Assembly (NCBI GenBank): GCA_030532825.1
Contig: JAUNKK010000019.1
Span: forward strand, 1 to 41,753
Direction: 5' to 3'
From: Propionibacteriaceae bacterium
GTDB taxonomy: Bacteria; Actinomycetota; Actinomycetes; Propionibacteriales; Propionibacteriaceae
Length of the DNA stretch: 41,753 nt
The position numbers were made by a program, and so were the translations under genes. This document shows positions 1-41,753 of the stretch, piece after piece (position 1 is the first letter of the stretch; each line of letters opens with the position of its first letter). The notes under the pieces were generated by a model. The model had not been told where the DNA came from and did not search any database. It was given only the letters and a program-made list of their open reading frames with translations.

Positions 1-2
1 TC

Positions 3-149
3 GCGGAGATGATCCGGGATCTGCGCCGCTTCCTGTTCGTGGAGCATCAGGTGCCGCGTGAGGATGTCTCGATCTCCGGGTACTGGCGCCGCGGCATGAC
101 CGACGAGCAGTGGCGGGCTTCGAAGCGCGCGTTCAACGCGAAATTGTAG
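3..149 (+). CDS. Siderophore-interacting ferric-chelate reductase (SIP family), 3' end only
   Basis: Only the last 48 codons are in the window. The reading frame ends in [20 protein letters not shown] followed by a few residues and TAG. The GYWRRG(x)T(x)xxW tail is typical of the C-terminal NAD(P)H-binding part of siderophore-interacting proteins, which are flavin-dependent reductases that release iron from ferric siderophores in the cytoplasm. The assignment rests on this short tail. The gene converges on the ABC-F gene and the two coding regions overlap by 17 bases (133-149). An iron role would fit the iron-box operon further along, but no link is shown. Confidence 0.75.
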
Positions 150-1713
150 GGGCACTAGTAGCCCGCACTGCACCGTCGCGCACCTCCCAGGTGTGGTCGA
201 TGTCAAGCCGGGCCAGGAAGTCGTCCTCGTGGCTGACCACCAGCAGAGCTCCGCGGTACGCCCCGAGCGCGGCAACCAGCAGGTCGATGGTCGTCCGGTC
301 GAGGTTGTTTGTGGGTTCGTCGAGGATCAGCAACTCCGGGGGCGGATCGGCGAGCAGCAAAGCCGCGAGACTAGCGCGGAAGCGTTCACCGCCCGACAGG
401 GTGCCAACCGGACGCCGCACGGCCTCACCCCGCAGCCCGAATCGCGCCAGCCGGGCGCGCAGTAGCGACACGCTCACCGACGGGGCGGCGGCCGCCACGG
501 CATCGATGATGGATTGTCGATCTGGCAGGAGGTCGATGCGCTGCGGCAGGTATCCGGCCCGCCCGGTCAGCACGGAGCCCCCTGGGCCGCCTATCAGTAG
601 CTCTTCGAGCAACCGGGTCTTCCCCACCCCGTTGCGGCCCGTGATCGCCACGCGTTCCGGCCCTTGCAACACAAGCGGCGGGTCGACGGCGGTCACCTCG
701 ACCAGCCGCCGGGCTGCTGGCACTGTTAGCTGCGGCAGGTCGATGGCGATGGCCTCGTCATCCCACAGTTGCGACTCGGCCCGGTCGAGGGCCTCCCGGG
801 CCCGCGCTACGCGTTCGTCGGCCAGTTCCCGGCTGCGCCCACTGAAACCCTCGGCACGGTTGGCGAAGAAGTCACGCTCAGCTTTTGTCACCCCGCGACG
901 CTGGGCTTTCTGGTTCACCTGGCGTTGCCGGGCGGCCCTTTCGAGGGTGGTGATGCGCTGACGGCGCGCGTGCTTCAGTTGCTGCTCGGCCGTCCGCACG
1001 TCGCGTGCCGCCGCTTCTTGCTCGGCCAAAACCACGGCTTGGTGGCGGACCCAACCGCCGGTCGTCACGTGCAGTGCGCCTCCCCGCACCTCCGCTATGG
1101 CGTCGGCGCGCCTCAGGAGTCCCTGATCGTGGCTGGCGACCATGGCTAGGCCACGCCAGCCAGCCAGAAGGTCGTAGACGCGGCGGCGACCATCGTGGTC
1201 AAGGTTGTTGGTGGGCTCATCCAGCACGGCGATATCGCAGCACCGCACCTGCAATCCGATCAGCGCCACCAGCATCGCTTCCCCACCCGAGAGCGTGTCG
1301 AGACGGCGCTCAAGTGCCAGTGGCAGGTCGGCGGCAGCTAGTTGTTCCCGGGCCCTGGCCTCAATGCCCCAGTCGTCGCCGATGATCTCGAAGAATCGCG
1401 GGTCGGCATGGCCGGCCTCAATGGCGCGTAGCGCGTCAAGCTGGGCTCGGATGCCCAGCAGGTCGGCCACGGTGTCGCCCACCCGGAGTGTCAGATGTTG
1501 TGGCAGTTGGTCGATGATGCCGTCTCGGGTGATGCGGCCCGCGGACGGGGTGAGTTCGCCGGTGATGAGGCGCAGCAGTGTCGTCTTGCCCGAACCGTTG
1601 GGTCCGACGACGCCGGTCACCCCGGGCGAGAACGATGCGGTGATATCGGTGAGGCAGCGTTCGCCATCCGGCCAGGTGAACGAAACATGGGTGAGGGAAA
1701 CGTGTGAGGGCAT
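133..1713 (-). CDS. ABC-F family ATPase (ribosome-associated, possible antibiotic-resistance type)
   Basis: A 526-residue soluble protein with two ABC ATPase domains and no membrane segment, the ABC-F layout. Domain 1 has Walker [10 protein letters not shown] (about 37-45), signature LSGGE (141-145) and Walker [13 protein letters not shown] (161-172). A charged, arginine-rich helical linker follows (about 220-320). Domain 2 has Walker A GRNGVGKT, signature LSGGERFR and [12 protein letters not shown]. Both catalytic glutamates are present, so it should be active. ABC-F proteins bind the ribosomal E site; some dislodge ribosome-targeting antibiotics and others help translation. The ATG at 1713 has GGAG five bases upstream. 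That site lies in a hairpin behind a leader peptide (separate entries), which favours a drug-inducible resistance role. The substrate class cannot be told from sequence. Confidence 0.9.
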
Positions 1714-1717
1714 GGGG

Positions 1718-1790
1718 GCTCCGATCAGTCAGCTGGAAGCGCTGAACCGGAGCATCGCTCACGGCATCAGCGCGGGTCAGAGGCTGACGC
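1718..1790 (-). promoter_or_regulatory. Leader-RNA attenuator with competing hairpins hiding the ABC-F ribosome binding site
   Basis: In the minus-strand transcript, segment 1 (GCGTCAGC, 1790-1783) pairs with segment 2 (GCTGATGC, 1771-1764) around the leader stop codon. Segment 3 (TCAGC, 1745-1741) pairs with segment 4 (GCTGA, 1733-1729). This inner hairpin sits within an outer stem GCTCCG (1753-1748) with CGGAGC (1723-1718). The 3' arm of the outer stem contains the GGAG of the ABC-F ribosome binding site. Segment 2 can also pair with segment 3. A ribosome stalled on the leader peptide would cover segment 1, allow 2:3 pairing, break 3:4 and expose the GGAG. There is no U-run, so control would be at translation. 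Confidence 0.55.
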
Positions 1791-1800
1791 GATCACTCAC
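1777..1800 (-). CDS. Putative 7-codon leader peptide of the ABC-F gene
   Basis: GTG AGT GAT CGC GTC AGC CTC TGA would encode fMSDRVSL. A GAGGAG ribosome binding site ends five bases before the GTG. The ORF lies about 30 bases after the predicted transcription start and 63 bases before the ABC-F start codon. Its last codons and stop fall within the first hairpin of the leader. This is the arrangement of leader peptides on which a drug-stalled ribosome changes mRNA folding. Such a short ORF can occur by chance; the ribosome binding site and its position in the fold are the support. Confidence 0.55.
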   Translation of the reverse strand: MSDRVSL

Positions 1801-1836
1801 TGGGGCTCCTCAATCTCCTTGGCCAGAGTGAGCCTG

Positions 1837-1865
1837 AGTGTAGCCGCTACCGCTATCCCAGGCAA
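1837..1865 (-). promoter_or_regulatory. SigA-type promoter of the ABC-F gene
   Basis: On the minus strand, TTGCCT (1865-1860) is followed after exactly 17 bases by TACACT (1842-1837). Both hexamers are close to the TTGACA/TATAAT consensus. Transcription would start near 1830, giving a leader of about 115 bases with the short peptide ORF and the hairpins. Confidence 0.65.
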
Positions 1866-1919
1866 CGCCCCGACGAGACTCACGTAAGGTCCCAGGCAAT
1901 GGCAACATGAAGTTCACGC

Positions 1920-2785
1920 TCAGCGGCGACGGGCCCGTTTCGCGGTGCCCATGACGAGCAGGAACGGGTCTTGGCGCAGGAGCCGCTGCACGGCCACCAC
2001 CCCGATCACAAGAGCCAGCGCGCTGATGCTGAGCACCGTTAGCCCCAGCAGCACAAATACCGCTGGCATAGCTGCCCACCCCGTGGGCACAACCAACTCC
2101 TTCGGGGTGAGCACTCCCGTGAGCCACAGGCCTGGCGCTGCGCCAATGGCCGCGCCGGCCAATGCGCCGAGACTCACCCCGGAGATGATCTCCAAAGTTA
2201 CCAACCGTCGGATATCGGCGACGCGGTAGCCACGCATGCACAGCAGCCCGAATTCCTTGGCGCGCCGATCTAGGCCTACTTTGATCGAATGCACAATCTG
2301 GCTCAGCAGCAGGGACATCGCGACGCCAACCACCGTAAGAAATAGCGGGAATACGGCTAGCAAACCGGGCAACGCGCCAAGCCGGTCACGCTCGGCCACC
2401 ACGTCGAACCCTTTGTCCTGGATGGCGGATATGATGCCATCAAGCTGGGTTTCGTCTTCGGCCTGCACCCAGGCTCCGCTGACTCCATGTTCCAGCACCT
2501 CGACGGGGCTCTGCGCATAGCGGGCGGCGTAGAGCTTCACGACTAGGTTTTGCCCCGCCAGCACCGCTTTCTGCCCATAGCCGCTCCAACCAGCGGGATA
2601 GGTGCCACCACTTCCACGGTGTCGGCTTGTTGCTCCCCGGTGGATTCACCGGTGGCGCGCACATAGCTGATGGGCAACGTCTTGCCCACATAAGGCGCCA
2701 TCGCTACCCCGTCGATATGGTCGGGCACGATGACCTGATCCGCTTCGAGCCTGTGGTCAGTGACTCCCGGCGGCAGCACCCAAAG
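1920..2785 (-). pseudogene. FtsX-type ABC transporter permease, decayed (5' part lost, frameshifted)
   Basis: Two frames together give the C-terminal part of a MacB/FtsX-like permease. The first frame (from about 2785) reads WVLPPGVTDHRLEADQ and on to EVVAPIP near 2600. The sense then moves to another frame, which reads GWSGYGQKAVLAGQNLVVKL and continues to the stop at 1920. A single lost base near 2592-2600 explains the shift. The second frame holds three or four hydrophobic helices (for example GLLAVFPLFLTVVGVAMSLL) and the cytoplasmic stretch RAKEFGLLCMRGYRVADIRR typical of FtsX domains. The N-terminal membrane part is missing. The remaining start is joined directly to a broken ATPase gene, so it is not expected to work. 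Confidence 0.8.
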
Positions 2786-2916
2786 GGGTGGATTTACCCG
2801 CCCCGGAGGGTGCCTTGACAACAGTGAGGCGTCCCGGCTCAGCCACGAAGGACACCTGTGCAGCCGCGCCCGGTGTCCGAGAAATGATAGGTCAGCCCTG
2901 ATACCGTCAAAGTCAT
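2757..2916 (-). pseudogene. ABC transporter ATPase, N-terminal remnant ending just after Walker A
   Basis: An ATG at 2916 has a good AAAGGAG site and starts MTLTVSGLTYHFSDTGRG, a typical beginning of an ABC ATPase. That frame stops at 2839. A neighbouring frame continues the homology as VSFVAEPGRLTVVKAPSG, followed by the Walker A block APSGAGKST at 2813-2787. After that the ATPase sequence ends and permease sequence begins in a third frame. The rest of the ATPase (signature, Walker B) and the start of the permease were therefore deleted, and a frameshift broke the remaining N-terminus. Confidence 0.75.
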
Positions 2917-3068
2917 GACGACAGCTCCTTTAATGCCGCAGCAAAAACAACGAAGTTGAGCGGCCGACTTCGAACTAAGAAATCTTCCCCTCGCTCTTCG
3001 TTGATTTTCTCAAGAACCGATTTCCAAACATCTTGAACTATAGGAACTAGCCACTCTTTGACCGCGAC
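2913..3068 (-). pseudogene. C-terminal remnant of an unidentified protein upstream of the broken ATPase
   Basis: A 51-codon open stretch ends in a TGA that overlaps the ATG of the ATPase remnant (ATGA), as expected for neighbours in one operon. It reads VAVKEWLVPIVQDVWKSVLE at its start and NFVVFAAALKELSS at its end, an amphipathic helical tail. An in-frame TGA at 3069-3071 precedes it and no start codon with a ribosome binding site was found. Its codons (GTT, AAA, TTA, GAA) are richer in A and T than those of the surrounding genes. The family is not recognised; a regulator for the transporter is possible. Confidence 0.45.
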
Positions 3069-3228
3069 TCAACCATGCACCGTCTCAGCAAGGAGCATCG
3101 GCTCTCGCCTCTTCTGAGTTGAGGCAAACACGAATCGGACATCTTGACGTGAGGCACGACGCGCTCAGTCCTACGCAGGGAGGCCCTTGCGTTTTCCGGG
3201 CGACCTGGCGAAATCCACTCCGCAGCCC
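3069..3228. other. Non-coding stretch upstream of the decayed transporter operon
   Basis: Together with the remnant at 2913-3068, this forms a gap of more than 300 bases without an intact gene. I saw no convincing ORF, RNA gene or terminator here. It may hold decayed sequence belonging to the remnant downstream. Confidence 0.4.
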
Positions 3229-4437
3229 CTAGGTGATGGGATCTTGTCTTCTCCCGACGCGAGGTAGCCGAAGTGGGCGTCGGGCCGTCACGTACGCCGC
3301 CCCCACCGGTAGGAGAGCCAACGCCCAGAACAGCCACCACCAGGGTTGCGGGCTGGGCTCACCTAGCGGCTGGCCGAGCGGCGCTGAGCGCGCCCAGGCG
3401 ACGAAGGCGTCACCGACCGGCATGAGGCCGAAAGCGAAGGCGCTGCCATGGGGGGCGGGCAATGGCAGGCCGAGGAGATCAGCTTGCCGGTCCAACACCA
3501 TGGCAAGTTCCAGATCCCCGTGGCGGCGCGCCGCCGCCAGCGTCACCGCGGATGCGCTGAGCGATACACCGCCCACCAGCATCCCGGAGTCAACATCTCC
3601 GCTGCCACCTTCGCCGTGCGGGTACTCGCGCACCCCGACCAGGCCGAGCGTCGCGCTGAGGAACCGTGCCTTGAAGACCGGCCATTCCCGTTCCGCCCGC
3701 TCGGGGTCGATGTCTGGCAGAAAGCTCTGGACGAGGGCTTGAGACGAGCCGCGAGCCAGGTTCTCACCCCGTTGATGCACCAGAAGCCCCGCGTCATCGC
3801 GATACTTCTCCAAGCCCTGGAACCACCGGTCGGTCAGCTCGGGAAGGCCGGGAAGATCGACGATGCGGGCCGCACGATGCACCGCCGCCATGGCCGCCAC
3901 CGCATCGCAGGGCCAGGCCCGTCCCGGGTAGGAGGTGGGCAGGGGATCCTCGCCCAGGGCTGTCATCACCAGGCTGGCCTCTGCCGACACCTCGGCCCGG
4001 TGGTCGGGGTCGCCGGTAAGGGCTGCGCGGTCGACGAGCAGCAGCAGCCGCCAGCCGTGGTAGAAGGTGCCGTGTGGCAGCAGGTCGTTGTGCCCGAACC
4101 GGTTGACTATCTGCGGCTCCCCTGTCGCCGCGATGGCCTCCTCCAGCAGGGCCAGGTTGGCGGGCACGGCCACACCGTCACGCACGAGGGCGCCCGCCGC
4201 GAGGCCAGGCAGGGCCCATTGGAAGAACTCGCCCTCAGGGAAGAACTGCTGCATTTTCGGGGCCGCGGTGGGGGTGATGCGGCGCAGCCAACCCAGCTGA
4301 GCGGTCACCGTCTCTGCCCCGCGCAGCCCAGGGATCACGGACCGCCCCACCTGGCAGACCCCGAGTACCGAGATCACCGCAAGGAACCCCACCATGAGTT
4401 TTCGCACCATACGACGGTAGCGTGCTGCCTCGCTCAC
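3229..4437 (-). CDS. Membrane-anchored alpha-helical (six-hairpin-like) protein of unknown function
   Basis: 402 residues from a GTG start. A membrane helix lies near the N-terminus (MVGFLAVISVLGVCQVGRSV, about 14-34) and another near the C-terminus (WWWLFWALALLPVGAAYVTA), with a large domain between them. That domain has aromatic and helical stretches such as HGTFYHGWRLLLLVD, PCDAVAAMAAVHRAA and ARGSSQALVQSFLPDID, which recall the alpha/alpha barrel of linalool dehydratase/isomerase-like and six-hairpin glycosidase proteins. That resemblance is from memory and weak. It starts six bases after the stop of the acyltransferase gene and is probably co-transcribed, suggesting work on the cell envelope. 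The GTG has no clear ribosome binding site; ATG at 4410 is an alternative. Confidence 0.6.
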   Translation of the reverse strand: MSEAARYRRMVRKLMVGFLAVISVLGVCQVGRSVIPGLRGAETVTAQLGWLRRITPTAAPKMQQFFPEGEFFQWALPGLAAGALVRDGVAVPANLALLEEAIAATGEPQIVNRFGHNDLLPHGTFYHGWRLLLLVDRAALTGDPDHRAEVSAEASLVMTALGEDPLPTSYPGRAWPCDAVAAMAAVHRAARIVDLPGLPELTDRWFQGLEKYRDDAGLLVHQRGENLARGSSQALVQSFLPDIDPERAEREWPVFKARFLSATLGLVGVREYPHGEGGSGDVDSGMLVGGVSLSASAVTLAAARRHGDLELAMVLDRQADLLGLPLPAPHGSAFAFGLMPVGDAFVAWARSAPLGQPLGEPSPQPWWWLFWALALLPVGAAYVTARRPLRLPRVGRRQDPIT

Positions 4438-4443
4438 CCGGCG

Positions 4444-6405
4444 CTAACGGGTGGTGACCGCCTGCACCTCGTCCAACAGTTGCCCCGCGACCCTGATCCC
4501 AAACACGGGGGTATCCACGTGGTTGCCGTCATAACGCATGGGGGTGCCGTCGACGGTGTCATCGCAGATGGGCCCAGGGCCGACGCTGGGGGCCGTCCCG
4601 CAGAACAGCGAATCCCCATCAATGGTCTGGATGTCACTGCGCTTCGCCGCGACCTCTGTGACGATCTGGTTGAATCGCTGCCGGTACTCGTCGTGCTCGA
4701 TAGAACGGCGGATAATCACGGAGGCTAGTTCATCCGGCGGGCGCGACAACAGGCCGACCCCAGGCCGCTCAGTCAGCACCACCACCAGGGTCTCGCCGCG
4801 CGCTGTGAGCCGGTCAGCAGAAGCAATGAAATCTCGCCGCTGCGCCTCCCAGAACTCCTCTGTGTCTGCGGTCAGCAACCGGTCTTGATCGTAGCGGTCG
4901 ACGCCCTCATGCCGGGACCACCACAGCACGATCCCCGGCGCGTGGGTGTCGATGGCATCCTGCTGCACCTGCTGGACGGGCGGGCAGAGATCGCCGTACT
5001 CATCGTCGGGGCCGAAGCTCAGCCGCAAAGCCATCGGTGTACACATGCCCTGCGCCGCGTCCAACACCGTCAGTCCCCGCTCTTCGCCGACGACGGCCAA
5101 AGGTTCCACCAGCCGCATCGGCACGGAATCCCCCACCAGCAGGATGACGTTGCCGTTGAGTTGCTCGGCACGCTTGCCCAGATGGAGCCCCTTCGCCAGG
5201 GGGGTGCCGCCGACCAAGCTGCTTGCCGTAGCTACGAGCACCATGGCGGTGGCACCGGCGACAATCGCGCGCCAGGGCTTCAGGAATTGGCCGATCTTGC
5301 CCTGGCGGATTGGCATCTCGACGAAATGATATGAGGCCGCGGCGACGAGGATCGTCAGCGCGATGACGGCAAAGGCTTGCAGCGGACGGAACTCCGCATC
5401 AGCCTCCAGCCACACCGAAATCGGCCAGTGCCACAGGTATAGCCCATAGGAGATGCGACCAAGGTAGCTGACGGGCGCGAACGCCAGGGCCCGCGCCTCG
5501 GGGGTGTTCAGCCCATAGCGAATCCCGAGGATCAGCAGGCCCGTACCGATCGAGAACAGCAACGCCCCGCCATAGAAGTAGAACGGCGCCGGGCCCGCCA
5601 GCACGGCGAACAGGACCGCCGTCAGCACCACTCCACCCCAGAACAGTGGCCGTGCCCAGCGCGTGCACCAGTCCACGAACCTGCTGTTGATTGTCAGGAT
5701 TGCCAGCAGCGCCCCGAGCATCGGCTCGAAGGCCTTGGCGTCAGTGCCCATGTAGGCACGTTCAGTGGCCTGGGGGTCGTAGAACAGCAGCAACAACAGC
5801 GCCGAGGCGACGATGATCGCGACCGCGACCCCCGCCAGGATTCGCGCGACTGCGCGGCCCCTGATGCGAAACACTTTCACCGCGAGCCACGTAGCTCCGG
5901 TGAGGATCAGCGGCCACACGATGTAGAACTGTTCCTCGACGGCGAGGCTCCACATGTGCAGCAGTGGGGATACGGTGCCATCGTTCTCGAAATACGAGGA
6001 GGACCCGATGAATCGCCAGTTCGCCAGATAGAAGACGGTGTACCAGGCATCCAGCGCCACGCCATCGCGGCGATGCACCATGGCGAAGTTGCCCACCCAG
6101 ATGAGCACCACGCACACCACCAGCAGGGCTGCGGGCATGAGTCGCTTCATGCGTCGGCCCCAGAAATCGACGAGGGCGATCCGGCCTTTACGTCGCAGCT
6201 GGGAGATCAGCCCCGAGGTGATGAGAAAACCCGACAGTACGAAAAACATGTCGACGCCCAGGTAGCCAGCCGCGAACGGCGGCATCGAGACGTGAAAGAA
6301 GATGACGAGCCCGACCGCAATGGTGCGGATACCGTCCAAGGCGTCGAAGCGGTTGCCATGCTGGGAGGGAACCTTCGGCGCGTGCGCAGTCTCGGACAAA
6401 GTCAC
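4444..6405 (-). CDS. OafA/YrhL-type membrane acyltransferase with C-terminal SGNH domain
   Basis: 653 residues from the GTG at 6405. The N-terminal half is an acyltransferase-3 domain of about ten membrane helices beginning FDALDGIRTIAVGLVIFFH, with the conserved arginine and histidine (R27, H38). It continues through GYLGVDMFFVLSGFLITSGL and MWSLAVEEQFYIVWPL. The C-terminal part is an SGNH-hydrolase-like domain with GDS (425-427) and DGNH (D626, H629). Such proteins move acyl groups, often acetyl, onto surface sugars or peptidoglycan. An in-frame ATG at 6480 lies inside an 11-base inverted repeat that looks like the pnt terminator, so the GTG start is preferred although its ribosome binding site is weak. 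It is probably co-transcribed with the gene at 3229-4437. Confidence 0.9.
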   Translation of the reverse strand: MTLSETAHAPKVPSQHGNRFDALDGIRTIAVGLVIFFHVSMPPFAAGYLGVDMFFVLSGFLITSGLISQLRRKGRIALVDFWGRRMKRLMPAALLVVCVVLIWVGNFAMVHRRDGVALDAWYTVFYLANWRFIGSSSYFENDGTVSPLLHMWSLAVEEQFYIVWPLILTGATWLAVKVFRIRGRAVARILAGVAVAIIVASALLLLLFYDPQATERAYMGTDAKAFEPMLGALLAILTINSRFVDWCTRWARPLFWGGVVLTAVLFAVLAGPAPFYFYGGALLFSIGTGLLILGIRYGLNTPEARALAFAPVSYLGRISYGLYLWHWPISVWLEADAEFRPLQAFAVIALTILVAAASYHFVEMPIRQGKIGQFLKPWRAIVAGATAMVLVATASSLVGGTPLAKGLHLGKRAEQLNGNVILLVGDSVPMRLVEPLAVVGEERGLTVLDAAQGMCTPMALRLSFGPDDEYGDLCPPVQQVQQDAIDTHAPGIVLWWSRHEGVDRYDQDRLLTADTEEFWEAQRRDFIASADRLTARGETLVVVLTERPGVGLLSRPPDELASVIIRRSIEHDEYRQRFNQIVTEVAAKRSDIQTIDGDSLFCGTAPSVGPGPICDDTVDGTPMRYDGNHVDTPVFGIRVAGQLLDEVQAVTTR

Positions 6406-6455
6406 GGGCGCGATGCTAAACCAATTCCGCCTCAACCCCCAAGCATAAGAGCACA

Positions 6456-6499
6456 AATCCGGCGCAATGGTGCCCCGCAAAAGGACACTGCGCCGGATT
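6456..6499 (-). terminator. Inverted repeat, probable terminator of the pntAB operon
   Basis: Arms AATCCGGCGCA (6456-6466) and TGCGCCGGATT (6489-6499) are perfectly complementary over 11 bases, with a 22-base loop. It begins 41 bases past the pntB stop. In the minus direction it is followed by TGTGCTCTT, a weak U-rich tail. Confidence 0.55.
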
Positions 6500-6540
6500 C
6501 ACCGGGGCAACGGCTCCCCCGCCACTCTGGGTTCGGAGGG

Positions 6541-7938
6541 TCAGGCGGCCGGAACGGTCAGCTCCGACAGGATCGCCTGCACCGTCGCCTTCGCATCGCC
6601 GAAACACATCACCGAGTTCTCTTCGAAGAACAACGGGTTCTGCACGCCGGCATAGCCGGCGCTCATGGAGCGCTTGAACACCACGACCTTTCCAGCCTCC
6701 CAGACGCGCAACACGGGCATCCCGGAGATGGGCGACCCGGGCTCATTGGCCGCCGGGTTCACGGTGTCGTTCGCACCGATCACCAACACCACATCGGTCT
6801 CGGCGAAGTCGTCGTTGATTTCGTCCATCTCTAGGACGACATCGTAGGGCACCTTTGCTTCCGCAAGCAGCACGTTCATGTGCCCTGGGAGCCGCCCGGC
6901 GACGGGGTGGATGGCAAATCGCACATTGATGCCGCGTTCCCGGAGTCGGCTGGTCAGTTCAGCCACCGGGTATTGAGCTTGGGCGACCGCCATGCCGTAG
7001 CCGGGGGCGATCACGACGGATCGGGCCTCGGTCAGCAGCTTCGCGACGTCCGCCGTCGTGACCTCCCGATACTCCCCGACCTCGCCGCTATCAGCGACCG
7101 GGGCATCACCGAAGCCGCCGAGGATCACCGACACGAAAGAGCGGTTCATGGCCCGACACATGATGTAGGACAAGATGGCGCCGGAGGCCCCGACCAGCGC
7201 GCCGGTGATGATGAGGATGCTGATGTTGAGCATGAATCCGCTGAAGGCCGCGGCCCAGCCGGAATAGGAGTTGAGCATCGAGACGACAACCGGCATGTCC
7301 GCGCCCCCGATGGCCGCCACCAGGTGGAAGCCAAGCACTAGCGAAATGAGCGTCACCAACACCAGCGGGATCAGCGACAGCGACACCACATACCACCAAC
7401 CGAGGCCGATCATGGCGACGAGCATCGCCAGATTCAGCCAGTGTCGACCTGGCAGCAGCATGGGCTTGGAGGCGATTCGGCCATTCAGCTTGCCCCAGGC
7501 CACGAGCGACCCGGTGAAGGTGACGGCCCCGATGAACACACCAAGGACCACCTCGACGGCATGCACCACATCAGCGTCGGGGTGAGCCACGTGCACGTTG
7601 AAGCCGACCAGCACGGCTGCCGCCCCGACGAAGCTGTGCAGCAATGCAATCAGCTCCGGCATGCCGGTCATTTCGACTTTCCTGGCCTTCCAAACGCCGA
7701 TGATGGCACCGATCCCGAGCGCCAGGTAGAGCATGGCAGCAGCCACCCACTGGGGGTTCCCGGCGAACAGGTCTGTGTAGGCCAGCTGGAAGTTCGTGGC
7801 GACGAGCACGAAGACCATGCCGAGGATGCCAAAGGCGTTGCCCTTCTTGGCGGTCTCGTGCTTGCTGAGGCCAGCTAGAGCAAAGATGAACATCAGCCCG
7901 GCGGCGATGTAGGTGGCATTGATGAAGTTGGACAGCAC
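6541..7938 (-). CDS. pntB: NAD(P) transhydrogenase subunit beta
   Basis: 465 residues, close to the usual length of PntB. The N-terminal two-thirds is membrane domain II (about nine helices, for example [21 protein letters not shown]). The C-terminal domain III binds NADP(H): it contains [20 protein letters not shown], the [18 protein letters not shown] loop, [10 protein letters not shown] and [13 protein letters not shown], all characteristic. With PntA it uses the proton gradient to transfer hydride from NADH to NADP+, supplying NADPH. The GTG start is three bases after the pntA stop. Confidence 0.96.
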
Positions 7939-7941
7939 GGC

Positions 7942-9474
7942 TCAGCCCTTCCGGAACATGTTCAGCATGCGGTGGGTCACGGTGAACCCACCGAAAACGT
8001 TGATGGCGGCGATCAGCACTGCCACGCATGAGACGATCTTGACCACCCAGCTGGGATGAGCGAGCTGAGTCATGGCGCCCACCACGATGATGCCGCTGAT
8101 GGCGTTGGTGACGCTCATCAGCGGGGTGTGAAGGGCATGGGTGACGTTCCACACCACGTAATAACCGACCACGACGGCCAGCGCGAAGACCCCGATCTGC
8201 GTCACGAAGGCCGATGGGGCGATCGTCATGAGGGCGATGAGCGCGACCGCACCCACCCCCACCCAAGCGACCTGGTGCCACCAGGGGCGTTCCGGGGCGG
8301 GCGGTGCCGGGGGCTCAGCGGGTTTAGTAGCCTCCGGTGCGGGGGCCGCCGGGGCGGCGGAAACCTGGATGGGCGGCGGCGGGAAGGTGACCTCGCCGGC
8401 GCGCGCCACGGTCATGGTGCGCACCACCTCGTCGTCGAAATCGACGACGAGGCGGCCATCCTTCTCCGGGGTCATGAGGGCCAAAGCGTTGACCAGATTC
8501 GTGCCATAAAGCTGCGACGACTGCCCCGGCAGCCGCGAGGCCAAGTCGGTGTAGCCGATGATCGTCACCCCATTTTCGGTGACGTAGCTCTCACCGGGTC
8601 GGGTCAACTCACAGTTGCCGCCCCCAACGGCGGCTAGGTCAACGATGACGGAACCCGGTTTCATGGTGGCCACCATCTCCGCCGTAATCAGTTTCGGCGA
8701 TGGCTTGCCGGGGATGGCGGCGGTGGTGACGATGATGTCAACCTCACGAGCCTGGGCCGCGTACAGTTCGGCGGCCCGGGCCGCGTAGTCCGCCCCCACT
8801 TCGCGGGCATACCCGTCGGAACTGACCCCCTGATCGGCCTGGTCGACGTGCAGGAACGTGGCTCCCATGGATGTGACCTGCTCGGCGGTCTCGGGGCGCA
8901 CATCGGTGGCGCGCACGACCGCGCCCAGCGAGTTCGCCGCGCCGATGGCCGCGAGTCCCGCCACCCCGGTGCCGATGACGAACACCGTCGCCGGCGGCAC
9001 CTTTCCAGCCGCCGTGACTTGCCCGGTGAAGAAACGGCCGAAGGCGTGGGCCGCTTCAATCACGGCCCGGTATCCGGAGATGTTGGCCAACGAGCTGAGG
9101 GCGTCCAGGGCCTGGGCCCGGGAGGTGCGCGGCACCATGTCCATGCTCAGCGCCGTCAAGCCTTGTGCGGCGAGCCGCTTCACGAGGCCGGGATCGTGCC
9201 GGGGGTTGAGGAACGAAATCAGGGTGGCGCCCGAACGCATGTCCAGCAGTTGCCCGTCGGTTGGCGCCCCCACCGACAACACGATGTCTTTGTCCCAGGC
9301 CTTGGCGACGATTTCCGCCCCCGCCTCGCTATAGGCCTCGTCGCTGAAGGAGGCAGCCGATCCAGCGCCGGTCTCAATGAATACACGGTAGCCGAGCTTT
9401 CGTAGCTGGGCCACGGTCTTGGGGGTAGCTGCGACCCGATTGTCGTCAGTCTCCCGAGGTACACCAACATCCAT
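7942..9474 (-). CDS. pntA: NAD(P) transhydrogenase subunit alpha (fused, E. coli type)
   Basis: 510 residues, the length of the one-piece alpha subunit of enterobacteria rather than the split PntAa/PntAb of many actinobacteria. It starts [20 protein letters not shown]. The NAD(H)-binding domain I contains [20 protein letters not shown] and RATDVRPE. A proline/alanine-rich linker (about 370-395) leads to four membrane helices from [20 protein letters not shown] onward. It forms the NADH side of the proton-translocating transhydrogenase with PntB, encoded next in the operon. Confidence 0.96.
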
Positions 9475-9596
9475 GGAGCCACCGTATCGTCCGGGCTCCT
9501 AGGTCTGCATGCGGGTGGTGGATTTTCTCGCGGTACTAGGCACCTGCGCCGACAGACCCGCACCCCCACCCCGGTAGCATCAGCCCGCCCGATCGG

Positions 9597-9635
9597 TTTG
9601 GCCAAACGATTACTTTTGACATCAGGGATGGCCAA
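9597..9635 (-). promoter_or_regulatory. Candidate pntA promoter flanked by TTGGCCAA dyads
   Basis: On the minus strand TTGGCC (9635-9630) and TAATCG (9612-9607) are separated by exactly 17 bases, and transcription would start near 9600. A perfect 10-base palindrome TTTGGCCAAA covers 9597-9606, and a second TGGCCAA copy lies at 9629-9635 over the -35 box, about three helical turns away. The pair could be a regulator site. The hexamers are only moderate matches. Confidence 0.4.
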
Positions 9636-9698
9636 TTCGCGCAGTAGATAACAAATAGATAGACGATAATGCCCCCTCGCCATTGAGCCATGAAAATA

Positions 9699-9724
9699 GG
9701 CGGGCGATACGAGGATCGCCCGCC
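9699..9724 (-). terminator. Perfect 10-base-pair hairpin, likely terminator in the minus direction
   Basis: Arms GGCGGGCGAT (9699-9708) and ATCGCCCGCC (9715-9724) are fully complementary with loop ACGAGG. In the minus direction it is followed by TATTTTCAT. It would end transcription coming from the gene at 9850-10305 and through the structured element at 9736-9827. Confidence 0.6.
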
Positions 9725-9735
9725 CTAAGCTTTAG

Positions 9736-9827
9736 ACCGGACCGGGAACGCCTCTCGGCGAAAGGCCGCTCGTAGCGGCTAAAGGTGGAGCCCGGGGTTA
9801 CCGCGATCCGGTAGCGACCATGCTACC
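9736..9827. other. Strongly structured intergenic element of unknown family (possible ncRNA)
   Basis: Nested and side-by-side stems, given for the plus strand: ACCGGA (9736-9741) with TCCGGT (9807-9812); CCGGG (9742-9746) with CCCGG (9791-9795); CGCC/GGCG (9749-9752 with 9757-9760); GCCGCT/AGCGGC (9765-9770 with 9774-9779). This gives a closed three-way junction. A further stem GGTAGC/GCTACC (9810-9815 with 9822-9827) overlaps the outer stem and cannot form together with it. I could not match it to tRNA, T-box, TPP, SAM, M-box or SRP RNA. Strand is unclear; on the minus strand it would be followed by the hairpin at 9699-9724. Confidence 0.4.
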
Positions 9828-9849
9828 TGATCCTGCCCAAGGGTGGAAG

Positions 9850-10305
9850 TCACCACAGCTTGTCGGCATACCAGGACTTTGAGCACGACTCCAGATCGGC
9901 AGCGCGCTGGTCCCAGCGCGGCCCCAGCCGCCGACAGGCGATGGCCGCGCGGCCGCAGAGGTCACCGAAATCACCCTCGTATTCCCCAGCCAGCACAGAC
10001 CGAACGTCGTCGGCTACCGGCCCCTCGGGCAGCTGCCGTTCGACCTGCCGCAACCGCCAGAGCGCTCCCGGCAGCGAAACGGCCGGCGCCTGCGACCACA
10101 ACTCCAGTAGGTCCTCGACGCCCTCCTCGGCGATGTACTCCACGAGGCGGACGCGAATTGCCGGCACGGCCTTGTCACCGACCAGGTGCACCAGGACCGC
10201 CGCCGTATCGTGGGCCGCGGTACTCGCCTCCGCAGGGTCACCTGCCCCGTCGAACTCCTCAAGAATGTCGCTGGGACGCCTGACGGGCTTATGGAACTGA
10301 CGCAT
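9850..10305 (-). CDS. Conserved-looking protein of unknown function
   Basis: 151 residues, soluble, helical and acidic, starting MRQFHKPVRRPSDILEEF with a strong GGAGAGGA site before the ATG. I do not recognise the family. Visible traits are a VSLPGALWRLRQVERQLPEG segment and a C-terminal half with two cysteines (DLCGRAAIACRR and ESCSKSW). It lies 55 bases downstream of menD in the same direction, with a small hairpin between them. It may be read with the men operon or from its own promoter. Codon use resembles the neighbours. Confidence 0.75.
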   Translation of the reverse strand: MRQFHKPVRRPSDILEEFDGAGDPAEASTAAHDTAAVLVHLVGDKAVPAIRVRLVEYIAEEGVEDLLELWSQAPAVSLPGALWRLRQVERQLPEGPVADDVRSVLAGEYEGDFGDLCGRAAIACRRLGPRWDQRAADLESCSKSWYADKLW

Positions 10306-10338
10306 CTAGTCCTCTCCCACTAATACAGCATTCGCGTC

Positions 10339-10354
10339 TAACCCAATCGGGTTA
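10339..10354 (-). terminator. Small hairpin between menD and the 151-residue gene
   Basis: TAACCC (10339-10344) and GGGTTA (10349-10354) pair around an AATC loop, just after the menD stop. The stem is short and no U-run follows, so termination would be weak at best. Confidence 0.25.
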
Positions 10355-10360
10355 ACCCCG

Positions 10361-11896
10361 CTAGATCCGGATGTGAAGCAACTCTCGTCCGCAGACGGAT
10401 TCGGCGAGTAGCTCACGGACAGATTCTATGCCTATAGGATTCACAACACGCCAACGCGCCGCCTTAGCCGCCTCACTCAGATCGACTCCTTGCGGAGCAC
10501 GGAATACCCGGTCAAAGGCCCTTGCATAAGGGGCGGAGCCCTGTTCCAGGGAGGCAAAGATTGATCCTCCTTGGTCATCCAAAAGGACTACACGCATGCG
10601 CGGGTCGGGTTCAGGTTTGGGCAAGACTAGCGCACCCAGGTCGTGCTGCAACGTGATATCTCCGAGCAACACGGTGGTGGGGGCTCCGGTCGCCAGGGCA
10701 ATGCCCGTCGCTGTTGCCAAGGTACCATCGATCCCGGCGAGGCCACGGTTCGCCCAGCAGGTCGCCGGCTCCGGGTTGATTGGCGCGACGTCCGCATAGC
10801 GGATGCTGGAGCTCGCCCCGAAAACCAGGTTCTCCCCCGGCCGCGCCGCCGCGACCACGGCCGCCGCAACGGCCTCCCCCGTCAGTGCGTCGGGCGGTCC
10901 AGATGCGGGCCCCATCCAACGGGCCAGCCAGGTCGGGTCCCCGGGCGGCAGGATCACCCCATCGACCACCTCCGCGGCAGCGTAACCCGGGTCGATCCAC
11001 TCGGCGCGATCAGCAACCACGATCAGCTCAAGGTCCTGGCGCGCCAGCAGGGTTGCGACCGGACGCGACAAGGTGGGGTGCCCGAAGACCACAACGCGCT
11101 CGATCTCGGCACCAAGCTCCGCTAGCCGCTCGCGGTAGCGGGGTATGGCCGGCCCGGTGCGGGCGTTACTGGAGGGCTCCGCGAGCAACGGGACCCCCGC
11201 CAGCTCGGCGGCAGCCAGCGCCTCGGCTCCCACCCATGCGGGTGCGTCGCCGGCAAGCACCACGGTACGCGCGCTTGTCGTCAACTCCCGGACCTCAGCC
11301 CGGCGGCTGGCCGCGACGCATGGCCGGGGACGCTGGGGCCGAGGTGCAGGCACATCGGGGTGGACCAGCGGAAGGTCGAACTCGACGTTGACCTGCACCG
11401 GGCCGGGCTGGCGGGTTCGGCACCCGAGGGCGCGGGTGGCGGCGCGCGCGATGGTGGCCCGCCAGGCCGTCTCCGGGCCTGAAGCAGAGCTCAGCCGCAG
11501 TACCTCCAGGGCGGCGGGCCCGAACGCCCCAAGCTGATCGCAGGTTTGGTTGGCGCCCGTGCCAACTGCCGTCGCAGGCCGGTCAGCCGTCAGAAACAGC
11601 AGTGGGACCCCGGCGGCCCGGGCCTCCATGGCGGCAGGGACCAGATTGCCAACCGCCGTGCCGGAGGTAGTCACCACCGCCACCACCGTGCCAGAGGCCT
11701 TGGCCAGGCCAAGCGCGGTGAAGGCCGCAACCCGCTCGTCGACGCGGACGTGAAGGCTCAGCAGCCCCGCAGTGTCGGCCGCGTCGAGGGCCAGCGATAG
11801 CGGGGCGTTGCGGGAGCCCGGGGCCAACACGACGTGCCGGACGTCCGCCGCTAGGAGCGCCTCGACGATGGCCACGCCGAGCAGCGGAGAACTCAT
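10361..11896 (-). CDS. menD: 2-succinyl-5-enolpyruvyl-6-hydroxy-3-cyclohexene-1-carboxylate synthase
   Basis: 511 residues, a thiamine-diphosphate enzyme that joins 2-oxoglutarate and isochorismate in menaquinone synthesis. The N-terminal part has HVVLAPGSRNAPLSLAL, RVDERVAAFTALGLAKASG (catalytic glutamate) and TTSGTAVGNLVPAAMEA. The C-terminal thiamine-diphosphate domain has LLGDITLQHDLGALVLPKP and RVVLLDDQGGSIFASLEQG. The ATG at 11896 overlaps the menC stop (ATGA), so it is preferred over the in-frame start 54 bases upstream. It is the last men gene of the cluster. Confidence 0.95.
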   Translation of the reverse strand: MSSPLLGVAIVEALLAADVRHVVLAPGSRNAPLSLALDAADTAGLLSLHVRVDERVAAFTALGLAKASGTVVAVVTTSGTAVGNLVPAAMEARAAGVPLLFLTADRPATAVGTGANQTCDQLGAFGPAALEVLRLSSASGPETAWRATIARAATRALGCRTRQPGPVQVNVEFDLPLVHPDVPAPRPQRPRPCVAASRRAEVRELTTSARTVVLAGDAPAWVGAEALAAAELAGVPLLAEPSSNARTGPAIPRYRERLAELGAEIERVVVFGHPTLSRPVATLLARQDLELIVVADRAEWIDPGYAAAEVVDGVILPPGDPTWLARWMGPASGPPDALTGEAVAAAVVAAARPGENLVFGASSSIRYADVAPINPEPATCWANRGLAGIDGTLATATGIALATGAPTTVLLGDITLQHDLGALVLPKPEPDPRMRVVLLDDQGGSIFASLEQGSAPYARAFDRVFRAPQGVDLSEAAKAARWRVVNPIGIESVRELLAESVCGRELLHIRI

Positions 11897-12840
11897 GGCA
11901 AGCTCACCCCTTGGGCCGCCGCCACACGTTCCAATCTGGCCCGCCACCACGCTGATGTCGCGGCGTCCGCTTCGTGGGCGGCCAGCAGGTTCGGGTCGGG
12001 GAGCACAGGCCGCACAGTTAGCTGCCCGGCAACGGGGCGCACGGGATCCGCCACCACATCGCCAGTCAGCAGGTTCGCCGTCTCAAGCCCGCAGTCGAAT
12101 GACAAGTCCGGCAGGGCGGCCGCAAGCTGCAATCCCGCGGCGAGCCCGATGGAGGTTTCGACGGCACTGGAGATCACCGCGGGCAGGCCTAGCTCGGCCA
12201 GGAGCCGAAGGCAAGCGCGGGGGCCGCCGAGGGGCTGCTGCTTCAGCACAACGATGTCAGCGGCGCCGAGGTCCCGCACGCGCAGGGGGTCAGAGGCACG
12301 GCGGATTGACTCGTCGGCGGCAATTCGCACCGCCCCCGCCAGACGCTGTCGCAGTTCAGCGAGTTCCTCGACGGTGCGGCAGGGCTGCTCCGCATACTCC
12401 AGGTCACAATCCGCGAGCCGTCGCAGTGCCGCCTCAGCCTCGGCCACGCTCCAAGCACCGTTGGCGTCCACCCGGATTCGCGCCCCGGGCAGCGCCTCCC
12501 GGACGGCGGCGACGCGGGCGACGTCGTCGTCCACGCTCTCGCCGCGTGCGGCCACCTTGATTTTGACGCTCCGGCAGCCGGATTCGCGGGCCCGCGCCGC
12601 GGCGCGCTTCGGTGCGATGGCGGGGACGATGGCGTTCACGGGTACGCTCTGCCGCACTGGTTCGGGATACCCCAGCCTCGCCGTCTCCATGGCGGCCGCC
12701 AGCCAGACCCCGGCCTCTGCGTCGTCATATTCCGGGAAGGGGCTCCACTCGGCCCAGCCCGCGGGACCTTCAAGCAGCATGCCCTGGCGACGGGTGATAC
12801 CGCGGAATGGGACCCGCAGCGCAATGTCGAAGACGATCAC
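11893..12840 (-). CDS. menC: o-Succinylbenzoate synthase
   Basis: 315 residues from the GTG at 12840, which overlaps the menA stop (GTGA). The open frame runs much further upstream, but that part only shadows menA. Enolase-superfamily residues are in place: SVKIKVA (K93, K95), RVDANGAW (D125), YAEQPC (E151), IAADES (D176) and VVLKQQPLGG (K200). The enzyme removes water from SHCHC to give o-succinylbenzoate. Translational coupling to menA and menD suggests one transcript. Confidence 0.94.
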   Translation of the reverse strand: MIVFDIALRVPFRGITRRQGMLLEGPAGWAEWSPFPEYDDAEAGVWLAAAMETARLGYPEPVRQSVPVNAIVPAIAPKRAAARARESGCRSVKIKVAARGESVDDDVARVAAVREALPGARIRVDANGAWSVAEAEAALRRLADCDLEYAEQPCRTVEELAELRQRLAGAVRIAADESIRRASDPLRVRDLGAADIVVLKQQPLGGPRACLRLLAELGLPAVISSAVETSIGLAAGLQLAAALPDLSFDCGLETANLLTGDVVADPVRPVAGQLTVRPVLPDPNLLAAHEADAATSAWWRARLERVAAAQGVSLP

Positions 12841-13727
12841 TGGCCGACCGCCGCGCCGACGAGCAGCCCCGCCGCCATCACCAGTTCCGTCAGGGAGGTG
12901 GCCTGGAGCATGGCGATCAGGTCCCGCCCGGCAGCGCCGGCCAGCAGGCGTGTCGCGGGGCCCAGCATCAGGACGAAACCGGTCAGGCCTAGCCCCGCCC
13001 ACGGTGTCGTCAGGGCCATCACCCCGAGCACCGAGGCCGCCCCGACGGCGATGAGGATCACGAAGAAGATCCGGGTGCGGGAATCTCCCAGCCGCGTGGC
13101 CAGGGTGCGTTTCCCGACGCGCGCGTCGGCGGTGAGGTCCCGCAGGTTGTTGACCACCAGCAGGGCACTGGCCAGGGCGCCGATCCCGACGGCCGCCACC
13201 CAGGCGGCGGCGGTAGCTACCCCGAACGTGACATAGGTGGTACCGACGGTCGCGACGAGCCCGAAAAACAGAAAAACCATCAGCTCGCCGAGCCCCAGGT
13301 AGCCGTAGGGGTGGGCGCCGCCCGTGTAGCACCAGGCGGCGATCAGGCACGCGGCCCCGATCAGCAGCAGCCACCAGTGCCCGCTGATGGCGACCACGGC
13401 CAGCCCCAAGGCCGCGGCGACGGCGAAGCTGAGCAGGGCCGCCCGTTTCACTGCCTCGGGCGTCGCCAGCCCGGAGGCCGTCAGGCGAGTCGGCCCCACG
13501 CGCACATCGTCGACCCCCCGGATGCCGTCGGAGTAGTCGTTGGCGTAGTTGACCCCCACCTGCAAGGCCAGCGCTACCCCGAGGCATAGCGCAGGCACCA
13601 CGAGCAGGCGCCACAGCGGGGGCGTGGGAACGGTGCCAAGTCCCGCGGCGACACCGGCCAGCACCGGCGCCATCGCGGCCGGCAACGTCCTGGGCCGGGC
13701 ACCGGCCACCCATGTAGAAAGACTCAT
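12837..13727 (-). CDS. menA: 1,4-Dihydroxy-2-naphthoate polyprenyltransferase
   Basis: 296 residues, an integral membrane prenyltransferase of the UbiA family with about eight or nine helices. The first aspartate-rich motif reads NYANDYSDGIRGVDDVR (about 60-76) and is followed by VGPTRLTASG, the MenA pattern. A second motif region is LRDLTADARVGKRTLATRLG. It attaches the isoprenoid tail to DHNA at the membrane. It starts 26 bases after the menE stop, and its own stop overlaps menC. Confidence 0.95.
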   Translation of the reverse strand: MSLSTWVAGARPRTLPAAMAPVLAGVAAGLGTVPTPPLWRLLVVPALCLGVALALQVGVNYANDYSDGIRGVDDVRVGPTRLTASGLATPEAVKRAALLSFAVAAALGLAVVAISGHWWLLLIGAACLIAAWCYTGGAHPYGYLGLGELMVFLFFGLVATVGTTYVTFGVATAAAWVAAVGIGALASALLVVNNLRDLTADARVGKRTLATRLGDSRTRIFFVILIAVGAASVLGVMALTTPWAGLGLTGFVLMLGPATRLLAGAAGRDLIAMLQATSLTELVMAAGLLVGAAVGQ

Positions 13728-13753
13728 GATGGGCTCATGCTAATGGCATGACA

Positions 13754-14770
13754 CTAGGTGCATCGCGCAACCAGGCTTTCTAGGGCGATCCAGTCCGTTT
13801 TGCCGCGATCCGTCCGCGGGATGGCGGCCACGATCAGCTGCCGGGGCAGCCAGGCCCGAGGCAAGGCCGGGGCGAGGGCGGCGCGCCAGTGCCCCAGATC
13901 ACCACCGGGGGCAACGAGCACGACGCGCTGCCCCCACTCCTCATCGGGGACGGCCAGCACCTCCGTTTCGGGCTGCAGCTGCGCGGCCGCGGCCCGCACC
14001 ACAGCCACATCGATGTTGACGCCGCCGCTGATCGCCACATCGTCGAAACGGCCCAGGATGCGCAGTCGGCCACCCTCCCAGGCCCCACGATCTGAGGTGC
14101 GGAAAACCCCCCGCTGCAGCACTTCGGCCGTGGCCTCGGGCTGCCCCAGGTAGCCGTCGAAAAGCGTCGGTCCGCTGATCGTGACCCGCTCTCCCTCCAG
14201 CCGGACGCCCACGTCGGGCAGCGGGTGCCCGTCCCACATCACCCCGCCGCAGGTCTCAGACATGCCATAACTCTCCTTGACGACGATCCCCCGCTCGACG
14301 GCGCGGTCACGCAGTTCCGGCGCGAGGGGGGCGCCCCCCAGCAGCACCAGATCGAAGGCGCGCAGCCGGTCAACGACGCCGGGATCCGCCAGGGCGCGGT
14401 GCAGCTGCGTCGGCACCAGACTGACGGCGTCCCCCTGACCGGTGGGCCGCAGCTGTGCGAGATCCGTGCCAGCGACCGGGACGGGGCGTCCACCGTGGAT
14501 CGAGCGCACCAGCACCATGAGCCCGGCCACGTATTGGGTGGGCAACGCCAGGTGCCACGTGACATCGGCCACGGCCCGCGCGGCCTTAGCAGCAGCAGTG
14601 AGGGCCCGCCGGGAGAGCGCTACCCGCCGCGCCGCGCCAGTCGTCCCGGAGGTCTGCACGACCGCCCCAACATGCTCGGGCAGCCGCGGGGCGGGGCCGT
14701 CCGCCAGCCACAGCGGCGGGCCCCCATCCAGCATCGCCGCCACGCGCCGGTTCGTCGCTGTGTCTGTCAT
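13754..14770 (-). CDS. menE: o-Succinylbenzoate-CoA ligase (short form)
   Basis: 338 residues from the ATG at 14770, shorter than typical 450-500-residue MenE but like the compact actinobacterial form. Adenylating-enzyme motifs: VVQTSGTTGAARRVALSRRA (A3), ESYGMSETCGGVMWDG (A5), RTSDRGAWEGGRLRILGRFD (A7/A8) and the catalytic lysine near the end in IPRTDRGKTDW (A10). It activates o-succinylbenzoate with ATP and CoA. First gene of the minus-strand menE-menA-menC-menD set; menB and menF are not in this window. Confidence 0.92.
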   Translation of the reverse strand: MTDTATNRRVAAMLDGGPPLWLADGPAPRLPEHVGAVVQTSGTTGAARRVALSRRALTAAAKAARAVADVTWHLALPTQYVAGLMVLVRSIHGGRPVPVAGTDLAQLRPTGQGDAVSLVPTQLHRALADPGVVDRLRAFDLVLLGGAPLAPELRDRAVERGIVVKESYGMSETCGGVMWDGHPLPDVGVRLEGERVTISGPTLFDGYLGQPEATAEVLQRGVFRTSDRGAWEGGRLRILGRFDDVAISGGVNIDVAVVRAAAAQLQPETEVLAVPDEEWGQRVVLVAPGGDLGHWRAALAPALPRAWLPRQLIVAAIPRTDRGKTDWIALESLVARCT

Positions 14771-14816
14771 CGCCCACCAGTATGACGGCACCCCGTCGGC
14801 GCCACGAGAGACGGCC

Positions 14817-14822
14817 TATAGA
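14817..14822 (+). promoter_or_regulatory. -10 box for a possibly leaderless PLDc_N-dhaL transcript
   Basis: TATAGA followed by AT lies only eight bases before the GTG at 14831. Transcription would start at or within a base or two of that GTG, giving a leaderless mRNA, which is common in actinobacteria. No clear -35 box was seen. Confidence 0.4.
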
Positions 14823-14830
14823 ATGGTGAG

Positions 14831-15073
14831 GTGCTGAGGGTGCTCTTGATCGTCGCGGTGGTCATGTTGACCATCTACTGCGTCGTGGAACTGGCTCAGA
14901 CAAAGGGGGACCTAGTACGGGCCATGCCCCGCTGGTTGTGGCTGTTCCTCGTCATCTGTGTGCCCGTAATCGGCCCCATGGCGTGGCTATTGGCGGGACG
15001 GCCCACAGGTCGGCCGCGGCCCCGGCAACTTGGCCCCGACGACGATGATGACTTTCTCCGGGGCCTGAAATGA
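14831..15073 (+). CDS. Small membrane protein with PLDc_N domain
   Basis: 80 residues from a GTG. Two membrane helices (VLLIVAVVMLTIYCVVELAQ and WLWLFLVICVPVIGPMAWLL) are followed by AGRPTGRPRP and an acidic tail. The WLWLFLVICVPVIGPMAWLLAGRP pattern is the PLDc_N (phospholipase D N-terminal-like) domain found in small actinobacterial membrane proteins of unknown role. It is divergent from menE, and its stop overlaps the dhaL start (ATGA). Confidence 0.85.
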   Translation: MLRVLLIVAVVMLTIYCVVELAQTKGDLVRAMPRWLWLFLVICVPVIGPMAWLLAGRPTGRPRPRQLGPDDDDDFLRGLK

Positions 15074-15705
15074 CTGACGAAAGGACACTGATGTTGAGCG
15101 GTCCCGAGGCTGTGGCAGCCTGGCTGACTGTGGCGGCGACCGAGTTCGAGGCCCATATCGAAGAGTTAGACGGCCTTGATGCAGCCATCGGCGACGGTGA
15201 CCACGGCACGAACATGGCGCGCGGCCTGACCACGGCCGCCACCATCACCCCGGATGCCAACGCCTCCGTCGGCGAGTACCTGCGCCAGGTCGGTATCGCG
15301 CTGGTCAGCTCCGTCGGCGGAGCCTCCGGACCGCTGTATGGCACCTTTTTCCTGCGCCTCGCTCAGTCCTGGCAGTCCCCCTACACCGTCCCCAGCATCG
15401 CTCGGACGCTGCGGGCCGGGGCCGACGGGATCGCCGCGCGGGGCCGCGCCAAGCCCGGGGACAAGACCATGCTGGATGCCCTCATCCCAGCGATCGAGTC
15501 GCTTGAGGCGGCAGACCCCACCGATGTCCCGGGCGCGCTGGCCCAGGCCGTCGCGGCCGCACAGGCCGGGGCTGAATCGACGGTGGGGATGCTGGCTCGG
15601 CGTGGCCGCGCTGCGCATTTCAAGGAGCGTTCGATAGGGCACCTCGACCCGGGCGCGAAATCCATGGCCATGATCCTGGAAAGCGCCGCACGCCATCTGG
15701 AGTGA
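15070..15705 (+). CDS. DhaL-like dihydroxyacetone kinase ATP-binding subunit, orphan
   Basis: 211 residues, normal for DhaL. The metal/ATP-binding signature LDAAIGDGDHGTNMARG is near the N-terminus, followed by SSVGGASGPLYGTFF and GDKTMLDALIPA; these carry the conserved aspartates and glycines. DhaL transfers phosphate to dihydroxyacetone held by DhaK. No dhaK or dhaM is next to it, so the partner lies elsewhere or the protein has another role. It is coupled to the PLDc_N gene by an ATGA overlap. It could relate to glycerol use, given glpK further along, but that is inference. Confidence 0.9.
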   Translation: MTDERTLMLSGPEAVAAWLTVAATEFEAHIEELDGLDAAIGDGDHGTNMARGLTTAATITPDANASVGEYLRQVGIALVSSVGGASGPLYGTFFLRLAQSWQSPYTVPSIARTLRAGADGIAARGRAKPGDKTMLDALIPAIESLEAADPTDVPGALAQAVAAAQAGAESTVGMLARRGRAAHFKERSIGHLDPGAKSMAMILESAARHLE

Positions 15706-15801
15706 GCGTTTTCCGGCTATTTCTGCGCGTGTAATACACCGGGGTTGATCGTTTAGCCTGGCAGGGTGACCGCTCAGCGCCCCCTTCAATAGGCTGCACG
15801 C

Positions 15802-16626
15802 ATGAGTTTGAACAGTGCGCCGCACAAAGCAGTCATTATGGCCAGAGGCCTAGGTTCAAGGATGCGCAAGGCCACCGAGGGCGTGGAGCTGACCGACGAG
15901 CAGCGCCGGGCTGCCGACGCCGGTGTCAAGGCGATGATCTCGCTGGCTGGCCGTCCGTTTTTGGATTATGTGATCTCGGCGCTGGCGGACGCCGGATTCA
16001 CCGAGATCTGTCTCATTATCGGGCCCGAGCATGACCTTATTCGCGAATACTACGATCAGCAGCCCAAGCAGCGTGTTGCCATCTCCTATGCCGTACAGCC
16101 GGAACCGCTCGGCACGGCGAACGCGGTGCTAGCCGCGGAAGATTTCGCGGGCAACGACCGCGTGCTAGTCATCAACTCCGACAACTACTACCCGGCCGCC
16201 GCGCTCGCCCGGCTCGCTGACGTCCCGGGATCAGCGCTCGTCGGTTTCACCCGCGAAGGCATGCTGACCCGATCCAATATCCCGGCGGACCGAATCGCCG
16301 CGTTTGCCCTGGCCACCGCTGATGCCGACGGCAACCTGGCTGAGCTTGTCGAGAAACCTGACGCTGCAACCGTCGAGCGGCTGGCGGCCGAGGCCGTCAT
16401 CTCTATGAACTGCTGGCTCTGTTCACCCGCGATCTTTGCCGCTGCCCGAGCCATTCCGAAGTCCGCCCGCGGCGAGTACGAGATCACCGATGCCGTCCGC
16501 CGCGCTATCGCCGACGGCGACCCCTATGCCGTCATTCGGGCTGACGAAGGGGTCTTGGACATGTCGAATCGCGGCGATATCGCTTCCGTCGTCGCCGCTC
16601 TCAGCGCGCAGGAGGTCCGCCTGTGA
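15802..16626 (+). CDS. Sugar-phosphate nucleotidyltransferase
   Basis: 274 residues, Rossmann-like nucleotidyltransferase of the glucose-1-phosphate thymidylyl/uridylyltransferase type. The nucleotide-binding start is KAVIMARGLGSRMRK. Then come the lysine of GRPFLDYVISAL, EPLGTANAVLAAEDF, VLVINSDNYY (metal aspartate) and VEKPDAATVE. The sequence SMNCWLCSPAIF matches the sugar-binding region. Its stop overlaps the start of the sugar kinase gene, so the two very likely act in sequence: kinase makes a sugar 1-phosphate and this enzyme makes the NDP-sugar. The sugar is unknown. The 96 bases before it hold no clear promoter. Confidence 0.85.
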   Translation: MSLNSAPHKAVIMARGLGSRMRKATEGVELTDEQRRAADAGVKAMISLAGRPFLDYVISALADAGFTEICLIIGPEHDLIREYYDQQPKQRVAISYAVQPEPLGTANAVLAAEDFAGNDRVLVINSDNYYPAAALARLADVPGSALVGFTREGMLTRSNIPADRIAAFALATADADGNLAELVEKPDAATVERLAAEAVISMNCWLCSPAIFAAARAIPKSARGEYEITDAVRRAIADGDPYAVIRADEGVLDMSNRGDIASVVAALSAQEVRL

Positions 16627-17816
16627 CCAGCTGGTTCGTCCCGGGCCGGCTGGAAGTTTTCGGCAAGCACACCGACTACGCGGGCGGGAACTCCCTGCTG
16701 GCAGCAGTGGATCGCGGCATCACCGTGTCGCTGGAGAGGGGTGGCGCCGGTATCACCGCCACGACGACAGCCAGCCCCGGCGAGCAGGTGACCCTCCACC
16801 CACAGCAACGACCAGTGTTTCCCGCGGGGCATTGGGCCGGTTACCTTCAGGCCGTCGTCGATCGGCTGACCCTGAACTTTGGGGAGTTGCGCCCGGTAAA
16901 ACTCATCATCGATTCCACGCTGCCCATGGCCAGCGGCATGTCGTCGAGTTCCGCTTTAGTGGTGGCGCTGGCGTTGGCGCTCATCGACTACAACGACATC
17001 CGAGCCCGCGACGAGTGGCGGGACAACGTCCATGACCAGATTGACCTTGCCGGATACTTGGCCTCGGTCGAGAACGGCATGAGCTTCGGCAGCCTCGTCG
17101 GGCAGAAAGGGGTGGGGACTTTCGGCGGCTCCGAGGACCACACCGCGATGCTGTGCTGCCAGGCCGACCGGCTAACGCAGTTCCGGTTCTGCCCTATCCG
17201 GGAGGGCGAGTCCGTGGCCTTTCCCGACGGCTGGAGTTTCGTGATCGGCGTCTCCGGGGTGCTGGCGGAGAAGACCGGAGCGGCCCTGGACCTGTACAAC
17301 GCCGTGTCGCTACGAAGCCGGGAGATCGTCGCCGCCTGGAATCACGCCACGGGTTCCGAGCACCTGACGGTCGGCGACGCCTTGGACAGCGGCTCCGACG
17401 CCTGGGAGGGACTGACAGCTGTCGTCGCCCACAACGCAGCGCTCACGAGGCGGCTGCGTGCATTCCTCACCGAGTCAGAGGAGATCATCCCGGCCGCTAC
17501 CGCCGCCCTGCGGGAACACGACCTGGTGACTTTCGGCCAGCTGACGGGGCAATCCCAGCACAACGCCGAGGCCAATCTAGGCAATCAGATCCCTGAGACA
17601 TCCCGCATGGCGGGGCTGGCCCGTGAGCTTGGGGCGCTGGGCGCGACGAGTTTCGGCGCGGGCTTTGGCGGTTCGGTGTGGGCGCTGGCCAAGACGAGCG
17701 AGGCCGATGACTTCGCGGCCGCTTGGCTGGAGCGCTATATCGCCGACTTCCCCGATACTGCCGGGATGGCCGCAACGCTCGTAACCCACCCCGGCGGCCC
17801 GGCTCGCCGCCTCTGA
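16623..17816 (+). CDS. Galactokinase-like GHMP sugar kinase with GKHTDYAGG motif
   Basis: 397 residues. Motif 1 reads VPGRLEVFGKHTDYAGG (residues 6-22); in true galactokinases the residue before HTDY is glutamate, which contacts the sugar, and here it is lysine (K15). Motif 2 is LPMASGMSSSSALVVA (100-115), the phosphate loop. The region of the catalytic aspartate reads TFGGSEDHTAML, unlike the MDQ of galactokinase. Motif 3 is GATSFGAGFGGSVWAL. The protein therefore belongs to a GHMP side branch that probably phosphorylates C1 of a sugar other than galactose. Coupling by GTGA overlap to a nucleotidyltransferase suggests sugar salvage to an NDP-sugar. Confidence 0.85.
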   Translation: MTSWFVPGRLEVFGKHTDYAGGNSLLAAVDRGITVSLERGGAGITATTTASPGEQVTLHPQQRPVFPAGHWAGYLQAVVDRLTLNFGELRPVKLIIDSTLPMASGMSSSSALVVALALALIDYNDIRARDEWRDNVHDQIDLAGYLASVENGMSFGSLVGQKGVGTFGGSEDHTAMLCCQADRLTQFRFCPIREGESVAFPDGWSFVIGVSGVLAEKTGAALDLYNAVSLRSREIVAAWNHATGSEHLTVGDALDSGSDAWEGLTAVVAHNAALTRRLRAFLTESEEIIPAATAALREHDLVTFGQLTGQSQHNAEANLGNQIPETSRMAGLARELGALGATSFGAGFGGSVWALAKTSEADDFAAAWLERYIADFPDTAGMAATLVTHPGGPARRL

Positions 17817-17832
17817 GCCGCTGGCGCGTCCG

Positions 17833-17868
17833 CCTGACCCGTCGGTCCCGGTATGCCGGCGGGTCAGG
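17833..17868. terminator. Bidirectional terminator hairpin
   Basis: CCTGACCCGTCGG (17833-17845) pairs with CCGGCGGGTCAGG (17856-17868), 13 pairs with one G-T, and a 10-base loop. It lies between the converging kinase and TetR genes and can serve both. Confidence 0.7.
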
Positions 17869-17877
17869 TATCCGGCC

Positions 17878-18534
17878 TCACCCAAGCTTGCTGGCTAGCC
17901 CCTCAATGATGAAGTCGATTTTGCGGTCCAGCAGCCCGCGATCCGCCCAGGCTGGGCGTGGCCTGAGCAACTCCGGCGCTTCGTCGGTCAGTCCCTCCTC
18001 GACGAGTCGGGTTTGGGAGATCTCCAGCCCCGTCGCGACCTCACCGTCTGGCCCTGCGGTCTGCGCCCGGTGCGCTTCAATCGCGACGTGAGTACATATC
18101 ACGGTGTCCCCGACGAAGTCGAGCATGAAGGCGGCTTCCTCCGGAGGGAGCCCCCGCGCAATGAGCGCGTTCTCCCAGGCCTTCAGGCCCGGAAGGAAGA
18201 ACTGGTACGCCCAAGTGACGGTGAGGAGCGTCTCGGCGAGCCCCCGATAGGTTTCCAGCAACTCCCACAGCCGCTCGGCTTGGTAGCGCAGGAGGTCCTG
18301 CCAGTTGCTGCCCACAATCGAGAAGTCCGCATGCTGAGCCACGTGGATCAGACAGCTGCGCAGCAGGTCCTCGCGTGACGTGACGATGCGGTACAGCGCC
18401 GGGGTCCCTACCCCCAGGCGCCTCGCCACTTCGGCCAGCGTAAAGTCGCGGATCCCAACGGCGAGTGCCACCTCCACGGCATCCGCGTGCGTGAAACTGG
18501 GCTTGGGTCCGCTCTTCCTGCCCCATCCTGTCAT
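17878..18534 (-). CDS. TetR-family transcriptional regulator
   Basis: 218 residues. The N-terminal helix-turn-helix region is FTLAEVARRLGVGTPALYRI (about 31-50). A long helical ligand-binding domain follows, similar to TetR proteins with a C-terminal TetR_C-like region (ERLWELLETYRGLAETLLTV, FMLDFVGDTVICTHVAIEAH). It is divergent from the transporter operon starting at 18629, with 94 bases between, and is the obvious candidate regulator of that operon or itself. Confidence 0.9.
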   Translation of the reverse strand: MTGWGRKSGPKPSFTHADAVEVALAVGIRDFTLAEVARRLGVGTPALYRIVTSREDLLRSCLIHVAQHADFSIVGSNWQDLLRYQAERLWELLETYRGLAETLLTVTWAYQFFLPGLKAWENALIARGLPPEEAAFMLDFVGDTVICTHVAIEAHRAQTAGPDGEVATGLEISQTRLVEEGLTDEAPELLRPRPAWADRGLLDRKIDFIIEGLASKLG

Positions 18535-18550
18535 GAGGTTAACGTACTCG

Positions 18551-18579
18551 TTGCCCTAGTCCGCCCGCAGCGTTAAGGT
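18551..18579 (+). promoter_or_regulatory. Candidate promoter of the transporter operon
   Basis: TTGCCC (18551-18556) and TAAGGT (18574-18579) are separated by 17 bases. The -10 box forms the left part of the candidate iron box, so iron-bound DtxR/IdeR would block the polymerase. The -10 match is only moderate. Confidence 0.4.
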
Positions 18580-18592
18580 AACCCTAAACCAA
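18574..18592 (+). promoter_or_regulatory. Candidate DtxR/IdeR iron box
   Basis: TAAGGTAACCCTAAACCAA matches 15 of 19 positions of the consensus TWAGGTTAGSCTWACCTWA. The overlapping 15-mer TTAAGGTAACCCTAA (18573-18587) is a near-perfect dyad. It lies 37 bases before the ATG at 18629. It suggests repression of the operon when iron is plentiful. Confidence 0.5.
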
Positions 18593-18628
18593 TATTGAAT
18601 GCCTTTTCCTATTTGACGAGGGGTACCC

Positions 18629-20458
18629 ATGCCGACGCAGGAAGCCCAGCGCACCGAAGCCGACCAACCCGTCAGCCCACAGGCCGAGAACAAGCGCAAA
18701 GCCGCAGCTGGACAGGCCGCCATCCGGCGGCTGGCGGCGCCCGTGCGAGGCCTGCAACGGCTCGGGCAAGCGTTCGTCATCGCGTCGGCGATCCTCACGA
18801 TCGCTCCTTACATCGCCCTGGTGCAGCTCGGCGAGATCCTGCTGGCCGCCCACCAGAGTGCCCTCCCTGCGGATCCCGGCCGGGTCTGGCCGGTGATTCA
18901 CTTACTGGTGGGGAGCTTCTCCGCCCAGCTGGTCTTGTACTTCATCGGGTTGCTCATCACGCATGTCGCGGATCTTAGGCTCCGCGACCAGCTGCGCCGC
19001 GATATCGCCCAACGTTTGTCCCGGACCCCGCTCGCCTGGTTCACGGAGAAGAACTCGGGGCTCGTGCGCAAGGGCATCCAGGACGACACCGTCGCGGTTC
19101 ACACCGTGATCGCCCACGGTCCCATCGACATCCTCAACGCCGTGGTCACACCGCTGGCCTTGCTGGGCTTCGTGTTCTGGCTGGACTGGCGGCTGGGTCT
19201 GCTGAGCATCGCGACAATCCCGCTCTACTTGCTCACTTATTCCTTCACGCTACGCGGCATGCCTGAGAAGACAGCCGAGATGGACGGCAAGCTGGCGAAG
19301 GTCTCCGCCACGATGACGGAGTTCGTCGCGGGGATCACCGTCGTGAAGGCCTTCGGCCGGGTAGGCCGGGCCCATTCGGCCTACCTGGAAGCCGCCGACG
19401 GATTCACCCGATTCTTCCGGGCCTGGGCTGTGCCCATGGTGACGATGAGCTGTCTCTCGATGGCCTGGATCTCCATTCCGGTGCTGTTGCTGGTCAACCT
19501 GGGAGGCGGGGCGCTGCTCATTCAAGCCGGCCTGGTCACCCTGCCGCAGGTGCTGGCCGCCACGCTGGTCTCGCTGGTGCTGCCCGGCACCGTGACGGTC
19601 GTGTCCTCAATCTCCTGGGCCTATCAAATGGCCGGTGCGGCCGCCATCCGGCTATGCGACATCCTCGACACTCCAGCCCTACCGTTCCCGGAGCAGCCGC
19701 TTACCCCAGCCGGACACAGCGTGGAACTCGATCACGTGAGCTTCTCCTATGGCGACACACTGGCCATCGACGATGTGTCGCTGACGCTGGCGGAGGGCAC
19801 GGTGACGGCGCTGCTGGGCCCGTCGGGATCGGGGAAATCCACCCTGGCAACGCTCATCGCGCGGTTCGCTGATCCACAGACCGGCAGCATCCGGCTGGGT
19901 GGCGTCGATCTGCGACAGCTGTCGGAGCAGACCCTCTACGACAACGTCGCCTTCGTGTTGCAAGATGCCCAGCTGTTGCGGGCCTCGGTGCGCGACAACA
20001 TCGCCCTGGGTCGGCCGCAGGCCACGCTTGAGGAGATCCGGGAGGCGGCCCGGCTGGCTCACATCGACGAGTTCGTGATGTCGCTACCGGCTGGCTACGA
20101 CACCATCCTTGGCCAGGACACTGCCCTCTCCGGCGGCCAGGAGCAACGGATCGCTATCGCGCGAGCCATCTTGATTGACGCTCCCGTGCTGTTGCTGGAC
20201 GAAGCCACCGCGTTCGCCGATCCCGAGTCCGAGGCTGAGATCCAACAGGCGCTGTCCACGCTGATCACAGGCCGGACCGTGCTGGTGATCGCCCACCGCC
20301 CAGCGGCCATCCGGGGGGCGCACCGGATTGTGGTGCTCGATCGCGGCCGCATCCAAGCCGCGGGCAGCCACGAGGAGTTGCTGGCGGACCCCCACTACCA
20401 GGCCTTGCTGCGCCAAAGCGGGGCCAGCCACATCGCCCCTGAACGGGAGGATCGATGA
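18629..20458 (+). CDS. ABC transporter, fused permease-ATPase, YbtP/IrtA-like half
   Basis: 609 residues. Six membrane helices of the exporter fold (about 45-350) are followed by one ATPase domain. Walker A is GPSGSGKST, the Q-loop region VAFVLQDAQLLRASVRDNIA, the signature LSGGQEQRIAIARAI and Walker B VLLLDEATAFADPESE. The DEATAFADPESE stretch is a mark of the YbtP/IrtA group, whose members have an exporter fold but import iron-siderophore complexes. It lacks the siderophore-interacting domain of mycobacterial IrtA. The ATG has a GAGGGG site. It pairs with the next gene (ATGATGA overlap) to form a heterodimer in the membrane. A true exporter remains possible. Confidence 0.85.
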   Translation: MPTQEAQRTEADQPVSPQAENKRKAAAGQAAIRRLAAPVRGLQRLGQAFVIASAILTIAPYIALVQLGEILLAAHQSALPADPGRVWPVIHLLVGSFSAQLVLYFIGLLITHVADLRLRDQLRRDIAQRLSRTPLAWFTEKNSGLVRKGIQDDTVAVHTVIAHGPIDILNAVVTPLALLGFVFWLDWRLGLLSIATIPLYLLTYSFTLRGMPEKTAEMDGKLAKVSATMTEFVAGITVVKAFGRVGRAHSAYLEAADGFTRFFRAWAVPMVTMSCLSMAWISIPVLLLVNLGGGALLIQAGLVTLPQVLAATLVSLVLPGTVTVVSSISWAYQMAGAAAIRLCDILDTPALPFPEQPLTPAGHSVELDHVSFSYGDTLAIDDVSLTLAEGTVTALLGPSGSGKSTLATLIARFADPQTGSIRLGGVDLRQLSEQTLYDNVAFVLQDAQLLRASVRDNIALGRPQATLEEIREAARLAHIDEFVMSLPAGYDTILGQDTALSGGQEQRIAIARAILIDAPVLLLDEATAFADPESEAEIQQALSTLITGRTVLVIAHRPAAIRGAHRIVVLDRGRIQAAGSHEELLADPHYQALLRQSGASHIAPEREDR

Positions 20459-22215
20459 TGAAACCACTGAACACCAACGCCCTCCTGCCCCGCTACCAGC
20501 GGCTCATGAAACCCAGCCAGTGGCGCAAACTCACCACGGGTTTTGCTCTGGGCACGGCAGCCGGGGCACTATCCGGTGTCGCCTTGCTGGCGCTGCTACC
20601 CGCTTCGGTCGCCCTGACCACGGGACAGCGCAGCTGGGGACTGAGCTTCACGGGGTGGCTCGTTGTCCTCCTCGTCCTCGCCGTGGCGACGGTTGTCCTT
20701 GACTTCTTCGGTACCCGCATCGGCTACCTCGGCGCCCTCGGCTTCCAACAGCAGGTGCATTACAGCATCGGTGACAAGGTGGCGAAGCTCCCGCTGTCGT
20801 GGTTCACGGCTGCCTCGGCGGGCTGGATGTCGCGGATGGTCACCCAGGAGATGATGTCCCTGTCCGAGTCGGCCGCGCACTTCATGTACAAACTGCGCGC
20901 CAGCATCGCGGCCTGCATCGTGATCGGCGTCGGCGCCTGGTTCTGGGATTGGCGGCTCGGCCTGCTGCTCACCTGCGCGGCGCCCCTGCTGGCGGTGGGC
21001 TCCGTGGGCGCCAGGCGGCTGCTGAACCACGGCAAGTCCCTCAGCGAACCGGCCGAGATGGAATTCGCATCCCGGCTCGTGGAGTTTTCCCGGTGCCAGG
21101 GGGCGCTGCGGTCCTGCCATGCCCCGACTCCCCCGGGCCTGGAAAAGGCCTTCACTGAAAGCCATAAGACGGCGCGGCGGGCCTTCTGGTTCGAGGCCGC
21201 GGGCAGCATGCTGAACGGCGGCATCGCCCAGCTGATCGTCATCACGATGATCTTCCTGACCACCGCCCTGGCCCTCTCCTCCGGCCTGAGCCCGCTAGGA
21301 GCCATCGTCACCATCGGCCTCTGCCTGAGGTTCATGACCATGCTGAACGACATCGGCAACCTGTCCTACGGATTCGAGGAACGGCGGCAGATGATGAACC
21401 ACATCGACCGGGTGATGGATGCCCCAGCCCTGCCCGAGGCCACGGCTTCCCAGGCGATGCCCGAACCCGGGGCGGTGGCGTTGGTCGATGTCGGCTTCGG
21501 CTATCAGCCGGACAAGCCGGTGCTGGGCGGGGTGTCGGTGACGGTTCCCGCAAACACTATGTGCGCCATCGTGGGTCCTTCCGGCAGCGGAAAGACCACG
21601 ATCGCCCGCCTGATCGCGCGCTTCTATGACGTGGACTCAGGGCAGGTGCTGGTGGGCGGGACCGACGTCCAGCAGCTCACCACCGAGGATCTGATGGCGC
21701 AGCTGTCGGTGGTTTTCCAGGACGTCTACCTGTTCGACGACACCCTGGAGGCCAATATTCGCATCGGACGCCCCGACGCCACCGACGACGAGGTGCGCCG
21801 CGTGGCCACGCTCGCTGGGGTAGCCGAGATCATCAATCGCCTTCCGAACGGCTGGGAGACCCGCGTGGGCGAGGGCGGGCGCGCCCTGTCCGGCGGGGAA
21901 CGGCAGCGCGTCTCCATCGCCCGGGCGCTGCTGAAACGTGCCCCCATCGTGCTCCTCGACGAGGCCACCAGTGCCTTGGATGCCGAGAACGAGGCGAACA
22001 TCGTCGCCGCCATGGAAGAGCTGCGGCAAAGCGCCACCCTGATCGTGATCGCTCACAAGCTGGAAACCATCTCGGCCGCCGATCAGGTCGTCGTGCTGGG
22101 CCCCGACGGTCGCGTCGCGCAGCAGGGCAGGCATGAGGACCTCGTCAGCACCGACGGCCCCTACCGCGATTTCTGGGATTACCGGAGCAGCGCCAGCGGC
22201 TGGTCGCTGGTGTAG
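20455..22215 (+). CDS. ABC transporter, fused permease-ATPase, YbtQ/IrtB-like half
   Basis: 586 residues, six membrane helices and a C-terminal ATPase. Walker A is GPSGSGKTT, Q-loop VVFQDVYLFDDTLEANIRIG, signature LSGGERQRVSIARAL, Walker B IVLLDEATSALD and switch histidine in VIAHKLETI. The sequence NRLPNGWETRVGEGGRALSG and the following block resemble YbtQ/IrtB. It should form the second half of the transporter encoded by the overlapping gene at 18629. Either of two consecutive ATGs (20455, 20458) could start it. Confidence 0.85.
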   Translation: MMKPLNTNALLPRYQRLMKPSQWRKLTTGFALGTAAGALSGVALLALLPASVALTTGQRSWGLSFTGWLVVLLVLAVATVVLDFFGTRIGYLGALGFQQQVHYSIGDKVAKLPLSWFTAASAGWMSRMVTQEMMSLSESAAHFMYKLRASIAACIVIGVGAWFWDWRLGLLLTCAAPLLAVGSVGARRLLNHGKSLSEPAEMEFASRLVEFSRCQGALRSCHAPTPPGLEKAFTESHKTARRAFWFEAAGSMLNGGIAQLIVITMIFLTTALALSSGLSPLGAIVTIGLCLRFMTMLNDIGNLSYGFEERRQMMNHIDRVMDAPALPEATASQAMPEPGAVALVDVGFGYQPDKPVLGGVSVTVPANTMCAIVGPSGSGKTTIARLIARFYDVDSGQVLVGGTDVQQLTTEDLMAQLSVVFQDVYLFDDTLEANIRIGRPDATDDEVRRVATLAGVAEIINRLPNGWETRVGEGGRALSGGERQRVSIARALLKRAPIVLLDEATSALDAENEANIVAAMEELRQSATLIVIAHKLETISAADQVVVLGPDGRVAQQGRHEDLVSTDGPYRDFWDYRSSASGWSLV

Positions 22216-22244
22216 CCCCATCCACCGAATAGAAAGCAGGAAAG

Positions 22245-23759
22245 ATGAAGCACTTGGCCCGGCCCCTAATCGCCCTGGTCACGGCGGCGGCCTTGACCTT
22301 GACCGGCTGTTCCGCGGGAAGCGGCGGAGGTGAGGCCTCGTCGACTGGCTCGGGGTTCTCGCAGCCGATCCGCATCGGCGCGCTTTTCGCGCCGACCGAC
22401 ACGCTGGATCCCGCAACCGTCACCTCCCCGGGCGGGACGGCGACGGCGTTCTATCTCTACGACTCCCTGGCGATGATGGCCAAGGACGGGGCCACGCTCT
22501 CGCTGGCGAAGTCCATCGAGCCGAACGCCACTGCGGACGAGTGGACGGTCACTTTGCGTGACGGCCTGGTCTACTCCGACGGCACCGCCGCCACCGGACA
22601 AGACGTGATCGATTCGCTGGCCCATCTGGCGCAGGCGCCGAGCTTCGCGCCGCTGTACTCGAACGTCGACTTCGCCGCCTCCACAGCCGAGGGCAGCACC
22701 GCCACGCTGAAGCTGAAGCAACCCGCCTCCGACTTCCTGGACTCCTCGCTGGCGATGCTGTCCACCATCGCCCCGAAGGGCTCGTTCACGGGAGTCGGCG
22801 CCGGCCCCTATGTTCTGGAGCAGGGAGACCCCAGCACGGGCTATCAGCTCCGCGCCAACGACAAGTACTGGGATGGGGCACCTGAGATCCCGCAGGTCAC
22901 CTTCGTTCCGATCCCTGATTCCGGGGCCCAGGCCAACGCGCTCAAAACCGGCGAGATCGATGTGGCCTCCGGCCTCAACTCGGCGGCGCTGGCGTCCCTG
23001 TCCGGGACCGAGAACATCACGATTCCCGAGGCCACCCTAGAATCCGCTGTCGCGATGGAACTCACCCTCAACACCCGCGTCGCACCATTTGACGACCCCG
23101 AGGTGCGGCGGGCAGCGAAGCTGACGCTGGACCGGGACAAGATGGTCACCACCCTGCTGGGTTCCTCGGGTGAAGTCGCCAACGACATGCTGGGCATGGG
23201 CTACGCCACCTATCCCGCCGATGTAGCCCAGACCACGGCCGACAAGGCGGAGGCCCAACGCATTTTCGCCGACAAGGGCATCACCTCCTTCACGATCATC
23301 GCTGCCGACACGGCCCCGGGGCTGGTGGCCTCGGCGGAGTTGATGGTTCAGGAGTTCGCGGAGGTTGGCGTCCAGGTGAGCGTCGACAAACGCGATCCGC
23401 AGACGTTCTTTACCAACATGGCGGAGCTGTACCAGGCACCAGCCTTCACGATGTACTGGATCAACCGCACCCCCAGCAACGAGTTCCGTTCCCAGATAGC
23501 CCCGGATTCCCCCTACAACGTCTCCGGATACGCCTCCGACACGCTGGCCTCGAACTTCACGGCCCTGACCACGACGCTGGACCAGGCTGAACAGCAACGG
23601 CTGGTCGGTGAGATCAGCAGGGAAGTCCACGACCAGGGCGGCGACCTGGTGTGGGGCTACCAGAAACAGATCCAAGCCCACCACATGGGCCTGGCAGGCG
23701 TCACCAGCTTCCAGTCGATCCCGTGGCTAGCGAAGGCCACCTTCACCCCGGCCAGCTGA
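22245..23759 (+). CDS. Substrate-binding lipoprotein of an Opp/Dpp/nickel-type ABC transporter
   Basis: 504 residues. The signal sequence MKHLARPLIALVTAAALTLT ends in the lipobox LTGC (C22), so the protein is lipid-anchored outside the membrane. It is an SBP_bac_5 family member: DTLDPATVTSPGG, LRDGLVYSDGTAATGQDVID, LKLKQPASDFLDSSLAM and DPEVRRAAKLTLDRDKMV are typical. The family binds peptides, nickel, opine-metal complexes or sugars. Its place behind an iron box and a YbtPQ-like pair suggests a metal-chelate ligand, by inference. It lies 29 bases after the previous gene. Confidence 0.9.
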   Translation: MKHLARPLIALVTAAALTLTGCSAGSGGGEASSTGSGFSQPIRIGALFAPTDTLDPATVTSPGGTATAFYLYDSLAMMAKDGATLSLAKSIEPNATADEWTVTLRDGLVYSDGTAATGQDVIDSLAHLAQAPSFAPLYSNVDFAASTAEGSTATLKLKQPASDFLDSSLAMLSTIAPKGSFTGVGAGPYVLEQGDPSTGYQLRANDKYWDGAPEIPQVTFVPIPDSGAQANALKTGEIDVASGLNSAALASLSGTENITIPEATLESAVAMELTLNTRVAPFDDPEVRRAAKLTLDRDKMVTTLLGSSGEVANDMLGMGYATYPADVAQTTADKAEAQRIFADKGITSFTIIAADTAPGLVASAELMVQEFAEVGVQVSVDKRDPQTFFTNMAELYQAPAFTMYWINRTPSNEFRSQIAPDSPYNVSGYASDTLASNFTALTTTLDQAEQQRLVGEISREVHDQGGDLVWGYQKQIQAHHMGLAGVTSFQSIPWLAKATFTPAS

Positions 23760-23765
23760 TCCCGC

Positions 23766-24743
23766 GTGCCACCCTCTTCTGCGCCGCCACGGCAGCCGTC
23801 CTTCACTGGCTGGCTGCTGCGGCGGCTGGTGCGGGCCTGTGCCCAGTTCCTGGCCGCATCGCTGCTGCTGTTCCTGCTGATCCAGGCTTTGCCGGGGGAC
23901 GCGGCCACCGTCCAGGTCGGCCAGCAGGGTTCCGCCGCAGTCGCGGCCGAGCGGAACCGCCTCGGCCTAGACCGGCCGGTCCTGGAACGCTACCTGAGGT
24001 GGTTCACGGATGCGTTTCGGGGTGATCTCGGAAACACGTTTGCCTCGTCACGCCCGGTTGTCGAGACGATCGCACAACCGGCCCTGGCGTCGCTCACCGT
24101 GGCAACGGTGGTCCTCCTTGGCCTGCTGCTGGTGACGTTGCCCCTCGGCGTGATCTCGGGGGCCCGCCCAACTCATCCACTCAGCCGAGTCCTGACGACG
24201 ATCTCGGTCACCTTGGTGGCGATCCCGGAGTTCGTCGTGGCGATCGTGCTGTTGGGCGGGCTTGCCGTGTGGGCGCGATGGCTTCCGGTGCTGTCGGTGC
24301 CCGGCGCGGGCAAGACGGTCTGGGATAACCCGGTGTGTTTGGTGCTGCCTTCGCTCATCTTGTGGCTGATCTGTTCGGCGGCCCTGATCCGGCGCATCCA
24401 GGCTTTGGTGGCGACGCACGCCGCCGCCCCCTATGTGCGTGAGGCCGAACTCGCAGGCCTCACGCAGCACCGGGTGCTACTCGGCCATCTGCTGCCCTCA
24501 GCCGCGCCGGGCATCCTGCAGCTGCTGGCCCAGACGGTGCCATATTTGCTGGGCGGCGCCGTCGTGGTGGAGACCGTGACGTCGTTCCCGGGGCTCGGGT
24601 ACACGCTGGTGCAGTCGGTCGGAAACCGGGAGGTGCCGGTCGTGATGGCTATCGGCTCTTTGATGATGGGCATCGCCATGGTGGCGTTTAGCTGCGCGGA
24701 TGCGGTCGCGGTGCGTCAGGAACGCATGGTGGCGGTGGTCTAG
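23766..24743 (+). CDS. Opp/Dpp-type ABC permease (DppB/CntB-like)
   Basis: 325 residues from a GTG six bases after the binding-protein gene. An N-terminal helix (AQFLAASLLLFLLIQALPGD) is followed by the DppB-type periplasmic region (ERNRLGLDRPVLERYLRWFTDAFRGDLGNTF) and five further helices. The EAA loop VREAELAGLTQHRVLLGHLLPSAA contacts the ATPase. It pairs with the next gene product to form the membrane channel. Confidence 0.92.
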   Translation: MPPSSAPPRQPSFTGWLLRRLVRACAQFLAASLLLFLLIQALPGDAATVQVGQQGSAAVAAERNRLGLDRPVLERYLRWFTDAFRGDLGNTFASSRPVVETIAQPALASLTVATVVLLGLLLVTLPLGVISGARPTHPLSRVLTTISVTLVAIPEFVVAIVLLGGLAVWARWLPVLSVPGAGKTVWDNPVCLVLPSLILWLICSAALIRRIQALVATHAAAPYVREAELAGLTQHRVLLGHLLPSAAPGILQLLAQTVPYLLGGAVVVETVTSFPGLGYTLVQSVGNREVPVVMAIGSLMMGIAMVAFSCADAVAVRQERMVAVV

Positions 24744-25529
24744 GTGCGTGCGTCGACGAAGATCTGGGGCGGCCTGACGGTGCTGGTGTGGTGCGGGGCT
24801 GTCGTTGCCCCCTGGTTGGCGCCGCTGGCCGGCGACCCACGCACCACGGCCGCTTTCGCCTATGCCGCCGGCGGCCCGGCGGCCTTGGGCCACGACTACC
24901 TGGGGCGACCGGTGTTGCCTCAGCTGCTGGAGGGCGGCCAGGCGCTGTTGCTGGCCGCGTTCGCTACCGCCGTGTGCTCCCAGGGCGCGGGGTTGGCCCT
25001 AGGCCTGTGGCTCGCCACCCGCGCCCGCGGCAACGCCGCCGTGCGCTTCGCCCTGGACGTCATCCTCGTGGTGCCGGTGATCGTTGGCTCCCTGGTGGCC
25101 TACCAGGTGGCCGGGGCATCGCTAGTCGCCACCATTCCGGTGGCAACTGCCCTCACGCTGCCGTTCACCTCCCGCTACTATCGAGCCGCGGCGGAGCCGC
25201 TGCTGGGAACCGCATTCTTCGAACAGGCCCGGGTGGCCGGCGATCGGACCGGCGTCGCGGTTGTGCGTGAGGTGGTCCCGGTGCTGCTGCGACCGATCCT
25301 GGCTGACCTGGGGTTGGCGACGATCACCGCGCTCTATTTGATGGCCACGATTTCCTTCCTGGGGACCAGCAACAACGAAACGAGTTTTCTGTGGCCGACC
25401 ATGGTCGCCCGTAATCTCGACGGCCTGACGTTGAACCCGTGGGCGGTGCTGGCGCCGCTCAGCGCGATGGTCGCGCTGACGGTGACCGTCAACCTCTTCG
25501 TCAATTCTCTTGGGGGCCGCCATGGCTGA
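24744..25529 (+). CDS. Opp/Dpp-type ABC permease (DppC/CntC-like)
   Basis: 261 residues from a GTG immediately after the stop of the previous permease. Five or six helices; the EAA loop is FFEQARVAGDRTGVAVVREVVPVLLRP. It is somewhat short for a DppC protein and has the GHDYLGRPVLPQLLEGG motif, which corresponds to the GTDxxGRDxxSR signature of this class. Its stop lies inside the start of the ATPase gene (8-base overlap), a sign of coupling. Confidence 0.9.
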   Translation: MRASTKIWGGLTVLVWCGAVVAPWLAPLAGDPRTTAAFAYAAGGPAALGHDYLGRPVLPQLLEGGQALLLAAFATAVCSQGAGLALGLWLATRARGNAAVRFALDVILVVPVIVGSLVAYQVAGASLVATIPVATALTLPFTSRYYRAAAEPLLGTAFFEQARVAGDRTGVAVVREVVPVLLRPILADLGLATITALYLMATISFLGTSNNETSFLWPTMVARNLDGLTLNPWAVLAPLSAMVALTVTVNLFVNSLGGRHG

Positions 25530-26946
25530 ACCAGCGGTGCAGGTTTCCGCGCTGACGATCCGTTCGGCAGCAGGGCTCATCCTCGACGGCGTGGGCCTGG
25601 CGATGGGTCGCGGCGAGCGGGTCGGGCTGATAGGGGCCTCCGGTTCGGGGAAGTCGACGCTGTCACTCGCATTGCTGGGCGCGGTAGCCCCGGGGCTGAG
25701 CCTGGCCGACGGGGCGGCGACGGTCTTGGGGGTCCCCATCGCCGCCGACGGTCGGCTCGCTGCCCCGGCGACGCTCCGCCAGCTGCGACGCCACGTGGCC
25801 CGGCTGGATCAGGACCCTGCGGGTGCCCTGACCCCAACCCGCCGGATCGGGTATTTGATGACGGAGTTGGCCGCAACTCCCGGGGCTGAGGCGCACCGGT
25901 TTCGTGACGAGGCCCTGGCGAAGTTCGGACTGCCGAGCGATCCGAGCTTTCTGCGGCGGTTCCCAGCGGAGCTGTCGGGTGGACAGCGACGGCGGGCGGC
26001 GCTGGCCCGCGCGTTGACGCGTCGCCCGGAACTGTTGATTCTGGACGAGCCGACCGCAGGTCTGGGTTCATCAGCCACCGAGGCGGTCTTGGAACTGGTA
26101 GAGCAGCTGGTTGAGGAGCTGGAAGCAACGTTGCTGGTCATCACCCACGACCACGCCGTCGCGACCAGGTTGGCGGATCGTGTGGTGGAGTTGCGTCATG
26201 GGCGCCTCGCCGCAGGCCAGGGGCAAGCCGTGGCGGATCGTACCGAGCCCCGCGGATGCCCGAAGCTGGTCTCGACGTCACCCGCACCGAACCCGGCGGT
26301 GCTGTCAGTAAAGGGCTTGACGGCGGGGGCACCGGGCCTGGTTGATCCGCCGGTGGCCAACCTGGACCTTGAGGTGTTCGCCGGGGAAGCGGTGGCGCTG
26401 ACCGGCCCCTCCGGCTGTGGCAAGTCGACGGTGGTGCGGACCCTGGTGGGACTGTGGCCCCGGCACAGCGGTGAGGTGACGGTGGCTGGAACGCAACTGC
26501 CCGCGGAACTGACTCACTGGCCGCGGTCGGCGCGCGGCATCCTCGGTTGGGTGCCGCAGGACCCGGCGACCTCCGTGAACCCAGCTTGGTCGCTGGGCCG
26601 GTCTTTGGCTCGCGCGCGGGCGCGGGCCGCGCGACTCGGTGCCGCCGGGCTGGAGGTGGCGGAGGCCACCGAACTCGTATGCCTACCGGATGGCTGGGAA
26701 TCTCGCCGGCCCCGGCAGCTATCCGGCGGCCAGCTTCAGCGCTTCGCGATCGCCCGGGTGCTCGTGTCGGGGGCGCGATTGCTGGTGCTGGACGAGGCAA
26801 CCGCCAACCTGGACGCGGCCAGCCGCGACGCGATCTGTGAGCTGCTGGTCAATCTCAAGCAGCGTTGGCCAATGCTGGTGGTGACCCACGACCCGGCTGT
26901 CGTAGCCCGCTGTGACCGCGAGATCCAGCTCGATACCCCGAGATAG
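25522..26946 (+). CDS. Two-headed ABC ATPase (DppD-DppF fusion) of the same transporter
   Basis: 474 residues from the ATG at 25522. Domain 1: Walker A GASGSGKST, signature LSGGQRRRAALARAL, Walker [13 protein letters not shown] and switch histidine ITHDHAVA. Domain 2: Walker A GPSGCGKST, signature LSGGQLQRFAIARVL, Walker B LLVLDEATANLD and VVTHDPAVV. Both sites look active, so one protein can energise both permeases. A TTG at 25510 is a less likely start. Last gene of the operon, followed by a terminator hairpin. Confidence 0.93.
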   Translation: MAEPAVQVSALTIRSAAGLILDGVGLAMGRGERVGLIGASGSGKSTLSLALLGAVAPGLSLADGAATVLGVPIAADGRLAAPATLRQLRRHVARLDQDPAGALTPTRRIGYLMTELAATPGAEAHRFRDEALAKFGLPSDPSFLRRFPAELSGGQRRRAALARALTRRPELLILDEPTAGLGSSATEAVLELVEQLVEELEATLLVITHDHAVATRLADRVVELRHGRLAAGQGQAVADRTEPRGCPKLVSTSPAPNPAVLSVKGLTAGAPGLVDPPVANLDLEVFAGEAVALTGPSGCGKSTVVRTLVGLWPRHSGEVTVAGTQLPAELTHWPRSARGILGWVPQDPATSVNPAWSLGRSLARARARAARLGAAGLEVAEATELVCLPDGWESRRPRQLSGGQLQRFAIARVLVSGARLLVLDEATANLDAASRDAICELLVNLKQRWPMLVVTHDPAVVARCDREIQLDTPR

Positions 26947-26949
26947 CGC

Positions 26950-26988
26950 GGGCCACGCCGGGCCCATCGGCTGGGCTTGGCGCGGCCC
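26950..26988. terminator. Hairpin between the convergent transporter and glpK genes
   Basis: GGGCC-A-CGCC (26950-26959) pairs with GGCG-C-GGCCC (26979-26988); the A and C form one mismatch. A further CCCA/TGGG pairing lies inside. It serves as a likely terminator for both strands, without clear U-runs. Confidence 0.55.
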
Positions 26989-27007
26989 CTGGGGCAGCCA
27001 CGGTGGG

Positions 27008-28528
<1,521 letters not shown>

Positions 28529-28625
28529 GAAATCACTCCGTCGTAATCGGTTGGAGTCAATTGTGCTGTATGGCTGCAGGAGCCACCAAGTAGGCGGCCA
28601 AACCCGCAATCACAGTTTCCGTTCT

Positions 28626-31589
28626 TCACACGCCTTGCAGCGTGAAGCGGAAGCGGAGGGGGCCGGTGGGTAGCCGGTACTCCGGGTGGGTCATGGCTCC
28701 CCAGGAGTCATCGCCGCCGACGCCACGCCGCCGCAGCGCCGGGCGCAGGATCGTGCTGCGGCTCGGCGGCAAATCGACGGGGTGGGCGGCATTCTCGATC
28801 TCGAACGGGCTCCAAGGCAGCGCCGAGAACTCCAGTTCGGTGGTTGAGGCGATGCGCAGGCCCCGGCCCTCCCTGTTAGTGATGGTGGCCCAGCGGACGC
28901 CGGCGTGGCTGCCCGCTTCCTGGGGCCGGATGTAGGGGGTCAGCTGCTCGGCGACCCGCCCCCGCCACAGGCCGAGCTTGGCCCCATCGCGCCGGTCGAG
29001 GTAGTTTTCGTGCGGCCCGTAGCCGTACCAGGTGAGTTGCTGTAGGTCTGGGTCAACCGGTATCAGCAGCCCGAACTCCGGCGGGTCGGGCCAATCAGCG
29101 GCGGGCTCAAGGCGCATGTCGATGTCGACCCGGCCAGCGCCGTCGATGGCGTAGCCGACGGTACAAAGACCGCCACCTGGCAGCTGGTAGTCGAAGGTGA
29201 CCGCCACCCGGTCGTCCTCCCAAGCCACCCGGTGGGAGACGGCGCGGGCGTAGCGGCTGGCCAGCAACCAGGCGCCGTCTCGTTCCGGCATCCCCCAGCC
29301 ACGCTCGTTGGAGGTCGGGGCGTGCCAGAAGCAGGGCCGCGGCTGGCCGCGCAGCCACTCCCGTGGCCCGGTCGCGCCGTGCCCGAAGCGGTACGAGGTG
29401 AGTCCGCCGTGGGTCTTGGAGAACAGGGCGTGGAAGTACCGCCCCCGCACCCCGATGTTCTCGATGCCGTCGATCAGCTCCGGCCGCACCGGGGTGGGCG
29501 GCGCCACCAACTCCCCCACCCGAAAGACGCCTTGACCGAACGCCACCTCGTGCCCGGCCAGCGCCCACGCCGTCGCTTCCCGCAGCCGGAAGGACACCGT
29601 GACAGCGTACTCCCCCGGCGCATCGGGCAGCGCGAACGGCAGCGGGAAACGGGCTGACGCCTCGGGACCGACCGCCACCGCGACATGGCCGGTCGTCAGC
29701 TCGACGCCGTCCCGGGCCAGCACGGCGATGCAATCGAAGGCCGCGGCGTCGGTGAACAGGTGCCGGTTGTCGACGGTGAAGCTGTCGCGTGCCACGCGGA
29801 CGTTGAGGCCGCGATAGTGGTACTTCGCCTCGGCCAGCAGCGGCTTGGGCGTGTGGTCGGCAAACAGCAGGCCGTTGGCAGAGAAGTCGTAGTCGCTGGG
29901 GGCCTCCTGGCAGTCCCCGCCGTAGCCGAAAAACTCTCGGCCCTGCGCGTCGGTCATGGCGATGGCCTGGTCGGCGAAGTCCCAGATGAACCCGCCCTGG
30001 AACAGCGGTTCCCGGTAGGCCAGCTCGGTGTACTTGGCTACCGCCCCCAATGAATTACCCATGGCGTGGGCGTATTCGCACAGGATGTAGGGCTTGTCGC
30101 GATGCTGGGCTAGGTATTCCTCGATCTCCGCGGCGGGCGCGTACATGCGCGAGTACACGTCGGAGGTTTCGGGGTGCCGCGGGTCGGCGTAGGTGCCCTC
30201 GTAGTGGACAGGCCGGGAGTCCTGAGCCCGGAAATAGTCGGCGACGGCCAGCAGGTTCTCGCCCCCGAGCGACTCGTTGCCGCAGGACCACATGACGACG
30301 CTGGGATGGTTGACGTCGCGTCGCAGCAGGTTCGCGGCCCGGTGCAGCACCGCGGGTCGCCACTCGGGGCGGTCCCCGGGCACCATGTCGGTCAGCGGCA
30401 ACCGCCCCTTGTGCACGGCGTCCATCACGCCGTGGGTTTCAAGGTTCATCTCGTCGATGACGTAGAAACCCAGCTCATCGCACAGTTCGTAGAAGGCCGT
30501 GGAGTTCGGGTAGTGGCTGGTGCGGATGGCGTTGACGTTGCTGGCCTTGAGCAGGTGCAGGTCGGCGCGGATCTCGTCTCGGGTCATGACCCGGCCACGC
30601 AGCCCAAACTCGTGGCGGTTCACCCCGCGAAAAACCACCCGGCGGCCGTTGATGCGCAGCAGGCCATCCTCGATGCCGAAGCGCCGGATGCCGACCCGTT
30701 GCACGACCACCTCGACGACCTGTCCGGCGGCATCAAGCACGTCGATCAGCAACCGGTAGAGATGCGGGGCCTCCGCGCTCCAGAGCCGCGGCTGGGCGAC
30801 GGTGATGGCTCCGCCGACGAGTTCCCCGACGCCTTCCAGGCGGGCGCGCACCGTGCCCGGGCCGGTCAGGGTGGCGGCGAGGCCCACGTTGGCCACGTCT
30901 TCGCCAGGGGCCACCTGAGTGGTGACCCGCAGGTCGGCTAGGTGGGTTGCGGGCACCGTCAGCAGCGTGACATCGCGGAAGATCCCGGAGAACCGGTAGT
31001 AGTCCTGATCTTCCAGCCAGGACCCGGAACTATAGGTGAACACCTGCACCGCCAGCCGGTTCTCGCCCGCGACGATCGCTTCGGTGAGGTCAAACTCGGT
31101 GGGCGTGAAAGAGTCGGTGGCATAGCCGATCCAATGGCCGTTCAACCACACGGCCAGCGCCGACTCGACGCCGTCGAAGCGCACGACAAGCCGCTCGCCC
31201 GCCGCCAGGGGCGCCTGGTCGAACCAGGTGATGTAGCTGGCGACGGGGTTTCGGCGCGGCAGTTCCCCCGGCCAGATGGCGTCGTGCCCGTCCCAGGGGT
31301 ATTGCATGTTGACGTACTGTGGGCGGCTGTGGCCGTGGAGTTGGATGTGGGCGGGCACGGGGATGTCCTGCCAGCCGTCGACATCGAAGCCGGGCGCCTC
31401 GAAGCCCGCTGGGCGGGCGGCCAGGCTGGGGGCGCAGTGGAACTTCCACAACCCGTTGAGGGATCGCTCGAAGCTGGAGTGGCCCAACTCCGCCTCCTCG
31501 TAGCTGGCGAACCAGCGATGATCCGAGCGTGGCGGCAGCGCGTGCTCCGCCACGAACCTGGGATCGGCGAGGCGGTCGGTGTCGATCAT
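28626..31589 (-). CDS. lacZ: Beta-galactosidase (GH2, LacZ type)
   Basis: 987 residues, slightly shorter than E. coli LacZ (1024). The five-domain order is kept: an N-terminal sugar-binding fold, an immunoglobulin-like domain, the TIM barrel, a second immunoglobulin-like domain and the C-terminal Bgal_small_N domain. The acid/base glutamate is E439 in HPSVVMWSCGNES, and the nucleophile is E505 in ILCEYAHAMGNSLG. The RGVNRHEFGLRGRVMTRDEI block is also diagnostic. It hydrolyses lactose and related beta-galactosides in the cytoplasm. The ATG has a perfect AGGAGG site. No lactose permease or lacI-like gene is adjacent. Confidence 0.97.
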   Translation of the reverse strand: MIDTDRLADPRFVAEHALPPRSDHRWFASYEEAELGHSSFERSLNGLWKFHCAPSLAARPAGFEAPGFDVDGWQDIPVPAHIQLHGHSRPQYVNMQYPWDGHDAIWPGELPRRNPVASYITWFDQAPLAAGERLVVRFDGVESALAVWLNGHWIGYATDSFTPTEFDLTEAIVAGENRLAVQVFTYSSGSWLEDQDYYRFSGIFRDVTLLTVPATHLADLRVTTQVAPGEDVANVGLAATLTGPGTVRARLEGVGELVGGAITVAQPRLWSAEAPHLYRLLIDVLDAAGQVVEVVVQRVGIRRFGIEDGLLRINGRRVVFRGVNRHEFGLRGRVMTRDEIRADLHLLKASNVNAIRTSHYPNSTAFYELCDELGFYVIDEMNLETHGVMDAVHKGRLPLTDMVPGDRPEWRPAVLHRAANLLRRDVNHPSVVMWSCGNESLGGENLLAVADYFRAQDSRPVHYEGTYADPRHPETSDVYSRMYAPAAEIEEYLAQHRDKPYILCEYAHAMGNSLGAVAKYTELAYREPLFQGGFIWDFADQAIAMTDAQGREFFGYGGDCQEAPSDYDFSANGLLFADHTPKPLLAEAKYHYRGLNVRVARDSFTVDNRHLFTDAAAFDCIAVLARDGVELTTGHVAVAVGPEASARFPLPFALPDAPGEYAVTVSFRLREATAWALAGHEVAFGQGVFRVGELVAPPTPVRPELIDGIENIGVRGRYFHALFSKTHGGLTSYRFGHGATGPREWLRGQPRPCFWHAPTSNERGWGMPERDGAWLLASRYARAVSHRVAWEDDRVAVTFDYQLPGGGLCTVGYAIDGAGRVDIDMRLEPAADWPDPPEFGLLIPVDPDLQQLTWYGYGPHENYLDRRDGAKLGLWRGRVAEQLTPYIRPQEAGSHAGVRWATITNREGRGLRIASTTELEFSALPWSPFEIENAAHPVDLPPSRSTILRPALRRRGVGGDDSWGAMTHPEYRLPTGPLRFRFTLQGV

Positions 31590-31642
31590 GGTGGCCTCCT
31601 GTCAGCGGGTCAACATGAAGCTACACCCGGCCACCGACAAAT

Positions 31643-34285
31643 TCATGAACCAGTCACTCCCGCTATGCGAGTCCTGAATTGCGCTGGCGTCAGGCTGCGT
31701 TTGGTGGCCAGGGCCAGGTAGGACAGGCCGAACGCGATCACCGCTAGCAGCAGCGCTAGGCCGCCCAGCCCCACCAGCCCGGAGCCGCCCGCCAGGTAGG
31801 TGCGGACCAGCTGCAGACCGTTGTGCAGCGGGGAGACGCCCGCGACCGCAGCCAGCCAACCGGGAACCCGGGACGTCAACCCGAGCGCGACGGTGAGGAC
31901 CAGGAACAGCGCCGCCACGCCGCGCCCGATGTTGCCGAACCACGCGGCGAGCGTGTGGTTGACCAGCGTAAAGTTCATCCCGAGGAGGGCCAGCATGCCT
32001 GCGGCGCCCAAAGTACGCCCGACCGGCAGGCCCAGCGTCGCGCCGATGGCCAGGCCCAGAAGCAGCCCGGCCCCCGCCCCGATCCCGGCTGGGAGACTGA
32101 GGGTCCGCAGCCACAGGGTCATGGTGGCCCGGGACGATGCCACCAGGTCCGAGGGCACGGGTTGCGCGAAAGCGTAGGCCAGCGCGGCGCCGAGCCACAG
32201 CGCCGCAACCCCCAGCAGCGCCGCGATGGATATCGTCGCCAGCCCAGGGATTTCGGCGTCCTTCAGCACTGGGGAAGCCACTGCCTCCGACAGGGCGGCG
32301 CGCTCGGCCTCGTTATAGGTCGGCAACTGGGCGGCGGCGCCAGCCAGCTGGTCGTGGAACTCCCCCAGGCCCGACGATAGCTCGCCGGCTCCGTCGCCGA
32401 GGCGCAGCAGCCCCGTCGAGAGTTCTGTCGCCGCGAGCGACGCCTGGTCGACGCCCTCGACGTAACGGGTGGTCCCGGTCGCAAGTTGGTCGGCCCCCGC
32501 GGCGAGTTCCGAAGCCCCACCCGCGAGGTCACCGGTCCCCGACGCCAGGTCACGGCTGCCGCTGGCGAGCTGCCCGGCCCCGTCAGCGAGGCGCTCTGCC
32601 CCCGCCGGGAGGGCGCCCACTCGGTTCTGTATGGTGCGCAGGGCCCCGAGAAGCTGCCCAGCACCGTCGGCGAGGGGCTGCCCGTTAGTTTTCAGCGGCT
32701 GGCTGCTTTCGACGATGGTGTCGGCCCCCTCGCGGAGCTTCGTTACGCCGCCCGACAGTTGCTCGGCCTGAGCGGCAAGGCGTCCGGGGAGTTCCTCAAG
32801 GGCGGTCAGGGGGTCGGTGCCCGGCGGCAGGAAGCGCCCCAGGGCGTCGCGTAGCGTCACGAGCGACTCGGAGGTCTTCAGGGCCAGCTGGGAGAAGCCG
32901 CGCGCGGTTTGTAGTGGGGTTTTGCCGGTGGCGGGGTCGGTCCGGTTCAGCAGATCGCTGACGGTCTTCGCCCCTTCCTGGAAGCCGCGGCCGATAGCCT
33001 CGGTCACGCCAGCGGCGTAGGCGGCCCGCAGTTCCTCGCAGGTCTGCGGGTCATTGACGGGGCACTCCCAGTCGGCGACCATCCGATCGACGATTCGCTG
33101 TACCTCGGGCGGGAGCGGGGCGGTGCCAGCCGCGTACCCCGCCACGGTCTCTTCCAGCGTGGTCAGCTGCGCGTCGAACTCCTCAGCCACCGCGCGCAGG
33201 CCCTCAATGGTGATGGCGTCGGCGCCGCCCCCGGGGAAGTAGGTGTCGATGGCTGTTCGCATCTCCCGGAGGGCGGAGGAGAGTTGGGTGAGGGCGGTTT
33301 GCATCTCGGTGAGGCCCTGCACGTCGCTTTGTGCCTTCAGGGCCTCCTCCAGTTGGACGAGGCCAGCGCGCAGTTCCGTCACCCCGTCGACCAGCTGTGA
33401 AGCGCCATCCGTGTAGGCGGGGATGCCTTCGAGTAGCGGCTCCGCCCCTTGGACCAGCTGGTTGACGCCCGTCACTAGCTGCGGGGCCTGGTCTTTGAAC
33501 TGGCCCAAGCCCTGGGCTAGGGCGTCGGCCCCGGTGCTCAGCTGGTCGGCACCGGCCGCCAGCCGCCCCGCTCCGTCGGCGAGTTGCCCGCTACCCGTGG
33601 CAAGGTCGCGAGCTCCAACGCCGAGTTGCTTGCCTTGACTAGCCAGGGTGCCGAGCCCCGTCGCGAGCTGAGAGGAGCCATCAGCCGCTTGGGTGAGGCC
33701 GTCGGCCACTTGTTTGCTGCCCTCGTCCAGCCGGGCGGCGCCGTCGACGACCTGGCCGAATTGCTCACCGACGGTGTTGAAGCCGATATAGATGTTGTCT
33801 AGGTATCCCTTGGTGAGGGTCGAGCTGATGGTGTCGGTAGCGAGACCAGCGACCTCCCGGGCGACGCCCGCGTCGGTGACGGGGGCGTTCTTGGACACGG
33901 TGACCTGAACTTTGGCCTGCTTCACCGTCTCGGCGTCGTTGGCGCTAAACGATGTCGCCGCGGCGGAGAACCCCTCCGGGATCACGACGACCGCGGAGTA
34001 GCGGCCTTCACGCAGCCCTGCCTCAGCGTCGTGCAGGTCCGCCAGGGTCCAGGTGATGTTCGAGCGCGTCACCATGTCGCTGGCCAGTTGGCGCCCCAAG
34101 GGCAGGAGTTGACCGTTCACCTCCACTGCCTGGTCAAGGTTGACGACAGCGGCCTGTACCCCCTGGTCGCGGCCGCCGCGGACCAGCCCCAGCAGCATGG
34201 CCACGGCTAGCAGCGGTACGAGGGCCAGGACAGCGAGGCCCCGCCGGCTGACTCGGTGTCCTGGGTGCATGCTTTCGGGTCTCAT
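31643..34285 (-). CDS. YhgE/Pip-like membrane protein with two heptad-repeat blocks
   Basis: 880 residues. One membrane helix near the N-terminus (LAVLALVPLLAVAMLLGLVR, 18-37) leads to a large outside domain, and about five helices follow residue 680. Two blocks (about 181-315 and 535-650) consist of 7-residue repeats of the form LAxGxxQ, for example LATGSGQLADGAGRLAAG and LADGAGQLASGSRDLASG. This is the YhgE/Pip layout, related to phage-infection protein and ESX-associated membrane proteins and often annotated as an ABC-2-like permease. Its ATG overlaps the stop of the MMPL gene (ATGA), so the two are translated together and probably form one complex. The function is not known. Confidence 0.88.
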   Translation of the reverse strand: MRPESMHPGHRVSRRGLAVLALVPLLAVAMLLGLVRGGRDQGVQAAVVNLDQAVEVNGQLLPLGRQLASDMVTRSNITWTLADLHDAEAGLREGRYSAVVVIPEGFSAAATSFSANDAETVKQAKVQVTVSKNAPVTDAGVAREVAGLATDTISSTLTKGYLDNIYIGFNTVGEQFGQVVDGAARLDEGSKQVADGLTQAADGSSQLATGLGTLASQGKQLGVGARDLATGSGQLADGAGRLAAGADQLSTGADALAQGLGQFKDQAPQLVTGVNQLVQGAEPLLEGIPAYTDGASQLVDGVTELRAGLVQLEEALKAQSDVQGLTEMQTALTQLSSALREMRTAIDTYFPGGGADAITIEGLRAVAEEFDAQLTTLEETVAGYAAGTAPLPPEVQRIVDRMVADWECPVNDPQTCEELRAAYAAGVTEAIGRGFQEGAKTVSDLLNRTDPATGKTPLQTARGFSQLALKTSESLVTLRDALGRFLPPGTDPLTALEELPGRLAAQAEQLSGGVTKLREGADTIVESSQPLKTNGQPLADGAGQLLGALRTIQNRVGALPAGAERLADGAGQLASGSRDLASGTGDLAGGASELAAGADQLATGTTRYVEGVDQASLAATELSTGLLRLGDGAGELSSGLGEFHDQLAGAAAQLPTYNEAERAALSEAVASPVLKDAEIPGLATISIAALLGVAALWLGAALAYAFAQPVPSDLVASSRATMTLWLRTLSLPAGIGAGAGLLLGLAIGATLGLPVGRTLGAAGMLALLGMNFTLVNHTLAAWFGNIGRGVAALFLVLTVALGLTSRVPGWLAAVAGVSPLHNGLQLVRTYLAGGSGLVGLGGLALLLAVIAFGLSYLALATKRSLTPAQFRTRIAGVTGS

Positions 34286-36945
34286 GAAGTGCTCCTGACG
34301 AGTGGGGCTTCGGCAAGGACAATGCCGTCGAGGTCGAGGGGTTCCAGAACGGATGCGGCGCTGGCACACAGCACGAGGGCGGCGGTTCCGTCGGCGCGGT
34401 ATTCAGTAATCAGGGCACCAAGGAGGGCCTGGGCGCGCTCCGGGTCGATGCCCTCCACGGCGTCGATGAACGTCACCGATCCGGGGCGTGGGACGATGCG
34501 GCGCAGCGTAGCCAAGGGGTCCCGTTCGTGGGCCAGGTCGATGTAGCCGGTTCGGCGATGCACGGCAGCTGCCGCGCCCGGCAACAGCTCGCCCGCGACC
34601 CGGCCCCGCCCAGATGTGGTGCGCAACCGGCCTGACAGCGCCAGGGCCAGGCCGGTGCGGGCGCCAACGGGCCCGGCGATGCCGATCACGTTGCCGGGCT
34701 CTAGGGCCAGGCTGGTGGGCGGCACCAGGCCCTCGACGGTTAGGTCCTCGGTGTAGAGGATGTGGCTGGTGCCGGGCCAATCCGCCAGCTGTAGCTTTTC
34801 CGTCAGGACCTCCCCCTCCACATCGAAGGTCGGTAGCCACCGGTCAAGCCACGCGGGCAGCCACCACGCTCGCTCCCCCAGCAGCGCAAGGACCGCGGGC
34901 ACCAGGGTCATGCGAACCAGGAAGGCGTCGATAGCCACGCCGACCGCCAGGGCGAACGCGATCTGCTTGATGGAGCTGATCCCGCCGGGCACGAAGAACG
35001 CGAAGACGGCGAACATGATGAGGGCCGCAGCAACCACGACGGGGCCGGAGGCGGCGAAGCCGTGCCGAATGGCGTCGAGCGGGCTCTTGCCGTGAACGTA
35101 TTCCTCCCGGATCCGGGACACGAGGAACACCTCGTAGTCCATGGCGAGGCCGAACAGGATGCCCATGAGCAGGATCGGCAGGAAGGAGATCACGGGCATG
35201 CCTCGCTCAAGGTTAACCAAGTCTTTGAGGTGTCCGTCGTTGAAGACCAAGGCGGTGGCTCCGAAGGCCGCGCCCACAGAGAGCAGGAATCCGAGCGTGG
35301 CTTTGACGGGGACCCACACCGAGCGGAAAACCGCTGCCAGCAGCACCAGGGAGAGACCGGCCACGAGCACCGCGAATGGCAGCAGCGCCCCGGTGAGGCG
35401 ATCGTTGACGTCGATTTGGAGGGCGGTCATCCCGGTCACGGCGGTCGCCACGCCATAGCGCTCCTGCCACTCGTCGGCGTGGTCGCGCAGGGTCTGGACC
35501 AGTCGGGCCGTCGCCGGATCGTCGGGACCAGTGGTGGGCACGATCTGCAGCATCGCGACCTCCGCGTTCGGGTTCGGGGTGGCCAGCGGCACGTCGGCCA
35601 CCCCGTCGAGGGCCAGGACATCGCGCTTGAGGTCGGCGACGAGACCCAGCGGGTCGGTGGAACTGATGATGTCGGCGGTCAGCACCAAGGGGCCGTTGCG
35701 GCCGATCCCGAAGTGCTCCGTGATGAGGTCATAGGTGACGCGGTCCGGGGCGCCTTCGGCATGCTGCCCGGAGTTCGGGAGGGCGGTGCGCAGCCCGAAG
35801 CCCGGCACGGTCAGAGTTCCCAACGCGGCAATGACCACGACGACCACCACGACGGGGCGCGCCGTGGTGACCTTGGCCCACCAGGCAAAGGCCCCGCGCT
35901 CTGCCCCTTGGGCGGCCGGGCGTTTCCGGGGCCGGGGGCGCAGCCGTTCCTTGAGCAGGCCAAGCAACGCTGGGAGCAGCGTCAGTGCGATGGCGACGGC
36001 GAGGACGATGGCTAGGGCCGCGAAGACCCCCATGACGGTGAGGAATGGGATGCCGGAGATCCCGAGGCCGAGCAGGGCGATGAACACGGTCAGCCCGGCG
36101 AAGACCACGGCCGACCCGGCGGTGCCGGTGGCGCGCGCGGCGGACTCCTCGGGGGCCATGCCGTCGCGTAGCTGGTCCCGGTGTCGGGAGAGGATGAACA
36201 GCGTGTAGTCGATGCCGACGGCCAGGCCGAGCATGACCGCCAGCATTGGAGTGGTGGAGTTGATGGTGGTCACCCGCGCTACCAGCATCAGGATGGCGAA
36301 GGTGATGCCCACGCCGAGTACGGCCGTCAGCAGCGGCAGCCCAGCCGCAATCAACGACCCGAGCAGGATGGTTAGCACAATCAGCGCTATGCCCAGGCCG
36401 ATTGCCTCTATGACGCTCAGCTCCGGCAGTTCGATGTTGAAAGCCTGACCGCCCATGTCCAAGGTGGCGTCGGCGGGGAGCCGGGAGGCCATCTGCTCGG
36501 CGACGGCGGTTAGCTGATGCAGCTGTGCCTCCGTCGGGGCCCCCGTAACGTTCAGCAGAATCACGACCATCGCGGCCCGCCCGTCCGGAGAGACCAAGCC
36601 CGCGAGGTTTTCATTCCACGGCGAGGTCACGCTGTCTACGATGTCGAGAGTCCCCAGCTCCGCGACGGTGTCTTCGACGATGTCGCGGAACTCGTCGACG
36701 GTATGTCCCTCAGACGCAACGAAGATCGCACTGGCCTGCGTCATCGCGCCTTGTGGGAAGGTCATGTGCAGCTTGTCGATGGCCTCTTGAGATGAGGTGC
36801 CGGGGATCTTGAAGACGTCCTCGAAGCGGCCGTGGAAGGCGGCGGCCAGCCCCCCGGCGAGGAGGCCCACGAACAGCCAGACGGCCAGGACGGTTTTGGC
36901 ATGGCGGTAGCACCAGCGGCCGAGGGCGTAGAGCTGAGCAGACAT
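34282..36945 (-). CDS. MMPL/RND-type transporter with a degenerate ABC-like C-terminal domain
   Basis: 887 residues. Residues 1-720 form an MMPL transporter: two six-helix halves with large outside loops, for example AVMLGLAVGIDYTLFILSRHRDQ and LPILLMGILFGLAMDYEVFL. These helix-4 motifs (GxxxDY) carry the proton-relay aspartates. Residues about 722-887 resemble an ABC ATPase in decay: a P-loop-like GIAGPVGARTGLALALSG in which the lysine is replaced by arginine, a Walker B-like SVTFIDAVEGID without the catalytic glutamate, and no LSGGQ signature. The ATG has an AAGGAA site. It lies downstream of the dyad operators at 36957-37001 and is coupled to the YhgE-like gene. Confidence 0.9.
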   Translation of the reverse strand: MSAQLYALGRWCYRHAKTVLAVWLFVGLLAGGLAAAFHGRFEDVFKIPGTSSQEAIDKLHMTFPQGAMTQASAIFVASEGHTVDEFRDIVEDTVAELGTLDIVDSVTSPWNENLAGLVSPDGRAAMVVILLNVTGAPTEAQLHQLTAVAEQMASRLPADATLDMGGQAFNIELPELSVIEAIGLGIALIVLTILLGSLIAAGLPLLTAVLGVGITFAILMLVARVTTINSTTPMLAVMLGLAVGIDYTLFILSRHRDQLRDGMAPEESAARATGTAGSAVVFAGLTVFIALLGLGISGIPFLTVMGVFAALAIVLAVAIALTLLPALLGLLKERLRPRPRKRPAAQGAERGAFAWWAKVTTARPVVVVVVVIAALGTLTVPGFGLRTALPNSGQHAEGAPDRVTYDLITEHFGIGRNGPLVLTADIISSTDPLGLVADLKRDVLALDGVADVPLATPNPNAEVAMLQIVPTTGPDDPATARLVQTLRDHADEWQERYGVATAVTGMTALQIDVNDRLTGALLPFAVLVAGLSLVLLAAVFRSVWVPVKATLGFLLSVGAAFGATALVFNDGHLKDLVNLERGMPVISFLPILLMGILFGLAMDYEVFLVSRIREEYVHGKSPLDAIRHGFAASGPVVVAAALIMFAVFAFFVPGGISSIKQIAFALAVGVAIDAFLVRMTLVPAVLALLGERAWWLPAWLDRWLPTFDVEGEVLTEKLQLADWPGTSHILYTEDLTVEGLVPPTSLALEPGNVIGIAGPVGARTGLALALSGRLRTTSGRGRVAGELLPGAAAAVHRRTGYIDLAHERDPLATLRRIVPRPGSVTFIDAVEGIDPERAQALLGALITEYRADGTAALVLCASAASVLEPLDLDGIVLAEAPLVRSTS

Positions 36946-36956
36946 GATTCCTTACT

Positions 36957-37001
36957 TCGATACAAGATCGTATGCAGGCTCAGCATACAGTTCTGTATCG
37001 A
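36957..37001. promoter_or_regulatory. Double dyad operator between the MMPL and TetR genes
   Basis: Outer arms TCGATACA (36957-36964) and TGTATCGA (36994-37001) and inner arms GTATG (36970-36974) and CATAC (36984-36988) share one centre at 36979. Each half is itself a TetR-style site: ATACAGTTCTGTAT (36985-36998) has perfect 6-base arms, and ATACAAGATCGTAT (36960-36973) has 4-base arms. The position just before the MMPL start suggests control by the divergent TetR protein. Confidence 0.6.
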
Positions 37002-37045
37002 GACCGCAACCCCCACCTCGGGGCGGCAGCCTCTAAGCTGAGGGC

Positions 37046-37645
37046 ATGACCGAGTTGACGCCGCGGCGGGAGGCCACCGTTGGCCGCCTCGTGGACGCGG
37101 CCATCCGGCAGTTCGCTGCCACCGGTATCGACGGCACGAGTGTCGAGCAGTTGTGCGAGGCCGCCGGTTTCTCTCGCGGCGCCTTCTATTCAAATTTCCA
37201 GTCCAAGGACGACCTGTGCATGGCCGTCATTGAGCACCACCGTGACACGATCCTGAGCAGCCTGACTGACGCCGTCGCGGAACTGCCCGAGGACGCGGAC
37301 GTCGGCTGGGTCGCGGGAACGGCCATCCGCAGCGTCTTCGACGCGATCATCCCCAACCAGGAGATGCGCGTGACGCTGCTGGAGATCCGGCTCCGCGCAT
37401 CGCGCAACCCCGAATTGGCCGACCGGCTATATGCGCTGAGCGATGAGACCCGCCCCATTCTCACGGAGTTCATCGACGACCTGGCCCGGCGCACCAACGT
37501 CGCCTTCACCCTGGAGACCGGGCAGATTCTGGACGTCTTCGAGGCGCTGTATTTCTACGGCTCGAAGTCCAACGGGGAGGCGGCCATGAACGAACTGCTG
37601 CGCCCCGTGGCCGTGGCCCTCACCCGGCCCCTCACGATCCGCTGA
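37046..37645 (+). CDS. TetR/AcrR-family repressor, likely of the MMPL-YhgE operon
   Basis: 199 residues. The helix-turn-helix is TSVEQLCEAAGFSRGAFYSNFQSKDDL (about 32-58), the classical TetR/AcrR pattern. The C-terminal domain is helical and would bind a ligand. It is divergent from the MMPL gene with 100 bases between them that carry the dyad operators, so it most likely represses both that operon and itself. The inducer is unknown; lipophilic compounds are common for this class. Confidence 0.93.
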   Translation: MTELTPRREATVGRLVDAAIRQFAATGIDGTSVEQLCEAAGFSRGAFYSNFQSKDDLCMAVIEHHRDTILSSLTDAVAELPEDADVGWVAGTAIRSVFDAIIPNQEMRVTLLEIRLRASRNPELADRLYALSDETRPILTEFIDDLARRTNVAFTLETGQILDVFEALYFYGSKSNGEAAMNELLRPVAVALTRPLTIR

Positions 37646-37653
37646 GCACAACG

Positions 37654-37667
37654 GACCCGTCCGGGTC
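37654..37667 (+). terminator. Short GC hairpin after the TetR gene
   Basis: GACCC (37654-37658) and GGGTC (37663-37667) pair around GTCC, nine bases after the TetR stop. There is no U-run, so support is limited. Confidence 0.3.
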
Positions 37668-37733
37668 GCCTCGCCCTCGGGTGAGCTTAGCGCCGGGCCT
37701 GACAAGAGCTGGCGCATTCGCCAGACTGGGGGC

Positions 37734-38336
37734 ATGAGCATCGAGCGAGTAGTGACCGCAGCGCCCGGGGCACCGGACTTCGAGAACAACGCCTGGATCG
37801 TCGGCAACGACCGCGAGGTGATCGTCATCGATCCGGCCCACCAGCCGGACCGCGTGGCCCTGGCCGTTGGCGAGCGTCAGGTCCTGGCGGTGTTGCTGAC
37901 CCACGGCCACTGGGATCACGTGACGGCCGCCCCCGCCTTCGCCGCCCTGATGTCCGGCCCGCCCGTCTACCTCAACCCCGCCGACGAGTTCCTGTGGCGG
38001 GAAACCCACCCCGAGGAAGAGTTCCAGCCCCTCGGCGATGGGCAGCAGTTCCGCGTCGCCGACCTCACCTTGACGGCCGTCGCCACCCCGGGGCACACCC
38101 CCGGCTCGACGTGTTTCACCACTCCCGGGACAGCCTTCACGGGCGACACCCTCTTCGAGGGCGGACCGGGCGCGACCCGGTGGGCCTACTCGGACTTCCC
38201 AACCATCATCGAGTCCATTGAGGGGCGGCTCCTCACCCTGCCGGACGCCACCGTCGTGCACACCGGTCACGGCCCTGACACGACCATCGGAACCGAGCGC
38301 CCGCACCTAGCCGAGTGGATTGCCCGAGGCTGGTAA
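37734..38336 (+). CDS. Metallo-beta-lactamase-fold hydrolase (glyoxalase II-like)
   Basis: 200 residues. The zinc-binding motif THGHWDH (H57, H59, D61, H62) is followed by PGHTPGS (H121), FTGDTLF (D138) and HTGHG (H179), a full two-zinc set. The short size and the GHTPGS pattern place it with the glyoxalase II/YcbL-like hydrolases, which cleave thioesters such as S-lactoylglutathione or mycothiol/bacillithiol analogues; the true substrate is unknown. GGGGG precedes the ATG. A small hairpin (CTGGCG/CGCCAG, 37709-37724) lies just upstream. Confidence 0.9.
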   Translation: MSIERVVTAAPGAPDFENNAWIVGNDREVIVIDPAHQPDRVALAVGERQVLAVLLTHGHWDHVTAAPAFAALMSGPPVYLNPADEFLWRETHPEEEFQPLGDGQQFRVADLTLTAVATPGHTPGSTCFTTPGTAFTGDTLFEGGPGATRWAYSDFPTIIESIEGRLLTLPDATVVHTGHGPDTTIGTERPHLAEWIARGW

Positions 38337-38364
38337 CCCCCAACGGCCGAGGGCGACATCGGGG

Positions 38365-38421
38365 AGGCCCGCAGGGCCTGAGACCCAGCCGCTGGGTCAC
38401 GTCGGAGACCCGCTCGACGTG
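38365..38421 (+). terminator. Three consecutive hairpins between the hydrolase gene and galE
   Basis: AGGCCC/GGGCCT (38365-38370 with 38374-38379), GACCCAG/CTGGGTC (38382-38388 with 38392-38398) and CACGTC/GACGTG (38398-38403 with 38416-38421). The first two have 3-base loops. They begin 28 bases past the hydrolase stop and probably end that transcript. The 110 bases from there to galE hold no clear promoter. Confidence 0.45.
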
Positions 38422-38530
38422 ATCTCCGGGCTCTCAAGCAGTGGCCCTTCCTCCTCGCTACTGGCTTGCGCATCCTGCTCCCCGGGCGGCCGATCGCCGG
38501 TAAAGTTGGGGCGCACGGATAGGAGCAACA

Positions 38531-39520
38531 ATGAAGATTCTCATCACCGGCGGTGCCGGGTACATCGGGAGCACCGTCGCCTCGGCCTGCGAGGATGCGG
38601 GACACAGCGTCGTCATCCTCGACGACTTCTCGACGGGGCGCCGCGAGTTCGTGGGCGACCGGCCGCTCTACGAGGGCGATATCGCCGACGACGCGCTACT
38701 GGACCGGCTGTTTGCCGAGCAGCCGATCGACGCGGTGGTCCATTGTGCCGCGAAGATCGTGGTCCCCGAGTCGGTGGCCGAGCCTCTGGCCTACTACGAG
38801 AACAACGTCTCCAAGACCGTGACCCTGCTGGCGGCTCTCCAGCGCAATGGCATCCAGCGGTTCCTGTTCAGCTCCTCCGCCTCCATCTACGCACCAGACG
38901 AGAACTTCGTCGTCACCGAGGAGTCGCCGCTGCAACCCGGCTCGCCCTATGCGCGCACGAAGTTCATGGTGGAGTTGATCCTGCAGGACTTCACGAAAGC
39001 CAGCGACGTGCGAGTGGCATCTCTGCGCTATTTCAACCCCATCGGCACCGATCCGAAGCTGCGCAGCGGGCAGCAACTGGAGAAGCCCTCCCACGTCCTG
39101 GCGAAGCTGCTGGAGGCCTGGGACAACAAGGAAACCTTCACGGTCACCGGGGTCGACTGGCCTACCCGCGACGGCTCCGGCATCCGTGACTACATCCACG
39201 TCTGGGACCTAGCCCAGGCACACGTCGCCGCCCTGGAGGGTTTCGACGCCGCCACCGCCGGGGAGCCCTACCAGGTGTTCAACATCGGCACGGGCAATGG
39301 CGTGACCGTCAAGGAGTTGGCTGCCAGCTTCAAAGAAATCACGGGCGACCCCCTCGACGTGCGCTTCGGCGATCCACGGCCCGGTGATGTGGCCGGCGTT
39401 TACACCGTCTCGAAGAAGGCCAAGGAAGTGCTGGGCTGGGAGGCCAAGCTGACCGAAACCGAAGCCGTGCGCGACGCCATCGCTTGGCTGCCAGTCCGCA
39501 AGGAGAAGCTTGGTTACTGA
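38531..39520 (+). CDS. galE: UDP-glucose 4-epimerase
   Basis: 329 residues, usual for GalE. The NAD-binding start is MKILITGGAGYIGSTVA. The catalytic Y140-x3-K144 lies in SPYARTKFM, and FSSSASIYAP supplies the conserved serine. Substrate-side motifs include RYFNPIGTDP and RDYIHVWDLAQAHVAAL. It interconverts UDP-galactose and UDP-glucose, which fits galactose released by LacZ and also surface-sugar synthesis. AGGAG stands before the ATG. Its 3' end overlaps the DLW-39-like gene on the other strand by seven bases. Confidence 0.96.
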   Translation: MKILITGGAGYIGSTVASACEDAGHSVVILDDFSTGRREFVGDRPLYEGDIADDALLDRLFAEQPIDAVVHCAAKIVVPESVAEPLAYYENNVSKTVTLLAALQRNGIQRFLFSSSASIYAPDENFVVTEESPLQPGSPYARTKFMVELILQDFTKASDVRVASLRYFNPIGTDPKLRSGQQLEKPSHVLAKLLEAWDNKETFTVTGVDWPTRDGSGIRDYIHVWDLAQAHVAALEGFDAATAGEPYQVFNIGTGNGVTVKELAASFKEITGDPLDVRFGDPRPGDVAGVYTVSKKAKEVLGWEAKLTETEAVRDAIAWLPVRKEKLGY

Positions 39521-39639
39521 GGGTCCGTGGCCTCAGCCCAGAGCTGGCGGCGTTTCTCCGCCTTCCGTCGATCCAGCAGGCCCGTCACCAGGAACACCCC
39601 GGCAAGCATGAACAAGGTCCAAATCACTTTGCGAATCAT
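39514..39639 (-). CDS. DLW-39-like micro-protein
   Basis: 41 residues from the ATG at 39639: MIRKVIWTLFMLAGVFLVTG, then LLDRRKAEKRRQLWAEATDP and a final Q. One membrane helix with a basic tail ends in LWAEATDP, the hallmark of the actinobacterial DLW-39 family of about 39 residues. Here the tripeptide is QLW instead of DLW. Its function is not known. Family members usually lie near gyrA, as far as I recall; here it faces galE tail to tail with a seven-base overlap. The longer in-frame ORF to 40008 shadows the kinase gene. Confidence 0.75.
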   Translation of the reverse strand: MIRKVIWTLFMLAGVFLVTGLLDRRKAEKRRQLWAEATDPQ

Positions 39640-39766
39640 GGCCGTCAACCTACCCGGCTCAGCGGCTTTCGACACGCAACGCTGGACCTGAGTAGGGATC
39701 AATCCGGGGAAACCATGACCGCGGTATGACGCCCAGCTGTGATGATCCCCCATAGGCTTATCTCCT

Positions 39767-40957
39767 ATGAAGGCAGCGCTATCAGAGCCGCGCCGCCGCC
39801 AGGTAGTCGATGCCGCGGCGGCGCTCGCGGCGTTCCTGCTGCTGGTTGCTCCAATGGCCTTCCTGCAGGTCCCCAATCGTGCACCCGCGATCGCCTGGTC
39901 TGCGCTGATGGTGGCATCGCTCGCGTTCCGTCGCACCAACCCGCTGCTAGCCGTCGGGCTGTGCGCGGCCGCCGGAACTGGGATGGCGGTCCAACTCTCC
40001 TCCCCCACCCCGGCGGTGTTCGTGGTGTTGGCGATTTGCTACGCCGCCGCGCGGTATCTCAGTCCCGGGGCGGGGGCCGTGGTGATTCCCATCGGGATTG
40101 CGGCGTCGTTCGTCGGGCCGTTCTCGTGGCTGACGCGCATCCCGCAGGGGCAGCGATTCGTCGCGGCTGGGTTGCTGATCACGATCTGTCTGGCTTTGGT
40201 CAGCAGCGCCTACCTGCTCGGCCGACATGTGGCGGAACGTAGTCGGCTGGCTGATCTGGAGCAGGCACTGACGGAGGAGCGTTTCCTGGCCGGGTCGCGA
40301 AACACGCAGCAGGCCAGCGAGTTGGCGGAGGGTCGCGCCCGCACGGAGGTGGCCCGCGAGTTGCACGATGTTGTCGCCCACTCCCTGTCGGTGATCGTGG
40401 TGCAGGCGGAGGGAGCCAGAGCCTTGGCCGCCAAAAAGCCCGAGGCCGCCGTCGAAGCCCTCGACGTGATCGCCCGGACCGGCCGCAGTTCGATCTCCGA
40501 AATGCGGCGAATCGTATCGCTGCTGCGCGGCGAGTCGGATGCCGCCTTCGGGCCGACGCCGTCCCTGCCGCAGATCCCGGAGATGGTGGCCAAAGCCGGC
40601 CCCCGGATCACGCTCCAGATGCCCAAGGACCTACCGCTGGTCCCTGAGTCTTTGGGGCTCACGGCCTACCGGGTAATCCAGGAGTCGGTGACCAACTTCC
40701 TGAAGCACGCCGGCCCCACCGCCCAGGCCACCGCCACCGTGACGCTCACCACCGACGCCATCGATATCCGTGTCAGCGACGACGGGGTCGGCGTGCAAGC
40801 AGCACCCGACGGCCAAGGGGCGGGGCTGCGCGGCATGAAGGAACGGGTCGCGGCCATGGGCGGCACGTTCAAGGCCGGGCCGCGCACGGGTGGCGGCTAC
40901 GAGGTCCGCGCCAGGCTGCCCCTCCCGTCGCAGTTGGGCCGTAGTTGGCTGAAATGA
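39767..40957 (+). CDS. Two-component sensor histidine kinase (NarL-type partner)
   Basis: 396 residues. Four or five membrane helices lie in the first 152 residues, without a large outside domain. A short coiled region follows, then the HisKA_3 dimer domain with the phosphorylated histidine H200 in VARELHDVVAHSLSVI. The HATPase domain has AYRVIQESVTNFLKHA (N box) and SDDGVGV and GAGLRGMKERVAAMGG (G boxes). It would sense a membrane or envelope signal and phosphorylate the response regulator encoded next. No clear ribosome binding site stands before the ATG, so leaderless translation is possible. Confidence 0.93.
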   Translation: MKAALSEPRRRQVVDAAAALAAFLLLVAPMAFLQVPNRAPAIAWSALMVASLAFRRTNPLLAVGLCAAAGTGMAVQLSSPTPAVFVVLAICYAAARYLSPGAGAVVIPIGIAASFVGPFSWLTRIPQGQRFVAAGLLITICLALVSSAYLLGRHVAERSRLADLEQALTEERFLAGSRNTQQASELAEGRARTEVARELHDVVAHSLSVIVVQAEGARALAAKKPEAAVEALDVIARTGRSSISEMRRIVSLLRGESDAAFGPTPSLPQIPEMVAKAGPRITLQMPKDLPLVPESLGLTAYRVIQESVTNFLKHAGPTAQATATVTLTTDAIDIRVSDDGVGVQAAPDGQGAGLRGMKERVAAMGGTFKAGPRTGGGYEVRARLPLPSQLGRSWLK

Positions 40958-40971
40958 GAGAGGAAACAAGA

Positions 40972-41622
40972 GTGATCAAAGTCCTACTGGCCGACGACCA
41001 GTCCCTGGTACGCAGCGGCTTCCGGATGCTCATCGACTCAGCCGACGACATGGAGACCGTCGGCGAGGTGTCCACCGGGGCCGACGCGGTGGCTGTGGTA
41101 CGGTCCCGGCCCGTGGATGTGGTGCTGATGGACATCCGGATGCCGGTCATGGACGGCACGGAGGCCACCCGTCAGATCACGCAACTCACTGATCGAACGA
41201 AGGTTCTGGTCTTGACCACCTTCGATCTTGACGAGTACGTCTTCGCGGCGCTGCGCAACGGCGCCTCCGGCTTCCTGCTGAAAGACGCCCTGCCCGACGA
41301 CCTGCTGGGCGCTATCCGCACCGTCGCTCAAGGCGGCGCGATCGTGGCCCCGTCGGCCACCCGTCGACTGCTGGATCACATTGCCCCGAAGCTTCCCGCC
41401 GGGAAAGGTCCCGACACCTCCGCGCTCGATATCCTCACCGAGCGGGAGCGGGAGGTCCTGATGGAGGTGGCGCGCGGAGCCAACAACGCGGAGATCGGAG
41501 CCAGGTTGTACATGGCCGAGGGCACCGTAAAAACCCATATTGGGCGGCTGCTGTCGAAGCTACAGGCCCGCGACCGCGTCGGCCTGGTGCTCATCGCCCA
41601 CGAGTGCGGGCTGTTGGGCTGA
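40972..41622 (+). CDS. LuxR/NarL-type response regulator
   Basis: 216 residues from the GTG at 40972, giving MIKVLLADDQ, the usual start, with AGAGGA upstream. The receiver domain has acidic residues D8 and D9, phosphorylation site D54 in VVLMDIRMP and the conserved threonine and lysine regions VLVLTTFDLDEY and FLLKDALPDDLL. The C-terminal LuxR helix-turn-helix is LTEREREVLMEVARGANNAEI and YMAEGTVKTHIGRLLSKL. An ATG at 40954 overlaps the kinase stop (ATGA) and is the alternative start. Target genes are not identified; the stop codon lies in a terminator-like hairpin. Confidence 0.95.
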   Translation: MIKVLLADDQSLVRSGFRMLIDSADDMETVGEVSTGADAVAVVRSRPVDVVLMDIRMPVMDGTEATRQITQLTDRTKVLVLTTFDLDEYVFAALRNGASGFLLKDALPDDLLGAIRTVAQGGAIVAPSATRRLLDHIAPKLPAGKGPDTSALDILTEREREVLMEVARGANNAEIGARLYMAEGTVKTHIGRLLSKLQARDRVGLVLIAHECGLLG

Positions 41623-41639
41623 CGCCTCAGCCCAACAGC
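41610..41639 (+). terminator. 13-base-pair inverted repeat overlapping the regulator stop codon
   Basis: GCTGTTGGGCTGA (41610-41622) pairs perfectly with TCAGCCCAACAGC (41627-41639) around a CGCC loop. The TGA of the response regulator closes the left arm. The U-run is lacking, which is common in GC-rich actinobacterial terminators. Confidence 0.65.
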
Positions 41640-41701
41640 ACCTACCTCGTCCGGGGTCAGCCGACGATGTCGGAGGCCACCATGCGAGCAGCCGACCCGA
41701 C

Positions 41702-41752
41702 TTAGAGGTTCCGCAGGTAGGTTATGGTTTGCGGGTGGGTCTGGAGGGCCAG
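41702..41752 (-). CDS. Possible C-terminal end of a gene running off the window
   Basis: On the minus strand the last bases read LALQTHPQTITYLRNL then TAA at 41702-41704. The sequence looks like a natural protein tail and a converging gene would fit the terminator at 41610-41639, but 16 codons are too few to identify it. Confidence 0.35.
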   Translation of the reverse strand: MALQTHPQTITYLRNL

Positions 41753-41753
41753 C

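Follow-up and report, generated by a model that had tools for sequence, protein, structure and literature searches.

The leader of an ABC-F gene

The window, the whole 41,753-nucleotide stretch of Propionibacteriaceae DNA analyzed here, encodes an ATPase of the ABC-F type. The 526-residue protein contains two LSGGE signatures and two LDEPTNNLD motifs and is matched by Pfam ABC_tran. Its match to the NCBIfam model ribo_prot_ABC_F (NF000355) reaches 253 bits (E 4e-75), under the curated cut-off of 380 for ribosomal protection, so a resistance role is likely but not established. Among 15 named relatives of the gene, 11 have actinobacterial sources. The leader lies within 1920-1713, between the end of an FtsX-like open reading frame (ORF) at 1920 and the ABC-F start, and all features are on the minus strand. 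The FtsX-like frame (1920-2930, minus strand), 5' of the leader, is the C-terminal part of a permease and matches Pfam FtsX. Other reading frames contain short ORFs that may carry the remainder of that permease; two of these ORFs gave no Pfam match.

The leader and its gene contain the following features, where uORF denotes an upstream ORF:

1860-1865, minus strand: -35-like TTGCCT, read in the sequence
1837-1842, minus strand: -10-like TACACT after a 17-nt spacer, read in the sequence; 20 of 39 leaders have a comparably placed TANNNT
1806-1811, minus strand: GAGGAG, putative ribosome binding site of the uORF, 5 nt upstream of its GTG; AAGGAG is also present at 1820-1815
1777-1800, minus strand: uORF of 7 codons, GTG start, MSDRVSL; same place and length in relative L003 (MTDRVGI)
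1767-1796, minus strand: overlapping alternative uORF in another frame, GTG start, MIASASDPR, with its stop inside segment B
1783-1794, minus strand: segment A, inside the uORF; partner of D in the naked leader
1767-1773, minus strand: segment B, GCGCTGA, 5' arm of the anti-sequestor hairpin; carries the stop of most relatives' uORFs
1739-1753, minus strand: segment C, GCTCCGGTTCAGCGC, with B or D as alternative partners
1718-1733, minus strand: segment D, GCTGACTGATCGGAGC, containing the Shine-Dalgarno (SD) sequence GGAG at 1722-1719
136-1713, minus strand: ABC-F ATPase gene, 526 amino acids, two ABC domains

Given the -35 and -10 pair at 1865-1860 and 1842-1837, transcription probably starts near 1830, which gives a leader of about 117 nt. 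The first-pass annotation had read this same TTGCCT-N17-TACACT promoter, which is plausible, and a leader of about 115 bases. A strict promoter scan reports none here, as the pair has 8 of 12 matches versus a cut of 9. The mean best promoter score is 3.5 in the leaders of relatives versus 1.7 ± 0.4 in shuffles, and TANNNT is found in the searched stretch ahead of the uORF in 21 of 39 relatives' leaders, starting between -37 and -47 in 20 of those. The 39 leaders are 37 of the 40 that have a uORF (see below) plus L051 and L056, whose starts were placed by eye, that of L051 being off by one base. A ten-base repeat, TTGCCTGGGA, occurs in two copies at 1899-1890 and 1865-1856 (minus strand), 34 bases start to start. 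The second copy contains the -35 hexamer, and the repeat was not noticed in the corresponding stretch of L003.

The 7-codon ORF with a good ribosome binding site that had been noted earlier is confirmed at 1800-1777. Its codons are GTG-AGT-GAT-CGC-GTC-AGC-CTC-TGA, and the stop ends 3 nt ahead of segment B. In the closest relative, L003 (ABC-F proteins 71% identical), a TTG uORF encoding MTDRVGI stands at the identical distance, and four further relatives (ABC-F 54-59%) have ORFs of the MTDLIGTAPLR type. The overlapping MIASASDPR frame, which the first-pass annotation lacks, ends on the stop in B that is also used by the uORFs of most relatives. Judged by eye, both of its internal differences from L003 are silent, and at its start codon L003 has CTG.

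With segments A to D numbered 1 to 4, the pairings 1:2, 2:3, and 3:4 described in the first-pass annotation are all located in the window, including the GGAG in the outer 3:4 stem. Pairing 1:2 joins 1790-1783 with 1771-1764. Pairing 2:3 joins 1773-1767 with 1745-1739 and adds an apical stem. Pairing 3:4 joins 1753-1748 with 1723-1718 (outer stem) and 1745-1741 with 1733-1729. The B:C hairpin of the window is unusually stable, equalled by 1 of 500 shuffles (z -4.66). The C:D trap of the window alone is no stronger than chance, 78 of 200 shuffles being as strong, and its support is comparative.

The presence of all three pairings speaks for an attenuator of the ermC type. In such a leader, 1:2 plus 3:4 would keep the free RNA closed, and a drug, for instance a macrolide, would stall the ribosome well into the leader peptide, a stall that depends on the peptide sequence. 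The predicted energies stand against that arrangement. The naked window leader favors 1:4 (A:D), a pairing that the first-pass annotation does not name, plus 2:3 (B:C), with an ensemble energy of -55.4 kcal/mol, whereas 1:2 plus 3:4 reaches -50.1 kcal/mol, 5.3 worse, and the 1:2 helix has a probability near zero. The ermC-like closure proposed in the first-pass annotation is thus disfavored, and a closed form is predicted only with a ribosome covering segment 2.

Conservation and range of the leader

From 43 loci, 29 leaders were picked by eye for clear segments B, C, and D, and 28 of these (L055 is out) form alignment A3 and covariance model R1. Those set aside are L006 and 13 leaders with one or more segments unclear by eye, yet L009, L066, and L070 among the 13 have CGCGCTGA. 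Counts on 28 or 29 leaders are conditional on the hand selection, while held-out matches of R1 are not. In L006 (3243-3121, minus strand), the C-D unit is doubled. Its first copy is followed by TTCTTTTG and is terminator-like, and its second copy traps the SD.

The B:C hairpin pairs GCGCTGA with TCAGCGC and adds a variable apical stem. All 29 hand-picked leaders form it, with a mean z of -2.9, and CGCTGA is invariant in the 28 alignment rows, which had been chosen for it. At positions that can be aligned, pairing of B:C is not raised over column shuffles (90.2 versus 89.8% paired, 119/500); slid controls give only 24-46% paired. Double changes amount to one cell in the inner stem and zero in the outer stem, which has one-sided wobble changes only, because the B side hardly varies.

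The C:D pairing carries more double changes, with 20 double-changed cells versus 9.0 ± 2.8 in shuffles (0/500) and 78.8% paired cells versus 76.0 (3/500). Neither the number of double-changed pairs (6 versus 4.8) nor that of pair types (14 versus 15.5) is raised over shuffles. Since segment D is poorly placed in alignments A1 and A2, A3 and an anchored count were used. The anchored C:D count, made on 28 of the 29 leaders (L122 skipped), stands at 0 of 2000 permutations at two of the 17 pairs tried. RNAalifold on A3 returns the outer B:C stem only. For loci taken without regard to motif, opening the SD costs more than in shuffles: the mean z is 1.0 (Stouffer 6.45, the rows being related) across 41 of 42 loci, L057 being left out for lack of an SD.

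Of 49 leaders, 40 have an SD-led uORF whose stop falls in B or shortly before it, versus 4.2 expected from dinucleotide shuffles; among the 21 leaders outside the training rows of the model, 16 have such a uORF. With one ORF taken for each leader, the start precedes B by 22 to 34 nt in 38 leaders, by 16 nt in L121, and by 20 nt in L125. These counts support the earlier reading of the leader as a translation attenuator of the ABC-F gene. Loss of the short ORF or the stems in relatives had been named as evidence against it, and in the comparison of relatives' leaders both are conserved.

The peptide itself behaves differently from the frame that encodes it. Six sets of close uORFs contain 41 differences, 15 at first, 13 at second, and 13 at third codon positions; 24 changes are replacements and 10 are silent, which are small numbers. 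Given these codon-level counts, a uORF peptide that is read for its sequence is disfavored on balance, which also tells against an arrest of the ermC type. One set, L004-L007, leans the opposite way, with 4 of 6 differences at third positions (4 silent, 2 replacement), and speaks for that mechanism. The unfamiliar leader peptide of the first-pass annotation stands in part: the ORF is conserved and its peptide was not found among the literature matches listed, but a drug-reading arrest peptide is less likely, as third positions hold 13 of the 41 differences. Two candidates for such reading were considered. One is an arrest motif in the N-terminal MTD/MSD or in DR, which recur in many relatives, and the other is a phenicol-type reading of Thr/Ser at uORF position 2; the codon-level counts lend support to neither.

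Model R1 connects the leader to ABC-F genes beyond its training rows. In 198 genomes of the family, it finds 36 places at E <= 1e-5, of which 27 are the training set. Seven of the nine held-out matches lie directly upstream of ABC-F genes, one of which (at L164) is decayed, and two (L160, L161) do not. A scan of 391 genomes of the order adds three places, each upstream of an ABC-F gene, and one of 394 genomes of the class adds six, five of them at ABC-F starts. Combined, 15 of 18 held-out matches at this threshold are directly upstream of an ABC-F gene. Thirteen of those 15 end on the start codon, while G302 ends about 12 nt short and G018, which has a doubled unit, about 45 nt short. At L164 (133-400), the leader hairpin is kept before an ABC-F gene that no longer reads through. 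Matches weaker than 1e-5 are mostly chance. Seven with E between 1e-5 and 1e-3 were checked: L162 coincides with an ABC-F start, another lies 130 nt ahead of one, and the other five are at none. A second place inside the window scores E 0.002. The window's genome has one such leader, its sole other R1 match having an E of 0.09.

In a quick tree of 114 ABC-F proteins, all 39 leaders labelled as this type belong to one group of 58 with support 98, and the ABC-F proteins of tiaA-type (DDISG) leaders and of 27 three-codon leaders fall outside it. The label includes weak matches of 20.8 to 26 bits (L009, L027, L047, L067, L102, L121, L123). The tree omits loci with partial or distant proteins, including L106, L118, and L122, and L011 and L012 duplicate L072 and L073. 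Three-codon SD-led uORFs (MTD, MKL, MSL, and others) precede other ABC-F groups and resemble the published are5scL1 and Firmicutes leaders; they occur at L082, L083, L085, L094, L097, L099, L101, L105, L108-L113, L116, and other loci.

Rfam 15 has no family at gathering score in the window, and for want of such a match a riboswitch or other known RNA family was rejected. At E up to 5, the region 1600-1960 gives one weak match, on the opposite strand, of 10.8 bits versus the 40 required.

Ribosome position and the predicted switch

The effect of a translating ribosome was modelled by masking the bases it covers, with a footprint assumed to be the P-site plus 15. With the ribosome at codons 1-5 of the frame that starts at 1800, B:C has a predicted probability of 0.92-0.98 in the window. 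With the ribosome at codon 6 or at termination, the outer C:D stem is at 0.98 and the inner at 0.76. Start and stop positions of the frame at 1796 give matching behavior. An earlier run over 10 leaders produced the codon profile that led to a comparison of 35 leaders.

That comparison took 35 of the 40 uORF leaders, with L006 (doubled unit), L121, L123, L125, and L175 out. Opening the SD costs a median of 7.0 kcal/mol in the naked leader, 4.9 with an initiating ribosome, and 8.0 with a terminating one; the window itself has 3.7, 4.7, and 8.4 kcal/mol. Passing from initiation to termination raises the cost by a mean of 2.25 kcal/mol, versus -0.28 in shuffles (Wilcoxon 2.6e-6, the rows being related). 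Counting shifts larger than 1 kcal/mol, 23 of the 35 leaders go up, 3 go down, and 9 do neither. In light of these costs, the leader sequence looks arranged for the gene to be closed by a ribosome that completes the uORF and opened by one held early.

The naked leader is less uniform. By the same 1 kcal/mol margin, its SD is freer than in the terminating state in 12 of the 35 leaders and less free in 11, and the effect of absent uORF translation probably differs between lineages for that reason. The window's SD is easiest to open in the naked leader, so the OFF state of the window would depend on active translation of the uORF. Early arrest would relieve the translated state only, and basal expression might be high (3.7 kcal/mol in the naked leader). 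In some relatives, such as L074, L118, and L165, closure is stronger in the naked leader than when a ribosome is initiating, which is the behavior expected if these leaders work like ermC. In the switch predicted here, an arrest beyond codon 5 would close the SD rather than open it, and an attenuator of the ermC type is considered unlikely for the window.

The leader is probably a translational attenuator that gauges the progress of a ribosome along the short uORF, with drugs that arrest ribosomes early as its inducers. Ribosomes would normally translate the uORF and cover segment B when near or at the stop. With B covered, C would pair with D and trap the SD of the ABC-F gene (OFF). A drug that stalls the ribosome on the start codon, or no further along than codon 5, would leave B free to form B:C, which would release D and the SD so that ABC-F protein is made (ON). 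Such an arrest would need no special peptide, the spacing from start to B and the placement of the stop being sufficient in this proposal. Lincosamides, streptogramin A, and pleuromutilins, which arrest ribosomes soon after initiation, are the likely inducers; by the same logic macrolides, which act later in the peptide, should be poor inducers. The analysis shows the uORF, the segments, their conservation, and the predicted folding switch. Beyond these, we infer that the uORF is translated, that a drug arrests its ribosome and so induces the gene, and that the ABC-F protein acts in resistance.

The same two stems could act on transcription, with C:D as an intrinsic terminator and B:C as an antiterminator. 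This is the mode of lmrC (PMC8546547). The sister leaders L004-L007, where T makes up 6 to 8 of the 10 nt following GGAG, and the doubled C-D unit and T-run of L006 agree with it. The window has CCCCC after its GGAG and 1 T in 10 nt, and only 4 of the 47 leaders in which T was counted (of 49; L164 and L175 are out) reach 6 or more. A terminator scan of 1600-3300 finds none. Control in the window is most likely translational in the absence of a T-run after the trap, and transcription attenuation is quite improbable as its main mode; the T-rich L004-L007 may add termination.

The uORF could also sense slow translation in general, or a lack of an amino acid, in place of a drug. Any cause that holds a ribosome in the first five codons would be enough for the switch, and the WblC leader of Streptomyces is said to answer many drugs as well as starvation (PMC12421871). 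Early uORF codons across the family are not those of one amino acid, and the gene is an ABC-F of a type tied mostly to drugs that act on the ribosome. Sensing of starvation or slow translation is accordingly very unlikely as the function of the leader.

A narrower version of the attenuator model is possible, although we remain somewhat doubtful of it. The leader would be a peptide-blind ruler for initiation arrest, in which the stop lies in or just before the anti-sequestor stem, ribosomes that finish close the gene, and ribosomes that stay open it. The free leader would not be OFF, and removal of the uORF would switch the gene on. If the leader does act as such a ruler, it would report any early arrest, whether caused by a known drug or not. 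The family offers a clear test of peptide reading versus ribosome position, with the stop-in-stem geometry as a predictive feature. It would also add to the few known ABC-F leaders an RNA family with a sequence model, found in several bacterial families of one class, and its members would flag ABC-F genes that are likely to respond to lincosamides, streptogramin A, or pleuromutilins.

Relation to known ABC-F and antibiotic-responsive leaders

No description of this leader family appears among the literature matches listed, a search of mainly open-access papers, and some of its members may already stand among the uORFs tabulated in the supplement of PMC12421871. The nearest known systems are the tiaA (uORF MVGDDDISG) and are5sc (uORF MLV) leaders of Streptomyces coelicolor (mBio 2025, PMC12421871). 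Toeprints have been published for drugs of the lincosamide, streptogramin A, and pleuromutilin class at the start codons of both uORFs (PMC12421871). Induction of tiaA was seen only in translational fusions, and the authors warn that the transcriptional reporter may have interfered (PMC12421871). Like the window, both systems combine an actinobacterial ABC-F gene, a short SD-led uORF, and alternative leader folds. They differ in the peptide, the RNA segments, and the ABC-F group, which is separate. An arrest of the kind seen for tiaA and are5sc would switch the window leader on. Leaders with uORFs ending in DDISG, as in the published tiaA, occur at L015, L017, L022, and L026 in genomes of the same order. 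These four came from the same search, for which they are a positive control, and R1 finds no match to them at E up to 0.1.

The lmrC leader of Streptomyces lincolnensis (mBio 2021, PMC8546547) resembles the prediction for the window in another way. Its uORF must be translated for the OFF state, and a change of its start codon gives constitutive expression, a mechanism that the authors call unusual. The window is likewise predicted to need uORF translation for OFF and to become constitutive when the start codon is changed. Unlike the window, which lacks a T-run, lmrC has a mapped transcription terminator.

In the Firmicutes, cplR (uORF MRI; NAR 2023, PMC10201436) and vmlR (uORF MIN; NAR 2022, PMC9226507) share with the window a hairpin-trapped SD that becomes accessible when a ribosome stalls on the very short uORF, and their inducers probably arrest ribosomes at initiation. 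They differ from it in their phylum, in an added transcription terminator, and in uORFs of three codons. In ermC, mutually exclusive stems also govern the SD, but erythromycin arrests the ribosome within the leader peptide (PMC10219788), whereas an early ribosome position is predicted to be decisive in the window. Mutually exclusive folds that expose or hide the SD, which define an attenuator, are found in the window by prediction and comparison only. The window leader belongs to an RNA family absent from Rfam and probably of an already known kind, the ribosome-mediated attenuators of ABC-F genes.
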